In this document: positions 1 through 54,249 of the stretch, piece after piece
Layout of the letters: each line of letters opens with the position of its first letter
How positions within the stretch are numbered: the stretch's first letter is position 1
Assembly: GCA_029261135.1 (NCBI GenBank)
Contig: JAJDBX010000050.1
Location: forward strand, 1-54,249
Length of the DNA stretch: 54,249 bases
From: Nitrospirota bacterium
Lineage (GTDB): Bacteria > Nitrospirota > Nitrospiria > SBBL01 > JAADHI01
Direction: 5' to 3'
Notes under the pieces: generated by a model
Told to the model about the DNA's origin: nothing
The model's database searches: none
Seen by the model: only the letters and a program-made list of their open reading frames with translations
Made by a program: the position numbers and the translations under genes

Positions 1-32
1 GACCTCAATCTTTGAATACATTGAGGTCTTTT
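1..32 (+). terminator. Rho-independent terminator of a gene left of the window
   Basis: A perfect 9-bp stem (GACCTCAAT at 1-9 with ATTGAGGTC at 20-28) encloses a 10-nt loop and is followed at once by TTTTAT. This is the canonical form for termination of plus-strand transcription entering from the left. The AT-rich flank makes it weaker in the other direction. Confidence 0.7.
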
Positions 33-59
33 ATAACCAAAGACGAAAACACTCTGCGA

Positions 60-623
60 TCAATTATAAAGCACCCATGGTATTTGAGAAACAGAGTGTT
101 TTAGCTTAACATGGTGTCCGTGAAAACAGGGGAAGGTCAACCTTACTGAATCAGTACTAGAAAGAAGTTCTTCCTCGTTTAGTTTTATTTTGATTGAGTA
201 TTCATCAATGACCAACTGCAATGCCAAGATGTTCTCAACTGTAGGAAAACCTAGGTCTGTACTTCCGATTTCAGTGAAGTTATCGTGGCTATATTTAATA
301 AGTGCAATATTTTCTCTTTTTGCAATTATCCCGTGAAAACCACCATTTCTCCCGAAAATAAGATAGTTAAACGGCAACCCTCCCTTAGCTTCCCCTATTG
401 TGCACAATTGATCAATGAGCGGTTCCAACGCGTGATATGGCTTAGGAGTCTGACCACTTAAAAACACCATACTCTTAATCAATAACTCACTCGCCCGGTA
501 TGATTCAAAAACAACTATGTTCCAATGTTTAGATTCTAGTGCAAGAGGAATAATAGAACCCTTTACAAACACAGCGTCCCGTAAAAGATAGCTACCTCGA
601 TTATAGCGGTCATTATTTCTCAT
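60..623 (-). CDS. HEPN-domain-like hypothetical protein
   Basis: The product is 187 residues. Residues about 12-72 look like a HEPN helical bundle: a run of small and hydrophobic helix residues containing YRASELLIKSM, then a Gly-containing turn and the PYHALEPL segment, as in PF05168-type HEPN proteins. I recognise no known fold in the C-terminal 110 residues, which are beta-rich and end in an aromatic-rich tail. HEPN proteins are often toxin or defence ribonucleases, but no clear catalytic Rx4-6H pair is visible here, so a structural or ligand-binding role is equally possible. There is no nucleotidyltransferase partner next to it. The start has only a poor ribosome-binding site (AGGA about 15 nt upstream). 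The family call rests on pattern recognition only. Confidence 0.5.
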   Translation of the reverse strand: MRNNDRYNRGSYLLRDAVFVKGSIIPLALESKHWNIVVFESYRASELLIKSMVFLSGQTPKPYHALEPLIDQLCTIGEAKGGLPFNYLIFGRNGGFHGIIAKRENIALIKYSHDNFTEIGSTDLGFPTVENILALQLVIDEYSIKIKLNEEELLSSTDSVRLTFPCFHGHHVKLKHSVSQIPWVLYN

Positions 624-650
624 TAATATCGAGAGTGAATTCCTAACCAG

Positions 651-716
651 TTAGTATGTAGTTTTGTCGGATAATCCCAAGCGAAATATAGCAGTGCATC
701 CTTGATTGATTTTCAC
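651..716 (-). CDS. Possible 21-aa peptide upstream of the HEPN-like gene
   Basis: A GTG codon at 716 is preceded 4 nt upstream by a very strong Shine-Dalgarno sequence (GAGGAGGTT) and opens a 21-codon frame ending TAA at 651. The stop lies 28 nt before the HEPN-like ATG. It could be a leader peptide that couples translation to the downstream gene, or the truncated 5' end of a lost gene. The peptide itself has no recognisable features. The evidence is only the ribosome-binding site and position. Confidence 0.25.
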   Translation of the reverse strand: MKINQGCTAIFRLGLSDKTTY

Positions 717-997
717 GACAACCTCCTCTATCAAACACGGCCATATGAAATGCAGATAATATGAATAAAAGGTGATTAGCCGGAAAAGTTGGCTAACCCC
801 GTGATTCAAGTTGCATCAAAAATATCAAAATATCGCGATGTACTTCTCATCAATCCTGAGAGAGTGTTTGATTATAAAGTTGGTTTGTTTTTTGCCATCG
901 TAAGGCTTTCTCAAATAGAAATCAATGGAGTCGCCCCATCCAAGCAGGACCCCCACTTATCGACATGCAAGGTAGACTCAGCATGACCCTCTTGTTA

Positions 998-1028
998 TTG
1001 GGAGAAGGATCGAAAAGCGGTGTATAAT
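998..1028 (+). promoter_or_regulatory. Probable sigma-70 promoter of uvrC
   Basis: A perfect -10 box TATAAT lies at 1023-1028. The nearest -35-like hexamer is TTGGGA at 998-1003, giving a long 19-bp spacer. Transcription would start near 1035, about 50 nt before the uvrC ATG. The -10 is convincing and the -35 is weak. Confidence 0.4.
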
Positions 1029-1086
1029 GTCCTTTGAAAAAATGACGATTTTCTTAAATCAAAAGTGATGTGCAAAGAAAAACAAA

Positions 1087-2913
1087 ATGGATCTAAAAGA
1101 GAAACTAGAAACGCTTTCTAAATCGCCCGGTGTTTATCTCATGAAGGGGAAGCGGGGCGAGGTGCTCTATGTCGGCAAGGCCAAGGTGCTGGCGAACCGC
1201 GTGCGAAGTTACTTTCAAACGAGTCGGGATGTGACGCCGAGAGTCGCGGCGATGATTTCACGGATTGTTGATCTTGAAACCATCGTGACTGGCTCCGAAC
1301 TGGAAGCCCTGATTCTCGAAAACAACCTCATAAAACGCCATCGCCCGAAATACAATGTCACCTTACGGGATGATAAAAATTACCCTTTGCTGAGGCTGCC
1401 CATTCTGGAAGATTATCCCCGGCTCGAAAAAGTGCGCAAGATGAAACAAGACGGCGCACGTTACTTCGGGCCTTATGTGCCCGGCGGGGGATTAAGGGAA
1501 ATTGTCGGCTTGCTGCGACGGATTTTCCCGATCCCGAATTGTACGATCGAAATTGATGGCAAATTGGATCGACCCTGCATCGAGTATGAAATCAAACGTT
1601 GTCTCGCGCCCTGCACGGGAAATCAAAGCAAAGCCGAATACCACGAGATGATGGATCAAGTGATCCTGTTTTTGGAGGGGAAAGACAAGGTTCTGGTCAA
1701 AAATATGAAAAAACAAATGCAGCAGCGGGCCGAGGCGCTTGATTTTGAATCGGCGGCGCTTCTGCGGGATCAAATTAAAAAAGTAGAGCGTGCCTTGGAG
1801 CGGCAGCGCATCACCTCTTCAAAGCTGGAAGATCAAGATGTCATCGGGATTGCGCGTGACGAAAGCCTGGCCGAAATTCAGGTGATTTTTGTGCGCGGCG
1901 GAAAGGTCATCGGCAGGAAGGATTTCTTTTTTGAACAGGCTTCGGAGATTAGTGATACGGCACTTTGCACCGGATTTATTCAGCAGTTTTATCATAAAGA
2001 TGTGCTCGTCCCCCGGGAAATATTGATCCCTTTGGCACTTGAAGATGCCGCGTTATTGCAAGAATGGCTTTCAAATCGACGGGCCGGGGCGGTGCACTTG
2101 CTTTGTCCCCAACGCGGCAAGAAAAAAGACCTCCTGCGTTTGGCAAAAGAAAATGCAGCACACGGACTTTCGGGGCGAAAAAAAAGTCGTGAGGGTGGAG
2201 AGGCAGAATTGCTGATGCTGCAGGAGATGTTACAACTGAGTCAGTTGCCATTTCGGATTGAGGGCTACGATATCTCTAATATTATGGGCACGAGCGCCGT
2301 AGGTTCGATGGTGGTTTTTGAAAATGGTGTGGCAAAAAAATCGGACTATCGCCATTTTAAAATTAAAACGATTGAAGGGGCAAACGATTTCGGGATGATG
2401 GCAGAAGTCTTGACGCGCCGTTTCAGAAAAAAAGAGGGAAGCCAAGCCTCAAGGGAGGCAAGGGTGCCGGATCTGATTTTAATCGACGGCGGCTTAGGGC
2501 AGCTTTCTTCGGTGCAGCCTGTTTTGGAAGAAGCAGGCTTGTCTTCGTTTGATTTAATCGGACTGGCCAAAGAGCGGGGAGAACGTGATGAGCGGGTATT
2601 TTTTCCAAACGAGCCGGAACCCTTTGAACTGCCCATCGCCTCAGCAGTGCGGCATCTGCTCATGCGCGTTCGGGATGAGGCTCATCGTTTTGCAGTATCT
2701 TATCATCGCAAAGTCCGGAGCAAAGCCATGCTTGAGACACCGCTTCAAAAGGTGGAAGGCCTTGGGCCAGTGAGACGCCGGGCGCTCTTAAAATATTTTG
2801 GGAGTCTGAATAAAATTCGTGAAGCGACGCTGGAAGATTTGGAAGCAACGCCTTCTATGAATACCAAAACGGCAAAAGCGGTCTTTGATGCTTTACGGGA
2901 AAAGTCACACTAA
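1087..2913 (+). CDS. uvrC: Excinuclease ABC subunit C
   Basis: UvrC makes the two incisions flanking a bulky DNA lesion once UvrB is loaded in nucleotide excision repair (cytoplasmic). The 608-residue length is normal. Domains in order: an N-terminal GIY-YIG nuclease (GVY at 15-17, YVG at 28-30) for the 3' cut; four cysteines C152, C164, C172 and C176 spaced as in the iron-sulfur ligands reported for E. coli UvrC; a UvrB-binding UVR helix pair around 200-235; an RNase H-like nuclease for the 5' cut with acidic residues in YDISN and LILIDGG; and a C-terminal helix-hairpin-helix DNA-binding pair. It is monocistronic and converges on gpmI with a gap of only 19 nt and no clear terminator. Confidence 0.98.
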   Translation: MDLKEKLETLSKSPGVYLMKGKRGEVLYVGKAKVLANRVRSYFQTSRDVTPRVAAMISRIVDLETIVTGSELEALILENNLIKRHRPKYNVTLRDDKNYPLLRLPILEDYPRLEKVRKMKQDGARYFGPYVPGGGLREIVGLLRRIFPIPNCTIEIDGKLDRPCIEYEIKRCLAPCTGNQSKAEYHEMMDQVILFLEGKDKVLVKNMKKQMQQRAEALDFESAALLRDQIKKVERALERQRITSSKLEDQDVIGIARDESLAEIQVIFVRGGKVIGRKDFFFEQASEISDTALCTGFIQQFYHKDVLVPREILIPLALEDAALLQEWLSNRRAGAVHLLCPQRGKKKDLLRLAKENAAHGLSGRKKSREGGEAELLMLQEMLQLSQLPFRIEGYDISNIMGTSAVGSMVVFENGVAKKSDYRHFKIKTIEGANDFGMMAEVLTRRFRKKEGSQASREARVPDLILIDGGLGQLSSVQPVLEEAGLSSFDLIGLAKERGERDERVFFPNEPEPFELPIASAVRHLLMRVRDEAHRFAVSYHRKVRSKAMLETPLQKVEGLGPVRRRALLKYFGSLNKIREATLEDLEATPSMNTKTAKAVFDALREKSH

Positions 2914-2932
2914 AAAGTCAGGGTTTTCATCA

Positions 2933-4489
2933 TCACGGAATGATGAGCGAGTCGTGATCCATTTGTAGGGGTTTTGGAATCTGCATGAGATCTAAAATCG
3001 TCGGAGCGATGTTGGCATGGATCCCTGAACGGAGTTTTAGTTTTTCTTCTGATACCAGAATAAAAGGAACGGGGTAGGTGGTGTGTGCCGTATGGGGTTC
3101 TCCGGTATCATAGTCTGTCATTTGTTCTAAATTACCGTGGTCTGAGGTAATCAACATCACGCCGCCTGAAGCGAGGGTGACTCTTGAAATCGCTTCTAGA
3201 GATTGGTCAATCACAGAAACGGCCTGAATGGCCGCATCTAAAATGCCGGAATGACCTACCATGTCGGGATTTGCAAAGTTGATGCAGATAAAATCATAGG
3301 TCTTGCCCAATATTTGGGAGACCACTCTTTCAGTCAGCTCGAAGGCGCTCATTTCAGGTTTTTGATCATAAGTGGTGACATCTTTAGGGGAAGGAATCAA
3401 AATCCGGTCTTCTCCTTCAAAGGGTGTCTCGCGCCCGCCGTTAAAAAAATAAGTGACGTGGGCGTATTTTTCCGTTTCGGCAATACGAAGTTGTTTTAAA
3501 CCCAATCGGCTTAAGATCTCCCCGAGTATCCCTTCAAGTTTTACGGGTGCATACGCGACAGGAAAATCAAAATCGGCACTATAGGAGGTGAGTGATGTAA
3601 AGGCGGAAAGGTGGATAAGGCGATCTCGCTGAAAGCTTTTGAAGATTTTTTCTGTGAAAGCGCGTGAGAGTTGACGTGCACGGTCTGCCCTGAAATTGAT
3701 GAAAAGGATACTGTCTCCATCCTCTACTCGGCCAAGCGGATCGCCGTCTTTACAGATCACCATCGGCGGAATAAACTCATCGGTGACCTTTGCCTTGTAT
3801 TGGTTTTGAATGCCTTCAAGTGCGGATGTGATCTGCTGCCCTTCTCCTGAGACCATTGCACGGTAAGCCGGTTCGGTGCGCTCCCAGCGTTGGTCGCGAT
3901 CCATCGCATAAAATCGTCCGGTAACAGTCGCGATTTTCCAATCTGCACCCTCAGGGGCAGACCCAATTAACATCTTTTCGAGGCGTTCAATATACTTTAG
4001 TGCACTTTGAGGTGGAACATCTCGACCATCCAAAAAGGGATGGATGCGAAGGCTCTGTACCATTTGTTGATTGGCCATTTCTAAAAGTGCAGCAAGATGA
4101 TCAATATGGCTGTGTACCCCACCATCAGAAAGTAGCCCCATCAAATGTAGTGTTTTATTTTGTAATTTTGCTATCTTGATTGATGAAAGTAGAACGCTGT
4201 TGTCAAAAAAATTCCCGTTTGAAATATCCCGCCCGATGCGTGTTAATTCTTGATGAACGATACGTCCTGCGCCGATATTGAGATGTCCGACTTCTGAGTT
4301 TCCCATTTGTCCATCGGGTAAACCCACAGCGTGACCTGAAGCTTCAATCGTCGTATGTGCGTAGTTATCTAGTAAAGATTGATAAAAAGGAGGCGCTGCC
4401 ACAGCAACGGCGTTGGCCTCGGAACGGGGATTGATGCCCCAACCATCTAAAATGACAAGGACAACAGGCTTCGGTCGTGGTAAAGACAT
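2933..4489 (-). CDS. gpmI: 2,3-bisphosphoglycerate-independent phosphoglycerate mutase
   Basis: This enzyme interconverts 3- and 2-phosphoglycerate in glycolysis and gluconeogenesis through a phosphoserine intermediate and two Mn ions. The 518-residue protein has the alkaline-phosphatase-superfamily metal site: Asp15 in LDGWG, the nucleophile Ser65 in QMGNSEVGH, the NPDMVGHSG segment, and SDHGNLEQM near the C-terminus. The substrate-binding insert spans roughly residues 80-310. It is the last gene of the long minus-strand housekeeping run. Its ATG shares one base with the stop of the upstream lapAB gene (TAATG), so translation is probably coupled. No cofactor-dependent mutase is seen in the window. 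Confidence 0.97.
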   Translation of the reverse strand: MSLPRPKPVVLVILDGWGINPRSEANAVAVAAPPFYQSLLDNYAHTTIEASGHAVGLPDGQMGNSEVGHLNIGAGRIVHQELTRIGRDISNGNFFDNSVLLSSIKIAKLQNKTLHLMGLLSDGGVHSHIDHLAALLEMANQQMVQSLRIHPFLDGRDVPPQSALKYIERLEKMLIGSAPEGADWKIATVTGRFYAMDRDQRWERTEPAYRAMVSGEGQQITSALEGIQNQYKAKVTDEFIPPMVICKDGDPLGRVEDGDSILFINFRADRARQLSRAFTEKIFKSFQRDRLIHLSAFTSLTSYSADFDFPVAYAPVKLEGILGEILSRLGLKQLRIAETEKYAHVTYFFNGGRETPFEGEDRILIPSPKDVTTYDQKPEMSAFELTERVVSQILGKTYDFICINFANPDMVGHSGILDAAIQAVSVIDQSLEAISRVTLASGGVMLITSDHGNLEQMTDYDTGEPHTAHTTYPVPFILVSEEKLKLRSGIHANIAPTILDLMQIPKPLQMDHDSLIIP

Positions 4490-5856
4490 TAGACTTTTTC
4501 TTTGACCGGAGTGGTGGCATAAGGGGATTCAACCAAGGCGCGCCGACCGGTTTTGTCTACCATAATGGGGGTGGCCACGTAACTGGCCCATCGCCCACAT
4601 TGGCCACAGCGACCCGCCCACTCATCCGTATGAAAACTACATTTTACACAATAGAAGGGGATTAAAACTTGATTTTTAAGTTTTAATGCTTTTTTAAATG
4701 CCTCAATGGCATAAAGAAGGTCACCTCGCCTCACGTGAATATTACCCAGAATTTTATAGAGATCGGGGAAGGACTCTACAAGTGATTCAAGATCGCTAAG
4801 GGTGTCGAAGGCATCATCGATCATCTCTAACCGATAATACAGTTTTCCGAGATAAAACTTGATCACGATGTTTTCACGATCGCGTTCAATCGTGCTGTGA
4901 TAAAGCTTCAGAATGCGTTCGGGGTCTCCTATTTCGATAAAGAAATCTTCGAGGCGCAGTAGTAAAATTAAATCGTTTGTCATTTCGAATGATTTTTCTA
5001 ATAAAGCCGCCGCAACCTTGGTTTTTCCTTCGGAGAAGTAGGAATCTCCCAAACCGATGTGGGCGGGTAGAAACGTTCTTTCTTGTTTGATTGCGGATTT
5101 AAAGTGTCGTCTAGCCGCAGATCCATCTCCTTTTTGGAGGAGGTGTTTTCCGAGTTCGTACTTGATCCCCAGCAAGCAGAATTCCGCTTTCTTTTTTTCT
5201 TCTTCTGAAAGATGAAGCTTGAGCACTTTTTCCTGAAGGGTATGGGCGGCATCCCACAGCTGGAGCTGCATACTTAAATCCCGAAGACGGGTCAAAGCCG
5301 TTAAATTTGTTCCATCCAACTCGAGCACTTCTTTTAAAAACTGCATGGCCTCTTCAAATCGTTCCGCATCCTCCAGATCATGAGAGAGTGCAAGCAGGAC
5401 TTCGATGTTCTGGTCATCATGGCTTCGAGCTTTTCGATGGAGCCGGATGGCCTCGTTGAAATTATTTTCGATACGATAGATTTTACCTAAACGGAGCAGG
5501 GCATTATAGTGATCTGGATTCAATGCCAAGATTTTTTTAAATAAGGAGGTGGCATCGCGATAACGTTTTGCAAGATAGGCATTGACCGCGTCGGTGTAAT
5601 AGGTCTCGACTTGGACATTTCGCTTTTTTTTACGGGTTTCCTTCCAGTTTGTAAAGAGCCCCTTAATTTCTCGGATACCAAAAGAGGTGATGACCAATAC
5701 CCCGCCGAGGGTGGTCGAATAAAGGATCAGGGCCGTAATGGAAAGTTCGACGGCCTTGTCTTTGGAGAGATAAAAAAGAACACTTCCCGTATTTAATGTT
5801 GAGAAATACCCTGCAACGGCCATTAAGGCAAAAAAGAGGAAGATAAAGAGAGACAT
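4489..5856 (-). CDS. lapB: LapA-LapB-type fusion: membrane anchor, TPR array and zinc ribbon
   Basis: In E. coli, LapB (YciM) is a membrane-anchored TPR protein with a rubredoxin-like zinc ribbon. It controls LPS synthesis by promoting LpxC degradation with FtsH, and its neighbour LapA is a small two-helix membrane protein. Here one 455-residue chain appears to hold both. Residues about 2-22 and 38-60 are two transmembrane helices with a LapA-like (DUF1049-like) spacing and a basic stretch (RKKKR) after the second. At least seven TPR-like helix pairs follow from about 85 to 400. C403, C406, C417 and C420 form a CxxC-x10-CxxC zinc ribbon as in LapB. The gene lies 3 nt after rsfS and overlaps gpmI by one base. 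An LpxC-regulating role is inferred from architecture only. Confidence 0.8.
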   Translation of the reverse strand: MSLFIFLFFALMAVAGYFSTLNTGSVLFYLSKDKAVELSITALILYSTTLGGVLVITSFGIREIKGLFTNWKETRKKKRNVQVETYYTDAVNAYLAKRYRDATSLFKKILALNPDHYNALLRLGKIYRIENNFNEAIRLHRKARSHDDQNIEVLLALSHDLEDAERFEEAMQFLKEVLELDGTNLTALTRLRDLSMQLQLWDAAHTLQEKVLKLHLSEEEKKKAEFCLLGIKYELGKHLLQKGDGSAARRHFKSAIKQERTFLPAHIGLGDSYFSEGKTKVAAALLEKSFEMTNDLILLLRLEDFFIEIGDPERILKLYHSTIERDRENIVIKFYLGKLYYRLEMIDDAFDTLSDLESLVESFPDLYKILGNIHVRRGDLLYAIEAFKKALKLKNQVLIPFYCVKCSFHTDEWAGRCGQCGRWASYVATPIMVDKTGRRALVESPYATTPVKEKV

Positions 5857-5859
5857 CTT

Positions 5860-6285
5860 TTAGTTGTTTTCTCCTTCTGCGGCATCAAGATCGTTTCCCT
5901 TATCAGAAAGGGCAATTTGAGGTGCGTCTCCCCAAAGACGATCAAGTCCATAGAATGCTCGGGATTCTCGATGGAAAATATGGAGAATGATGTCGCCATA
6001 ATCCATTAGAAGCCAGACACCTGAATTTTGCCCCTCGACGCCAAGGGGCATCACACCCTGTTTAGAAAGCGCCGCATCAACTGCGTTGGAAACAGCGCGC
6101 ATCTGGGGAGTGCTATCGACGGAACATATGACAAAAAAATCGGAAAGAGAGCTGAGTTCAGTTACTTCAAAGATGACAATTTCTTCCGCATGTTTTGACT
6201 GAGCAATCTCCGCGATGAGAAGCGCTCTTTGCTTTGTGTCTCCTTCATGCCTTTGTGCTGAACGCTCGTTGAAATCCTTAGAAAT
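5860..6285 (-). CDS. rsfS: Ribosomal silencing factor RsfS (start at rare ATT codon)
   Basis: RsfS binds ribosomal protein L14 and blocks subunit joining when nutrients are short. The conserved core is complete, including the LSSLSDFFVICS and MDYGDIILHIFH segments. The only in-frame ATG (6102) would delete the first half of the domain. Upstream the frame is open to a stop at 6316-6318 and holds no ATG, GTG or TTG. The best start is ATT at 6283-6285, preceded 4 nt upstream by AAGGGGAG and overlapping the nadD stop by 8 nt, which gives 141 residues. ATT starts are known for E. coli infC and pcnB. The alternative is a one-base frameshift that disconnects an ATG at 6246-6248. The nadD-rsfS order is classic. 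Confidence 0.85.
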   Translation of the reverse strand: MSKDFNERSAQRHEGDTKQRALLIAEIAQSKHAEEIVIFEVTELSSLSDFFVICSVDSTPQMRAVSNAVDAALSKQGVMPLGVEGQNSGVWLLMDYGDIILHIFHRESRAFYGLDRLWGDAPQIALSDKGNDLDAAEGENN

Positions 6286-6961
6286 GCGACTCCCCTTTAT
6301 ACAATTCGTGTTTAATTATATAGGACTCCACGGACTCAGGCAAGAAATTTTTAGCCGATTTTCCTTCTGAAATACGGGCTCTGATCTTACTGGCAGAGAT
6401 ACTAGAATGTGGAATATTCAGAAAATGCAGGGCCGTACTGGAGCATATTGAGACATCATAGCTCTGGATTTCTCCGGCATCTAATTGTCGTAAAGAAGAT
6501 GGATCGGCAAGAGAAAGCGGATCAAATAAGGGCAATGATGAAAAAGGGGAAAGAGGGCGAGAGATAATGGCAAAATCGCAAAGACACACAATTTTTTGAG
6601 GGTCTTTCCAAGTGGCTATTTGCGAAAATGCATCCATGCCCACAATAAAAAAAAGGCGGTCATCGGGGTGGTTTCCTTTTAATTTCTTTATGGTCTCAAT
6701 CGTATACGATGCTCCCGATCGTTTTATCTCAATATCGCAGGGCATAAACTGAGGCATTTCTGAAAGTGCAAGTTCGACCATTCTCAGGCGATCTAAGGCA
6801 GGTAGGATCCCTAAGAGGTCTTTATGAGGCGGAATGCCCGTGGGGATAAAAAGGACTTGATCTAGTTCAAGTCCTTTAGAAACTTCCGTGGCGATGTGGA
6901 GATGACCCTTGTGAATCGGATTAAAAGTGCCGCCCAAAAGGCCAATGCGTTTCGCCTTCAT
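6278..6961 (-). CDS. nadD: Nicotinate-nucleotide adenylyltransferase
   Basis: NadD transfers AMP from ATP to nicotinate mononucleotide, making deamido-NAD in NAD synthesis (cytoplasm). The 227-residue protein starts at the ATG ending at 6961, which places the nucleotidyltransferase motif GGTFNPIHKGH at residues 10-20. The H17-x-x-H20 pair is the (H/T)xGH signature, and an ISxSKIR-type motif follows near the C-terminus. A longer frame runs upstream but lies inside proA and is not conserved sequence. The ATG is 10 nt after the proA stop with only a weak Shine-Dalgarno, suggesting coupling. It overlaps rsfS by 8 nt. Confidence 0.96.
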   Translation of the reverse strand: MKAKRIGLLGGTFNPIHKGHLHIATEVSKGLELDQVLFIPTGIPPHKDLLGILPALDRLRMVELALSEMPQFMPCDIEIKRSGASYTIETIKKLKGNHPDDRLFFIVGMDAFSQIATWKDPQKIVCLCDFAIISRPLSPFSSLPLFDPLSLADPSSLRQLDAGEIQSYDVSICSSTALHFLNIPHSSISASKIRARISEGKSAKNFLPESVESYIIKHELYKGESHF

Positions 6962-6971
6962 ATAGGGGTTG

Positions 6972-8240
6972 TCAATTCCGAATCTGACCATCCCCGAGGA
7001 TGATAAATTTTTTACAGGTGAGTGCGGTGAGGCCCATCGGCCCACGGGCATGGATGCGACTGGTTGAAATGCCCATCTCCGCCCCAAGCCCGAGTTCAAA
7101 GCCATCGCTGAAACGGGTCGAGCTATTAATAAATACTGCAGCAGCATCTACCTCATTTAAAAACCGGGTGACATGTGAATGATCATTTGTGATGATGGCT
7201 TCTGAATGTCCTGATCCATATCGGGTGATATGTGTGATGGCTTCATCTAGAGAAGGAAGTACTTTGACTGCCAAGGTTAGATCAAGATACTCGGTCTTCC
7301 AATCGTCCTCTGTCGCGGGTGAAATGGCGTCCATGTTTCCCTGAAGGATGGCCATTGTTTTTTCACAGGCACGAATTTCGCCACCCGCATCCTGAAGCCG
7401 TTTCGCAAAGCGCGGTAAGAAAACGGAGGCAATCTCTTTGTGAACCAAGAGGGTTTCCATGGCATTGCAGGTGGAAGGGCGTTGCACCTTCGCATTGACA
7501 CAAATGGCTTCGGCCATTTCGATATCGGCGGAAGCATCCACAAAGGTATGGCAAATCCCTTTGTCATGTTTCATGACGGGGATTCTTGAGTGTTCCACCA
7601 CAGTTCGGATTAAGCCTTCTCCACCGCGAGGGATAATTAAATCAATTGAATCTTCCATTTTAAGGAGTTCGTAAATGGCTTGGCGATCTGTTGTTTTAAT
7701 CAGGTTAACCACACAAGGCGGTAAGCCCGCCGCATCTCCTGCTTGATTCAAAATCTCAGCAATGGCCGTATTGGAATGGATGGCCTCTGAGCCCCCACGC
7801 AAAACCACGCCATTCCCTGATTTGATACAGAGCCCTGCGACATCTGCCGTAACATTCGGACGCGATTCATAAATAATGCCAATGACCCCAATCGGCCCTC
7901 TCATTTGTCCCACCTGTAATCCATTGGGTAAACGTTTTATGCCGAGGATTTCTCCCACTGGATCGGGCAAAGCGGCCACTTGTCGTAAGCCGTCGGCCAT
8001 TGCGGCAATTCTTTTGGGCGTTAATGTAAGGCGCTCCAAAAGCGGGCCGGAAAGCCCTTTCTTTTTTCCACCTTCCAAATCTTTCGCATTCTCAAGGCTT
8101 AGAAATTCAGACTGGGCTTCGAGCTGGTCTGCCATTGCCAGAAGGGCGCGATTTTTAATTTCGGTCGAACATTTTGCCAGGATGCGGGAGGCTATTTTTG
8201 TTTCCGCCGCTTCTTTTTTAATGTCGTCAAACAGTGCCAT
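6972..8240 (-). CDS. proA: Gamma-glutamyl phosphate reductase
   Basis: ProA reduces gamma-glutamyl phosphate to glutamate-5-semialdehyde with NADPH, the second step of proline synthesis. The 422-residue protein has the aldehyde-dehydrogenase fold. The catalytic cysteine is C258 in the QRPSTCNAMETLLVH segment, and the nucleotide-binding region around SGNGVVLRGGSEA lies at 141-153. It overlaps the upstream proB by 14 nt, matching the proBA operon seen widely. The unstable acyl phosphate is known to be channelled between the two enzymes. Confidence 0.98.
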   Translation of the reverse strand: MALFDDIKKEAAETKIASRILAKCSTEIKNRALLAMADQLEAQSEFLSLENAKDLEGGKKKGLSGPLLERLTLTPKRIAAMADGLRQVAALPDPVGEILGIKRLPNGLQVGQMRGPIGVIGIIYESRPNVTADVAGLCIKSGNGVVLRGGSEAIHSNTAIAEILNQAGDAAGLPPCVVNLIKTTDRQAIYELLKMEDSIDLIIPRGGEGLIRTVVEHSRIPVMKHDKGICHTFVDASADIEMAEAICVNAKVQRPSTCNAMETLLVHKEIASVFLPRFAKRLQDAGGEIRACEKTMAILQGNMDAISPATEDDWKTEYLDLTLAVKVLPSLDEAITHITRYGSGHSEAIITNDHSHVTRFLNEVDAAAVFINSSTRFSDGFELGLGAEMGISTSRIHARGPMGLTALTCKKFIILGDGQIRN

Positions 8241-9366
8241 TGAGTACCACCAAATTGTCGCGATGAATCACTTCATCGGCGCCTTTGTAACCCAAGATTG
8301 CTTCGATCTCGGAGGAATGATTCCCTTTGATTTTCATCATCTCAAAAGCATTATAGTTCGTCAAGCCTCGGGCAATTTCCTTCCCCTCCGGAGAAAGGCA
8401 GCGGATGGCGTCTCCAACGCCAAATTTTCCTTCGATCGAATGGATGCCGGAAGGCAGAAGTGATCGCCCTTTTTGCATTACGGCTTTGACGGCCCCTTGA
8501 TCCAGTACAATAGAGCCTTTCATTTTGAGTGAATAAGCAATCCATTGTTTTTTTGAAGAGAGGCGTACGGCTTGCGGTAAAAAGAGGGTGCCTACCGCTA
8601 AGCCCTCGAAGGCTTGTTTGATTAAATCGGGTCTCATCCCGTTAATAACTAAAGTCGTCACGCCATAGGCCGCGACATCTGCGGCCATCTTCACTTTGGT
8701 CTGCATCCCTCCGGTTCCGCCTGCTTTGCTTGATCCGCCTGCCATCGCTACGATTTCATCGGTAACTGTTTCTACTATCGAGATTAACTTTGCTTCGGGA
8801 TGTGCTCTCGGATCTGCTGTGTAAAGGCCGTCGACATCGGAAAATGCAACGAGTAGGGAGGCATCCACCAAATGGGCCACCTGCGCCGCAAGGTTGTCGT
8901 TGTCGCCGAGCTTGATTTCATCCACAGTGACCGTATCATTTTCATTGATAACGGGCAGTACCTGATGCTCCAGTAGGGTGATTAAGGTATTTCGTGCATT
9001 GATAAATCGTTTGCGATCGGTCAATCCATCGTGTGTCAGTAAAATCTGAGCGACTTTGATTTCATGGGTTTCGAATAAGCGTTCATAAGCCCACATGAGC
9101 CGACTTTGTCCCACTGCTGCCGCCGCTTGTTTCATGGGAATGGTTTTGGGTGGGCTGGAAAGCCCCAGTTTTTCTGTGCCGCAAAGCACGGAGCCCGATG
9201 AAACAAGTAGGATCTCATGCCCCGCTTTACGAAGCGACGAGACCTCCTCTGCAATAGCAGAGAGTCTTTTTTCGTTCAGCCCTTGATCGCGTGAGGCGAT
9301 GACATTGCTCCCGATTTTGATCACGATGCGTTTATGTTTATGAAGCTTAGGCCGTTTGGATGACAT
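8227..9366 (-). CDS. proB: Glutamate 5-kinase
   Basis: ProB phosphorylates glutamate with ATP, the feedback-regulated first step of proline synthesis. The 379-residue protein has an N-terminal amino-acid-kinase domain (IVIKIGSNV near the start, NENDTVTVDEIKLGDND in the middle) and a C-terminal PUA domain from about residue 285, as in long-form ProB. I place the start at the ATG ending at 9366 because AAAGGTGAG lies just upstream. A GTG nine bases further upstream is itself part of that ribosome-binding site. The gap to obgE is 28 nt. Confidence 0.97.
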   Translation of the reverse strand: MSSKRPKLHKHKRIVIKIGSNVIASRDQGLNEKRLSAIAEEVSSLRKAGHEILLVSSGSVLCGTEKLGLSSPPKTIPMKQAAAAVGQSRLMWAYERLFETHEIKVAQILLTHDGLTDRKRFINARNTLITLLEHQVLPVINENDTVTVDEIKLGDNDNLAAQVAHLVDASLLVAFSDVDGLYTADPRAHPEAKLISIVETVTDEIVAMAGGSSKAGGTGGMQTKVKMAADVAAYGVTTLVINGMRPDLIKQAFEGLAVGTLFLPQAVRLSSKKQWIAYSLKMKGSIVLDQGAVKAVMQKGRSLLPSGIHSIEGKFGVGDAIRCLSPEGKEIARGLTNYNAFEMMKIKGNHSSEIEAILGYKGADEVIHRDNLVVLNGTV

Positions 9367-9394
9367 GAAGCTCACCTTTAAAAAGGGGCAGTTA

Positions 9395-10447
9395 TCACTG
9401 GACGATCAATGGTTCTAAGGCTTGATTTGCATTGTGGCGATGCTTTTCAACTTCAATCCCTAAGGCGCGAATGAGGGGTTTAACGCCCAAGCCGGTTGCT
9501 GAAGAGATTTCAAAAAAAGGAAAAGCTTTTTCATCGCAATAAGTACGCAGGGTTTCCACTTTTTCTCCACCCATTGCAATGTCCATCTTGGTGGCTGCGA
9601 CAAAAAAAGGTTTTTCATGCATTTTGGGATGATATTGAAGCATCTCTTCTCGAATGATTTCAAAATCGTGCACAGGATTATTCATTGTCATTTCAGAAAC
9701 ATCCACAAGGTGCAAAAGAACAGAGGTGCGTTCAATGTGTTTTAAAAATTGGATGCCGAGCCCTTTTCCTTCGTGTGCGCCTTCAATCAAACCCGGCACA
9801 TCAGCGATGGTGATATGACTGAGTTGGCCTTTTGATGATTGCCAGCTTGCGACCCCGAGGTTGGGTTCGAGTGTTGTGAAGGGATAGTCCCCAATCTTCG
9901 GATGTGCGTGGGTCATGGCAACCAATAAAGAAGATTTTCCCGCATTGGGAAAACCGACCAAGCCTACATCGGCCAGGAGTTTTAATTCCAGTGTGAGCCA
10001 GAATTCCTCACCGGGAACACCCTGCTCTGCTTCAAGGGGTGTTTGATTGGTTGCGCTCTTAAAACGTGAGTTGCCACGCCCCCCTTTGCCGCCTTTTGCA
10101 ATAATCAAACGTTCGCCGGACGTCACCAAATCACCGATCAGTTCACTGGTCTCAAAATCTCGGACCACGGTTCCGACCGGTACAGGGATCACCCGATCTG
10201 GGCTTTCTTTTCCTGATGAATTGTGTCCACTGCCGTGTGCGCCCCGTTTGAGCTTGTAATGTTGTTGGTAGCGTAAATCAATCAGGGTTGAAAGTTGACG
10301 AGAGGCTTCTAGTACAACGTCGCCGCCTTTTCCCCCATCACCGCCATCCGGCCCGCCCTGAGAGACAAATTTCTCACGACGAAAACTGACGCAGCCATCG
10401 CCGCCGTTTCCAGCCTTCACATAGATTTTTACTTGGTCAACAAACAT
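9395..10447 (-). CDS. obgE: GTPase Obg (ObgE/CgtA)
   Basis: Obg is an essential GTPase that binds the 50S subunit late in assembly and links it to the stringent response. The 350-residue protein shows the Gly-rich Obg fold (1-158, with GGDGGKGGD-type repeats), then a G domain: G1 GFPNAGKSS 165-173, G3 DVPG 216-219, G4 TKMD 286-289, G5 SSATG 315-319. The variable C-terminal OCT domain found in some bacteria is absent. It follows rplU-rpmA in the usual order. A terminator-like hairpin sits directly before the ATG, so its expression may be set below that of the ribosomal proteins. Confidence 0.98.
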   Translation of the reverse strand: MFVDQVKIYVKAGNGGDGCVSFRREKFVSQGGPDGGDGGKGGDVVLEASRQLSTLIDLRYQQHYKLKRGAHGSGHNSSGKESPDRVIPVPVGTVVRDFETSELIGDLVTSGERLIIAKGGKGGRGNSRFKSATNQTPLEAEQGVPGEEFWLTLELKLLADVGLVGFPNAGKSSLLVAMTHAHPKIGDYPFTTLEPNLGVASWQSSKGQLSHITIADVPGLIEGAHEGKGLGIQFLKHIERTSVLLHLVDVSEMTMNNPVHDFEIIREEMLQYHPKMHEKPFFVAATKMDIAMGGEKVETLRTYCDEKAFPFFEISSATGLGVKPLIRALGIEVEKHRHNANQALEPLIVQ

Positions 10448-10457
10448 AAGAAAATAA

Positions 10458-10506
10458 AAAACCCCTCAATTAAGCCATCAAAAAGTTCGACTGAATCAGG
10501 GGTTTT
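10458..10506 (-). terminator. Terminator or attenuator between rpmA and obgE
   Basis: A perfect 9-bp stem (AGGGGTTTT 10498-10506 with AAAACCCCT 10458-10466 on the plus strand) is partly extended by an AAT/ATT pairing and encloses about 31 nt. Read on the minus strand it ends in GGGGTTTTTTATTTT, a good U-tract, only 10 nt before the obgE ATG. It would stop part of the rplU-rpmA transcripts before obgE. Confidence 0.6.
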
Positions 10507-10538
10507 CAGAACTTAAATGAAAAGTGAAATAAAACGGT

Positions 10539-10799
10539 TTAGTTGTTAGAAGGGTAGATTGAAACCTTTTTTCTGTCTCGTCCGGCCCGCTCAAATGTAA
10601 CCACCCCTGTGATTTTGGCAAAAAGCGTATCGTCTTTTCCGATACCGACATTTGTTCCGGGGTGGATTCTTGTTCCCCTCTGCCGGACTAAAATATTGCC
10701 TGCCAAGACATGTTCGCCGCCAAAACGCTTCACACCCAGTCGCTGTGCGTTACTATCACGACCATTCCGAGATGAGCCAACTCCTTTTTTATGCGCCAT
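10539..10799 (-). CDS. rpmA: 50S ribosomal protein L27
   Basis: L27 reaches the peptidyl-transferase centre with its N-terminal tail. The 86-residue protein begins [16 protein letters not shown] directly, so it lacks the cleavable N-terminal extension found in Firmicutes. The [17 protein letters not shown] core is intact. It follows rplU by 3 nt and is presumably co-transcribed with it. Confidence 0.98.
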
Positions 10800-10802
10800 T
10801 TT

Positions 10803-11120
10803 CTAACCCTCTACAATTTCAGAGATTTTGAGGCGGGTAAATGCCTGACGATGACCTCTGCTTTTACGATAATTTTTACGCCGTTTCTTTTTAAAAACAA
10901 TAATTTTTTTAGAACGCCCTTGCTCAAGCACCTCACCAATAACCTTTGCACCCTTTAGAGCGTCAGGGTCAGCGGTCAGTTTTTTGCCATCTTGTAAGAG
11001 AAGCACAGAATCAAAGGTGATCGACTTTCCCACTTCCACATCATATTTCTCAACATCAACAACATCTCCGGCAGCCACCCGAATTTGTCTTCCACCTGCT
11101 TCAATTACTGCCCGCACCAT
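10803..11120 (-). CDS. rplU: 50S ribosomal protein L21
   Basis: L21 binds 23S rRNA in the large subunit. The 105-residue protein has the usual N-terminal beta sheet (AVIEAGGRQIRV) and the Lys/Arg-rich loop KKKRRKNYRKSRGHRQ that contacts rRNA at about 78-93. It is the first gene of the minus-strand run. A promoter lies about 45 nt upstream and the ribosome-binding site is GAGGG, 6 nt before the ATG. Confidence 0.98.
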   Translation of the reverse strand: MVRAVIEAGGRQIRVAAGDVVDVEKYDVEVGKSITFDSVLLLQDGKKLTADPDALKGAKVIGEVLEQGRSKKIIVFKKKRRKNYRKSRGHRQAFTRLKISEIVEG

Positions 11121-11166
11121 GTCAAACCCTCTTCTAAAAATGGATACTTTTCGTCACAAAAGAGGG

Positions 11167-11196
11167 ATTTAATCACAATTTACCCTGTACTGTCAA
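11167..11196 (-). promoter_or_regulatory. Sigma-70 promoter of rplU-rpmA
   Basis: Read on the minus strand, a perfect -35 TTGACA (11196-11191) is followed after 18 bp by TTAAAT (11172-11167), or after 17 bp by ATTAAA. A TG dinucleotide lies just upstream of the -10. The start would fall near 11160, about 40 nt before the L21 ATG, as expected for a ribosomal-protein operon. Confidence 0.65.
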
Positions 11197-11727
11197 TAAA
11201 ATTGAATGCGATTTATTGATTGATCCACCGTAGAGCGTTTAGCGAATCCTTGTGCAGGGCAGTGTTAGTCATGGGGTTTTACCCCACGGCAACAATCCTT
11301 TTTCCAGGGTACGCGACTACGAGTATATTTTCGATTATTACTATCTCCTTTCCACGACGAATAATCGAGTCGATATTTTTGGATGATCTTGATTATGCTG
11401 TGCTTAGTAGTTGCATTGATGGTCATTCGGTTTGTTTTTGGATTGTTATATGAAAAACCCATCTACAAACATTTTTTTTCGGCCTTCATTAAATATTGCC
11501 TTTTTTACTGATTTTCATTAAATTAACATAACGGATCCATCGTCTTTTACATCTGCATATTTCTTTTGCAGACAAGCCAATCTCTCCCAAATGGATCATT
11601 CTGAATGATTTATTCAGGAACTAAAGCAGATTATTTTTCAACAGATTTCTTGTCTATTAACTAAAGCTCGAATTGAGCGGGAGCTTCGTTGGCATTTTTC
11701 TTTCAAATGGCTCTTTGAGTCTTGACA
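11197..11727. other. AT-rich intergenic region upstream of the cas operon
   Basis: About 530 nt with no gene I can support. Two overlapping opposite-strand frames of 65-77 codons (near 11220-11462) have no ribosome-binding site and hydrophobic, unfamiliar sequence. Visible structures are a short hairpin TGGGGTTTTACCCCA near 11272-11286 and a nested inverted repeat AAGCTC/GAGCTT with GCTCGAATTGAGC inside near 11663-11687. The latter lies about 45 nt before cas3 and could be a regulator site. I could not pick a clear cas promoter. Confidence 0.4.
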
Positions 11728-13965
11728 ATGACTGAGGCGGAAAATAATCGGGTAACGATTGCGCATGTTCGGAAAGATGAGCATGGAAAATTCATTGTTC
11801 ATGATCTTGAGGAGCACTTGTCAGGGGTTGCAGGGCTTGCCTCTGACTTTGCCTTGCGATTCGGAAGCTCCGACTGGGCCCATTTGGTAGGCTTATGGCA
11901 TGACCTAGGAAAGTACAGTCAAGCATTTCAGCATCGCATCAAAACACTCTCTGGTTTTGATGCGGAAGCCCATCTGGAAGGCAAGGCAGGCAAGGTGGAT
12001 CATTCTACAGCAGGCGCACAATACGCGATGACACAACTCGGGCTGACAGGACGGATTCTAGCCTACCTCATCGCAGGACATCACGCGGGGCTTCCCGATT
12101 GGCACACAGGAGAAGCCCGAGGCAAAGCACTGAAAGTGAGACTTGATGAACAAAGCCACTTAGCCTCTGCTCTGAGTCAACATATCCCTCAAAGCATTCT
12201 TTCCCAGCCCAATCCCACAAGCCCGCTTTTGGGTGGATCGGCAGGTTTTGCCTTGTGGGTGCGCATGTTGTTTTCTTCATTGGTCGATGCAGATTTTCTC
12301 GACACCGAATCTTTCATGGATGCCGACAAAGCAAAAAATCGCCAGAATAGCTCCTCAATGCAAGTACTCTTGCAGCAATTCAATGCACAAATGGATCTGA
12401 ACTTCTCTGACAACACCACCAAAAAGATCAATCGTATTCGTTGGAATGTTTTACAACAATGCAGAAAAAAAGCCGATTCGCCAGCAGGCATTTTCTCCCT
12501 GACGGTTCCAACCGGAGGCGGGAAAACGCTTTCGAGCCTGGCCTTTGCTTTAGAACACGCCGTCGTTCACAAAAAGGGGCGCGTGATTTACGTCATTCCC
12601 TATACCAGCATCATCGAACAAACGGCCAATACCTTTCGTGAAATCTTTCCCGATGCGGTTGTGGAACATCACAGCAACCTTGATCCCGACAAAGAAACAA
12701 CGGTGAAAAATCGCTTGGCGGCGGAAAATTGGGATGCACCCATTATCGTCACCACGAACGTTCAGTTTTTTGAATCCTTGTTTGCGGCCAAAACCAGCCG
12801 TTGCCGTAAGCTGCACAACATCGTCAATAGCGTCGTCATTTTAGATGAAGCACAATTGCTGCCCCCCGAGTTTTTAAAGCCCATTCTAAGCATCATGAAT
12901 TTGCTCACACAACACTACAATGTGACCTTCGTACTGTGCACAGCCACACAGCCCGCTTTGAATCAACGCAGTGGTTTCGATTGGGATTTTCCGGGTTTGG
13001 AAAATGTTCACGAAATCATTGATGATCCTGATGCCCTTTATCGAGACCTCGAACGCGTGGAGGTGGTTTTACCGAAAGATTTTCAGCAAAGTAAAACCTG
13101 GGATGAAATTGCTGAAGAGATAGAAGCACATGCCTGCGTTTTAGCCATTGTCAATACGCGCGCTGAGGCCCGTGAACTGCATCGTCGGCTGCCCGAAGAC
13201 ACGATCCATTTATCTGCACTCATGTGTGGCGAGCATCGCTCCTGTGTGATTTCTGACATTAAAGATCGGCTCAAAAGAGGGGAAACCCTGCGCGTCGTGA
13301 GCACACAATTGGTTGAAGCGGGTGTGGATATTGATTTCCCCGTGGTCTTTCGTGCTTTAGCGGGGCTGGACTCTATCGCCCAGGCCGCTGGCCGCTGCAA
13401 TCGAGAAGGCCGCCCTGACTTAGGAAAGGTTGTGGTCTTTATCCCACCGAAACCGCCGCCCCCCGGCCATCTACGGCGCGCCGCACAAACAACCGTCTCC
13501 TTGCTTTGTGGTCAGAAAGGAACCCCCTTGCGGCGGGGACTTTTCAAAAATTACTTTGAGCAACTGTATTGGAAGGCCCCTTCTCTAGACAAACACGGAA
13601 TAGAAGACTTGTTGAAACCCGAAGGCCAAGGGGATGATGCTTTAAAAGTGCAATTCCGCAGCGCGGCACAACGTTTTCAGTTGATTGACGAATCGGGCTA
13701 TCAGAGTTTGATTGTATGTTATGGCAAAAGTATTGATTTCATCGAACAACTTAAACAAGCAGGGCCGGAACGCTGGTTGATGCGGAAACTCCAGCGCTAC
13801 ACCATAAACCTGCCGAAATATCAATTTCAACACTTGCTGAATCAGGGTGATGTGATCGAGGTTTATGCGGGAATATTTGCGCAATGCTCAGAAGCGCTTT
13901 ATCATCCCACTTTGGGGGTATTGATGGACGACTCAATCCCAGATCCAACCGCTTTTGTTGTGTGA
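11728..13965 (+). CDS. cas3: Cas3 nuclease-helicase (type I-C)
   Basis: Cas3 is recruited by Cascade after target recognition, then unwinds and degrades the invader strand. The 745-residue protein has an N-terminal HD nuclease (H30, H58-D59 in HDLGK, H92, H118-H119) and a DExH-type helicase: Walker A PTGGGKT 261-267, DEAQ 373-376, TATQP 405-409, and motif VI in AAGRCNREGR. All visible catalytic residues are present. I use the ATG at 11728; an in-frame TTG lies 6 nt earlier and neither start has a strong Shine-Dalgarno. It heads the operon and is followed by cas5 after 9 nt. Confidence 0.97.
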   Translation: MTEAENNRVTIAHVRKDEHGKFIVHDLEEHLSGVAGLASDFALRFGSSDWAHLVGLWHDLGKYSQAFQHRIKTLSGFDAEAHLEGKAGKVDHSTAGAQYAMTQLGLTGRILAYLIAGHHAGLPDWHTGEARGKALKVRLDEQSHLASALSQHIPQSILSQPNPTSPLLGGSAGFALWVRMLFSSLVDADFLDTESFMDADKAKNRQNSSSMQVLLQQFNAQMDLNFSDNTTKKINRIRWNVLQQCRKKADSPAGIFSLTVPTGGGKTLSSLAFALEHAVVHKKGRVIYVIPYTSIIEQTANTFREIFPDAVVEHHSNLDPDKETTVKNRLAAENWDAPIIVTTNVQFFESLFAAKTSRCRKLHNIVNSVVILDEAQLLPPEFLKPILSIMNLLTQHYNVTFVLCTATQPALNQRSGFDWDFPGLENVHEIIDDPDALYRDLERVEVVLPKDFQQSKTWDEIAEEIEAHACVLAIVNTRAEARELHRRLPEDTIHLSALMCGEHRSCVISDIKDRLKRGETLRVVSTQLVEAGVDIDFPVVFRALAGLDSIAQAAGRCNREGRPDLGKVVVFIPPKPPPPGHLRRAAQTTVSLLCGQKGTPLRRGLFKNYFEQLYWKAPSLDKHGIEDLLKPEGQGDDALKVQFRSAAQRFQLIDESGYQSLIVCYGKSIDFIEQLKQAGPERWLMRKLQRYTINLPKYQFQHLLNQGDVIEVYAGIFAQCSEALYHPTLGVLMDDSIPDPTAFVV

Positions 13966-13974
13966 GGAGAACGC

Positions 13975-14706
13975 ATGAAAACCTATTGTCTTGAAGTCAG
14001 CGGTGACTTTGCCTGCTTCACACGGCCGGAGATGAAAGTCGAACGTGTGAGTTATGACCTGATGACGCCTTCGGCGGCCCGCGCCATCTTTGAAGCCATT
14101 TTGTGGAAACCTGCCCTTCGCTGGCAGGTGAGCAAAATTGAAGTGCTCAACCCAATCAAGTGGATCAATTTTCGGCGCAATGAAGTGGGCTGTGTGGCCT
14201 CAACACGGAATGTCAAAATCGCCATGAATACGGGGCTTGGGCGGCTTGGCATTATTGTTGAGGATGAGCGCCAGCAACGTGCAGGGCTTTTTTTGCGTGA
14301 GGTCAAGTACCGCATCCATGCTTCATTTGAATTGCGCGATCCGAGTTTTCACAAAACCAACTTTCCTCACCTCAGCAAACGACAAGTCAATTCGGGAGAA
14401 GATCATTTTGGCCGAGAAGAAGATCGTGCCGTAAAATTTATGACGATGTTCGAACGCCGCGCAAAAAAAGGACAATGCATCAACCAGCCCTATCTTGGCT
14501 GCCGGGAATTTGCGGCAAATTTTACATTGCTCGAGGATAAAACAGATCAAACAAAACCGATCTCCGAGAGCCGCGATTTAGGCTACATGCTCTACGATTT
14601 AGATTACAGTACTCCCACCGATCCCAAGCCGCGGTTTTTTCGGGCACAACTCACCAAGGGCATTTTGAAAATCCCCGTATGGGACAGCGAAGAGGTGCGC
14701 GGATGA
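13975..14706 (+). CDS. cas5: Cas5c/Cas5d crRNA-processing endoribonuclease
   Basis: In type I-C systems, which lack Cas6, Cas5 (Cas5d/Csd5 family) cuts pre-crRNA within the repeat and caps the 5' handle in the complex. The 243-residue protein has the family N-terminus (YCLEVSGDFACFTRPEMKVER) and the segment SYDLMTPSAARAIFEAILWKP. A ribosome-binding site GAGGAG precedes the ATG. Its TGA overlaps the cas8c ATG (ATGA), showing tight coupling. The type I-C call is secured by cas8c next door. Confidence 0.95.
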   Translation: MKTYCLEVSGDFACFTRPEMKVERVSYDLMTPSAARAIFEAILWKPALRWQVSKIEVLNPIKWINFRRNEVGCVASTRNVKIAMNTGLGRLGIIVEDERQQRAGLFLREVKYRIHASFELRDPSFHKTNFPHLSKRQVNSGEDHFGREEDRAVKFMTMFERRAKKGQCINQPYLGCREFAANFTLLEDKTDQTKPISESRDLGYMLYDLDYSTPTDPKPRFFRAQLTKGILKIPVWDSEEVRG

Positions 14707-16439
14707 TCTTGCAAAGCCTTTACGATTATTACCAACGCAAATGCGCTGACCCCGAAGCACACATGGCAAGTCCGGGCTTCGAACGAAAAGAAATCCCTTT
14801 TATCTTCGAAATCGATGTCGAAGGGGCACTGATTCAAATTGAGGATACACGCGAGGGAGAAGCAAAGAAAAAACGAGCCCGCTCCTATCTTCTGCCACAA
14901 GGGTTCAAAAAAACGTCTGGGGTCGTTTCAAATTTATTCTGGGATAATGCAACCTACGTCCTGGGTCTGGAGACAAAAGGAAAACCAGGTCGCGCTGTGG
15001 AACAACACAAGGCCTTTATCGCCAATATCGAGGCACTGCCCGAAGCCCTTCGAATAGATCAAGGCGTCTCCGCCGTAATAAAATTTTTACAAGATCTGAA
15101 TCTTGAACGCTGTTCACAAGATTCGAATTGGCCGGAAATTTCTGAGACAAATCCAAACCTGACATTTAGACTTCAGGGTGCAACGGAATTGGTCTGCCAA
15201 AGACCTGCGATTGTTGCACATATTGATCAGAGTCAAAGTTCAAAAGAACCAAGCTCAGACCTTTGTTTGATCACCGGGGATCATGACGAATCCGCGCGAC
15301 TACACACCGCCATCAAAGGCGTTTGGGGGGCGCAAACAGCGGGGGCCAACATCGTTTCATTCAATCTCAATGCCTTCAACTCCTACGGAAAGACACAGGG
15401 GGCAAATGCCCCCGTCGGAAAACGTGCCACATTCGCCTACACGACCGCCCTCAACCACCTGCTTCGAAAAAATTCACCGCAACGCCTGCAAGTCGGAGAC
15501 ACAAGCACGGTATTCTGGGCCGATAGGCCCAGCGATTGGGAAACAGGCATGACCAATGTTTTCGGCGAACCCACAAAAGACGATCCCGACAGCAATGTTC
15601 GGGCAGTTGAAAGTCTTTATCGTGCGATCGACAAAGGACTACTCGAAAACGAAGAAGGTCTGACGCAGTTTTTTGTATTAGGACTTGCACCCAATGCCGC
15701 ACGCATCGCCATCCGTTTTTGGCATCACAGCACCGTGGCAGAAATGACCACCCGCATCAAGCAGCATTTTGAGGATCTTTCCATTATACGTTCTGAACGA
15801 GACCCACCCTACCTGTCGTTGTTTCGCCTACTGGTCTCCACAGCAACGCAAAACAAAGCAGATAATATTGCACCCAACATCAGTGGGGATTTGATCCGCA
15901 GTATTCTCACAGGAACGCCCTACCCCCAAACATTACTTGCAGCCGCTGTGCGGCGCATCCGTGCCGAGCACGAAGTCACCTACGCGCGCGCAGCACTCAT
16001 TAAGGCCTGCATCAATCGCAATACTCGTTACCAACAAACACATCTAAAGGAGGAACTCAAAATGTCTCTGGATGAAAACAATCGGAATATCGGTTACCGG
16101 CTTGGCCGTTTGTTCTCCGTCTTGGAAAAAATTCAAGAAGAAGCGAACCCCGGTCTCAACGCAACTATTCGAGATCGTTTTTACGGCGCAGCCGCAAGCA
16201 CACCAGTGACGGTATTTTCAACGCTGATCAAACTCAAAAATCACCACATTTCCAAACTAGAGCATCGAGGCCGCGCGGTCAATTTGGAAAAATGTATTGG
16301 CGAAGTGATGGACGATATCAGCGATTTCCCCGCAAATTTGTCCTTGCCGGATCAAGGCCGTTTTGCCATCGGGTACTACCATCAACGGCAAAATTTCTTT
16401 AAAAAGGCAAGTATTCCAACCGAAGGAGTTAAATCATGA
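14703..16439 (+). CDS. cas8c: Cas8c (Csd1), large subunit of type I-C Cascade
   Basis: Cas8c recognises the PAM and stabilises the R-loop. The 578-residue protein begins [13 protein letters not shown], a typical Csd1 start, at the ATG that overlaps the cas5 stop. An upstream in-frame GTG lies inside cas5 and is not used here. Middle-region Csd1 segments such as [18 protein letters not shown] are intact. An internal ribosome-binding site for the small subunit Cas11c, known in other I-C systems, is plausible: AAAGGAGGAACTCAAA at about 16047 precedes an ATG at 16062, giving a separate C-terminal product of about 125 residues. cas7 overlaps by 4 nt. Confidence 0.96.
16062..16439 (+). CDS. cas11c: Probable internal Cas11c small subunit within cas8c
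   Basis: Some type I-C cas8c genes carry an internal in-frame start that yields a small helical subunit, Cas11c, lining the Cascade belly. Here a very strong Shine-Dalgarno (AAAGGAGG) lies 9 nt before the in-frame ATG at 16062, deep inside cas8c. The product would be 125 residues, close to the expected size and mostly helical, starting [15 protein letters not shown]. The site and position match the known cases. Expression itself is inferred. Confidence 0.7.
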
Positions 16440-17350
16440 GCATTGAAAATCGTTACGACTTTGTATTGTTATTTGATGTGAAAGACGGCAACCCCAACGG
16501 AGACCCGGACGCCGGCAATCTGCCACGCGTCGATGCGGAAACCGGGCGGGGCTTGGTGACGGATGTCTGCTTAAAACGAAAAATACGTAACTACGTGGCC
16601 ATGACAAAAGATCAGAATGAAATAACAGCGCCACTTGAGGGCGAACAGAAACGCTTTGAAATATATGTGAGAGAAAAAGCCATTCTCAACAAACAACACG
16701 AACGGGCTTATGCCGCTATCGGTGCAAGTGATTTACTCATAGCGGAGGGCAAAAAACGAAAGGGCGGCGAGCGGGTCGATGATGCGCGCGCATGGATGTG
16801 CAAAAATTTTTACGACGTGCGAACCTTCGGCGCCGTCATGTCGACCCGTGTGAATTGCGGTCAAGTGCGCGGCCCGGTGCAACTGACCTTCTCGCGCTCT
16901 GTTGACCCCATCGTGGCACAAGAACACTCCATCACACGAATGGCCGTGGCGACGGAGGCAGAGGCCGAAAAACAAGGTGGGGATAATCGCACGATGGGCC
17001 GAAAACACACCGTGCCCTACGGACTGTACGTAGCACATGGATTTGTTTCATCTCACCTTGCTGCGCAAACCGGTTTTTCCGACGACGATCTTGAATTGCT
17101 ATGGGAATCGCTTTCCAATATGTTTGAACATGATCGCTCTGCCGCACGCGGCGAAATGGCAACGCGGGGTTTGTATGTTTTTAAGCATGATTCGAAATTA
17201 GGTAATGCACCGGCCCACCGTTTGTTTGAGCGCATTCAGATCAAACTCAATGAAGAGATTACAGCTCCAAGAGGTTTCGGAGACTACAGCATAACGGTAA
17301 ACCGAGATGAGTTACCCTCAGAAATCACCCTAAGTCCGAAAGTAGAGTAA
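16436..17350 (+). CDS. cas7: Cas7c (Csd2), crRNA-binding backbone subunit
   Basis: Several Cas7 copies coat the crRNA spacer in Cascade. The 304-residue protein has the Csd2 N-terminus with [18 protein letters not shown], the segment [12 protein letters not shown] around residue 125, and [10 protein letters not shown] shortly after. The ATG overlaps the cas8c stop (ATGA) and is preceded by GAAGGAG. The effector block cas3-cas5-cas8c-cas7 ends here. Next come two unrelated small genes before the adaptation genes resume. Confidence 0.96.
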
Positions 17351-17367
17351 TTAGAGAAAGTAAAAAA

Positions 17368-17607
17368 ATGAGTCCAACAATTTTCAGAGCCGCAGGTTAT
17401 CGATTTTTCTTCTTTTCACGCGAAGAAACCCGTATGCATGTGCATGTCGTTTCCGGGGATGGCGAGGCAAAATTTTGGCTTGAACCTGAGATTGAATTGG
17501 CAAAAAATATCCGATTATCAAGACAGCAGTTAAAGGCAATCGAAATACTCATAGAGGAGCACAACAATGAACTTACCCGCGCATGGCAACAGCACTTCAG
17601 TTCTTGA
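17368..17607 (+). CDS. DUF4160 small protein (putative toxin-antitoxin-like partner)
   Basis: The 79-residue protein matches the DUF4160 pattern: an N-terminal sheet with RFFFFSREETRMHVHV, where the usual HxPHxH-type motif is reduced to MHVHV, then a short acidic strand and the helix RQQLKAIEILIEEHNNELTRAW. DUF4160 genes are very often followed by a DUF2442 gene, and the pair is suspected to be a toxin-antitoxin or regulatory module; its biochemistry is unknown to me. It overlaps the next gene by 41 nt and starts 18 nt after cas7 in the same direction, so it is probably in the cas transcript. It is not a known Cas protein. Confidence 0.8.
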   Translation: MSPTIFRAAGYRFFFFSREETRMHVHVVSGDGEAKFWLEPEIELAKNIRLSRQQLKAIEILIEEHNNELTRAWQQHFSS

Positions 17608-17842
17608 GGTCACCCATATTTCGAGTCATGGCGTGTGGCTCTTATCTCAGGATAAAGAGCTATTTATGCCTTATGACCTATTCCCCTGGTTTAAAGATCA
17701 GCCGGTCAAGTCCATCATTAAGGTTGAAGAACCCTCACCGGGACATTTTTATTGGCCGGATATTGATGTAGATCTGTCGATAGCGTCCATTGAGCATCCC
17801 GAGCGTTTTCCTTTGGCATCAAAAAATTCCAAGAAGAATTAA
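17567..17842 (+). CDS. DUF2442 small protein
   Basis: The 91-residue protein matches DUF2442: EVTHISSHGVWLLSQDKELFMPYDLFPWFKDQPVKSIIKVEEPSPGHFYWPDIDVDLS-type sequence with the conserved YDLFPWF and WPxxDxDLS segments. It has its own Shine-Dalgarno (GAGGAG) inside the 3' end of the DUF4160 gene and overlaps it by 41 nt, which indicates obligate co-expression. Cas4 starts 24 nt downstream. Its function is unknown. It is the usual partner of DUF4160 and may be the antitoxin or DNA-binding half of the pair. Confidence 0.82.
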   Translation: MNLPAHGNSTSVLEVTHISSHGVWLLSQDKELFMPYDLFPWFKDQPVKSIIKVEEPSPGHFYWPDIDVDLSIASIEHPERFPLASKNSKKN

Positions 17843-17866
17843 TCTAAAACGGAACCCGTCATTCAA

Positions 17867-18484
17867 ATGGAACGCGAACCCATCATGATATCAGCCCTGG
17901 AGCACTACAGCTATTGCCCTCGGCAATGCGCCCTCATTCATCTTGAGCAGAGCTTTGATGAAAATATTTACACCCTGCGCGGCCAGGCTTTGCATCGTAG
18001 GGTGGACGAAGTGAAAACCGAATATCAAGAGGGCATCCGCATCGAACGCGCACTGCCGCTTTGGAGTCAGCGGTTGGCATTGATTGGGAAAGCCGATGTC
18101 GTGGAGTTTCACGGCGACATCCCCTATCCGGTTGAATACAAACACGGCCCCCGGCGAAAAAGAGAGCATGACGACCTACAACTCTGTGCGCAAGCGATTT
18201 GTTTGGAAGAAATGACCGGAGAACTTGTGCCAAAAGGGGCTATTTTCCATCACAGTTCACGGAGACGGCGTGAAGTCTTATTTGATCAAGGCCTACGCGA
18301 TCTTGTCGCAGAAACCACAGAAGCGATCCGAGAACTATTTGTATCAAAAAAAACGCCTTCGCCCGTCAATGACCAGCGCTGTACCCGTTGTTCTCTTCTG
18401 GAATCGTGCATGCCTTCGACCTCAGGAAAAGAAGACGCGACCCGACTCGCGCAAAAAAAGCTTTTCCAAATTACAGAATTCTAA
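17867..18484 (+). CDS. cas4: Cas4 exonuclease of spacer acquisition
   Basis: Cas4 trims prespacers and sets their PAM-defined orientation together with Cas1-Cas2. The 205-residue protein has the RecB-like nuclease core (GKADVVE, then PVEYKHG) and iron-sulfur cysteines at both ends: C17 and C21 in YCPRQC, and C172, C175 and C181 near the C-terminus. The start used is the ATG at 17867; a second ATG 6 codons later is also possible. In the usual type I-C order it sits directly between cas7 and cas1. Here foreign genes lie on both sides. Confidence 0.95.
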   Translation: MEREPIMISALEHYSYCPRQCALIHLEQSFDENIYTLRGQALHRRVDEVKTEYQEGIRIERALPLWSQRLALIGKADVVEFHGDIPYPVEYKHGPRRKREHDDLQLCAQAICLEEMTGELVPKGAIFHHSSRRRREVLFDQGLRDLVAETTEAIRELFVSKKTPSPVNDQRCTRCSLLESCMPSTSGKEDATRLAQKKLFQITEF

Positions 18485-18510
18485 GGGATAAATGCCCTGA
18501 TTTGAGAGGG

Positions 18511-18578
18511 AGAAGGATTGAAATACGGTCTAGTTTTTTATTAAAACAACATTGCATCTGTCCTTCGGCTAGATGCAA
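18511..18578 (+). repeat. Repeat-like fragments and UUCG hairpin between cas4 and hicB
   Basis: The 9-mer GGATTGAAA at 18515-18523 equals the 3' part of the CRISPR repeat of this locus, and GTCCTTCGG at 18560-18568 equals its loop region. The second lies in the loop of a perfect 8-bp inverted repeat, TTGCATCT 18552-18559 with AGATGCAA 18571-18578. The hairpin has no U-tract and ends 20 nt before the hicB ATG, so it could also be a HicB operator or an RNA-processing stem. Confidence 0.4.
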
Positions 18579-18598
18579 ATAAAAACAAGGAGCTGAAA

Positions 18599-18790
18599 AT
18601 GGAAAGACTTAAATATGTTTTTTGGCAAGATGAAGAAATGTGGCTGGGTTATCTGGAGACATATCCTGATTATATGACACAAGGTGAAACAAAAAATGAG
18701 CTCACAGCAAATCTGAAAGATATTTATACTGAACTGAATAGCGGAAACATTCCTTGTGTCAGAAAAGTCGCAGAGCTTGAAGTCGCATGA
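18599..18790 (+). CDS. hicB: HicB-family antitoxin
   Basis: HicB antitoxins have a partial RNase H-like fold that blocks the HicA mRNA interferase and usually represses the hic promoter. The 63-residue protein is the short HicB type, with YVFWQDEEMWLGYLETYPDYMTQGET followed by the helix EELxxNLxDIY-type segment and IPCVRKVAELEV. No separate C-terminal DNA-binding domain is present. It has a strong ribosome-binding site (AAGGAG, 8 nt before the ATG). The TGA overlaps the hicA ATG (ATGA at 18787-18790). It lies in the cas direction between cas4 and cas1. The usual toxin-first order is reversed, as is common for this subtype. Confidence 0.88.
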   Translation: MERLKYVFWQDEEMWLGYLETYPDYMTQGETKNELTANLKDIYTELNSGNIPCVRKVAELEVA

Positions 18791-18966
18791 AGCGGAAAGG
18801 TTTAGTCCGGAAAATTGAAAAAATGGGATGCATTTTTTTGAGACATGGAGGAAATCATGATTGGTATTAGAATCCTGAAACTAAAATCGCTCAGCCCCTT
18901 CCCCGCCACAACGAGATTAACGATTATTTGGCAAAACATATTCTCAAAATGCTCTCAAAAAAGTAA
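18787..18966 (+). pseudogene. hicA: hicA toxin gene with one in-frame amber stop
   Basis: Translation from the ATG at 18787 gives a HicA mRNA-interferase N-terminus, MKRKGLVRKIEKMGCIFL then RHGGNHDWY with the catalytic His in GGNH. TAG follows at 18868-18870, and the same frame continues with NPETKIAQPLPRHNEINDY and ends at TAA 18964. The whole 59-codon frame aligns with a normal HicA except for the stop. A single C-to-T change (CAG to TAG) would explain it. TAG ends other genes in this window (leuA, the FadL-type gene), so it is not recoded. The truncated product of 27 residues should be inactive unless the stop is suppressed. Confidence 0.88.
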
Positions 18967-18994
18967 TAACAGCATGTAAAGAAGGGGTTCCAGC

Positions 18995-20026
18995 TTGCAT
19001 CAACTCCTAAACACGCTCTACATCACCACCGAAGGGGCCTATCTTCATCTCGACCACGACACGCTCAAAGTCAAGATCGAAAAAGAAACCAAACTTCAAG
19101 TTCCCGTGCACCACCTGGGTGGCATCGTCTGCTTTGGCAATGTCATGGTCAGCCCGGCGGCGATGGCGCGTTGCGCGGAAGACGGACGTTTTCTCGTATT
19201 GCTGGATCGCAATGGGCGATTCAAAGCCCGTGTCGAAGGGCCGGTTTCCGGGAACGTGCTCTTGCGAAGCGCCCAGCATGAGATCATGCGCGATAAAGAA
19301 AAATCACTCGAAATCGCCAGAAATATGGTGGCGGGCAAGATTCAAAACAGTCGCCAGATCGTGCTTCGCGGCGCACGAGAAAATACGGATGACGGTGACA
19401 GTCAAACATTGAAAAAGACCACAGATAAACTCGCAAATACCTTGTCACGTCTTCCAAAATGTCAAAACATTGATCAAGTCCGTGGCATTGAAGGCGAATC
19501 CGCAAGGGCTTATTTTTCCTCTTTTGATCGCATGGTGCGTGAAGACCGGGAAACCTTCCGTTTCAATGGCCGAAACCGACGACCGCCACGTGATCCGGTG
19601 AATGCACTGATCTCTTTTCTATATGCCTTATTGATGAATGATTGTGTCGCGGGTGCAGAGGGAGTAGGACTTGACCCTCAATTGGGGTTCTTGCACACCA
19701 TCCGTCCCGGTCGGGCCGCGCTGGCTTTAGACTTAATGGAAGAATTGCGTGCTGTGTTAGCGGATCGATTGGCTCTTACACTGATCAACCGTAAACAGAT
19801 CCGAGCAAAACATTTTATTGATCGACCCGGCGGAGCCGTTCATTTAGATGATGACGGAAGAAAGGAAGTAGTGGTTGCTTATCAAAAGAGAAAACAAGAA
19901 GAAATCACGCATCCTTTGCTGAATCAAAAAATGCCAATTGGTTTAATTCCGCATGTGCAGGCACGTCTGCTCGCCCGAACCTTGAGAGGGGACATGGAAA
20001 CTTATATCCCTTATCTTTATCGATGA
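18995..20026 (+). CDS. cas1: Cas1 integrase (type I-C)
   Basis: Cas1 is the metal-dependent integrase that inserts new spacers at the leader end. The 343-residue protein has the three conserved metal ligands: E166 in GIEGESARAYF, H234 in FLHTIRPGR and D246 in ALDLMEE. The start is a TTG at 18995 with GAAGGGG about 8 nt upstream. No ATG is available before the conserved beta domain. cas2 follows after 7 nt. It lies 28 nt after the dead hicA, so read-through from the cas/hic transcript is needed unless a separate promoter exists. Confidence 0.96.
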   Translation: MHQLLNTLYITTEGAYLHLDHDTLKVKIEKETKLQVPVHHLGGIVCFGNVMVSPAAMARCAEDGRFLVLLDRNGRFKARVEGPVSGNVLLRSAQHEIMRDKEKSLEIARNMVAGKIQNSRQIVLRGARENTDDGDSQTLKKTTDKLANTLSRLPKCQNIDQVRGIEGESARAYFSSFDRMVREDRETFRFNGRNRRPPRDPVNALISFLYALLMNDCVAGAEGVGLDPQLGFLHTIRPGRAALALDLMEELRAVLADRLALTLINRKQIRAKHFIDRPGGAVHLDDDGRKEVVVAYQKRKQEEITHPLLNQKMPIGLIPHVQARLLARTLRGDMETYIPYLYR

Positions 20027-20033
20027 GAAACCG

Positions 20034-20324
20034 ATGTTTGTTGTGATTGCCTATGACGTCTCAACAGAAACCCGTGAAGGTAAACGCCGCTTGAGGCGCA
20101 TTGCAAGCGAATGCAAAAATTTCGGGCAGCGGGTTCAACAATCCGTTTTTGAATGTACTGTCAATCCGATGGAATATGAGACATTGGTTCGGCGGCTTTT
20201 GGAGATTATCAATAAAAAAGAAGATCGGCTTCGGATCTACCGCCTCACGGCGCCGAAGGAAAAACATATCGAAATCTACGGATTAGACGGGACAGTCGAT
20301 TTTGAAGGACCCTTGCTGGTTTAA
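20034..20324 (+). CDS. cas2: Cas2 (spacer-acquisition scaffold)
   Basis: Cas2 dimers bridge two Cas1 dimers in the integration complex. The 96-residue protein has a ferredoxin-like fold beginning FVVIAYDVS with Asp8 at the conserved metal position, RVQQSVFEC in the second strand and [17 protein letters not shown] at the C-terminus, typical of type I-C Cas2. The stop codon directly abuts the leader inverted repeat. Confidence 0.96.
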
Positions 20325-20501
20325 GCGCGAACCCTCAGCAATGGGAAAAATGGAGGAGGTTCGCGAAGCGTATAAAAGATTGGAATAAAAGAATAAATTA
20401 AGAAAATGGAACAGAAAGATTTTCAGTGAAGGGGAAATAATATGATGTCCGCGTTTTGTGGTCTCAAAGATCTTAAAAGCAAAGGACAATTTCACCACAC
20501 T
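20325..20501 (+). promoter_or_regulatory. CRISPR leader with conserved inverted repeat
   Basis: The 177-nt leader starts with an 8-bp perfect inverted repeat (CGCGAACC 20326-20333, GGTTCGCG 20358-20365) immediately after cas2, a feature I recognise from other type I-C leaders. The rest is purine-rich and AT-rich, with TATAAAAG near 20371 and TAATAT near 20438 as possible -10 boxes. Its position and the repeat orientation place the acquisition end at 20501/20502. Confidence 0.75.
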
Positions 20502-21413
20502 GTAGCACCCGTCCTTCGGGGCGGGTGAGGATTGAAACCCCGATTGCGTCAAATACCGCGACAGTGTTGACCGTGTAGCACCCGTCCTTCGGGGCGGGTG
20601 AGGATTGAAACGATGGCTGACTTATTTGGTTCATGGGTTCCGGGGGTAGTAGCACCCGTCCTTCGGGGCGGGTGAGGATTGAAACGGTTGATATTGCAGA
20701 GGCTCGGACAGAAACATTTTACGTAGCACCCGTCCTTCGGGGCGGGTGAGGATTGAAACACGGGCCAAGCAAGGCCCGCGTGTACGTCGAATATGTAGCA
20801 CCCGTCCTTCGGGGCGGGTGAGGATTGAAACAACACGGTGGCTGGCCCATGTATGTTTAAAAATGGAGAGGTAGCACCCGTCCTTCGGGGCGGGTGAGGA
20901 TTGAAACTGGTTCAATGCCATTTACTCCCCGTGGGTGTCATTGGTAGCACCCGTCCTTCGGGGCGGGTGAGGATTGAAACCAGATTGGACAGAAAAGAAA
21001 ATAGAAAGAATACAAGTAGCACCCGTCCTTCGGGGCGGGTGAGGATTGAAACCCGTAACAGTCGCACCCAACCAAACATTATCCGGGGTAGCACCCGTCC
21101 TTCGGGGCGGGTGAGGATTGAAACGCCGTTTACCTCTGACCCCTGCCATTGATTGATTGTAGCATCGGTCCTTCGGGGCGGGTGAGGATTGAAACCAGTT
21201 GCCTGAGTTGCTGTAACCTGAGTTGCTGTTGTAGCATCCGTCCTTCGGGGCGGGTGAGGATTGAAACATCTTAATCCCAGGGTAGGTATCTGCAAATTTC
21301 CCCGTAGCACCCGTCCTTCGGGGCGGGTGAGGATTGAAACTTGAATTTCTCGGAGATTTAAAACAAGCCTACCTGGGTAGCACCCGTCCTTCGGGGCGGG
21401 TGAGGATTGAAAC
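20502..21413 (+). CRISPR. Type I-C CRISPR array, 13 repeats and 12 spacers
   Basis: Thirteen 37-nt repeats start GTAGCACCCG and end GAGGATTGAAAC, so crRNAs carry the usual ATTGAAAC-type handle. Starts: 20502, 20575, 20649, 20723, 20795, 20871, 20944, 21016, 21088, 21159, 21231, 21304, 21377. Spacers are 36, 37, 37, 35, 39, 36, 35, 35, 34, 35, 36 and 36 nt and all differ. Each repeat folds into a 9-bp stem (one U-G pair) capped by a C(UUCG)G tetraloop. Repeats 10 and 11 share a C-to-T change at repeat position 8 (GCATC), and repeat 10 has a further C-to-G change; the two distal repeats are consensus. No spacer source was recognised in the window. Confidence 0.99.
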
Positions 21414-21464
21414 TTGCGTTCCTTCGGGAGATGAAGTCGAGGATGAAAGTGCGGGGCAAGCCTC

Positions 21465-21620
21465 TCAATAAGAGAGGGTGTTCTCAAGATAGTCAATAAC
21501 CAAAAGATTGCTAATTTTTCGTAACTGATCAATCAGAGAAGCTTTGGTAACAATTCCTAACTCTTCACAGTCTTTTGAACAATCAATGATCAGTTCTTCT
21601 GACTTGAGATTGTGTTCCAT
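21465..21620 (-). CDS. Possible 51-aa hypothetical protein beyond the array
   Basis: An ATG-initiated 51-codon frame with normal-looking, mostly soluble sequence (MEHNLKSEELIIDCSKDCEE at the start) lies between the array and the outer-membrane barrel gene. There is no Shine-Dalgarno before the ATG. The open frame extends another 16 codons upstream without a start codon, so it may be the remnant of a longer gene. The 3' end overlaps a short hairpin (CCTCTC 21461-21466, GAGAGG 21472-21477). Confidence 0.3.
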   Translation of the reverse strand: MEHNLKSEELIIDCSKDCEELGIVTKASLIDQLRKISNLLVIDYLENTLSY

Positions 21621-21669
21621 TTTATGACGTGCCCTATCTTTTAAAACCTTTAGGACTACCCCATCTCAA

Positions 21670-23022
21670 TCAAAAACTGTAACGTATCTCAGTGAAAATC
21701 CGGTCATTCTTATCAAAAAATCCGATAAAGCGAAAATCGTCCTGTTGAATATTGCCTTCTTTTCCTTCAAAAATATCCACACCCAAGGAAAGGGTCAAGT
21801 GATCGCTCTGCCGGTAGGTCGCACGTGGCCGGATCAAGGCTTCTTTATTGTTCAGCATGTAGATGACCAGGAGTTTTAAAAGCAGGGCCTCATTCATCAT
21901 TTTTTTTCGTAAGACCAAACTCGCACCGGAATCCAATTCATCTGCGATAATCTCGTTTTGATGATTTACAATCCATTGCTGAGAAAACTGAATGAATGTA
22001 TCAATGCCATAGGCAATTCTTGTGTCCCAGCCCAGTCCATATTTGACTTGAGGCCGTTTGATTTCTGCTTGCGTGGCGGAAGAAAAGGTGCCAAAGGATC
22101 GCCCATGCACATATGCAAATTCTCCTTTGATCAGTTCGTTACCCAAGCCTTTTGTAAATGTAAAACCAAAGGTGTGTATCCGGTGATAGCGGGGCGTATC
22201 ACCGGAAGATGGCCCTGAACTCGCTGGCCCAAACCCGAATATGGTTTGAGAGGCGGTCGGGAAGTCATCCCATCCATCAAAATAACTGAAGCCCAGATCG
22301 AACCCTTTCAGATACGTGGAGAGGCGAAGACCCACTTCCGTATTGAGAAAGATTTTTGGCGGCGTTTCCAATCCTGGTGGAAATTGAAACTGCTCAAATT
22401 CACTTCCTGCAGGAGCGGGCTGATGAAAGACTAACTCAGGAATCCACACGAATTGAAGCGTCATGTTTTGAAGATAAGTGTCTGTTTTGAGCATCCAAAG
22501 CGGGATGTAGCGATCCGTCAGCTCTCTTAGGATGAATTCATTAAAATCGATGGGGTTCAAGGCGTCGGTCAGGCGAAAACCTTCAATGACCCCCCAGCGC
22601 ACAATCTGTTTTCCGATCCGAAGATCGACTTTTTTAAAGAAAAAGTCGCCGTAAGCTTCTCTGATCTCGGCATTAAATGGATCGATATCAGAAATATTTC
22701 GCGGGGTCGCTTGTTGGAAGCGATCTTGAAAAGGGTTTGTCCGACTCAGATCTTGCAGGTCATGAATCGGATCGTAGGAAAGGCGTCCGATTGCCATTAA
22801 GTTCACATTAGATGAATAGCGATAACGGGTTTCAAGCTGATAAAACGTCAGCAGTTTGGTAAAGGCCGGGGATGATGCAACACGGTGTGCCGTTTCTTGT
22901 TGGAGAAAGTGATGAACCTCCAAGCCTTCAGGCAATGAATTCCCTGAGGCGGGAACGCGATAAATGTTCAGGAGTAGCGCAACTGTGACAGCCCTGAGCG
23001 CAAAGGAGAATAATTGATTCAC
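21670..23022 (-). CDS. Outer-membrane beta-barrel protein (DUF1302/alginate-export-like)
   Basis: The 450-residue protein has an N-terminal signal segment and then alternating amphipathic strands ending in the aromatic TEIRYSF, a C-terminal signal for barrel assembly. The segment IGKQIVRWGVIEGFRLTDALNPIDFNEFILRE, shared with DUF1302 barrels (G-Q-x-V-x-W-G then NPxDF), lies around residues 137-168. Such barrels are porins of unknown substrate, often linked to hydrophobic-compound uptake or polysaccharide export. It is the downstream member of a minus-strand group with the DUF4124-like membrane protein (21 nt gap). It converges on the CRISPR array and looks unrelated to it. Confidence 0.75.
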   Translation of the reverse strand: MNQLFSFALRAVTVALLLNIYRVPASGNSLPEGLEVHHFLQQETAHRVASSPAFTKLLTFYQLETRYRYSSNVNLMAIGRLSYDPIHDLQDLSRTNPFQDRFQQATPRNISDIDPFNAEIREAYGDFFFKKVDLRIGKQIVRWGVIEGFRLTDALNPIDFNEFILRELTDRYIPLWMLKTDTYLQNMTLQFVWIPELVFHQPAPAGSEFEQFQFPPGLETPPKIFLNTEVGLRLSTYLKGFDLGFSYFDGWDDFPTASQTIFGFGPASSGPSSGDTPRYHRIHTFGFTFTKGLGNELIKGEFAYVHGRSFGTFSSATQAEIKRPQVKYGLGWDTRIAYGIDTFIQFSQQWIVNHQNEIIADELDSGASLVLRKKMMNEALLLKLLVIYMLNNKEALIRPRATYRQSDHLTLSLGVDIFEGKEGNIQQDDFRFIGFFDKNDRIFTEIRYSF

Positions 23023-23043
23023 GACATGACCTTTACGTGAAGA

Positions 23044-23724
23044 CTAACTGCCACCCATGCCATTCAGGAGCGTTTCTCGTTCTTTTGCTTTTTGATTAAA
23101 TTGATCAACGACGTCCTGAGATTTTTCTAAGATTTCCGCCGGTGTGGTCATTTGCTCTGTCCAAGTCCCTTCTGAGATGTCCTGAACTTGATCGAAATTT
23201 AACACCGATTTGTTGAGCCAGGATAAATAAAATATGTAAACGCCGCAGAATAACACAACAACAATCGCCAGTTTTACCAAAATCATCGTGACAAAGCCAC
23301 CCACAAACCGCTTCAGTATTTTTGAGAAAATGAAAAAGGCGATGATGCCACCAATGATATATCCGATGAATAAAGTCTGTTGATCCTCAAAAAATGAAGC
23401 GAAGGTTTCCTTCCCTTGCCGGATTTTTTCTGTGCCGATTTCTCGGAGCTTTTCTTTCGTCAGTGCTTCTTTAGGGATGAATGGTTCTTCGGGAATCAAT
23501 TCTTCTTTCGCTTCTAATAACGCTTCCGTATTCTCATCCGAAAGAACAACTTCTTCCACCTTTTCTCTTTGCTCAATGGGGACTTCTTCTAAAATTTTTG
23601 TGAAAACCACCGTTCCATTTTTATTCGTATATTTATAAATGGTTTCGGCTTGTAAGAGAGGGCTTGAAAGCAAAAGAAGCGCGATTGCTGTGATCAAAAA
23701 GAGGAGACGATGTCTTGTTGCCAT
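23044..23724 (-). CDS. Membrane protein with DUF4124-like N-terminus
   Basis: The 226-residue protein has a signal peptide ending around LLQA, then an ETIYKYTNKNGTVVFTKI segment typical of DUF4124 (a small periplasmic module). An acidic Glu/Lys-rich linker (about 45-110) leads to two transmembrane helices (about 116-133 and 142-168), and a polar C-terminal tail follows. This suggests an envelope protein with a periplasmic N-terminal module. The biochemical role is unknown. It lies between the lipoprotein cytochrome and the outer-membrane barrel on the same strand. Confidence 0.65.
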   Translation of the reverse strand: MATRHRLLFLITAIALLLLSSPLLQAETIYKYTNKNGTVVFTKILEEVPIEQREKVEEVVLSDENTEALLEAKEELIPEEPFIPKEALTKEKLREIGTEKIRQGKETFASFFEDQQTLFIGYIIGGIIAFFIFSKILKRFVGGFVTMILVKLAIVVVLFCGVYIFYLSWLNKSVLNFDQVQDISEGTWTEQMTTPAEILEKSQDVVDQFNQKAKERETLLNGMGGS

Positions 23725-23807
23725 TGTTGGATTCCCAATAAAGACTGAAGCGATGATGACTCAGTCTCAATGATACACGGGGGATCCAAATGTGTCATTT
23801 TTTACAA

Positions 23808-24188
23808 CTACGAAATGCCGTTCTCTCTTTGAATCCATCGGATGTATCCGATAATTTGATCCACCTCGTTTTTGGAAACGCCGCTAATTTTGGGCATATT
23901 CCCAAAATTCCAGTGATGTTTTTGAACACCTCTTTTAACAGCCAGATGAAAGGCCGAATCGCCATGATGACTGGGTTCGTAAATCTTAGAAATAAAAGTT
24001 GGGCCGCGATCCGTCCCTTGCGCACCCGGGCCATGACATCCCGCGCAGGTTTTATTGAAAAGATTTTCTCCCTCAGAGAATTCAGCCGGTGCAGGTGGTG
24101 GCGGCGTTCTGGAAGAGGGTGTGCCTGAGCCATCGCAAGCTGACAATAGCATGATCAGCATTAGGGGAAAGAGAGAAGACAATTTCAT
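23808..24188 (-). CDS. Lipoprotein class I c-type cytochrome
   Basis: The 126-residue protein has a lipobox (LLSAC, lipidated C18), a Pro-rich tether, then a monohaem cytochrome c domain: CAGCH at 48-52 (C48, C51, proximal His52) and a distal Met98 in GNMPKI. It should sit on the periplasmic face of a membrane and carry single electrons. It is short and has no fused domain. No oxidase or dehydrogenase gene neighbours it, so its partner is unknown. A separate minus-strand promoter is not obvious. Confidence 0.9.
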   Translation of the reverse strand: MKLSSLFPLMLIMLLSACDGSGTPSSRTPPPPAPAEFSEGENLFNKTCAGCHGPGAQGTDRGPTFISKIYEPSHHGDSAFHLAVKRGVQKHHWNFGNMPKISGVSKNEVDQIIGYIRWIQRENGIS

Positions 24189-24238
24189 TGTATTTTCCTT
24201 AAAGAAGTTTTAACCCTGTGCGTTAGAGGGGCATTGTA

Positions 24239-24253
24239 AGAGATCTGATCTCT
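24239..24253 (+). promoter_or_regulatory. Perfect 15-bp palindrome upstream of the stress-protein gene
   Basis: AGAGATC-T-GATCTCT is a perfect inverted repeat around one central base. It directly precedes GATAAT (24254-24259), a fair -10 box, so a dimeric repressor bound here would overlap the promoter of the downstream gene. It lies in the only intergenic space between the divergent cytochrome and usp genes. Confidence 0.35.
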
Positions 24254-24294
24254 GATAATCAAGGTGAACTGTGCATCATAAAAACGGAGGTAAA

Positions 24295-24348
24295 ATGAGT
24301 GCTTCGTTTTGGAATGCTGATATAGAAGTCTGTGTTTTTCTTGATTAA
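24295..24348 (+). CDS. Possible 17-aa leader peptide before uspA-like gene
   Basis: An ATG at 24295 is preceded by a strong Shine-Dalgarno (GGAGG, 4 nt spacing) and opens a 17-codon frame (MSASFWNADIEVCVFLD) ending 41 nt before the usp gene. The good ribosome-binding site is the only support. It could be a leader peptide or chance. Confidence 0.25.
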   Translation: MSASFWNADIEVCVFLD

Positions 24349-24389
24349 AATGAGGGCTTAAAGTAGAGTGACGACAAGGAGGAAAGTCA

Positions 24390-24848
24390 ATGGCAGGGCG
24401 AGAAAAGAAAGCAGTACCAGATTTTAAAAAGATATTAGTCGGGACTGATTTTTCAGATTATTCGGAGCGGGCACTTGCCTATGCCGAAAAGTTGTCTGTG
24501 AAATTTGAAGCGGAGATCCTTTTGCTTCATGTCATTGAATCATTTACTTATAGCCTGACCGATACCATGACTGTCGTGGGACATGATCAAGCCCTCGTGG
24601 CAACGGCGAATGCATTGATGGACAACCTCAAAAAAGGTTTGGATGATAGAAAGGTTTCGGCCACTTGTTTCGTTGAACATGGTAGGGCTTATCGAGAAAT
24701 CGTAAAGACGGCGGAAGATAAAGGGGTTGATCTGATTGTGATCGGGGCGCACGGCCGTACTGGCATGGAGCATCTTCTCCTCGGGAGTGTTGCTGAAAAA
24801 GTAGTGCGTTTGGCACCCTGCTCTGTGCTGACGATTCCAGGAGAATAG
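24390..24848 (+). CDS. Universal stress protein (UspA family)
   Basis: The 152-residue cytoplasmic protein has a single Usp alpha/beta domain with KILVGTDFSDYSERAL at the N-terminus. The ATP-binding signature G119-x2-G122-x9-G132-S133 is in GAHGRTG and GSVAEKV, so it belongs to the ATP-binding rather than the UspA-proper class. The ribosome-binding site is AAGGAGG. The gene ends 6 nt before the pseudouridine synthase, forming an operon. The specific stress is not indicated. Confidence 0.93.
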   Translation: MAGREKKAVPDFKKILVGTDFSDYSERALAYAEKLSVKFEAEILLLHVIESFTYSLTDTMTVVGHDQALVATANALMDNLKKGLDDRKVSATCFVEHGRAYREIVKTAEDKGVDLIVIGAHGRTGMEHLLLGSVAEKVVRLAPCSVLTIPGE

Positions 24849-24854
24849 CGCGTT

Positions 24855-25691
24855 ATGGCAGATCGATTGCAAAAAATCATCGCACAGGCCGGACTGGCTT
24901 CCCGCCGCGAAGCGGAAAAGATGATTTCAGAAGGCCGAGTGAGTGTCAATGGTGCGATCATCGTAGAACAGGGGATGAAGGTGGATCCCTTCAAAGATCA
25001 CATCAAAGTAGACGGCAAACGGATTAAAAGAGAACTCCGCAAGGTCTACATCCTATTGAACAAACCGAAACATTATATTACAAGCCGCAGTGACCCCGAA
25101 GGACGATCCACGGTGATGGATTTAGTCTCTGATGTGAAAGAACGGATTTCACCTGTGGGACGGCTCGATTATGAGACCGAAGGGCTTCTTCTTTTGACGA
25201 ACGATGGCGATTTGGCCAATGGTTTGATGCATCCGAAAAATGAGGTGGAGAAAATCTACTGGGCCAAAGTGAGGGGGCATATGCCCGATGCGACCTTGTT
25301 AAAAGTCGCGCGCGGGGGAATTTCACTGCCCACAGGAAAGACGGCACCTTGCAAAATTCGTTCGCTTCATCATACGAGAGAAAATGGCTGGGTCGAGCTG
25401 AAATTGCACGAAGGAAAGAAGCGCGAGATTCGGCGTGTGTTAGAGCGGGTGGGCTATCCTGTTGTAAAGCTAAAAAGGGTGGCTTACGCTTTTTTAAAAA
25501 TACGAGGCCTTGCGATTGGGCAATATCGCCACCTGACCTCTCATGAAGTAAGAAAACTGGAGTCTGTTGTATCGGGTGTGCCGTTTGAACCTTCGGACAA
25601 AAAGAAGGCCGCGCTGACGCGCTTGGCTAAAAAAGATGATCCAAAAAAGAAAGCCAATTCACGGACAACACGGCAAAGGAAGCGTTCTTGA
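24855..25691 (+). CDS. rluB: RluB/RsuA-family rRNA pseudouridine synthase
   Basis: This enzyme isomerises uridines in rRNA; RluB-type members modify 23S rRNA helix 90-92. The 278-residue protein has an N-terminal S4 RNA-binding domain (1-60, RLQKIIAQAGLASRREAEKMI) and the RsuA catalytic core with Asp105 in GRLDYETEGLLLLTNDGD. The C-terminal tail (about 240-278) is very Lys/Arg-rich, as in many RluB proteins. It overlaps the next gene by 4 nt (TTGA). RluB versus RluE/RluF cannot be settled by eye. Confidence 0.92.
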   Translation: MADRLQKIIAQAGLASRREAEKMISEGRVSVNGAIIVEQGMKVDPFKDHIKVDGKRIKRELRKVYILLNKPKHYITSRSDPEGRSTVMDLVSDVKERISPVGRLDYETEGLLLLTNDGDLANGLMHPKNEVEKIYWAKVRGHMPDATLLKVARGGISLPTGKTAPCKIRSLHHTRENGWVELKLHEGKKREIRRVLERVGYPVVKLKRVAYAFLKIRGLAIGQYRHLTSHEVRKLESVVSGVPFEPSDKKKAALTRLAKKDDPKKKANSRTTRQRKRS

Positions 25692-26953
25692 GTCGAAAGG
25701 CAATATTTGCGATTAGATTTACTTTTGTTTTTATGGGGTGCGTCGCGTCCCTTTATTTTGTAAACGAGGGCACTGCCGGCGGCTATAAAATTCCGGAGCA
25801 ATCTTCAAATGCCGTTGCTTTAAGTGCCGCTTATGTGGCCAGTGCGACTGGGCCGGATTCGGCTTACTACAATCCGGCGAATATGGTTTGGAGCAAGGCT
25901 TCCGCACAGATAGAAACAAGTCTCAATTATATTACCCTGCCTGGTGTGGATTTTTCTGGTGATGTGCGTTTTGTGGGTGGATTGATTGCCGTCCCCACCA
26001 ATACGCACTCAAAAAGTGAATCATTTCTCCTCCCGAATATCCATTATATTTCCCCAAAGAAAGGGAAAATTCGCTTTGGATTTTCCCTTGTTTACCCCTT
26101 TGGTCTTTCAAAACGATGGGATGATCGCGGCCCGAAAGCTTATGCAGAAGAGTTTACGCTGGAGACGATTGAAACGGATTTAGCAATCGCTTATCAGGTG
26201 AATGAAATCTTTTCAATGGGCGGAGGCATTCGCGGAATTTATAGCGAAGGAAAAGTGCAAAGTGATACCACTGATATCCTCAATCCCTTGCGCTTGACCA
26301 GAGAAATGAAAGGAGATGATTTTTCAGCAGGTTATTTTCTTGCGGTTTCTGCTCGTCCCATTCAGGATTTTTCAATGGCGCTGACCTATCGTTCAAAGGT
26401 GACACCTGAACTTGAGGGAAGTGCGCAACTTACGGGGACAGGTTCTTCCCCTTACAATGGGCCCGCTTCTCTTGAAATCGTTCTGCCTGCAACACTTCAG
26501 ATTGCCACAGCTTACACACACCGTCGGGCTGTATTTGAGTTTGTCTATGAAAGAACCTACTGGGGCGCCTATCAGGAACTTGATTTTCAATATGCAGGTT
26601 CTTTGACGGGTTCTTTGGCCTCTTTTGATACACCCGTTGAAAAGAATTACAAGGATTCTAATACCTATCGATTAGGGCTAAGCTATTCATTTCGTCCAGA
26701 AGTGACCTTGATGTTTGGTTTTGGAATAGATGAGAGCCCTGTGCCGGAAAGTACTTTAAACTTTGAATTGCCGGATGCCAATGCACGTATTTACTCAACG
26801 GGGTTTCAATATCATGCGACCGAAAAGGTGACCCTTGCTCTGGCCTATCTCTTATCACAAAAAAAAGATCGAAGGCTTACTAACTCAAATGTTTCCGGTA
26901 AATTTGAGTCCAGCGCACATGTCTTGAATGGTTCGCTGGTTTATATTTTCTAG
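25688..26953 (+). CDS. FadL/OmpP1-family outer-membrane transporter
   Basis: FadL-family barrels carry hydrophobic compounds such as long-chain fatty acids across the outer membrane. The 421-residue protein has an N-terminal signal, then the family segment GGYKIPEQSSNAVALSAAYVASATGPDSAYYNPANM, whose NPA turn is the family hallmark, and ends in GSLVYIF. The start is a TTG overlapping the rluB TGA with AAAGGAAG five bases upstream. No beta-oxidation genes are nearby, so the substrate is open. Confidence 0.9.
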   Translation: MSRKAIFAIRFTFVFMGCVASLYFVNEGTAGGYKIPEQSSNAVALSAAYVASATGPDSAYYNPANMVWSKASAQIETSLNYITLPGVDFSGDVRFVGGLIAVPTNTHSKSESFLLPNIHYISPKKGKIRFGFSLVYPFGLSKRWDDRGPKAYAEEFTLETIETDLAIAYQVNEIFSMGGGIRGIYSEGKVQSDTTDILNPLRLTREMKGDDFSAGYFLAVSARPIQDFSMALTYRSKVTPELEGSAQLTGTGSSPYNGPASLEIVLPATLQIATAYTHRRAVFEFVYERTYWGAYQELDFQYAGSLTGSLASFDTPVEKNYKDSNTYRLGLSYSFRPEVTLMFGFGIDESPVPESTLNFELPDANARIYSTGFQYHATEKVTLALAYLLSQKKDRRLTNSNVSGKFESSAHVLNGSLVYIF

Positions 26954-27011
26954 ATTAGAGCCTCACTTGATCCCAGATTTTTCGCTCGTTATCCTTCACT
27001 AAGTGTCGGAA

Positions 27012-27040
27012 TTTACAATATTTTCATAGTTGACTATAGA
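27012..27040 (+). promoter_or_regulatory. Sigma-70 promoter of the ilv-leu operon
   Basis: TTTACA (27012-27017) and TATAGA (27035-27040) are separated by exactly 17 bp. The start would fall near 27047, upstream of the attenuator hairpin and about 140 nt before ilvB. Inverted-repeat halves CATA/TATG and GACT/AGTC surround the -10 region and could be an operator. Confidence 0.6.
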
Positions 27041-27061
27041 TTAAAGTCTATGCTAAAAGTG

Positions 27062-27151
27062 ATGAAATTTGTTTCTGATAAAATGGTAGTAAAATTACTC
27101 TGTAGAGGGCGTGGAAATTATCTTAATCAGAGCCCTCTTTTTGTAGCGTAA
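27062..27151 (+). CDS. Candidate leader peptide of the ilvB attenuator
   Basis: A 29-codon frame starts 15 nt after the predicted transcription start. It contains Val-Val-Lys-Leu-Leu at 27086-27100, directly before the 5' arm of the terminator hairpin. Clustered Val/Leu codons at that place are what a branched-chain amino acid attenuator would use. Against it: the ribosome-binding site is weak and the frame runs through the whole hairpin to a TAA at 27149, which is unlike the classic design. Confidence 0.35.
   Translation: MKFVSDKMVVKLLCRGRGNYLNQSPLFVA
27104..27142 (+). terminator. Intrinsic terminator (attenuator) upstream of ilvB
   Basis: AGAGGGC (27104-27110) pairs perfectly with GCCCTCT (27132-27138) across a 21-nt loop and is followed by TTTTTG. 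It lies between a good promoter (27012-27040) and ilvB, so it most likely works as an attenuator. It could also end transcripts from the FadL-type gene 150 nt upstream. Confidence 0.75.
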
Positions 27152-27187
27152 ATATGGATTTATGACTGAGCGTCAGGAGATTAATTC

Positions 27188-28945
27188 ATGAAGATAAGCG
27201 GATCGAAGATATTGGTAGAATCCCTAAAAAAAGAGGGCGTTACGACTCTTTTTGCCTATCCGGGTGGGGTGAACCTTCCTATTTTTGACGTACTCTTTGA
27301 TGAAAAAGAGATTGATGTCGTCCTTTGCCGTCACGAGCAGGGCGGAACACACATGGCCGAAGGTTATGCCCGTGTGACGGGTAAAGCCGGGGTCGTACTG
27401 GTGACTTCTGGGCCGGGGGCAACGAACACGGTGACTGCAATTGCCGATGCAGCAATGGATTCCACGCCTGTGATTATCCTGACGGGACAGGTGCCGACGC
27501 AAATGATTGGAAATGATGCATTTCAAGAAGCGGATATGGTGGGTATTACGCGTCCCTGTACCAAATATAATATTCTCGTGAAAGACGTTGCTGACTTGGC
27601 TAAGGCGATCAAAGAAGCGTTTTATATCGCGACTTCCGGACGCCCTGGGCCGGTGTTGATTGATCTCCCCAAAGATGTTGTTTTAGCCAAGACCATATTT
27701 AATTATCCTGAGACAGTGTATATCCGAAGCTACTCTCCCAATCGCAAGGGAAATAAATGGCAGGTCAAACAAGCGGTTCAGGAGATTTTAAAAGCAGAAC
27801 GCCCAGTGCTTTACGCGGGTGGCGGTGTTCTTGCCTCAGATGCTTCGAAAGAGTTACGTGAACTTGCTGAAAAGGCGAATATTCCTGTGACAAACACCTT
27901 GATGGGATTAGGTGGTTTCCCAGGAACGCATCCCTTGTCCCTCGGGATGCTGGGCATGCATGGGACGTATTGGGCCAATATGGCGATACACAACTCGGAT
28001 TTGATTATCGCCGTCGGGTCTCGTTTTGATGATCGTGTGACGGGCAGGGTCAAAGATTTTGCGCCAAAAGCTAAAATAATACATATTGATATTGATCCCA
28101 CTTCAATTCATAAAGTGGTGAAGGCCAATATCCCGATTGTTGGAGAAGCAAAAGCCATTTTGGGTGACCTTGGACAGATGATTAGTACTTCTGGAAATGG
28201 GGTTGCCGAGAAACATAAAGCATGGATTGAGCAGATTGAGGATTGGAAAAAAGAACGACCCCTTGTTTATGATCAAGGCGATGAGATCATTAAACCACAA
28301 TATGTGATTGATCAAATTTATAAAACGACGCAGGGAAAGGCGATTGTTGCGACAGATGTCGGCCAGCATCAGATGTGGACAGCGCAATATTATAAATTTG
28401 ATGACCCACGAACCTTTCTGACTTCGGGCGGTCTGGGTACGATGGGCTATGGTTTGCCTGCAGCACTCGGGGCACAAATAGCATTTCCAGAGAAATTGGT
28501 TGTTTGTATTGCGGGGGATGGCGGTATTGTGATGAATATTCAAGAGTTGACCACCGCTGTTCAATACAATCTTCCTGTAAAGATCGCCATCATCAATAAC
28601 CGATATTTGGGCATGGTTCGCCAATGGCAGCAATTATTCTATCAGAAACGCTATTCATCGAGTTTTATCGGTGAGCAACCCGACTTTGTGAAACTCGCTG
28701 AAGCCTTTGGGGTTGTGGGACTTCGCGCGACCGAAGTGTCTGAGGTCGAACCCGTACTCCAAGAAGCTCTTTCCGTAAACAAGCCCGTCTTAATGGATTT
28801 TAGAGTGGCAGAGGAGGAAAATTGCTACCCGATGGTGCCTGCGAACGCTGCAATTAACGAGATGGTTTTTGCTGATCCTATCGGGCCAAGTCCTTCAGAA
28901 GAGATTAAAAAAGCAACAAAAGCCGATGGTATTTTAACTGCTTAA
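27188..28945 (+). CDS. ilvB: Acetolactate synthase large (catalytic) subunit
   Basis: This ThDP- and FAD-dependent enzyme condenses two pyruvates to acetolactate (or pyruvate with 2-oxobutyrate), the first shared step to valine, leucine and isoleucine. The 585-residue protein has the catalytic Glu50 in CRHEQGG, the SGPGATN segment, and the ThDP/Mg motif from GDG at 443-445 to the [14 protein letters not shown] region. The start has AGGAG 9 nt upstream. It heads the operon ilvB-ilvN-ilvC-psd-pssA-leuA-leuB-asd. Confidence 0.98.
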
Positions 28946-29026
28946 ACCTGAATATTTGAAAGGGAACGCCAAGGGATAACTCCTTTCCAGGTGAAAGGAT
29001 ATTTCGTTGGCGTTTGTTGTAAGGAC

Positions 29027-29554
29027 ATGCAGCATATTGTTTCGGTTTTAGTTGAAAATAAGTTCGGTGCACTTTCTCGGATTTCGGGGCTTTTTTCTGG
29101 GAGAGGGTTCAATATTGAAAGCTTGTCTGTTGGGCCGACACTTGATCCGAACATTTCAACGATGACAATTGTCACAGAAGGAGATGATCGGATTATCGAG
29201 CAGATCATGAAGCAGTTGAATAAACTGGTCGATGTGATTAAAGTTGTTGATCTGACCGAAAAAGAGTATGTCGAGCGAGAAACAGCCCTGATTAAAATTA
29301 ATACGCGACCTGAAGATCGTGCGGAAGCATTGAGAATTGCGGATATTTTTCGAGCAAGAGTGATTGATTCGACACAAAATACCTATACTATTGAAATCAC
29401 AGGAGACGTTAATAAAGTCGAAGCGATTATTCACCTGCTCAGGCCGCTTGGGATAAAAAGCTTAATTCGCACAGGGAAGATTGCGATTGCGCGTGGAGAG
29501 GCAAAAAATGCAAGCCCGCGTGAGAATGAAGTGCAGCAATCTGTTCCTGGATGA
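29027..29554 (+). CDS. ilvN: Acetolactate synthase small (regulatory) subunit
   Basis: IlvN/IlvH activates the catalytic subunit and gives valine feedback inhibition. I start it at the ATG at 29027, which gives 175 residues beginning MQHIVSVLVENKFGALSRISGLFSGRGFNI, the normal ACT-domain start. An in-frame GTG at 28991 would add 12 residues. An N-terminal ACT domain (about 3-77) is followed by the C-terminal ALS-ss domain with RPEDRAEALRIADIFRARVID-type sequence. Confidence 0.96.
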   Translation: MQHIVSVLVENKFGALSRISGLFSGRGFNIESLSVGPTLDPNISTMTIVTEGDDRIIEQIMKQLNKLVDVIKVVDLTEKEYVERETALIKINTRPEDRAEALRIADIFRARVIDSTQNTYTIEITGDVNKVEAIIHLLRPLGIKSLIRTGKIAIARGEAKNASPRENEVQQSVPG

Positions 29555-29594
29555 CCTATCGTTTTTATTTTAAAAATCAACAAAGGGGAATTGA

Positions 29595-30608
<1,014 letters not shown>

Positions 30609-30682
30609 CGTTTATCCCTCATTGATTCCTATATTTCCCCCTTCTAACGTGGTAAAATTCCCTTAGTTTTTGTGTGGAAGAG

Positions 30683-30729
30683 ACCCTTCCCCCTGATTTT
30701 TTCTAAAAAATATTGTGGGGCTAAGGGTC
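30683..30729 (+). other. Long inverted repeat upstream of psd
   Basis: GACCCTT (30683-30689) pairs with AAGGGTC (30723-30729). Inside are CCC/GGG and an ATTTTTT/AAAAAAT pairing, so the RNA could form a nearly continuous stem of about 17 bp. There is no U-tract after it. It lies 39 nt before psd, in the only sizeable gap (about 160 nt) inside the operon, and may be a processing or stability element separating ilvBNC from psd-pssA-leuA. Confidence 0.4.
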
Positions 30730-30767
30730 ATGTTAAATGAACCCGCAAACAGACAGAGTTATATAAT

Positions 30768-31415
30768 ATGGCACTTGAAAACCAAAGTCCTATTGCAAAA
30801 GAAGGATATATCTTTATTGCAATCGGTGTTGTTTTAACCCTAGGAAGTTATTTTTTATTAGGGCAGTCGATTACCATCTTTTTAGGTGCATTGACGTTTT
30901 TTTGTCTCTGGTTTTTTAGAGATCCGAAACGAAAAGTGCCTCAAGAAGCAGACTTGTTGGTCTCTCCTGCTGATGGTAAGGTTGTTGATATTTCCTCAGT
31001 GGAAGAAGACCGTTTTTTTAAAAAACCGGCCATTAAAGTCAGTATTTTCCTGAATGTGTTTAATGTGCATGTGAACCGCGTACCTGTAGAAGGCAAGGTG
31101 ACCGATGTGATTTATAATGCGGGTCGATTTTTGAATGCAGGCTCTCCCAAGGCTTCTTTAGATAATGAGCAAAATGCTGTCATTTTGGAAATGCCGAATG
31201 GGAAAAAAATTATCTGCGTTCAAATTGCGGGTCTGATTGCAAGGCGTATTGTGTGTTGGACAAAAAAAGGGGATAATCTTGATAGAGGACAACGCTTTGG
31301 TTTGATCCGTTTTGGTTCTCGTGTAGATCTTTTTCTGCCCACGGATACAGAAATTAATGTCTCGATGGGAGATAAAGTCATTGGTGGTGAGACCATCTTA
31401 GGGAAAATAAGATGA
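30768..31415 (+). CDS. psd: Phosphatidylserine decarboxylase (short form)
   Basis: Psd converts phosphatidylserine to phosphatidylethanolamine at the inner membrane with a pyruvoyl cofactor made by self-cleavage. The 215-residue protein is the short (archaeal-type or PSD-A) form: two N-terminal hydrophobic segments (about 15-50), the core LLVSPADGKV and NVFNVHVNRVPVEGKV, and the self-cleavage Gly183-Ser184 in RFGSRVD. Its stop overlaps the pssA ATG (ATGA). The psd-pssA pair between ilvC and leuA is a known order in Geobacter-type and Nitrospira-type genomes. Confidence 0.95.
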   Translation: MALENQSPIAKEGYIFIAIGVVLTLGSYFLLGQSITIFLGALTFFCLWFFRDPKRKVPQEADLLVSPADGKVVDISSVEEDRFFKKPAIKVSIFLNVFNVHVNRVPVEGKVTDVIYNAGRFLNAGSPKASLDNEQNAVILEMPNGKKIICVQIAGLIARRIVCWTKKGDNLDRGQRFGLIRFGSRVDLFLPTDTEINVSMGDKVIGGETILGKIR

Positions 31416-32248
31416 AAAGAAAAAGAAAACAAAATATGAAAGAACTCCGGAAAAAGGGGATTTATATTATTCCAAACCTTGTGACGACCGGGAATCTATT
31501 TTGTGGTGTTTTTTCGATTATGTCTGTACTGCATGGCCAGTATGCGACGGCGGCCATCGCCATCATGGTCGGGGCCATTTTTGATCTATTGGATGGTAAA
31601 CTGGCGCGTTTAACCCATACAACCAGCCATTTTGGAGTTGAATACGATTCGCTTTCAGACCTCGTTTCCTTTGGTGTCGCCCCGGGTCTGCTCGCCTACG
31701 CGTGGGCGCTTCAACCCTATGGACGCTTGGGGTGGATGGGACTTTTCCTTTACATTGCCTGTGGTGCCTTGAGGCTGGCGCGATTTAATCTTCAGGTTTC
31801 TGGTCCCGAAAGTAAAGATTTTCTCGGCTTGCCGACGCCTGCGGCGGCATTTCTTGTTGCCTCTATGGTGATTTTCGATGCCGATGTCTTCAATCTCGGG
31901 GATGCCATGCGTCCCGGATTGACCTTAGGGCTGACCTATCTGTTGGCTTTTCTAATGGTGAGTAATATCCGCTATCGCAGTTTCAAAGGACTCAATTTAA
32001 GAAATCGCAAGCCATTTAATGTCCTCGTCGGGCTTGTCCTGGCTTTGATCATTTTTGTCACCATCCCACAAATCGTGATTTTTTCTTTCTCGTTGATTTA
32101 TGTGCTGATTGGAATACTCGAAAAACCGCTCGTTGCACTCTATCGGAAACTGGATGAGCAGCCGGGAACGCCATCAAAGTCAAATGCGATTTATCCTGAA
32201 GAAGACATCGAAGATATTGAGGATAAAGAGATTCTGGTCAAACATTAA
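31412..32248 (+). CDS. pssA: CDP-diacylglycerol-serine O-phosphatidyltransferase
   Basis: PssA makes phosphatidylserine, the Psd substrate, from CDP-diacylglycerol and serine. The 278-residue membrane protein has the CDP-alcohol phosphatidyltransferase signature D61-G62-x2-A65-R66-x8-G75-x3-D79-x3-D83 and about eight hydrophobic segments up to residue 240. An acidic C-terminal tail (EEDIEDIEDKE) follows. It overlaps psd by 4 nt; a second ATG 8 codons in is also possible. It precedes leuA by 52 nt. Confidence 0.96.
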   Translation: MKRKRKQNMKELRKKGIYIIPNLVTTGNLFCGVFSIMSVLHGQYATAAIAIMVGAIFDLLDGKLARLTHTTSHFGVEYDSLSDLVSFGVAPGLLAYAWALQPYGRLGWMGLFLYIACGALRLARFNLQVSGPESKDFLGLPTPAAAFLVASMVIFDADVFNLGDAMRPGLTLGLTYLLAFLMVSNIRYRSFKGLNLRNRKPFNVLVGLVLALIIFVTIPQIVIFSFSLIYVLIGILEKPLVALYRKLDEQPGTPSKSNAIYPEEDIEDIEDKEILVKH

Positions 32249-32300
32249 GGTTTCATCAACTGATTCGGAAAAAACTGATTTCGATCAAATATCAAGACAG

Positions 32301-33848
32301 ATGATGAGAAAAATTAAAATTTTCGACACCACTTTACGTGATGGAGAACAATCTCCCGGCGCAACAATGAATGTTGCAGAAAAGGTTTCGATTGCCCGAC
32401 AATTGGCCCGCATGGGGGTGGATGTGATTGAGGCCGGATTTGCCTTCAGTTCGACAGGTGATTTTGAGGCGATTCAGACCATTGCGCAAGAAGTAGAAGG
32501 TTCGACCATTTGTAGCCTTGCGCGTGCAAAAACAGCAGATATTGATACTGCTTGGAAAGCATTATCGGGTGGTAAAAATGTGCGTATCCATACCTTTATT
32601 TCAACCTCTGATATTCATCTCAAGTATCAGTTCCGTTTAAGTCGAGAAGAGGCACTTCAGCGTGCAGTTGAAGTTGTCACCCAAGCCAAAGCGCATGTTG
32701 ATGATGTTGAATTTTCCCCGATGGATGCCACGCGTTCCGATGAGACTTATCTTTGTGAGGTGATCGAAGCGGTGATCGCGGCAGGGGCGAATACGGTCAA
32801 TATTCCAGATACGGTTGGGTATACCTCCCCGGGTGAGTTCTTTCAGTTGATTCAGGCGATTGGAAAGCGGGTTCCCAATATAAAGCAAGCGGTGATTTCT
32901 GTGCATTGTCACAATGACTTGGGATTGGCTGTGGCCAATTCCTTGAGCGCGATCAGAGCGGGCGCAGGTCAAGTGGAATGCACGATCAATGGTATAGGAG
33001 AACGGGCAGGGAACACAGCTCTCGAAGAAATTGTGATGGCTCTGCGAACCCGAAAAGATTTTTTTCAAGCTGATACATCCATCGTGACAGAAGAAATCAT
33101 GAAAGCCAGTCGCTTGGTCAGTAAAATTACGGGAATGTCTGTGCAGCCCAACAAAGCGATCGTGGGTGCGAATGCCTTTGCACACGAATCAGGTATTCAT
33201 CAAGATGGCCTGCTCAAGGAAAAAATGACCTACGAAATTATCCGACCAGAATCTGTGGGGGCGGGAAAAACCAGTATCGTTCTGGGAAAACATTCGGGCC
33301 GACATGCTTTTAAGACGCGATTAGAGGAACTTGGTTATCGTCCAAATGAGGAAGATTTAAACAAAGCCTTTGAGCGAATGAAGCGTTTGGCAGATAAAAA
33401 GAAAGAAATCTTCGATGAGGATTTAGAGGCCCTCATTTCGGAAGAGATGGGGCGTTCATTGGAGCGATACCAGCTGGTGTCCTTACATGCTGAAAGCGGG
33501 AGTGGGATGAAGCCGACCGCGACTCTTGAATTGTCAATCGGAGACAAAGTGATCAAAAAGACCGGTCATGGAGATGGGGTAGTCGATGCGGCCTATCGGA
33601 CCATTGCCCAGATGACAGAGACAAAAAGCCGTCTTTGTTCATACATGGTGAAAGGGATCACGGGGGGGACCGATGCGATGGGCGAAGTGACAGTGATCCT
33701 TGAAGAAGAAGGTCGACGTGTGACAGGCCATGGTGCCGATACCGATATTATTCTCGCCTCGGCCCGTGCGTATTTAAGTGGGCTTAATCAACTTGCTGCC
33801 CTGGGTGAAAAAGTGAAACAAGGCGAAAGTAAAGTCGGACTCATCTAG
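32301..33848 (+). CDS. leuA: 2-Isopropylmalate synthase
   Basis: LeuA condenses acetyl-CoA with 2-ketoisovalerate, the committed and leucine-inhibited step of leucine synthesis. The start is the ATG pair at 32301/32304; the frame is open further upstream but that part lies inside pssA. The 515-residue protein begins with the DRE-TIM signature [13 protein letters not shown], has the metal ligands in the [14 protein letters not shown] segment, and carries a C-terminal LeuA regulatory domain from about 385. It ends with TAG, confirming that TAG is a normal stop here. Confidence 0.98.
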
Positions 33849-33880
33849 CGCAACCCTCATTCCTAAATAATAAGGATAAA

Positions 33881-34984
33881 ATGACAAAGGCAATGAAAAT
33901 CGCTGTCCTCCCAGGGGATGGTATTGGAAAAGAGATTACGCCACAAGCGGTTGCCGTATTAGAGGTGCTCGGTGAGCGTTTTAATCACCCCTTTGAATTC
34001 GATCACGGGATTGTGGGGGGAGAGGCAATTGATCAAACGGGCGTTCCGCTCCCAGAAGATTCCCTTCGTCTTGCATTGGAGGCAGATGCCGTCCTTTTGG
34101 GCGCTGTGGGTGGCCCAAAATGGGAAGGGCTTGACTACGCCATCCGCCCGGAGCGTGCACTTTTGGGTCTGCGAGAGGAATTGGGATTATTTGCAAATCT
34201 TCGTCCCGCCATCCTGTACCCGATGATGACAGATGCGTCGACCTTGAAGCGCGAGGTGATTGAAGGCATTGATCTGATGGTTGTCCGGGAGCTGACCGGG
34301 GGCATTTACTTCGGCCAGCCACGCGGTGTTGAAAAAATCGGTGATGAAGAAAAAGGGATCAACACACTGGTTTATACCACATCAGAAATTAAACGCATTG
34401 CACGTGTGGCATTTGAAGTGGCTCAAAAACGAAGAAAACGGGTGATGTCTATCGACAAGGCCAACGTACTCGAAGCCACTGAGTTGTGGCGTAAAGTGGT
34501 GACGGAGGTGCACACTGACTATCCTGATATCGAACTTTCTCATATGTATGTCGATAATTGCGCGATGCAGCTCATTCGAAATCCGAAGCAGTTTGATGTG
34601 ATTGTCACGACAAATATGTTTGGGGATATTTTGTCTGATGCCGCAGCGATGTTGACCGGTTCAATCGGGATGCTTCCCTCGGCGAGCCTGGGTCAATCTG
34701 CCTCAGCGCATCGACCCAGTTGTTTGAAAGGCATGTATGAGCCGATTCATGGGAGTGCACCGGATATTGCGGGACAAGACAAGGCCAACCCGCTTGCGAC
34801 CATTCTTTCGGCAGGGATGATGTTAAAGTATTCTTTCGGACTTGAAAAAGAAGCAGCATTGATAGAAAAGGCCGTTTTTTCTGTACTCGAAGCGGGTTAC
34901 CGCACGCCGGATATTGCGGCTGAAGGCACAAGGGTCATCGGTACCCGAGAGATGGGGCGGCGCGTCATTGAGCAATTGAAATAA
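33881..34984 (+). CDS. leuB: 3-Isopropylmalate dehydrogenase
   Basis: LeuB oxidatively decarboxylates 3-isopropylmalate using NAD. The 367-residue protein has the beta-decarboxylating dehydrogenase pattern: [10 protein letters not shown] at the start, GGPKWEG, the [14 protein letters not shown] active-site segment, [10 protein letters not shown] with the catalytic Lys/Asp region, and [20 protein letters not shown], which binds NAD. leuC and leuD (isopropylmalate isomerase) are not in the window, so the pathway step between LeuA and LeuB is encoded elsewhere. Confidence 0.98.
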
Positions 34985-35009
34985 AGATAACCCAGGAATT
35001 TTAAAAAAG

Positions 35010-36023
35010 ATGCTTCATAAAAAAGATAAATATCGCGTCGCAATTATTGGGGCGACGGGCGTTGTCGGAGAGGAGATGTTAGAGATCTTGGCCTCCAGAA
35101 AATTCCCCATCGAAAAACTGTTCCTTTTTGCTTCTGAGCGATCTGCCGGAAAGACCTACAGCTTCTTTGAAGAGGAGTTGTGTGTTGAAAATCTTGAAGA
35201 CGCCGATTTTTCAAAAATTGATCTCATCTTGGGCGCAACCAGTAGTACTTTGGCCAGAACCTATACGCCCAAAGCTTTAAAGGCCGGATGTGTCATCATT
35301 GATAATTCAAGCGCTTTTCGGATGGAGCCCTTGGTGCCTTTGATTGTACCTGAAGTGAACGGTGCACTTGCGAACTTAGATCAAGCCATATTTGCAAACC
35401 CGAACTGTTCAACCGCGCAAATGGTCGTTGCACTCAAACCTCTTCACGATGCGGCAACGATTAAACGGGTCAACGTGACCACATTTCAATCGGTTTCAGG
35501 GACGGGAAAAGAGGCCATCGAAGAGCTGATGCAGCAGACGAAAGCGGTGCTTTCTTTTAAAGAACCGGAGTGCCATGTTTACTCGGAACAAATCGCTTTT
35601 AATTGTATTGTAAATTGGGATTGTGACCCTGAAACGGGGGATACTGAAGAGGAAGAGAAAATTGTTGCCGAGACAAGAAAAATCTTCGACGACCCAAATT
35701 TTCGAATCAGTGCAACGACCGTACGGGTTCCTGTTTTTCGCTCTCATGGGCAATCGATCTCCATTGAAACAGAAAAAAAACTGTCTTTAAATGAAGCCCG
35801 TGCCATTCTTGCCGAAGCACCTGGGATTACAGTATTAGACGACCCTGCACGAAAAGTCTACCCCACCCCGCTGGACACAGTGGGTCAAGACAATGTCTAT
35901 GTTGGACGGGTGCGTGAGGATCAGTCCACAAAAAATGGCCTGCATCTTTGGGTGGTTGCCGACAATCTGAGAAAAGGTGCTGCACTCAACGCTATTCAAA
36001 TCGCAGAATGTTTAATACAATAA
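35010..36023 (+). CDS. asd: Aspartate-semialdehyde dehydrogenase
   Basis: Asd reduces aspartyl phosphate to aspartate semialdehyde for lysine, threonine, methionine and diaminopimelate. The 337-residue protein has the NADP-binding GATGVVGEEM (14-23) and catalytic Cys133 in FANPNCSTAQ. The segment RVPVFRSHGQSISIE holds the conserved His. It follows leuB by 25 nt and is probably the last gene of the operon. No terminator is obvious before the converging lipoprotein gene. Confidence 0.97.
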   Translation: MLHKKDKYRVAIIGATGVVGEEMLEILASRKFPIEKLFLFASERSAGKTYSFFEEELCVENLEDADFSKIDLILGATSSTLARTYTPKALKAGCVIIDNSSAFRMEPLVPLIVPEVNGALANLDQAIFANPNCSTAQMVVALKPLHDAATIKRVNVTTFQSVSGTGKEAIEELMQQTKAVLSFKEPECHVYSEQIAFNCIVNWDCDPETGDTEEEEKIVAETRKIFDDPNFRISATTVRVPVFRSHGQSISIETEKKLSLNEARAILAEAPGITVLDDPARKVYPTPLDTVGQDNVYVGRVREDQSTKNGLHLWVVADNLRKGAALNAIQIAECLIQ

Positions 36024-36048
36024 TAGCCTAACCTTTGTCAGAAATTTC

Positions 36049-36993
36049 TTAGGAAGTTCCCCTTAAAAAATCGATATCCAGTCTTACTTTTTGGGCTGCG
36101 CCTTCTCCCTCCGCGTCGCGCACGACTAGAGTCACGTGATGGACGCCGCTGATCTCATCGGGTATCTTCCACTGGAAGAGGCCTGTTTTTTGATCAACGA
36201 CCATGCCCGCTTGAGGGTCTTGAATGCTGTATTGGAGCAGGTCTCCATCGGGATCACTTGCCTTTACGGGGTAAAAATAGATCCCGTTTTTAAATTGATG
36301 CGGCGGATTAGAGGTGATCGAGGGGCGACGGTTGCTACTTTTTAGATTGAGTGATTCAAAAGGCTTTCCTGCTTCCCTTCCATCATGGGGTGTGACGAGC
36401 ACTGTGATCTTGTCGCCCTTTTTTAAATCTTCAAAGGTGACTTTGTCTCCATATTTCGAAAAAATCGGTTCTCCATTTTTCCGCCACTCGTATTCATAGG
36501 CAATGTGATCTCCTTCGGTATCGAAACCGGTGACGATTGCATTGATGGCTTCCCCTGGCCGAAAGGGTTGAGGAAGTAACTGAATAGAGACAATTTTCGG
36601 CGGGCTATTTTTAACAATCGATGCTGCTGTTTTAAAAGGAGGGCCATCGTTGTAACCGTCATTCGGAATAATTTGAACCGAGACGGTATCTCCACGCTTT
36701 AAAAGATGTGCGGGGAGTTCGCGTTCATGGTGGACCAATTTTTTATTGACAAACCATTCGTATTGATAGGTGATGGCGTCGCGTTCTTGGTCTTGACTCT
36801 GGGCTGTTGCGACCACAGCATCCCCTTGTTTTAATTTCGAGGGGAAAAATTCTGCTGAGACCACCCTGGGTGCCTGGTTGACCCTGAGTGATTTTTCTTC
36901 AGACAAGCTGCAGCCCGTTAGCCCCAGTAGTCCCATGGTTCCGATGAGTATCAGCACGCTAATACTCTCCCTCGTTTTCTTTTGTGCTTTCAC
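36049..36993 (-). CDS. Lipoprotein with Ig-like/PKD-like repeats, pilus-cluster associated
   Basis: The 314-residue protein has a lipobox (LTGC, C28). Two tandem modules of about 90 residues follow, each with the pattern NxxPxIVSxxxxPxxxxxGDxIxAxxxGxDxEGDxIxYxYEWxxNG, and then a third cadherin-like module with ASDPDGDLLQYSI. These are Ig-like or PKD-like extracellular repeats. It is the last gene of the minor-pilin/PilY1 group, 65 nt after pilY1 on the same strand. It may anchor or guide the tip adhesin at the outer membrane. Function is inferred from position only. Confidence 0.7.
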   Translation of the reverse strand: MKAQKKTRESISVLILIGTMGLLGLTGCSLSEEKSLRVNQAPRVVSAEFFPSKLKQGDAVVATAQSQDQERDAITYQYEWFVNKKLVHHERELPAHLLKRGDTVSVQIIPNDGYNDGPPFKTAASIVKNSPPKIVSIQLLPQPFRPGEAINAIVTGFDTEGDHIAYEYEWRKNGEPIFSKYGDKVTFEDLKKGDKITVLVTPHDGREAGKPFESLNLKSSNRRPSITSNPPHQFKNGIYFYPVKASDPDGDLLQYSIQDPQAGMVVDQKTGLFQWKIPDEISGVHHVTLVVRDAEGEGAAQKVRLDIDFLRGTS

Positions 36994-37058
36994 GTCCGAT
37001 CTCCTCTATTTAATGCCTTGCTTGAGGTCTAAATTCTTCACTGGAAGATTTCGGCCCC

Positions 37059-40000
37059 TCAGAAATCACGCCATCCTTTCACCCCGCTTCGAATGCTTAA
37101 GGCTGGATCGCCGCAGACTTCTGTAATCGTCCCTGTACTTTGCTGGACAAAGCCTTTCACCCCACCTTGACAGGTTCCGCTTCCACCTCCGCCACTTGAT
37201 GAGCCGATGTGAATCCCTATGCCAGATGGCATGCCCTGTCCCAAGGATTTTTCGTCGTCAATGACAACGGCAGGACTCCCCGAAGCGGGTGGATCATCTC
37301 CAAAAGCCGATTTTGTATAACTGGTGCCTGTTTCATAAAAGAGGGCGTGAATATAGCTGTCACCGCCTGCGGTACATGCGTCTCCATTGGGGATAAATGT
37401 CGTAAAGAAAACAGTTCCTCCCAAAACACTGGCTTTTGCAAGTACTCGTTCTTTTGAGTCCAAATCGATATACCAACCTTCTTTTGTGAGGGAGGTATTC
37501 AAGACATCAGCGAATGTCGAATCTGTCCCTATGCCTGCACCCGTGACGGTTGCATCCGTCTTTACATCAATCAAAGTCGTGTTCCTCAGTTCTGAGGTGA
37601 TTCTCGTTGTTGTGCAGGTTAAGGTGGCAGATGAATCATTCCAGCAGGGGTCTTTAATGCCGTAAAATCGTTGTTGGGTGGTATCGCTTTGGTCCACCGT
37701 GTTGAAATAGCGCCCTGTTCCGAAATAGACCCACAATTTATTGTTTAAGCCAAATGATGCTGTAGGCGCTGCGACAATAGGGCCAGGATTGGCTTGGTAT
37801 AAACTCGATAAGACCCAATCATTTGGATCGAGTTTGTTTTGTATGTTGAGCCGAAACATGTCTCCCCGCCAAGCGCCCACACCCGTTTGGTAAGAACTCC
37901 CAATGTATGCGACATTGCTTGTAAAATCGAGGTCGGCATCGACATTAATGGCATCACCCATAAATGCATTGCTTAAAGTCGTGGCAATATTTTTTTCCAA
38001 TGCCCCGGTCGCCAGGTTGACGATTTTAATGGTCGCCGTGTTGGTGCTGGTGCCGTCATATGTTGTGGGTCCGGAGCCCACCATAAACAGCCATTTGGTG
38101 GTGGTGCCATCTGAAACACGAAGCACCGTCGGGCTTGATGTTGTAAGACCGAGGTCTGTATCGGTAAAACTGGCGAGTAATACTGGATCCTTTTCTGGAT
38201 CGGTAATATCCAAAACAAAATAAGCCGACGTAAAGGTTCTTGTCGTGGGTGTCGGGAAATTGCTATCGCTTACGGTCATGTCCTTTCCCCCCATGCGCAT
38301 GCCGCCAATCAAAATGGTTCCCCAGCCATTGGGATGGTCGATACCTGTGGTCGGATCAACTCCCGCTGTAAAGATCTTGGCATCGGTGACCTTGGGTTTG
38401 AGATCCACATAATAGACATGGGTGTATGAGGGCATTGTGGACCATTTTAGGTGGGGGAGCAATTCATAGGGCACATAGGACCAAAGTTCTTCTCCCAGGA
38501 CTTTGCCTGAGCCGGGGTCAAAGCGTCCATGCTCCACTTTTGTTGTCGTTGTTGCGTCGTCTCCCGACGTGTAAAATCCCGCGTTGAAGGCATGCAGCAT
38601 CCCGTCGTTTCCGCCCACATAGACGACGTTTCGACGATCTTTGTATTTTTTGTAATAGTCTATGTAGCCTGGGGCTTTATTCCCATAAAGCAGGTCATAA
38701 CGTTCTCTGGGTGCTGAAACGGTTACTGGCGTGGAATAAATAATATCTCCCAATTTCCAAACCTTTGTCGCGCCGCTGACGGTGAGCTCTCTATCCCGCA
38801 TGCCAGTGATCTGATCGCCGCGAATAAAGTTAATGATGTTGCCTGATTCAGTATCATCGCTTGCGCGAAGGTAGGGTTTTAGTGTTGTTTTTCTCGTGTC
38901 GTCAAATGAAACGAATTCTCCGGAATCGACAACACCATCATGATCTGCATTTATCCAAGTCCACACTTTACGAGAAGAGGATGTTTTAAGGGCCAGTTGT
39001 TTACCTGCTTCCCAAATCGGGCGGATCTGATCAATGTCTACGGTATCGTTCGGCGTCGCGAAATCATTAATTCCATCCGCATCTGTGTCTGTGTTTAAAT
39101 CTGCCTTGCCGTCCCCATCTGCGTCTAAATATCGATCAACGACTGTCTGACCCGTGCTAGAGTCAAAGCGGCTTCTTACAATCTTGTCATCAGAATAAAC
39201 AAGCGTGCCACTCAGGTCTGTATCTTCTCTCAGATTGCCAAAGGTATCTAGAAAAAGGCCATGCAGGAAACCGATCCACTTTTTCTCAAGCCCTGCTTCA
39301 ATTTTTGATGGGTAGAAATAGGCTTGATAGAGCGCGCCTTCCCCCTCGCCGGATGTTGCCAACACGGAGACCGATGTGCCGGAAGAGGAGCGATTTAAGA
39401 TATCGGTCAGGGCAGCGGTGAGTTGTGATTCTAAATTTAAGGGATTTGCAGCATCAAAAAAGGTGTCTGGTTCGCCGTCTGAATCTTCATCCCATTCCCC
39501 GACAAGATTGGGGGTTTTTGTGCTGTCCGCATCGTCAAAACCGCCATATTTTGCGGCGTACCAGAGTGGACTTTTTAGGAAACCCGCTGTGGTCCCGGTG
39601 ACGGCAAAGGTGCGTTCGACGACTGCGGTTTCGTTTCCGTCATATCGGTCGCAATCATTACTTCCGGCGCTGCCGCCGCAACGCACTTCATAATATTCAC
39701 CGCCACCCGTTACGCCGCTGATGCTGTATCCGGCAAAGCCGAGATGTCCCGCTGCAGCATACACGCCCTTGGTTTTGACGGTAATGGTTGTTGCACCAGT
39801 TTTAACATAGAGACGGTTTCGGATATCGAGATCATAATCCCAGCCATATTCAGCGTCGTCCCACATGACGTCATAACAAGCGGTGTATCCATTTCCTTGT
39901 TCAGTTGTCCAATCAGAATCGTTTTGACAAAGTTGAAAATCAACGATGGCCCCTTTGGAGTTGTCTCCGCCGAATCCTTGTGAAGCGCAGCCGGAGAAGC

Positions 40001-41765
40001 TTGTGTTGGGGCAGCCATCATGAAAAATGGGAACGATGACGGCTTTGCTTCCGCTGACCGTATACTCGAGATTGGGTGCAGCTGATCCAGTGGATATGGC
40101 AAAGGTGGTCATGAACTGGTTCCCAGCGACATCGCTTCGAAGATCAGTTGTTTTTGCGTAGTTTGCGAGTCCCGCAATATAATAAGATCCTTGTTTTGTG
40201 GGTTCTTCGATGCAAAGCCCTCGAATGCTTTTAAATGAGGCTGTTTTTGATGAACAAGCCCGGTCAAATGTCCCCGCCGACTCACCGACAAAAGCAGACC
40301 CGATACCTTCTAGCGCATCAATATTTGTATTGTCCATCATAGTTTGAACATTTGCCCAGCTGGGTGAATCTGTTGAACTGAAGGATCCCCAATAGGCTCC
40401 GGGGAGATCATCGGAGTCATAGGATGGGAATTCATCGCTTAATATCAGGGCAAAAGGTTTGGAGCAGGCGGGACAGCTGGCGTAAGGATCAGACCATGAT
40501 GACTCGGTATCGAGAGAAGAGAAGCCCGGATCAGAGTTTGGAGAGGCCTGATATCCGGGTGAGGGTCCTCCCATGTTTTTGAAGTACCGGATGGTTTCAT
40601 AGAGCATCTCACCCACAGGGTTGCCCCAACTGGTGCAAACGCCGTTGGACAAAACGGCGGGTTCAGAGGGCACACAAGTCCCCTCTGAACCCCCTAAATC
40701 ATACCAACCAGAGGTGTAGTTGTATTGTGTGATTTTAAGTTGATCGAGTGTTTTGATAATTCTGGCCGAGCCTTTGATTTGTCCATTCCCGTTGTCGACT
40801 TCATTATTCGCATCGGTAATATTGCTTCTAACGACACCTCCGCTGACATTTGCGCCAAAACTTCCGGTGATTAATCCAAACTTCATCGCGATGGTATCAT
40901 CTGAGGGACTGACTGTCCCGTTCCGGTTTATGCCCATTTTCTGCATCAGTCCAGAGGGTTTATACCTTGAAGCAGCGTATTCTAAGCAGTTCGTTTCGAG
41001 CATCCCGGTGACGCAAACTTGAACATTTACATTTAAGGTGGCGGTAATTGATAGGTTCGAGCCTCCGGGCTCTTCTTTCACACACTGCCTTCCTTCTCCT
41101 CCGGCGGCAAAGGGGAAATTTCCATTAATGACTAAGAGTAGGGATGAGGTTTCGGTTTTACTTGTATTTGTGTTGCAGAGGCTAATTTCGCTCCAAAGAT
41201 AAGGGGTGAGGGATGAGATATCACCTCCGGTGTAGGCTTTTACCCAAGAGTGCGCATCTCGTGGCAATAGATTTCTCCCTAGGACGGTTGTCGTGCTGGT
41301 ATCAGTCTTCCGCGTACCGCCATAAAGCACTCTCCTTAGGATATCAATGCGGCTCATTGTGGCCCAATTTAAAAAGTTTCCGCTCCATTTTCCAGAACAG
41401 TAATGATTATTTGTTCCAGTGGCCAGGTTTTGGGGTTCAAAGCGTTTTGATCCGCCACCGACATAGTTATAGCATTTTAGAGGATCGAAATAGCCGTAAT
41501 ATTCGATAGTGTCTTTATAGGTCGAATCGATAACACCGTCGTTATCAAGGTCTATAATATCGTTGTAAGCCTTGTAGAAGAGCTTGTGATTTTTTGACAT
41601 GACAAACATCGTGAGTGGCGGTGCGGCCGTTGTGATAAAAGGTGGTGAAGCGGTATAATCGCTTAATGATATTGTTTGAGCGGATGCCGTCGTCGGCTTT
41701 AATATCGCGACAGTGACAAGCCCCAGTAAGACCACTCCTAGTTTTTTTAATGAATGTTGTTTCAT
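37059..41765 (-). CDS. pilY1: PilY1-type pilus-tip adhesin and assembly protein
   Basis: PilY1 sits at the type IV pilus tip, primes pilus assembly with the minor pilins, and acts in adhesion and surface sensing. The 1568-residue product starts at the ATG ending at 41765 (GAGAGGG upstream; the TTG 15 nt earlier is within that ribosome-binding region). It has a signal peptide, Asp-rich EF-hand-like loops (DLDNDGVID at 72-80 and a run of DxDxDG repeats around 880), and a C-terminal PilY1 beta-propeller region with VYVGGNDGMLHAFNAG. It ends in a Gly/Ser-rich stretch and a short Cys-containing tail. The order fimT-pilV-pilW-pilX-small gene-pilY1 matches known clusters. Confidence 0.95.
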   Translation of the reverse strand: MKQHSLKKLGVVLLGLVTVAILKPTTASAQTISLSDYTASPPFITTAAPPLTMFVMSKNHKLFYKAYNDIIDLDNDGVIDSTYKDTIEYYGYFDPLKCYNYVGGGSKRFEPQNLATGTNNHYCSGKWSGNFLNWATMSRIDILRRVLYGGTRKTDTSTTTVLGRNLLPRDAHSWVKAYTGGDISSLTPYLWSEISLCNTNTSKTETSSLLLVINGNFPFAAGGEGRQCVKEEPGGSNLSITATLNVNVQVCVTGMLETNCLEYAASRYKPSGLMQKMGINRNGTVSPSDDTIAMKFGLITGSFGANVSGGVVRSNITDANNEVDNGNGQIKGSARIIKTLDQLKITQYNYTSGWYDLGGSEGTCVPSEPAVLSNGVCTSWGNPVGEMLYETIRYFKNMGGPSPGYQASPNSDPGFSSLDTESSWSDPYASCPACSKPFALILSDEFPSYDSDDLPGAYWGSFSSTDSPSWANVQTMMDNTNIDALEGIGSAFVGESAGTFDRACSSKTASFKSIRGLCIEEPTKQGSYYIAGLANYAKTTDLRSDVAGNQFMTTFAISTGSAAPNLEYTVSGSKAVIVPIFHDGCPNTSFSGCASQGFGGDNSKGAIVDFQLCQNDSDWTTEQGNGYTACYDVMWDDAEYGWDYDLDIRNRLYVKTGATTITVKTKGVYAAAGHLGFAGYSISGVTGGGEYYEVRCGGSAGSNDCDRYDGNETAVVERTFAVTGTTAGFLKSPLWYAAKYGGFDDADSTKTPNLVGEWDEDSDGEPDTFFDAANPLNLESQLTAALTDILNRSSSGTSVSVLATSGEGEGALYQAYFYPSKIEAGLEKKWIGFLHGLFLDTFGNLREDTDLSGTLVYSDDKIVRSRFDSSTGQTVVDRYLDADGDGKADLNTDTDADGINDFATPNDTVDIDQIRPIWEAGKQLALKTSSSRKVWTWINADHDGVVDSGEFVSFDDTRKTTLKPYLRASDDTESGNIINFIRGDQITGMRDRELTVSGATKVWKLGDIIYSTPVTVSAPRERYDLLYGNKAPGYIDYYKKYKDRRNVVYVGGNDGMLHAFNAGFYTSGDDATTTTKVEHGRFDPGSGKVLGEELWSYVPYELLPHLKWSTMPSYTHVYYVDLKPKVTDAKIFTAGVDPTTGIDHPNGWGTILIGGMRMGGKDMTVSDSNFPTPTTRTFTSAYFVLDITDPEKDPVLLASFTDTDLGLTTSSPTVLRVSDGTTTKWLFMVGSGPTTYDGTSTNTATIKIVNLATGALEKNIATTLSNAFMGDAINVDADLDFTSNVAYIGSSYQTGVGAWRGDMFRLNIQNKLDPNDWVLSSLYQANPGPIVAAPTASFGLNNKLWVYFGTGRYFNTVDQSDTTQQRFYGIKDPCWNDSSATLTCTTTRITSELRNTTLIDVKTDATVTGAGIGTDSTFADVLNTSLTKEGWYIDLDSKERVLAKASVLGGTVFFTTFIPNGDACTAGGDSYIHALFYETGTSYTKSAFGDDPPASGSPAVVIDDEKSLGQGMPSGIGIHIGSSSGGGGSGTCQGGVKGFVQQSTGTITEVCGDPALSIRSGVKGWRDF

Positions 41766-41786
41766 GATCAACCCTCTCAAATAAAA

Positions 41787-42083
41787 TTATCTGCTAAATC
41801 TTCTAATAACATCTGGCATGTCGATGCCTTTGAATAAAACTTTTTCCGCGTTGCCGAATGCATCCAAAAAGATGTGCACATTTCCTCTTTCATCAGGTTC
41901 AAGAGACTCTAAACCGATGATGACATTTTTCGAAAAATCGTAGTGCTGCCCATTTTTAAGTGTGATTCGGTGTCCGGTATAATGACGAACCATTCCCCAA
42001 ATGCCTTCTTCCGTGGCCATTGAAGGGATGGTGAGCGACAGTGCAAAAATGACGGTTAATAAAACGAATACTGCTTTTTTCAT
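41787..42083 (-). CDS. Small secreted protein between pilX and pilY1 (PilY2 position)
   Basis: The start is the ATG ending at 42083 with AAGGAG 6 nt upstream; the earlier in-frame ATG lacks this. The 98-residue protein has a signal peptide (cleavage near PSMA) and a small beta-rich domain, GIWGMVRHYTGHRITLKNGQHYDFS and so on. It has the size and place of PilY2 in the Pseudomonas cluster and a similar RITLKNGxxYxFS-type feel, but I cannot claim homology. It lies 21 nt before pilY1. Confidence 0.7.
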   Translation of the reverse strand: MKKAVFVLLTVIFALSLTIPSMATEEGIWGMVRHYTGHRITLKNGQHYDFSKNVIIGLESLEPDERGNVHIFLDAFGNAEKVLFKGIDMPDVIRRFSR

Positions 42084-42122
42084 GGTGTTCTCCTTATACA
42101 TTTTATATCTAATATTTTTGTC

Positions 42123-42713
42123 TTATTTTTGGCAGGCCCCTGAAAGCACACAGTTGTAATGATTGGTAATCAGCCCCGTTGCCTCTCCGACCGTTGCTTC
42201 TGAGACAAGCTGGTAGTAAACTTCTGCCCCTCCCCCTGCTGCGCCAGCCGCATTCCCTTCATTCCCCGCCGCAAACTCTACGGCGCTGCCTGTTTTGAGT
42301 TTTGTAAAGAGGTAGTCAATATCCATATTGACTATATTTGTCCCAAGTGTGATCTGGATATCGGGTCCTGTTGCTCCCGTGAGTGTGACGGCGTCGGCTT
42401 CTATGGTGTGATTGATGATTTCATTTTGAAGGTTTGCCGCAGCGACCACTGGGCCATTAACACCTGAAAGATAAGTGGCTGGGATTGCACCGGCGAGTAT
42501 GGTGTCTTCCAGCACGGCGACCTGTGGTTCGATCCCGGCTTCCTGGTTGTTAATTCTTGTTTCGTAGATCCGCTCATTTCGGGCTGTTTTGTTTTCTATA
42601 GAGGTGATTGAAATTGAGGTGAGTCCGATGACTGTGAGGACGACGAGAAACAGCAGCATGGAGATCAATGCGACGCCTTTTTCGTTTTGTGTTATACAAT
42701 GTCTAATCTTCAT
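42123..42713 (-). CDS. pilX: Minor pilin PilX-like
   Basis: The 196-residue protein has a 13-residue leader ending in Gly, then VALISMLLFLVVLTVIGLTSISITSIENKTARNE, the PilX N-terminal pattern of a hydrophobic helix followed by a conserved Glu and AxNE. Residue +5 is not the Glu seen in major pilins, as in several PilX proteins. The C-terminal domain contains two cysteines (CVLSGAC) and Gly/Ala-rich loops. It belongs to the priming complex with PilV, PilW, FimT and PilY1. Confidence 0.88.
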   Translation of the reverse strand: MKIRHCITQNEKGVALISMLLFLVVLTVIGLTSISITSIENKTARNERIYETRINNQEAGIEPQVAVLEDTILAGAIPATYLSGVNGPVVAAANLQNEIINHTIEADAVTLTGATGPDIQITLGTNIVNMDIDYLFTKLKTGSAVEFAAGNEGNAAGAAGGGAEVYYQLVSEATVGEATGLITNHYNCVLSGACQK

Positions 42714-42730
42714 GTTGATCGTGTCCTTTC

Positions 42731-43639
42731 TTAGGGCAATCCAATATTATGTGGTCGTACAATCCGCGTTAGAACACGGCTACGAAAGGGTTGATATGCT
42801 GCGAGCGTGTATCCCGCATCTCCTGTGGGGTCATGATCTTCTAGCGTGACGGCCGCGCCATTGATGTAGCGGTCATCGGATTGATTGGTCTGCACAAAAA
42901 GAGAAACACGGACGAGTCGAATGGAAGCGGGGTCGGTGGTTGTATTCACGAAATCGCCTGTATCAAATCCACCACTTAAGTTCGCATCATCAATTAAGTT
43001 GTCGCCGTCGGCATCCAGGGCATAGGCAAACTGCATGTCAAGAACGCCGCTGGCTAAAACACTTGCAACGCCTCCGACGCTTCGTGACAATTCCCGTGTA
43101 CCGGTGTTGACATCATATTCAACGCATGTGGGATTCAATATTTGTGTTCCGATGGGAAAGCCTTCTCCCGATGCGTCAATGGCTGGGGAGATCGTCGGGT
43201 TGGTTCCTGCAGCAGCGGTCGTGGTTTTTATGCCATTGATAGAGATTGTGCCTGCTGTCAGTGCGCTCGCGACTGTGATTTTTGTATCTCCCGGTGCCGC
43301 AGCCACCGTCAGGGTTGTGAGGACATTGCCCATGCTTGCCATGCTAATTTGATCAGGGCCGGTGCTTAAATTGGTCGGGGTAATTGCATTTGTGCAGGTG
43401 CTCGCAGAAGTTGTTCCGTAGCCGGCCATAGAAATATCACGTACAAGGGTGAGCATTGCAGCTCGGATGTCCTGCTGTACATCGGTCAGTTCTGAATTGA
43501 CGACAGCTGAGCGATTCATGTTATTAAAGAAATCAGAGCCAGAAGACATGACAACCATAAAAATGACTGAAGCAATCATAAACTCTATAAGCGTAAAGCC
43601 TTGTTGGTTTGATTTCTTTCCAAGAATGTGCATGTCCAT
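42731..43639 (-). CDS. pilW: Minor pilin PilW-like
   Basis: The 302-residue prepilin has a 14-residue leader and the class III cleavage site QQG/FTLIEFMIASVIFM with Glu at +5. The segment DVQQDIRAAMLTLVRDISMAGYG, typical of PilW, lies around residues 58-80. Its large size is normal for PilW. It lies between pilV (20 nt) and pilX (17 nt). Confidence 0.92.
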   Translation of the reverse strand: MDMHILGKKSNQQGFTLIEFMIASVIFMVVMSSGSDFFNNMNRSAVVNSELTDVQQDIRAAMLTLVRDISMAGYGTTSASTCTNAITPTNLSTGPDQISMASMGNVLTTLTVAAAPGDTKITVASALTAGTISINGIKTTTAAAGTNPTISPAIDASGEGFPIGTQILNPTCVEYDVNTGTRELSRSVGGVASVLASGVLDMQFAYALDADGDNLIDDANLSGGFDTGDFVNTTTDPASIRLVRVSLFVQTNQSDDRYINGAAVTLEDHDPTGDAGYTLAAYQPFRSRVLTRIVRPHNIGLP

Positions 43640-43659
43640 TTATCTGATCTCACTTCAGG

Positions 43660-44157
43660 TTAAAGGATAGATGTCATCATGGTGACGGAAAAATTTCGAG
43701 TGCTTCCCGGCCATGTGATGTTAACGGTGACGTCGTTTCTGTTGAGTGGATTGGTCGCGGGTTGTGTGACGGTCACCGTGCCTACCCCACCGGGTAGATA
43801 TTGTTCAATACGCGCCTTCCATTGATCGTAATCTCCCCGTGCCTGCCACGCCGTGGTGGGTGGTTGTGTTGCTGAATTATTCGTATCGATGTCGTCATAA
43901 TCAGTGACATCAAGAGCGGTGGTGGGAACCCCCGGCATTTTTAAACGAATTCTCTCCATCATTTCATCAGCCAAGTTTGTGGCAATACTCATTTTGCTCC
44001 CATTGACCGTTCCTTGCATTGCAGCATCTTGCATCACTGCAATGCCAAGTAGGCCAATCGATAAGATGACAACCGATATCATAACTTCCAGAAGGGTGAA
44101 GCCTTTATCATTTTTTTCTCTGATTTTATTGATCTTACCTTTAAGTATCATGTTCAT
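43660..44157 (-). CDS. pilV: Minor pilin PilV-like
   Basis: The 165-residue prepilin has the site DKG/FTLLEVMISVVILSIGLLGIA, with G19 before the cleavage, then the PilV-type ATNLADEMMERIRLK segment. The leader is longer than usual (19 residues); a second Met at position 3 does not change that much. The C-terminal domain is beta-rich with WPGSTRNFSVTM. It follows fimT after 4 nt. Confidence 0.92.
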   Translation of the reverse strand: MNMILKGKINKIREKNDKGFTLLEVMISVVILSIGLLGIAVMQDAAMQGTVNGSKMSIATNLADEMMERIRLKMPGVPTTALDVTDYDDIDTNNSATQPPTTAWQARGDYDQWKARIEQYLPGGVGTVTVTQPATNPLNRNDVTVNITWPGSTRNFSVTMMTSIL

Positions 44158-44161
44158 ATCC

Positions 44162-44611
44162 TCAGGTATTTTGCATAACGATAGAGACTTTTCCGCTGGT
44201 CGTTATTGTCAGGACATATCGGGTATTTTGCTGTTCCAGGCTATCGAGGTTGATGACCTGATTTCCTGCGCCCCCCGTAGTTCTTTGCCCAAAGGCGTTG
44301 AAAGTGATCGACACGGGCAACCCGCCATTGACACTCACGTCGGATGGAAAAGGTTCTGTCGGGATGATCGTGTTTGTTGTGACATACTCTGTGACTCCGC
44401 CGTTATTCTGTAGTGTGAGGGTAATTGCGGTGTTTCTTTCCATGGCGGAGAGTTTTGCCAAAGTTAAATTGGAAGATAGATTTCTGGCCGTATCTTTAAA
44501 TTCGTAACGCGCGTTCCATGTCAGATAATTTGGAATGGCAATGCCAACGAGGATGCCAAGAATGGCCACTGCCACCATGAGTTCTAAAAGTGTGAACCCT
44601 TTTTTATTCAT
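44162..44611 (-). CDS. fimT: Minor pilin FimT/FimU (GspH family)
   Basis: The 149-residue prepilin has a very short leader MNKKG and the mature helix FTLLELMVAVAILGILVGIAIPNY, then the GspH/FimT segment LSSNLTLAKLSAMERNTAITLTL. It is the first gene of the minor-pilin operon. A sigma-54-type promoter lies about 60 nt upstream and GGGAG precedes the ATG. Confidence 0.93.
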   Translation of the reverse strand: MNKKGFTLLELMVAVAILGILVGIAIPNYLTWNARYEFKDTARNLSSNLTLAKLSAMERNTAITLTLQNNGGVTEYVTTNTIIPTEPFPSDVSVNGGLPVSITFNAFGQRTTGGAGNQVINLDSLEQQNTRYVLTITTSGKVSIVMQNT

Positions 44612-44672
44612 AACCCGAATCTCCCGGTTTTTTGTTTGCTTATCGCTTCTTTTTTTATGTCCTCTCTCGGAA

Positions 44673-44690
44673 TTTGCAACTAGTGTGCCC
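44673..44690 (-). promoter_or_regulatory. Sigma-54 promoter of the minor-pilin operon
   Basis: Read on the minus strand, GGGCACA (44690-44684), CTAG, then TTGCAAA (44679-44673) matches the sigma-54 consensus TGGCACG-N4-TTGCA. The GG and GC doublets have the required 10-nt separation. The start would be near 44662, about 50 nt before the fimT ATG. Pilin genes controlled by PilR use this sigma factor in other bacteria. Confidence 0.75.
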
Positions 44691-44810
44691 AGTCATTTTT
44701 TTTGGGCCAATCATTTTATAATCTATTTAATTACAATGAGTTATGTTATTTATATTAATCGAGCCCTGAATGAGATCAGGGGAGATATAGGTAGAGCACT
44801 ATGAAAAAAT

Positions 44811-44834
44811 TATGTAATCACTTACATAGTTTTT
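44811..44834 (+). terminator. AT-rich hairpin with U-tract before the PBP gene
   Basis: TATGTAA (44811-44817), TCAC, TTACATA (44822-44828) form a perfect 7-bp stem followed by GTTTTTG. The stem is AU-rich and so weak. It lies 44 nt before the PBP start in the region between divergent genes, so an operator role is as likely as termination. Confidence 0.3.
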
Positions 44835-44877
44835 GTCTGAAATATGGCCTGATTTCATCTTGTTTTATTGAAGCAAA

Positions 44878-47235
44878 ATGTTAGGTATGGTATACAGTTG
44901 TTCAATGAAATATATTAAAAAAATCCGACATCGGCGGCGCAGAGGCCGAGCTTCTACTGCCCTTCGGTTTTTTTCTGTGATGTTGGTTTTAATCCTCGGG
45001 GCATCCTCTTTGTATTTGTTCTATCTTGATGGCGTGGTGGTTAAAAAATTTGAAGGGCAACGATGGGCACTCCCCTCGAAAATTTACTCGGCGCCATTCA
45101 CCCTGAGTCCTGGCTTAGATATCCAACAAATTGGCTTGGTTTCTCGTTTGAGGCGACTGGCTTATCACCCTGTCGCACATCCCGTCCGAAATCCTGGAGA
45201 ATTTTATCAGAGCAAGATTGGGTTTGAAATCTACCCTCACGACTTCGAATATCCAGACTACGCTGAAACTGCGTCCCCAGTGCGGCTCTCTCTCTCGGAT
45301 GAAAACCGAATCAATCGGATTATTGATTTAAGCGATCTCAGCGATCGGGATCAGTTTTTGATCGAACCCGAAGTGATTGGCGGTTTTTATGAGGCAGAAT
45401 GGGAAGAGCGAAATCTCATCCAACTCTCCGATCTTCCTCAGAGTTTTGTTGAAGCGGTGATTGTGATGGAAGATCGGCGGTTTTTTGATCACTTCGGGGT
45501 GAATCTAAAAAGTATTGCCCGGGCGGCCTGGGTGAATTTACAGGCAGGAAAAGTGGTTCAGGGAGGCAGTACGCTCACCCAACAATTGGTGAAAAATTTT
45601 TTCTTGGGAAACGAACGGACCTTAAAACGAAAAGCGCGTGAGGCATTGATGGCCCTTCTCTTGGAACGGCGATATTCAAAAGAGGAGATACTTGAGGCTT
45701 ATTTTAATGAAATCTATTTTGGTCAAAATGGCATTATGGGGATTTATGGCGTGGGTCAGGGGGCCTGGTTTTATTTTGAGAAAAGCCCGAAAGACCTGAC
45801 ATTGGGCGAGGCGGCGCTTTTAGCGGGCATTATCCGCTCTCCAAATATTTTTTCACCCGTTCAAGATGTCTTTAAGGCGGTTCGACGACGGAACTTAGTC
45901 CTTGAGGTGATGTTTGCAGAAGGGAAGATCGCACTTGAGGCGTATATCTCAGCGCGTGAAGAGAAGGTGATTGCGAAGGTCCCGAAGCAGCGTTTAAATA
46001 CAGCGCCTTATTTTACAGACGAGATTCGACGACAAGTGGCGGGTTTATACCCGCCTCGCGTGTTAAACGCCGGTGGACTTCAAATTTTTACGACCTTAGA
46101 TGCCGAATTACAGCGCATTGCAGAAAAATCGCTTCGCAAAGGACTCGAAGGTTTAGAGTCGAAGGATTCTCGCTTAAGGCGCTCTCGGCCTGAGGATCAG
46201 TTGCAGGGGGCGCTTGTTGCGATTGATCCGAAGAATGGTGCCATCCTTGCGATGGTGGGCGGTCGTGATTATCGCATAAGCCAATTTAATCGCGTAACGG
46301 ATGCGCGTCGCCAGCCGGGCTCATTGTTTAAACCCATTGTGTATTTAGCGGCGTTTGAGGAGGCGGCAACGGGAGGAAGCCCCTATACGCCGATGAGTGA
46401 GATTGATGATGCACCCGTGACGCTATCGGTAGGTGGAAAAGCCTGGTCTCCAGAAAATTATGATCACAGCTATATGGGAAGCATTACCCTTCGAGCGGCT
46501 TTGGAGCGTTCACGAAATACAGCAGTGGTTAGACTTTCTCAAGAACTGGGTATCGATTTACTGGTGAAGACAGCGCGCGATATTGGGATTAGAAGTCCTT
46601 TGAAGCCCATCCCCTCGCTGGCTTTAGGGAGCGTTGAAGTGACGCCACTTGAAATGGCGATTGCATACGGCACTTTGGCGAATGGAGGGGTTTATTCTCC
46701 AGAGCGCTATTTAAGTGGTATTATTGATCCCAGTGGTTTACCGGTTGACCGGGAGGGGCATGAATCGGGAGAAGCTTTATCTCGCCGCGTTGTGACGGAA
46801 GAAGCCGCTTTTATGGTCACGCATTTAATGCAAGGGGTCATCAATGCAGGAACGGGATCGGGGGTTCGGCGACTTGGATTTGATCGTCCGGCGGCCGGAA
46901 AAACGGGGACGACGAGCAACTTGCGTGATGCCTGGTTTATTGGGTATACCCCTGATCTGGTTACGGTGGTTTGGGTGGGTTTTGATAGAAATCAACGAGG
47001 TGCGCTGACAGGGGCATCTTCAGCTCTGCCGATTTGGACCCGTTTTATGAAGCTGGCTTCTTTTTCTGAACCCCATGATTTTAGTGTTCCTGGAGGGATT
47101 GTGCTCAAAAAAGTCAATCAAAAAGGGGTGCTTTGTGAAAAAGACGGCGTAGAAGAAGCGTTTATTGTCGGAACGGAACCGACGCAATCCTGTGATAAAG
47201 GCATATTGAAATGGTTCAAAAAGCTCTTTTTTTAA
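44878..47235 (+). CDS. mrcB: PBP1B-type bifunctional peptidoglycan synthase
   Basis: Class A penicillin-binding proteins polymerise lipid II and cross-link the glycan chains. The 785-residue protein has an Arg-rich cytoplasmic start, one transmembrane helix (about 28-50) and a UB2H-like region (about 65-170), which points to the PBP1B rather than the PBP1A group. The GT51 glycosyltransferase has Glu198 in MEDRRFFDHFG and GGSTLTQQLVKN at 229-240. The transpeptidase has Ser482-x-x-Lys485, Ser545-x-Asn547 and Lys675-Thr-Gly. All catalytic motifs are intact. The start could also be the ATG at 44905. It overlaps the next gene by 25 nt. Confidence 0.95.
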   Translation: MLGMVYSCSMKYIKKIRHRRRRGRASTALRFFSVMLVLILGASSLYLFYLDGVVVKKFEGQRWALPSKIYSAPFTLSPGLDIQQIGLVSRLRRLAYHPVAHPVRNPGEFYQSKIGFEIYPHDFEYPDYAETASPVRLSLSDENRINRIIDLSDLSDRDQFLIEPEVIGGFYEAEWEERNLIQLSDLPQSFVEAVIVMEDRRFFDHFGVNLKSIARAAWVNLQAGKVVQGGSTLTQQLVKNFFLGNERTLKRKAREALMALLLERRYSKEEILEAYFNEIYFGQNGIMGIYGVGQGAWFYFEKSPKDLTLGEAALLAGIIRSPNIFSPVQDVFKAVRRRNLVLEVMFAEGKIALEAYISAREEKVIAKVPKQRLNTAPYFTDEIRRQVAGLYPPRVLNAGGLQIFTTLDAELQRIAEKSLRKGLEGLESKDSRLRRSRPEDQLQGALVAIDPKNGAILAMVGGRDYRISQFNRVTDARRQPGSLFKPIVYLAAFEEAATGGSPYTPMSEIDDAPVTLSVGGKAWSPENYDHSYMGSITLRAALERSRNTAVVRLSQELGIDLLVKTARDIGIRSPLKPIPSLALGSVEVTPLEMAIAYGTLANGGVYSPERYLSGIIDPSGLPVDREGHESGEALSRRVVTEEAAFMVTHLMQGVINAGTGSGVRRLGFDRPAAGKTGTTSNLRDAWFIGYTPDLVTVVWVGFDRNQRGALTGASSALPIWTRFMKLASFSEPHDFSVPGGIVLKKVNQKGVLCEKDGVEEAFIVGTEPTQSCDKGILKWFKKLFF

Positions 47236-48422
47236 AACAAAAACAAAGAAATTTCTTCCAACTATTGCTTGGTATTTCCCTTGTCGTTTTTGTCATGACG
47301 GCTTGCGAGAAAGGAAGCGGAAAAAGTGACAGTGCAGAGAACAATCAAGAGGAAAATAAGGCAGGTGAAATTTTAATCGGTGTTGCAGGGCCGATGACAG
47401 GAGATCAGAGTAAGATTGGTGGTGATCTTGAGCGTGGTGTGCGAATTGCGGTAGAAGAATGGAATGCACGAGGGGGCATCCTCGGGAAAAAAGTACGACT
47501 CGAAGTGGGCGACGACCAGCATGATCCCAAGCAGGCTGTTTCTGTCGCAAATAAGATGGTCAATCTGGGGATCGTGGGGATGGTCGGGCATTATAATTCG
47601 AGTTCATCAATCCCGGCGTCTTCTGTTTACCATGATGCGGGTATTCCCATGATTACTCCAGCTTCGACGAACCCAAGATTAACCGAGCAGGGCTTCAAAA
47701 ATGTCTTTCGGGTGGTGGGTCGAGATGATCAGCAGGGGAGTGTGGCTGCACACTTTATCTTTGAACAACTCAAGGCCACGCGCGTCGCCATTCTTCATGA
47801 TAAGACGACCTATGGTCAAGGCCTGGCCGATGAGCTTCGGAAAAGCTTAGCAGAATATCAATCCCAAGGTATGGAAGTGATCTCATTTGATGGTCTGACT
47901 CAGGGGGATAAGGATTTTAGAGGAATTTTAACGAGCTTAAAAGAGAAAAACATTGATCTTTATTTTTTTGGAGGAAGTTTTCCTGAAGGGGGATTGTTGG
48001 CGAAGCAGGCAAAAGAAGTCGGTTTGAATGTCCCGATGATGAGTGGAGATGGTGTTATTGATCCGAAGTTTATTGAAATCGCCGGTGCGGCGGCAGAGGG
48101 GACTTATTTGACTTTTGCGGCGGACACCGAAAAATCGCCCCATGCGGCTCATTTCCTTAAAAAATACCGCTCGAAATATGGGAATGAACTGGCTCCTTAT
48201 GCGATCTATGCCTATGATGCCGCCAATATTCTCTTGAAATCCGTCTCGGATACAAGAGGAACCGAGAGTCAAAAAATGATCGAAATGATTCGAAGTATTA
48301 AATATGATGGCGCGCTTGGCCATGTTGAGTTTGATGAAAAAGGAGATGTGACTCAATCACCCTACATTGTTTGGATCACTAAAAATAGCCAGTTTGAGGC
48401 TTTTTGGACACCATCCCAATAG
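47211..48422 (+). CDS. LivK-type substrate-binding lipoprotein (ABC transporter family)
   Basis: The 403-residue protein has a lipobox-type site (MTAC, C32), a Ser/Asn/Glu-rich tether, then a periplasmic type I binding fold with the LivK signature IGVAGPMTGDQSKIGGDLERGVRIAVEEWNARGGILGKK. The SSSIPASSVYHDAGIPMITPASTNP segment forms part of the ligand site in this family. These proteins bind leucine, isoleucine, valine or related amino acids. The permease and ATPase genes (livHMGF) are missing here, so it is an orphan binding protein. The start lies inside the 3' end of the PBP gene. Confidence 0.93.
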   Translation: MVQKALFLKQKQRNFFQLLLGISLVVFVMTACEKGSGKSDSAENNQEENKAGEILIGVAGPMTGDQSKIGGDLERGVRIAVEEWNARGGILGKKVRLEVGDDQHDPKQAVSVANKMVNLGIVGMVGHYNSSSSIPASSVYHDAGIPMITPASTNPRLTEQGFKNVFRVVGRDDQQGSVAAHFIFEQLKATRVAILHDKTTYGQGLADELRKSLAEYQSQGMEVISFDGLTQGDKDFRGILTSLKEKNIDLYFFGGSFPEGGLLAKQAKEVGLNVPMMSGDGVIDPKFIEIAGAAAEGTYLTFAADTEKSPHAAHFLKKYRSKYGNELAPYAIYAYDAANILLKSVSDTRGTESQKMIEMIRSIKYDGALGHVEFDEKGDVTQSPYIVWITKNSQFEAFWTPSQ

Positions 48423-48438
48423 TCATCCCTTCTCGTTC

Positions 48439-48467
48439 TTGACAGGATTCACCCGCTTAGGTATTTT
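48439..48467 (+). promoter_or_regulatory. Promoter of the GAF-GGDEF gene
   Basis: A perfect -35 TTGACA (48439-48444) and -10 TATTTT (48462-48467) are 17 bp apart. Transcription would begin at about 48474-48475, only 2-3 nt before the ATG at 48477. Confidence 0.6.
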
Positions 48468-48476
48468 TACCTGATC

Positions 48477-49592
48477 ATGCGCCTTCGAATTTTAGAAAAA
48501 AAACAACTGACGCACCTCCTTACCCGTGAACGAGAACAGAAGGAGTTGAGTGAAGATTCTCCAGCATTGGATCATATTTTGAGGGAGATCCTCACGAAAG
48601 CAAACCAGTTTGTCCCCTCGGAGGCAGGGTCAATCCTCCTTGACGATCCTTTTCGTAAAAAAGAAAAGATGCAAGACCAAGAACTTGTTTATGTGGCGTC
48701 ATTCGGGCTGGGTTCTTCAAATCTACTCGGGATCCAGCTTAAAACTAATGACGGTATTGTGGGGGCAACCTATCTCTCTGGTCGGCCTTACTTGGGTAAA
48801 AAGGTTTCTGCCGTAAAAGGGTTTAAACCCAAACGGGATGAACTCAGCCGTTTTAAAACAAAGTCGATGATTTGTGCCCCCATTATTATTGAAAGTTCAA
48901 TCTGTGGTGTGATCGAGTTGGCAAACCGTAAGGGGAAAGGCCATTTTTTTGAGGAGGAACTGAAACTTTTGGAAATTTTTGCAGGCTACACATCTACATT
49001 GATTCAAAATGTGCTTTATGCGAGAACGCACATCGAAATGTCAAAAATTGATGGTTTGACAGGTCTTTACAATGATCGTTATTTTTATGCAAAGTTGGAA
49101 AAGGAGATTCGAAATGCAAAGCGCCACCGTGATCATGATCTTATTCTCCTTTTTTTAGACTTGGATCATTTTAAGGAGATCAATGACGATTATGGGCATT
49201 TGACGGGAAGCCGGGTATTGCAGGATGTCGGGTCACTTCTTCAAAAAATTATTCCGTCGGAGGGTACAACGATTTCTAGATACGGTGGCGATGAGTTTAC
49301 CGTCATCTTTACAAAAACAAATTTAAGTGGGGCGGAGCAAGTGGCTGCTTCGGTTCGTGATGCTATTGAAAAATTTACTTTTAGGTCGGTGCCATCTCAT
49401 CCGAAGCGAAGTCCTGATTTATTAACAGACCGCCTGACCTGTAGTATTGGTCTTGTTTCCCTTGAACAACATATCGGGTATAAGGGCTCAAGAGGAGAAG
49501 CGCGTCATTTGTTAATTTTAAAGGCAGATGTCGCGATGTATGAAGCAAAGGTCAGTGGGAAAAACAAGGTATGTGTGGCCAAACCGGAATGA
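48477..49592 (+). CDS. GAF-GGDEF diguanylate cyclase
   Basis: The 371-residue soluble protein has a GAF sensor domain (about 25-185, with GIVGATYLSGRPYLG and SMICAPIIIESSICGVIELAN) joined to a GGDEF domain starting near KIDGLTGLYNDRYF at 195. The active-site motif GGDEF at 270-274 (RYGGDEFTVIF) and the metal Asp in LFLDLDHFKEIND are intact, so it should make cyclic di-GMP. No RxxD inhibitory site is visible before GGDEF. The GAF ligand is unknown. There is no Shine-Dalgarno before the ATG. Confidence 0.93.
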   Translation: MRLRILEKKQLTHLLTREREQKELSEDSPALDHILREILTKANQFVPSEAGSILLDDPFRKKEKMQDQELVYVASFGLGSSNLLGIQLKTNDGIVGATYLSGRPYLGKKVSAVKGFKPKRDELSRFKTKSMICAPIIIESSICGVIELANRKGKGHFFEEELKLLEIFAGYTSTLIQNVLYARTHIEMSKIDGLTGLYNDRYFYAKLEKEIRNAKRHRDHDLILLFLDLDHFKEINDDYGHLTGSRVLQDVGSLLQKIIPSEGTTISRYGGDEFTVIFTKTNLSGAEQVAASVRDAIEKFTFRSVPSHPKRSPDLLTDRLTCSIGLVSLEQHIGYKGSRGEARHLLILKADVAMYEAKVSGKNKVCVAKPE

Positions 49593-49672
49593 ACAGGTGC
49601 CCACAGCCCCGAAATTCTCAGAGTGAACCGTGTTTTATTAAGATCCTCTATGCGAAATGAACAAAAGGAGGA

Positions 49673-49700
49673 TAGGGAAGCTTTTAAAAGCCCTTTCCTA
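49673..49700. terminator. Possible bidirectional terminator after the GGDEF gene
   Basis: A nearly symmetric sequence, TAGG...GCTTTTAAAAGC...CCTA, with a 12-bp perfect core palindrome at 49680-49691 lies between the converging GGDEF and histone-like genes. A second pairing (ATCCTC near 49652-49657 with GAGGAT 49669-49674) overlaps it. U-tracts are poor in both directions. Confidence 0.3.
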
Positions 49701-49708
49701 ATAAAGAA

Positions 49709-49891
49709 CTAAGAAAGGTCGCGTGCCTTCACTGTTTTCCGTTTTTCAGCCCGTGCTTTATCAATGGCTTCGTTGCAAATTCCTTCTACGGATTTGCTTA
49801 ATGCATCTAAGAATTCTTTTGAGGTATTAAATTGCGCTTTGGTTTGAACGTATTTTTTGATTTTAGAACTCACGATCAACATCTCAGACAT
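49709..49891 (-). CDS. Bacterial histone-fold protein (Bd0055/HBb-like)
   Basis: The start is the ATG ending at 49891, with GGAGGAG just upstream; the in-frame ATG four codons earlier lies within that site. The 60-residue protein is a single histone fold: alpha-1 LIVSSKIKKYVQTKA (5-19), a long central helix NTSKEFLDALSKSVEGICNEAIDKARAEK (22-50), then RKTVKARDL (51-59), the loop and short helix that in archaeal histones reads RKTVKAEDI. Bdellovibrio Bd0055 has the same size and plan and binds DNA. A role as chromosomal architectural protein or specialised regulator is inferred. It is monocistronic. Confidence 0.82.
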   Translation of the reverse strand: MSEMLIVSSKIKKYVQTKAQFNTSKEFLDALSKSVEGICNEAIDKARAEKRKTVKARDLS

Positions 49892-50002
49892 GCACTCCTC
49901 CATTCTATCCCATAAAGAGTCTTGTGATACTGGAAAACATCTTATGCCAGGTTGCCGATTAAAGGCAAGAAGAAATATCTGAAAGAAAACGGAGAAAAAT
50001 TA

Positions 50003-50467
50003 ATGGTCTGGACGCCCCCAGTTCTAAAAAGCAAACGTTTAGATCTCGCATCGCCTTCGGATAAACCGCCAGTAAAATTTCATAATCAGAAACTGGAAGG
50101 TCCCGAGCTAATCGGGCTGCCAAGTAATTGGACCATTTTTTTGAAGGACTCTAATGAGCCAATTGGTAGTATTGGTTTTATTCGTTGGGAGCGAGAGATT
50201 GGATTGGGGGAAATTGGCTTTATTTTAAAACATGCTGAAAGAAGGCGTGGATACATGGCTGAGGCTTGTGCTGTGGTTTTTGATTTTGGATTTAGCATGA
50301 TGGCGCTTGAGGCGATTGAGGGAAGGGTCATGCCAAAAAATAAAGCATCATCCGCCCTATTAGAAAAAGTAGGGATGAAAAAAGGAAAAAGGGTTCAAGC
50401 ACGCTTGTCCCAAAAAGGCGAACTGGTAGACCTTGACATCTATAGCATGAGGAGACCTGGACGCTGA
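50003..50467 (+). CDS. GNAT-family N-acetyltransferase (RimJ/RimL-like)
   Basis: The start is the ATG at 50003 with GGAG 8 nt upstream; an upstream TTG in the same frame has no site. The 154-residue protein has the GNAT core: strand pair IFLKDSNEPIGSIGFI, GLGEIGFIL, the acetyl-CoA loop ERRRGYMAEAC with helix, and the C-terminal VMPKNKASSALLEKVGMKK that RimJ/RimL-type enzymes use next to acetyl-CoA. The N-terminal substrate region is short. The substrate cannot be predicted. A terminator follows at once. Confidence 0.85.
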   Translation: MVWTPPVLKSKRLDLASPSDKPPVKFHNQKLEGPELIGLPSNWTIFLKDSNEPIGSIGFIRWEREIGLGEIGFILKHAERRRGYMAEACAVVFDFGFSMMALEAIEGRVMPKNKASSALLEKVGMKKGKRVQARLSQKGELVDLDIYSMRRPGR

Positions 50468-50499
50468 CCTTGGCGGTTTAAATTGAAGCCAAGGTTTTT
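50468..50499 (+). terminator. Rho-independent terminator of the GNAT gene
   Basis: CCTTGGC (50468-50474) pairs with GCCAAGG (50488-50494) over a 13-nt loop, followed by TTTTTA. It begins 1 nt after the acetyltransferase stop codon and ends at the thiD stop on the other strand. Confidence 0.8.
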
Positions 50500-51325
50500 A
50501 TTCTGTATCCAGAAAATAGAAATGGTTCGTCGGCCCATGACCTTGTCCGATATGAAGACTATGTCTTATGGCTTCAGTGACATATGATTTTGCTGCTTGA
50601 ACCGATTGTTGAAGTGACTTGCCTTTTGCAAGGTGTGTCGCGATTGCGGAGGCGTAGGTGCAACCCGTTCCATGTGTATTTTTTGTGTTTATAAATTCAC
50701 TATTGAAATGTGTTATTTTTTTCCCATCAAAGAGGACATCACAGCCGGGGGCTTCGGGTAAATGACCTCCTTTTATTAATACGGCCTGACAACCCAAGTT
50801 CAAAATTAGACGGGCTGCTTCTTCTGCTTCTGAAACAGAGTTTATTTTTTTGTGGATCAATTGTTCCGCCTCTGGAATATTGGGGGTGAGGACTGTGGCT
50901 AAAGGGATGAGCTTAGATTTTAATGTTTCTATTGCGTCAGGGCGGAGCAGGGGCGAGCCGTCTTTTGACATCATTACAGGATCGAGTACAAAATGGGTAA
51001 CAGGAAGTTCATTAAAAAATGCAGATAGATGGTTTACAATTTCTAAGGAGGAGAGCATGCCCGTTTTGATTGTAGAGATATTAAAATCCTGAAATAGGCT
51101 CTTGAGTTGTTCGTCGATGATCCAAAGGGGCAGATCGAAAGTTTTAAACATCTTGATACTGTTTTGAGCCGTCACTGCGGTTAAAACGGATAGTGCGAAG
51201 GCCCCATTTGCTTCTATTGTTTTAATGTCTCCTTGAATCCCTGCGCCACCACTGGGGTCGGATCCTGCAATGGTTAAGACAAGAGGTTTATTCTTTCGTT
51301 TTTTTTGAGGGGTTAATTGTTTCAT
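50498..51325 (-). CDS. thiD: Hydroxymethylpyrimidine (phosphate) kinase
   Basis: ThiD phosphorylates HMP and HMP-phosphate for thiamine synthesis. The 275-residue ribokinase-family protein has the start LVLTIAGSDPSGGAGIQGDIKT, the middle HFVLDPVMMSKDG, and the anion-hole/catalytic segment NTHGTGCTYASAIAT near residue 214 with the catalytic Cys in GTGC. It stands alone, with no other thi genes in the window. No TPP riboswitch is seen upstream. Confidence 0.96.
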   Translation of the reverse strand: MKQLTPQKKRKNKPLVLTIAGSDPSGGAGIQGDIKTIEANGAFALSVLTAVTAQNSIKMFKTFDLPLWIIDEQLKSLFQDFNISTIKTGMLSSLEIVNHLSAFFNELPVTHFVLDPVMMSKDGSPLLRPDAIETLKSKLIPLATVLTPNIPEAEQLIHKKINSVSEAEEAARLILNLGCQAVLIKGGHLPEAPGCDVLFDGKKITHFNSEFINTKNTHGTGCTYASAIATHLAKGKSLQQSVQAAKSYVTEAIRHSLHIGQGHGPTNHFYFLDTE

Positions 51326-51432
51326 GGGCAGTCTCTATTTACTGGGTCGGCTACAGGGAGTCAAGATAAATCAAAATGTGAAAAGGTTCTTCACGCTATC
51401 CGATCTGTATGGAGCTTATTATGACATGACTG

Positions 51433-51461
51433 TTGAAAAAAAATAAAATATCGTATATATC
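51433..51461 (+). promoter_or_regulatory. Possible promoter of gcvH
   Basis: TTGAAA (51433-51438) and TATATC (51456-51461) are separated by 17 bp in a very AT-rich stretch, with an alternative TATATA at 15 bp. The start would be about 25 nt before the gcvH ATG. Confidence 0.4.
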
Positions 51462-51493
51462 TCTATTTTTAATACTTCACTTGAGGGGTTTAA

Positions 51494-51880
51494 ATGATTC
51501 AGGAAGATCTCCGTTATCATAAAGAGCATGAGTGGGTGCGAGTAGAAGGGGAAAAAGCGACCATCGGTATTTCTGATTTTGCACAGGAAGCGCTTGGCGA
51601 TATTGTTTATCTTGAAATCCCCAAAATAGGGGAAATCGTCAAATATGGCGATGAAATTACAGAAATTGAATCGACGAAAACAACGTCGATGCTTTATGCG
51701 CCGGTTGGCGGAAAAATCCTTGCTGTCAACGAGGCTTTAGAAGATCACCCTGAATTGATCAACGAAGATGTTTATGGTGAAGGTTGGGTGCTTGTTATTG
51801 AAATGGCAGACACAAAAGATATCGACTCACTGATGTCTGCAAGTGAATATAAGGCATTTATTGAAAGTGAAAACCATTAA
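51494..51880 (+). CDS. gcvH: Glycine cleavage system H (lipoyl-carrier) protein
   Basis: GcvH carries the methylamine group of glycine on a lipoyl-lysine between the P, T and L proteins. It can also act as a lipoate carrier for other complexes. The 128-residue protein has the full fold (HEWVRVEGEKATIGISDFAQEALGDIVYLE) and the lipoylation site K62 in EIESTKTTSMLYAP. GAGGGG lies 7-8 nt before the ATG. gcvT, gcvP and lpd are not nearby. comEA follows 43 nt later. Confidence 0.97.
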   Translation: MIQEDLRYHKEHEWVRVEGEKATIGISDFAQEALGDIVYLEIPKIGEIVKYGDEITEIESTKTTSMLYAPVGGKILAVNEALEDHPELINEDVYGEGWVLVIEMADTKDIDSLMSASEYKAFIESENH

Positions 51881-51923
51881 CAGAATTAATTCTCTGAAGC
51901 ACTCTTCCATACAAGGAGACGCC

Positions 51924-52295
51924 GTGAAAAAATGTCTGTTAGTTGTTGGCCTATTTATTTCTATTTTTTATTTTCGTTTTTGGGCAGAAGCAAATTATCG
52001 TAGCTCGATAAATGTTCCAGTTTTTTCGGATGGACTTGCTTCTAATCGTCAGCCAATCTTTGTTTCTGAAAAAGAAGATCCGACGCAAAAGTTAATCAAT
52101 ATTAACACGGCCTCGTTAGAGGAATTAACCCTTTTACCAGGGATTGGCCCTAAGGTTGCCGCGGCTATTTTTAAATATCGTGAAGCGCATGGTTCTTTTA
52201 AAAAAGCGAGTAATTTGCTTAAAGTAAAGGGAATCGGGGCAAAAAAGCTGGAAAAAATAAGCCCTTTCCTCCAATTTGAAGTGCCTAAGAATTAA
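51924..52295 (+). CDS. comEA: ComEA-like membrane-anchored helix-hairpin-helix protein
   Basis: ComEA binds incoming double-stranded DNA in the periplasm during natural transformation. The start is the GTG at 51924 with AAGGAG upstream; the longer frame overlaps gcvH and lacks a site. The 123-residue protein has one N-terminal transmembrane or signal segment (about 3-22), a linker, then two HhH motifs in the ComEA pattern LININTASLEELTLLPGIGPKVAAAI and FKKASNLLKVKGIGAKKLEKI. With the type IV pilus genes in this window it hints at DNA uptake. No comEC is present here. Confidence 0.88.
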   Translation: MKKCLLVVGLFISIFYFRFWAEANYRSSINVPVFSDGLASNRQPIFVSEKEDPTQKLININTASLEELTLLPGIGPKVAAAIFKYREAHGSFKKASNLLKVKGIGAKKLEKISPFLQFEVPKN

Positions 52296-52399
52296 TCATT
52301 CTCCCTTCACAGAAACAGTGTTCTTTTTTACGTTCAGTTTAAACATTTAATCAAGCCATCTTATAGATAGATAGTGTTTATTTAAAAAAATATGATTCC

Positions 52400-53623
52400 A
52401 TGATTGACAAAGACCTAGACGAAAAATCCATAAAGCAGCTTGAAAGTGCTTTTGAGTTGATTTCTCGCGGCACAGACGAGATTATCAGCAAGCCCTTTTT
52501 AATGGCAAAGCTCAAGAAATCACTTCTTGAAAAGAAGCCGCTTCTCGTAAAAGTTGGGATTGATCCGACTGCACCCAGACTTCATTTAGGCCATTTGGTG
52601 CTTCTTCAGAAAATGAGGCAATTCCAAGATTTAGGGCATGAAATTTTGTTTTTAATCGGTGATTTTACTGGAATGATTGGTGATCCAACGGGTCGCTCTG
52701 ATACACGAGTGCCTTTGACACGGGAAGATGTCCTGAAAAATTCAGTGTCTTACAAGGAACAAATCTTTAAAGTGATCGATCCGAGTCGGACAAGCATTCG
52801 CTTTAATAGTGAGTGGATGGATTTAATGACTCCAGAAAAAATGGTTCATTTAGCATCCAAGTACACGGTTGCAAGGTTGCTCGAACGGGATGATTTTCAA
52901 AAACGCTATCAGTCTAATCATTCCATTGGGGTGCATGAGTTTCTTTATCCACTTATTCAAGGTTATGATTCTGTTGCCTTAGAGGCCGATATTGAACTGG
53001 GGGGAAGGGATCAAAAGTTCAACCTGCTTGTCGGGCGGACTTTGCAAAAGTCTTATGGCCAAGCACAGCAGGTCGTGATTACCCTCCCTTTATTAGAAGG
53101 AACCGATGGTCAGCGAAAAATGAGTAAGAGTTTTAAGAATGACATTGCTTTTGATGATTCGCCATTTCATATGTTTGGAAAAATCATGTCTATTCGAGAT
53201 GAACTGATGTATCGATATTATGAGCTTTTGACCAATCAAAACTTAAGCGGTATTAAGCAGTTGCATCCGATGGAAGCCAAGTTACGGTTGGCTTATTTAC
53301 TTGTTGAGCAGTTTAATGGATCTCAGAAAGCGAAAGAAGCACAAGATCAATTTAATGCCACAGTTGGTCGTCAGACTGAATCTGAGATTCCCTGTGAAAT
53401 TGTGGAAGATGAGGGACATCAAAAGATTATTGATCTTATGTGTGAAAAAGGATGGGCGAAAAGTAAAAGATCCGCACGTCAGTTGGTAATACAAGGGGCC
53501 GTGGAATTGAATCAGGAGAAAATAACGGATCCAAACTATGAGATTGTCTTCAAAAATCAAGATGATAGACACGATATTAAGGTTGGAAAAAAAATAAGGT
53601 ATTATTTAATTAAAAAGGTTTGA
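52400..53623 (+). CDS. tyrS: Tyrosyl-tRNA synthetase
   Basis: TyrS charges tRNA-Tyr. The 407-residue class I synthetase has HLGH at 62-65, the [14 protein letters not shown] segment, and KMSKS at 241-245. A C-terminal S4 RNA-binding domain (about 340-405) follows. The length and S4 domain place it in the TyrZ-like/longer bacterial group. Its TGA stop overlaps the -35 box of the downstream rRNA promoter. No T-box is visible upstream. Confidence 0.97.
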
Positions 53624-53649
53624 CATTCAATTAAAGGGGGTGTTATAAC
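53620..53649 (+). promoter_or_regulatory. rRNA operon promoter
   Basis: A perfect -35 TTGACA (53620-53625), whose TGA is the tyrS stop codon, and -10 TATAAC (53644-53649) are 18 bp apart. The -10 lies in the loop of an inverted repeat (AAGGGG/CCCCTT). The start would be near 53656, about 185 nt before mature 16S. Confidence 0.65.
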
Positions 53650-53715
53650 TCCCCTTCACATAACGGTGCTTGTTTGCATATGTGTAAAAGAGCCAAAAAG
53701 TATTGGCTTCAACTG

Positions 53716-53749
53716 ATCCCCGCATAAGATTAGGAATGTATGCGGGGAT
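53716..53749 (+). other. rRNA leader hairpin (boxB-like) or tyrS terminator
   Basis: ATCCCCGCATA (53716-53726) and TATGCGGGGAT (53739-53749) form a perfect 11-bp stem followed by AATTTTTG. On its own it looks like a tyrS terminator. Because it lies downstream of the rRNA promoter and right before a boxA-like sequence, an antitermination-leader hairpin is more likely. Confidence 0.55.
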
Positions 53750-53755
53750 AATTTT

Positions 53756-53768
53756 TGATCTTTGAAAA
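53756..53768 (+). promoter_or_regulatory. boxA-like rRNA antitermination site
   Basis: TGATCTTTGAAAA closely resembles rRNA-leader boxA sequences (TGCTCTTTAACA in E. coli; TTCTTTGAAAACT forms in Bacillus). It lies between the leader hairpin and 16S at the expected place, where NusB-S10 would bind nascent RNA to protect it from Rho. Confidence 0.6.
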
Positions 53769-53839
53769 CTAAATAGTGTGTATTGACACATAGCGGGTCT
53801 AGTTAAAAAAGTAACAACATTGAAAAAGGTTCAAACCTT

Positions 53840-54249
<410 letters not shown>

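Follow-up and report, generated by a model that had tools for sequence, protein, structure and literature searches.

The toxin–antitoxin (TA) genes within this type I-C CRISPR-Cas operon probably constitute an island at a recombination joint between the effector module (cas3-cas5-cas8c-cas7) and the adaptation module (cas4-cas1-cas2), accompanied by a separate degenerate repeat–spacer–repeat element, designated here as the psi-unit, with a putative regulatory role. The window, namely, the whole 54,249-nt stretch of Nitrospirota DNA that was analyzed, carries one TA pair on each side of cas4, and in other type I-C loci these flanks of cas4, where the effector and adaptation modules meet, are hot spots for insertion or exchange, with toxin-like inserts in several phyla.

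Operon layout and the two TA pairs

The gene order in the window is cas3, cas5, cas8c, cas7, DUF4160, DUF2442, cas4, hicB, a hicA pseudogene, cas1, cas2, and the CRISPR array. The effector module spans 11722 to 17350 on the + strand (Pfam Cas3, Cas5d, Csd1, and Cas7; cas7 itself at 16436-17350, +), followed by cas4 (17867-18484, +; PF01930, 8e-25), cas1-cas2 (18995-20324, +; Pfam Cas1 and Cas2), and an array of 13 repeats of 37 nt (20502-21413, +), the sequence of which is GTAGCACCCGTCCTTCGGGGCGGGTGAGGATTGAAAC and the spacers of which are 34-39 nt long. The complete cas3-cas5-cas8c-cas7-cas4-cas1-cas2 set together with 37-nt GATTGAAAC repeats identifies the locus as type I-C. A previous sequence-only reading placed TA-like pairs on either side of cas4, and Pfam analyses confirmed its coordinates and gene calls, with DUF4160/DUF2442 at the cas7|cas4 junction and hicB plus a broken hicA at the cas4|cas1 junction. 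It also assumed a shared transcript from the common direction and short gaps or overlaps of these genes; every gene is on the + strand, with successive gaps of 17, -41, 24, 114, -3, and 15 nt from cas7 to cas1, and we infer from this arrangement that both pairs are co-transcribed with the cas genes. Promoter and terminator matches in the cas7-cas1 stretch were not in excess over chance.

Both pairs belong to TA families, as had been proposed, and HicBA is a classical member of these. DUF4160/DUF2442 corresponds to DhiTA, a type II TA demonstrated in Dickeya dadantii and E. coli (PMC8198452), and in Thermus the pair stabilizes plasmids and raises their persistence, a plasmid with the DUF4160 gene, but without the DUF2442 gene, yielding zero transformants (PMC12724237). 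In the window, an intact DUF4160 ORF for a DhiT-type toxin (17368-17607, +; PF13711, 6e-20, whole domain) overlaps by 41 nt (17567-17607) the intact gene for a DUF2442 protein of the DhiA antitoxin type (17567-17842, +; PF10387, 9e-13), which is present as a single copy in the 3.2-Mb genome. Its identical domain pair, toxin-first order, and overlapping intact genes liken it to DhiTA of Dickeya and PEM of the Thermus plasmids; however, it lies at the cas7|cas4 junction, where no separate promoter was seen for it, and its toxin is a predicted one. This DhiTA probably remains a functional TA.

Regarding the second pair, the ORF at 18599-18790 (+) is intact and showed only a weak match to Pfam (UPF0150, E 0.039), and it was assigned as HicB because it is similar to HicB of an intact HicBA pair elsewhere in the genus (L184 in genome G003; HicA there, E 2.8e-14). 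Identity is 79% to that HicB, 86% to HicB of G004, and 79% to that of G005. The description of hicA as broken was right: the pseudogene (18788-18979, +) is otherwise in frame and encodes a recognizable HicA (HicA_toxin 4.4e-10 with X at the stop) interrupted by a single nonsense codon, TAG at codon 28 (18869-18871). In the MAG assemblies, the window and G004 both have a nonsense codon at this position, TAG in the former and TAA in the latter. The adjacency of HicB and HicA in this order, their overlap by a few nt, and the recognizable HicA domain are those of type II HicBA systems, whereas the stop leaves the antitoxin alone intact; HicBA in the window is no longer a working TA.

Turnover at the flanks of cas4

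A comparison with relatives, which are MAG assemblies (the nearest named ones being the Nitrospirota MAGs OFTM244 and OFTM249), revealed several states of the same joint. The order in G004, which belongs to the same genus, is GajA, GajB, a scrap of the cas7 3'-end, DUF4160 (interrupted by an internal stop), DUF2442 (intact), part of a second hicB, HicB (intact), hicA (likewise interrupted by a stop), and cas1 (90% identity), which reaches the contig end. Gabija GajA/GajB (3e-280 and 1.5e-242) occupies the place of the I-C effector genes (L182:4466-8655), with the cas7 3' scrap remaining. Neither cas4 nor effector genes are present in the stretch beside cas1, in which the contig ends, and Csd1 was not found in the G004 genome. 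Both TA pairs are still found next to cas1, each with an intact antitoxin and a broken toxin.

G005 (L026/L183), from another genus of the same family, has a divergent I-C effector module followed in order by cas4, what remains of an antitoxin, a fragment of the cas7 3' end, HicB, a HicB-HicA pair, another cas4 copy, the 3' end of which is identical to that of the first, Unstab_antitox with ParE, and cas1 at 88%. The same antitoxin gene start follows each of the two cas4 copies (L026:7043-7740 and 8768-9480), which may reflect segmental duplication or gene conversion. G006 (L020) has another I-C effector (Cas8c 28% and Cas7 45% identical), cas4, the psi-unit, an insertion, and cas1 at 88%. No TA pair is present in this locus, the Cas1 of which is 88% identical to that of the window, and a new accessory role of these genes in spacer acquisition, as had also been suggested, is unsupported in view of their absence from this sister locus. 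The insertion of approximately 250 bp in L020 (15820-16100) is bounded by the inverted 16-bp sequence GTTGTGTGGAAAAGGG and starts with a sequence resembling tRNA-Leu (GTGTGGCGGAATAGGTAGACGC). The 515-nt gap in this locus was rejected as a tRNA gene, ARAGORN detecting no tRNA and Rfam nothing besides CRISPR-DR9; its terminal inverted repeats of 16 bp suggest an insertion.

These comparisons of G004, G005, and G006 therefore indicate that adaptation genes stay, that effectors, cas4, and TA pairs turn over, and that toxins break first. The fixation of adaptation modules while effectors are shuffled in situ is a published pattern (PMC6452270), to which the window and L020 conform, sharing adaptation genes and an identical array repeat with different effector genes (Cas8c 28% identity); they differ from it in that TA pairs mark the joint, outlasting the effector region now occupied by Gabija. 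Addiction modules selected to protect CRISPR-Cas offer another explanation, in which a cell that loses the operon also loses the labile antitoxins and is arrested by unopposed DhiT or HicA. The increase in plasmid persistence in Thermus (PMC12724237), the intact DhiTA of the window, and the recurrence of TA genes at these joints are consistent with it, but hicA is interrupted by a stop in both the window and G004, the close locus L020 with 88% Cas1 lacks both pairs, and G004 has lost the DUF4160 frame. Since the pairs in G004 did not prevent the loss of the neighboring effector genes and cas4, we regard addiction as improbable, and the proposed guarding of the locus, as put forward in the sequence-only reading, is not supported.

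The tendency was then sought in other loci. The survey sample comprised 80 loci selected by Cas1 similarity, with the 53 that retained the I-C gene order being counted and an extra ORF being defined as at least 55 aa. Extra ORFs were present at cas7|cas4 in 9/53 and at cas4|cas1 in 5/53 (4 without the spurious ORFs of L027, which is L020), compared with 2/48 at cas3|cas5, 1/53 at cas5|cas8, and 0/53 at both cas8|cas7 and cas1|cas2. Gaps longer than 250 nt were similarly distributed (9/53 at cas7|cas4 and 6/53 at cas4|cas1; 3, 1, 0, and 0 at the other joints in the above order), the median gap being between -3 and 11 nt at all joints; two of the long cas3|cas5 gaps are psi-repeat loci (L044 and L084). 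The difference between the cas4 joints (13/106) and the others (3/207) was significant when related loci were counted singly without correction for phylogeny (Fisher 9e-5). The isolation of cas4, which had been singled out as notable, thus reflects a real tendency of I-C loci, with gaps and extra ORFs biased toward both cas4 joints.

According to Pfam searches on representatives, the inserts in the 53 loci were mostly Virulence_RhuM, Bro-N, Uma2, and 23S_rRNA_IVP (the last below the cut-off), with HicA also being identified at the cas4 joints, while HEPN with a nucleotidyltransferase, DUF433 with DUF5615, and Unstab_antitox with ParE were found outside the strict set. The RhuM, Bro-N, and Uma2 inserts are toxin-like rather than proven toxins. 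They cluster by lineage, with Geobacteraceae harboring most RhuM/Bro-N inserts and cyanobacteria Uma2, and independent insertion events are fewer than loci, perhaps about five. Toxin-like genes thus recur at cas4 joints elsewhere, but the particular pairs of the window are confined to its genus or family. In the literature searched, we found no previous report of an insertion hot spot at the cas4 flanks, the nearest parallel being a type II-C locus of Bacteroides fragilis in which RhuM genes separate cas1 from cas9 (PMC5704556). Geobacteraceae-like I-C loci (L059, L060, L062, L064, L067, and L091) carry genes for RhuM and Bro-N (PADLOC candidates PDC-S05 and PDC-S13, respectively) at the cas4 joints. 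By analogy with CreP, which is reported as a KilA-N protein, these genes are candidates for CRISPR-repressed toxins.

Random insertions without positional meaning are also conceivable, and HicBA and DUF4160 genes are scattered outside cas loci in the relatives; however, the strong bias toward the two cas4 joints and the different TA pairs found there in G000, G004, and G005 make this unlikely. A cost of antitoxin loss for as long as the toxin works is a general feature of TA systems. In the TA island that we favor, DhiTA and HicBA would have landed at the joint in the ancestor of the genus, both pairs would be read through from the cas transcript, and this cost may have allowed them to persist for a time. 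Their decay would proceed toxin-first and leave antitoxin genes as scars, the state observed for hicA in the window and both toxins in G004. Cas4 would end up isolated between TA pairs because the joint is a site at which effector modules or cas4 are exchanged or lost, as in G004, G005, and G006.

A degenerate repeat–spacer–repeat unit between cas4 and hicB

The 114-nt gap between cas4 and hicB contains an element that was overlooked in the previous reading, in which a hairpin, AGGATTGAAAT, 26 nt, a hairpin with the loop GTCCTTCGG, and ATAAAAAC together form a degenerate repeat–spacer–repeat. The first repeat, psiR1 (18495-18524, +), consists of a CCCT/AGGG hairpin followed by the 5'-handle-like AGGATTGAAAT (AGGATTGAAAC in the array), and the psi-spacer ACGGTCTAGTTTTTTATTAAAACAAC occupies 18525-18550 (+). 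The second repeat, psiR2 (18551-18586, +), has an 11-bp hairpin with the array loop ahead of ATAAAAAC (fold z -4.15), and sequence comparisons showed that two C-G pairs of the array repeat stem are replaced by U-A pairs with pairing kept. The combination GGATTGAAA-N(20-45)-GTCCTTCGG occurs in the 3.2-Mb genome only in the array and this gap (0 in the reversed control), and none of 20000 Markov shuffles of the gap yielded it.

In the L020 ortholog, psiR1 (15690-15727) is better kept (Rfam CRISPR-DR9, 18 bits, sub-threshold; model R1, 19.2 bits), the handle is as in the window, ACTGTCTAGTTATTTCTT is present, and a second hairpin, which folds alone no better than shuffles, lies 27 nt past the handle with the same spacing as in the window. 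The psi core is identical at 26/29 positions between the window and L020, which is from another genus, compared with 41% identity at four-fold sites of cas1 (P 7.5e-8), and without the handle it is identical at 15/18, namely, within the first 18 nt of the psi-spacer (P 3e-4 against the same sites). A class-wide search of 270 genomes detected no psi core beyond the window genome and L020, the only ortholog. The window unit scored poorly against an I-C repeat covariance model (6.7 bits, E 4.1), which was rejected as sole evidence; because this score is unconvincing, the case for the psi-unit rests on its uniqueness and conservation.

CreA units have a degenerate psiR1 with the handle kept (PMC9458426), and the window unit resembles CreA and CreR (of CreTA, CreR, and CrePA) in its psiR1-spacer-psiR2 order, in psiR1 being the most degenerate part, in the retention of the handle and hairpins, and in its location inside a cas operon, although by the covariance model the two degenerate repeats flanking the spacer are weak. 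It differs in its psi-spacer, which is 26 nt versus 34-39 nt in the window array and for which no PAM-flanked target was found, and, with respect to CreTA and CrePA, in having neither creT nor a KilA-N toxin beside it: only 10 nt separate the cas4 stop from the psiR1 hairpin, leaving no creT toxic RNA gene upstream, and no KilA-N/Bro-N gene was detected among the operon proteins scanned with Pfam. Type I-C is not mentioned in the CreTA papers searched.

Possible roles of the psi-unit and significance

The psi-unit, the guide function of which is putative, may provide the CRISPR-guided link that the sequence-only reading approached through an analogy with CreTA. No PAM-flanked target or promoter seed match beside a PAM was obtained for the window psi-spacer by window scans with and without PAM or by two-genome scans with TTC plus seed and seed alone, and the same kind of scan provided none for the L020 unit. 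The best non-self hits, one antisense inside L020 cas3 with GTT instead of TTC and the other at 10534 in the window with AAA, were dismissed as chance. Also rejected was a two-block 9+9 match to the 16S rRNA leader (approximately 53796-53821), which is not conserved in relatives and was equaled by 8/600 AT-rich control 34-mers. The psi-unit could serve as a CreA-like guide with which Cascade silences neighboring toxin genes as in CreTA and CrePA. It adjoins hicBA, its psiR1 is more degenerate than psiR2 with the handle kept as in CreA (PMC9458426), and its core is more conserved than neutral sites; nevertheless, no target with PAM and seed was found near hicBA, DhiTA, or elsewhere, hicA is dead, and the unit is present in L020 without hicBA or DhiTA. 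We consider such toxin repression to be very doubtful.

The psi-unit may instead be unrelated to the TA genes and act as a regulator of the CreR type or as a site at which Cas5 processes the cas transcript, a reading compatible with the TA island. Degenerate repeats at cas joints of other I-C loci, for which L044 and L048 also have matching targets in promoters, argue for it, whereas no target of the window unit was found in the cas promoter region by a scan that clearly recovered the TTT/TTC-flanked promoter targets of the CreR-like units in L044 and L048. We regard it as a realistic possibility, albeit one falling short of probable.

The CreR-like units in L044 (5617-5740, Nitrospira RHO3_bin_20) and L048 (5820-5910, Entotheonella) are located upstream of cas5 and comprise a TTGACA promoter, a TTT/TTC-flanked target (CATTGATTTATAGC, or CATTGATTTGTAGC in L048), a degenerate repeat, and then a spacer, each spacer matching its own target except at position 12 or at positions 6 and 12. 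In L045 (3456-3548, a Binatota MAG), two degenerate repeats (30.7 and 17.9 bits; fold z -4.67) with a 25-nt spacer are present at cas7|cas4. Units occur at this joint in L053 and L056 also, at cas3|cas5 in L080, L084, and L087, and at cas1|cas2 in L056. Single degenerate repeats are found directly before cas3, cas5, cas4, or cas2, or after cas2, in I-C operons of Moorella and related Firmicutes (sites at L053:9262; L056:3510 and 5331; L080:3570 and 5921; L084:5630-5857; L087:5867 and 11369), and in Firmicutes these are possible Cas5 processing sites within cas mRNA. Since other I-C loci carry degenerate-repeat units at several cas joints, such units are not unique to the window locus.

Besides the TA island, the psi-unit would probably yield a small RNA that Cas5 processes and that, once loaded into Cascade, acts as a regulator. 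In a bolder version, which we hold to be rather unlikely, this RNA would let the I-C Cascade control expression at the joint (cas1-cas2 and/or the TA pairs), making interference, adaptation, and toxins one circuit, and such units would be general in type I-C.

The psi-unit represents a new candidate crRNA-like regulator in type I-C. Taken together with the survey, the present results provide a testable rule, namely, that toxin-like genes gather on either side of cas4 in type I-C, where effector modules swap. One family displays several stages of this process, including Gabija replacing the CRISPR effector with TA scars left behind, which bears on the question of whether TA genes guard defense loci or merely ride on them.

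Follow-up and report, generated by a model that had tools for sequence, protein, structure and literature searches.

A single-histone-fold protein of the Bdellovibrio HBb type encoded in Nitrospirota of the class Nitrospiria

The histone locus

The window, by which we mean the whole 54,249-nucleotide stretch analyzed (contig JAJDBX010000050.1 of the Nitrospirota assembly GCA_029261135.1), contains the sole histone gene match of its genome (G000; 3.2 Mb in 77 contigs). The following features were assigned at the locus:

48477..49592, plus strand: GAF-GGDEF diguanylate cyclase gene, convergent neighbor (context)
49670..49698, minus strand: imperfect hairpin just 3' of the histone stop codon, with no T-run
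49709..49891, minus strand: gene for a single-histone-fold protein (P0001, 60 aa, bacterial dimer or HBb type)
49897..49901, minus strand: Shine-Dalgarno GGAGG, seen in the sequence 5 nt upstream of the start codon at 49891
49939..49968, minus strand: promoter-like TTGCCT-18 bp-TAAGAT, ending 47 nt before the ATG and common to loci L029, L030, L031 and L033
50003..50467, plus strand: GNAT acetyltransferase gene (PF13302), divergent neighbor (context)

The histone gene runs on the minus strand from an ATG at 49891 to a TAG stop and encodes 60 residues, as read from the ORF list and the sequence; an earlier sequence-only reading had given the same coordinates and left the strand unstated. The good ribosome-binding site that it described was borne out by the GGAGG motif, which was also present in all three congeneric genomes compared. 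An alternative in-frame ATG at 49903 would make a 64-aa product; the start at 49891 was preferred because the proteins of relatives align at that residue. This is a real gene and is under strong purifying selection, with dN/dS of about 0.05 to 0.07 between the window and the three congeners (dN 0.07 to 0.11; dS 1.4 to 1.6, near saturation over 60 codons).

The gene likely has its own transcript, given a recurring upstream element, downstream hairpins in relatives, and neighbors on the other strand. The element, a TTGCCT-18 bp-TANNNT pattern 47 to 52 nt from the ATG, was found in the window, the three congeners, and one sister genus (L029 to L031 and L033 in all); the pattern was drawn up after viewing the alignment and is unique in the window, with 0.45 occurrences expected by chance. 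The window copy matches the sigma-70 consensus at 8 of 12 positions and lies within the 111 bp between the histone gene and the divergent GNAT gene. The pattern was not seen in L032, L034, L035, L037, or L038, where there were other candidates or none. A generic consensus scan of the window missed the conserved element, returning one promoter-like site inside the gene and no terminator. At -9.1 kcal/mol, the hairpin stretch of the window was no better than shuffled sequences (z -0.51), and L029, L030, L031, and L034 have long hairpins (-20.9 to -33.5 kcal/mol) at the matching site behind the stop. The own transcript claimed by the sequence-only reading is thus backed by the upstream element and by the strand of both neighbors, whereas a classic terminator was not found. 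Codon adaptation to ribosomal genes was 0.68 for the histone gene, a value that does not separate the window ORFs (0.65, sd 0.04) from the ribosomal set (0.71, sd 0.04; 19 ORFs, one apparently spurious); 11 of 38 window ORFs scored as high or higher. Codon usage thus neither strengthens nor weakens the abundance suggested by the sequence-only reading.

Fold and class of the protein

Bacterial histones have been recognized only recently, the best studied being those of the predator Bdellovibrio and the spirochaete Leptospira. The window protein scored 22.7 bits against the Pfam model PF00808 (NF-Y/archaeal histone; cut-off 21.4), the match being restricted to residues 29 to 59. In a phmmer search of the PDB, the top match was Bdellovibrio bacteriovorus HBb/Bd0055 (8fvx/8fw7, 8cmp/9ezz/9f0e; E 5.5e-15), aligned over residues 1 to 59 with 29 of 60 residues identical and no gaps, followed by HTkC of Thermococcus kodakarensis (9f2c; E 1.1e-7) and HLp of Leptospira perolatii (9qt0; E 9.3e-6). 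Structure prediction, which the sequence-only reading had proposed as a check, was run on the monomer with AlphaFold2 from a 23-sequence alignment and gave a histone fold with helices at residues 2 to 19, 25 to 48 (alpha-2), and 56 to 59 (mean pLDDT 84.5, pTM 0.59; the five single-chain models spanned pLDDT 69.7 to 84.5). All five Foldseek matches with E up to 0.001 were HBb chains (best TM 0.83), and both HLp (TM 0.75) and HTkC (TM 0.73) fell below HBb. Both the single histone fold and the likeness to Bd0055 claimed from the letters therefore held, the former through the PF00808 score and the helix-helix-short helix model, the latter with HBb first by sequence and by fold.

The archaeal-histone plan also claimed there held only at the level of the fold. 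Archaeal histones (NF043032) have in common with the window protein the histone fold and the RKT...RD residues in loop 2 and alpha-3; in contrast, the NCBIfam archaeal model gave 26 bits, below its cut-off of 50, and the predicted alpha-3 of the window protein is a single turn. HTkC (PDB 9F2C) is likewise a short histone, but it is archaeal and scores lower than HBb. The single-turn alpha-3 of the monomer model fits the truncated alpha-3 of bacterial dimer histones, a class within the alpha-3 family defined by sequence clustering (Schwab et al. 2024, main text of PMC11390915). As described there, alpha-3 in this class is cut to 3 to 4 residues, alpha-2 is 4 to 5 residues shorter than that of nucleosomal histones, an RKT...D motif spans loop 2 and alpha-3, and alpha-1 carries conserved lysines numbered 11, 13, and 17, taken here as HBb K10, K12, and K16. 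Further traits of the class are the lack of the R and N of face-to-face tetramers, dimers in solution, and DNA bending. Our assignment to the class is by closeness to HBb in the PDB match, whereas the published class comes from CLANS clustering. Judged by its sequence, the window protein is a genuine bacterial dimer (alpha-3) histone of the HBb kind, a kind of protein already known.

DNA-contact and interface residues

Simulation of HBb ranked its main DNA contacts as N22, R57, S9, T53, T8, S24, K10, K12, K52, and K16 (main text of PMC11317129). Eight of these ten are identical in the window protein, the exceptions being T8 (S) and K16 (Q). The RKT...D motif (R51, K52, T53, and D58) is present with the spacing of HBb; the RD clamp retains R51 and D58, and E stands in place of HBb D49. 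Of the alpha-1 lysines, K10 and K12 are kept; position 16 is variable among 19 Nitrospirota sequences (R in 10, Q in 5, K in 2, S in 1, A in 1). The dimer-core positions reported for HBb in the same main text are all hydrophobic here (V11I, L31L, I35V, L38I, I59L), and V7, S9, K10, S24, L31, R51, K52, T53, R57, and D58 are invariant in all 23 aligned sequences of the window protein and its relatives. The 19 Nitrospirota rows used for residue counts and for the tree omit L042, which has an in-frame stop, and L028, a second copy in genome G006 outside the set of named loci.

HLp (PDB 9QT0-9QT2) shares the alpha-3 histone fold and forms a face-to-face tetramer, with R49 and N53 as interface residues (main text of PMC12701072). 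A face-to-face histone whose tetramers wrap or bridge DNA as in Leptospira would account for the lower yet clear HLp match, and at the R49 site the window protein has K45 and six of the 19 Nitrospirota sequences have R. However, HBb is far closer than HLp, and in the phmmer alignment R49 and N53 fall on K45 and E49, so that the tetramer residues described in that text are absent; N occurs at position 49 in 1 of 19 Nitrospirota sequences. We regard such a tetramer as very unlikely. With most HBb contacts kept and the HLp arginine and asparagine absent, the protein was therefore grouped with the bacterial dimers of PMC11390915 (as its main text describes them) and not with the face-to-face forms.

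HBb (PDB 8CMP, 8FVX, 8FW7, 9EZZ, 9F0E) and the window protein are alike in size class, in fold, and in contacts and RD clamp that are mostly kept. They differ in that HBb has four extra C-terminal residues where the window protein stops at residue 60, in loop 2 position 55 (K in the window protein, M in HBb), in position 16 (Q versus K), and in net charge (+5 versus +2). Residue 55, within the loop 2 stretch RKTVK, is K in all 19 counted Nitrospirota sequences and M in the uncounted L028; among the non-Nitrospirota rows, counted by eye, it is M in 58 of 61 and K in L071, L078, and L100. A 52-sequence Bdellovibrio-type set was picked by a length of 64 and the string RKTVMARDI, and its counts at positions 51 to 59 are predetermined because that string was the selection criterion.

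Neighboring genes

Of the six closest relatives that were compared, five (L029, L030, L031, L033, and L034) keep the gene order ThiD-GNAT-histone, and this conservation would favor a locally acting histone-fold protein, such as a transcription factor or one that works with the adjacent GNAT or GGDEF protein, over a general nucleoid protein. Against this, L032 and the Manganitrophus locus L037 lack this order, the GNAT gene is present in three genomes with no histone match (G009, G010, and G016, with ThiD nearby in G009 and G016) and apart from the histone gene in G011 and G013, and the DNA-contact residues are conserved. We consider a local job improbable and retain a general nucleoid role as the preferred reading.

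Because the divergent GNAT-histone pair is conserved in the family, the idea arose that the GNAT protein modifies the histone. A dedicated histone-modifying enzyme was set aside as an explanation, since G009 and G016 have the GNAT gene near ThiD and no histone match, and in G011 and G013 the GNAT and histone genes are separated. The ThiD and GNAT genes are side by side in the window (50003-51325) and are near neighbors in G009 and G016; their pairing is independent of an adjoining histone, being kept in these two genomes with no histone match.

Distribution and ancestry

The three congeneric genomes carry the histone at 82 to 87% identity. Among the best 80 of 193 database matches, the nearest named records were MAGs labeled "Candidatus Manganitrophaceae," Nitrospirota, and Nitrospiria (87, 85, and 82% identity); other named carriers were "Candidatus Manganitrophus" and "Candidatus Troglogloeales," with Bdellovibrionota next at about 53% and less. 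Of 58 near genomes, 26 had a match, G000 included, distributed over families f1 (6 of 7 besides G000), f2 (2 of 2), f5 (5 of 6), f7 (1 of 1), f10 (7 of 7), f11 (3 of 3), and f12 (1 of 1). In the same 58 genomes no match was found in families f3 (n = 1), f4 (1), f6 (22), f8 (1), f9 (3), or f13 (2), family f6 being, at a guess, Nitrospiraceae. Weak PF00808 matches were seen in the f6 genome G053 (19.4 bits, below the cut-off) and in G010 (17.2 bits, in a 488-aa frame). A profile search across the phylum matched 18 of 395 genomes, each in the class of the window or nearer. Because many genomes of the class are without a match (0 of 22 in f6), the histone appears dispensable in parts of it. Histone loss was considered for the congener G002 and set aside: the GNAT, GGDEF, and penicillin-binding protein orthologues are missing there too (the GGDEF search being without a positive control), which makes an assembly gap likelier.

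In a tree of 80 proteins and 64 columns, the 19 Nitrospirota rows fell on one side of a branch with indecisive support (89/89). A single acquisition or origin in the class with subsequent descent and loss would fit this pattern, to which the tree gives no date. Bacterial histones have a patchy distribution, and for such cases contamination has been suggested in print (main text of PMC10627809), so Bdellovibrio DNA in the assembly, or a chance open reading frame, might be invoked for the window gene. Yet the gene order on both flanks is common to congeneric genomes, the protein is closest to other Nitrospirota copies in the tree, and purifying selection speaks against a chance frame; the probability we leave to either is negligible.

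Several copies stand apart. Genome G015 ("Candidatus Manganitrophaceae" GW715_bin.13) has an intact copy (L008/L035) and a second one (L027/L042), probably a decaying paralogue, whose frame is broken by a TAG following residue 32. Besides L005, genome G006 encodes the divergent L028, 47% identical and in a longer open frame. Two MAG records titled Streptomyces griseus (L070) and Klebsiella pneumoniae (L078) contain HBb-like histones, and these titles look like wrong bin names rather than true hosts.

HU/IHF genes were found in all 58 near genomes, with five matches in G000. Replacement of HU by the histone is thereby rejected, and the histone therefore supplements HU/IHF.

Proposed role and significance

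Considered as a whole, we are confident, short of certainty, that the window encodes an HBb/Bd0055-type bacterial dimer histone, most likely a DNA-bending nucleoid protein beside HU/IHF that would be expressed from its own small transcription unit. Histone-fold homology, the monomer fold model, the contact residues, purifying selection, the phyletic spread, and the coexistence with HU/IHF genes are what the analysis itself shows. The dimer, DNA bending, abundance, and the nucleoid role would carry over from HBb, for which solved complexes, single-molecule data, and simulations describe bending by dimers (simulated angle about 84 degrees across 36 bp) with no sequence preference (main text of PMC11317129); in a competing HBb model, dimers encase straight DNA (main text of PMC10627809). 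By analogy with the former, the window protein probably acts as a pair and bends DNA non-specifically. Two copies would pair via antiparallel alpha-2 helices, and at minor grooves the L1-L2 loops of the dimer (N22, S24, K52, T53, and R57) would hold the DNA backbone, with the start of alpha-1 (S8, S9, K10, and K12) also in contact with the backbone; it would form neither nucleosomes nor tetramers. Points against this reading are the replacement of the K16 contact by Q, the restriction of the PF00808 match to residues 29 to 59, the many genomes of the class with no match, and codon usage with no mark of high expression.

Proteins of this type have been described before; their inherited occurrence across a Nitrospirota class is less familiar. 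Literature searches found no paper on Nitrospirota histones. The word "Nitrospir" is absent from the main texts of two large surveys (PMC10627809 and PMC11390915), whose supplements may list Nitrospirota entries, and from those of PMC11317129 and PMC12701072. Because the main texts of the two surveys omit Nitrospirota, the occurrence of an HBb-type histone in several families of the phylum extends the range that those texts give. More tentatively, and with the odds rather against it, the histone inherited in Nitrospiria, including "Candidatus Manganitrophus," might be a major chromatin protein beside HU/IHF, whose K55, shortened C-terminus, and higher charge could confer a DNA-binding mode unlike that of HBb. 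With some families carrying the histone, others without it, and HU/IHF in all genomes examined, this class of Nitrospirota offers a natural comparison.
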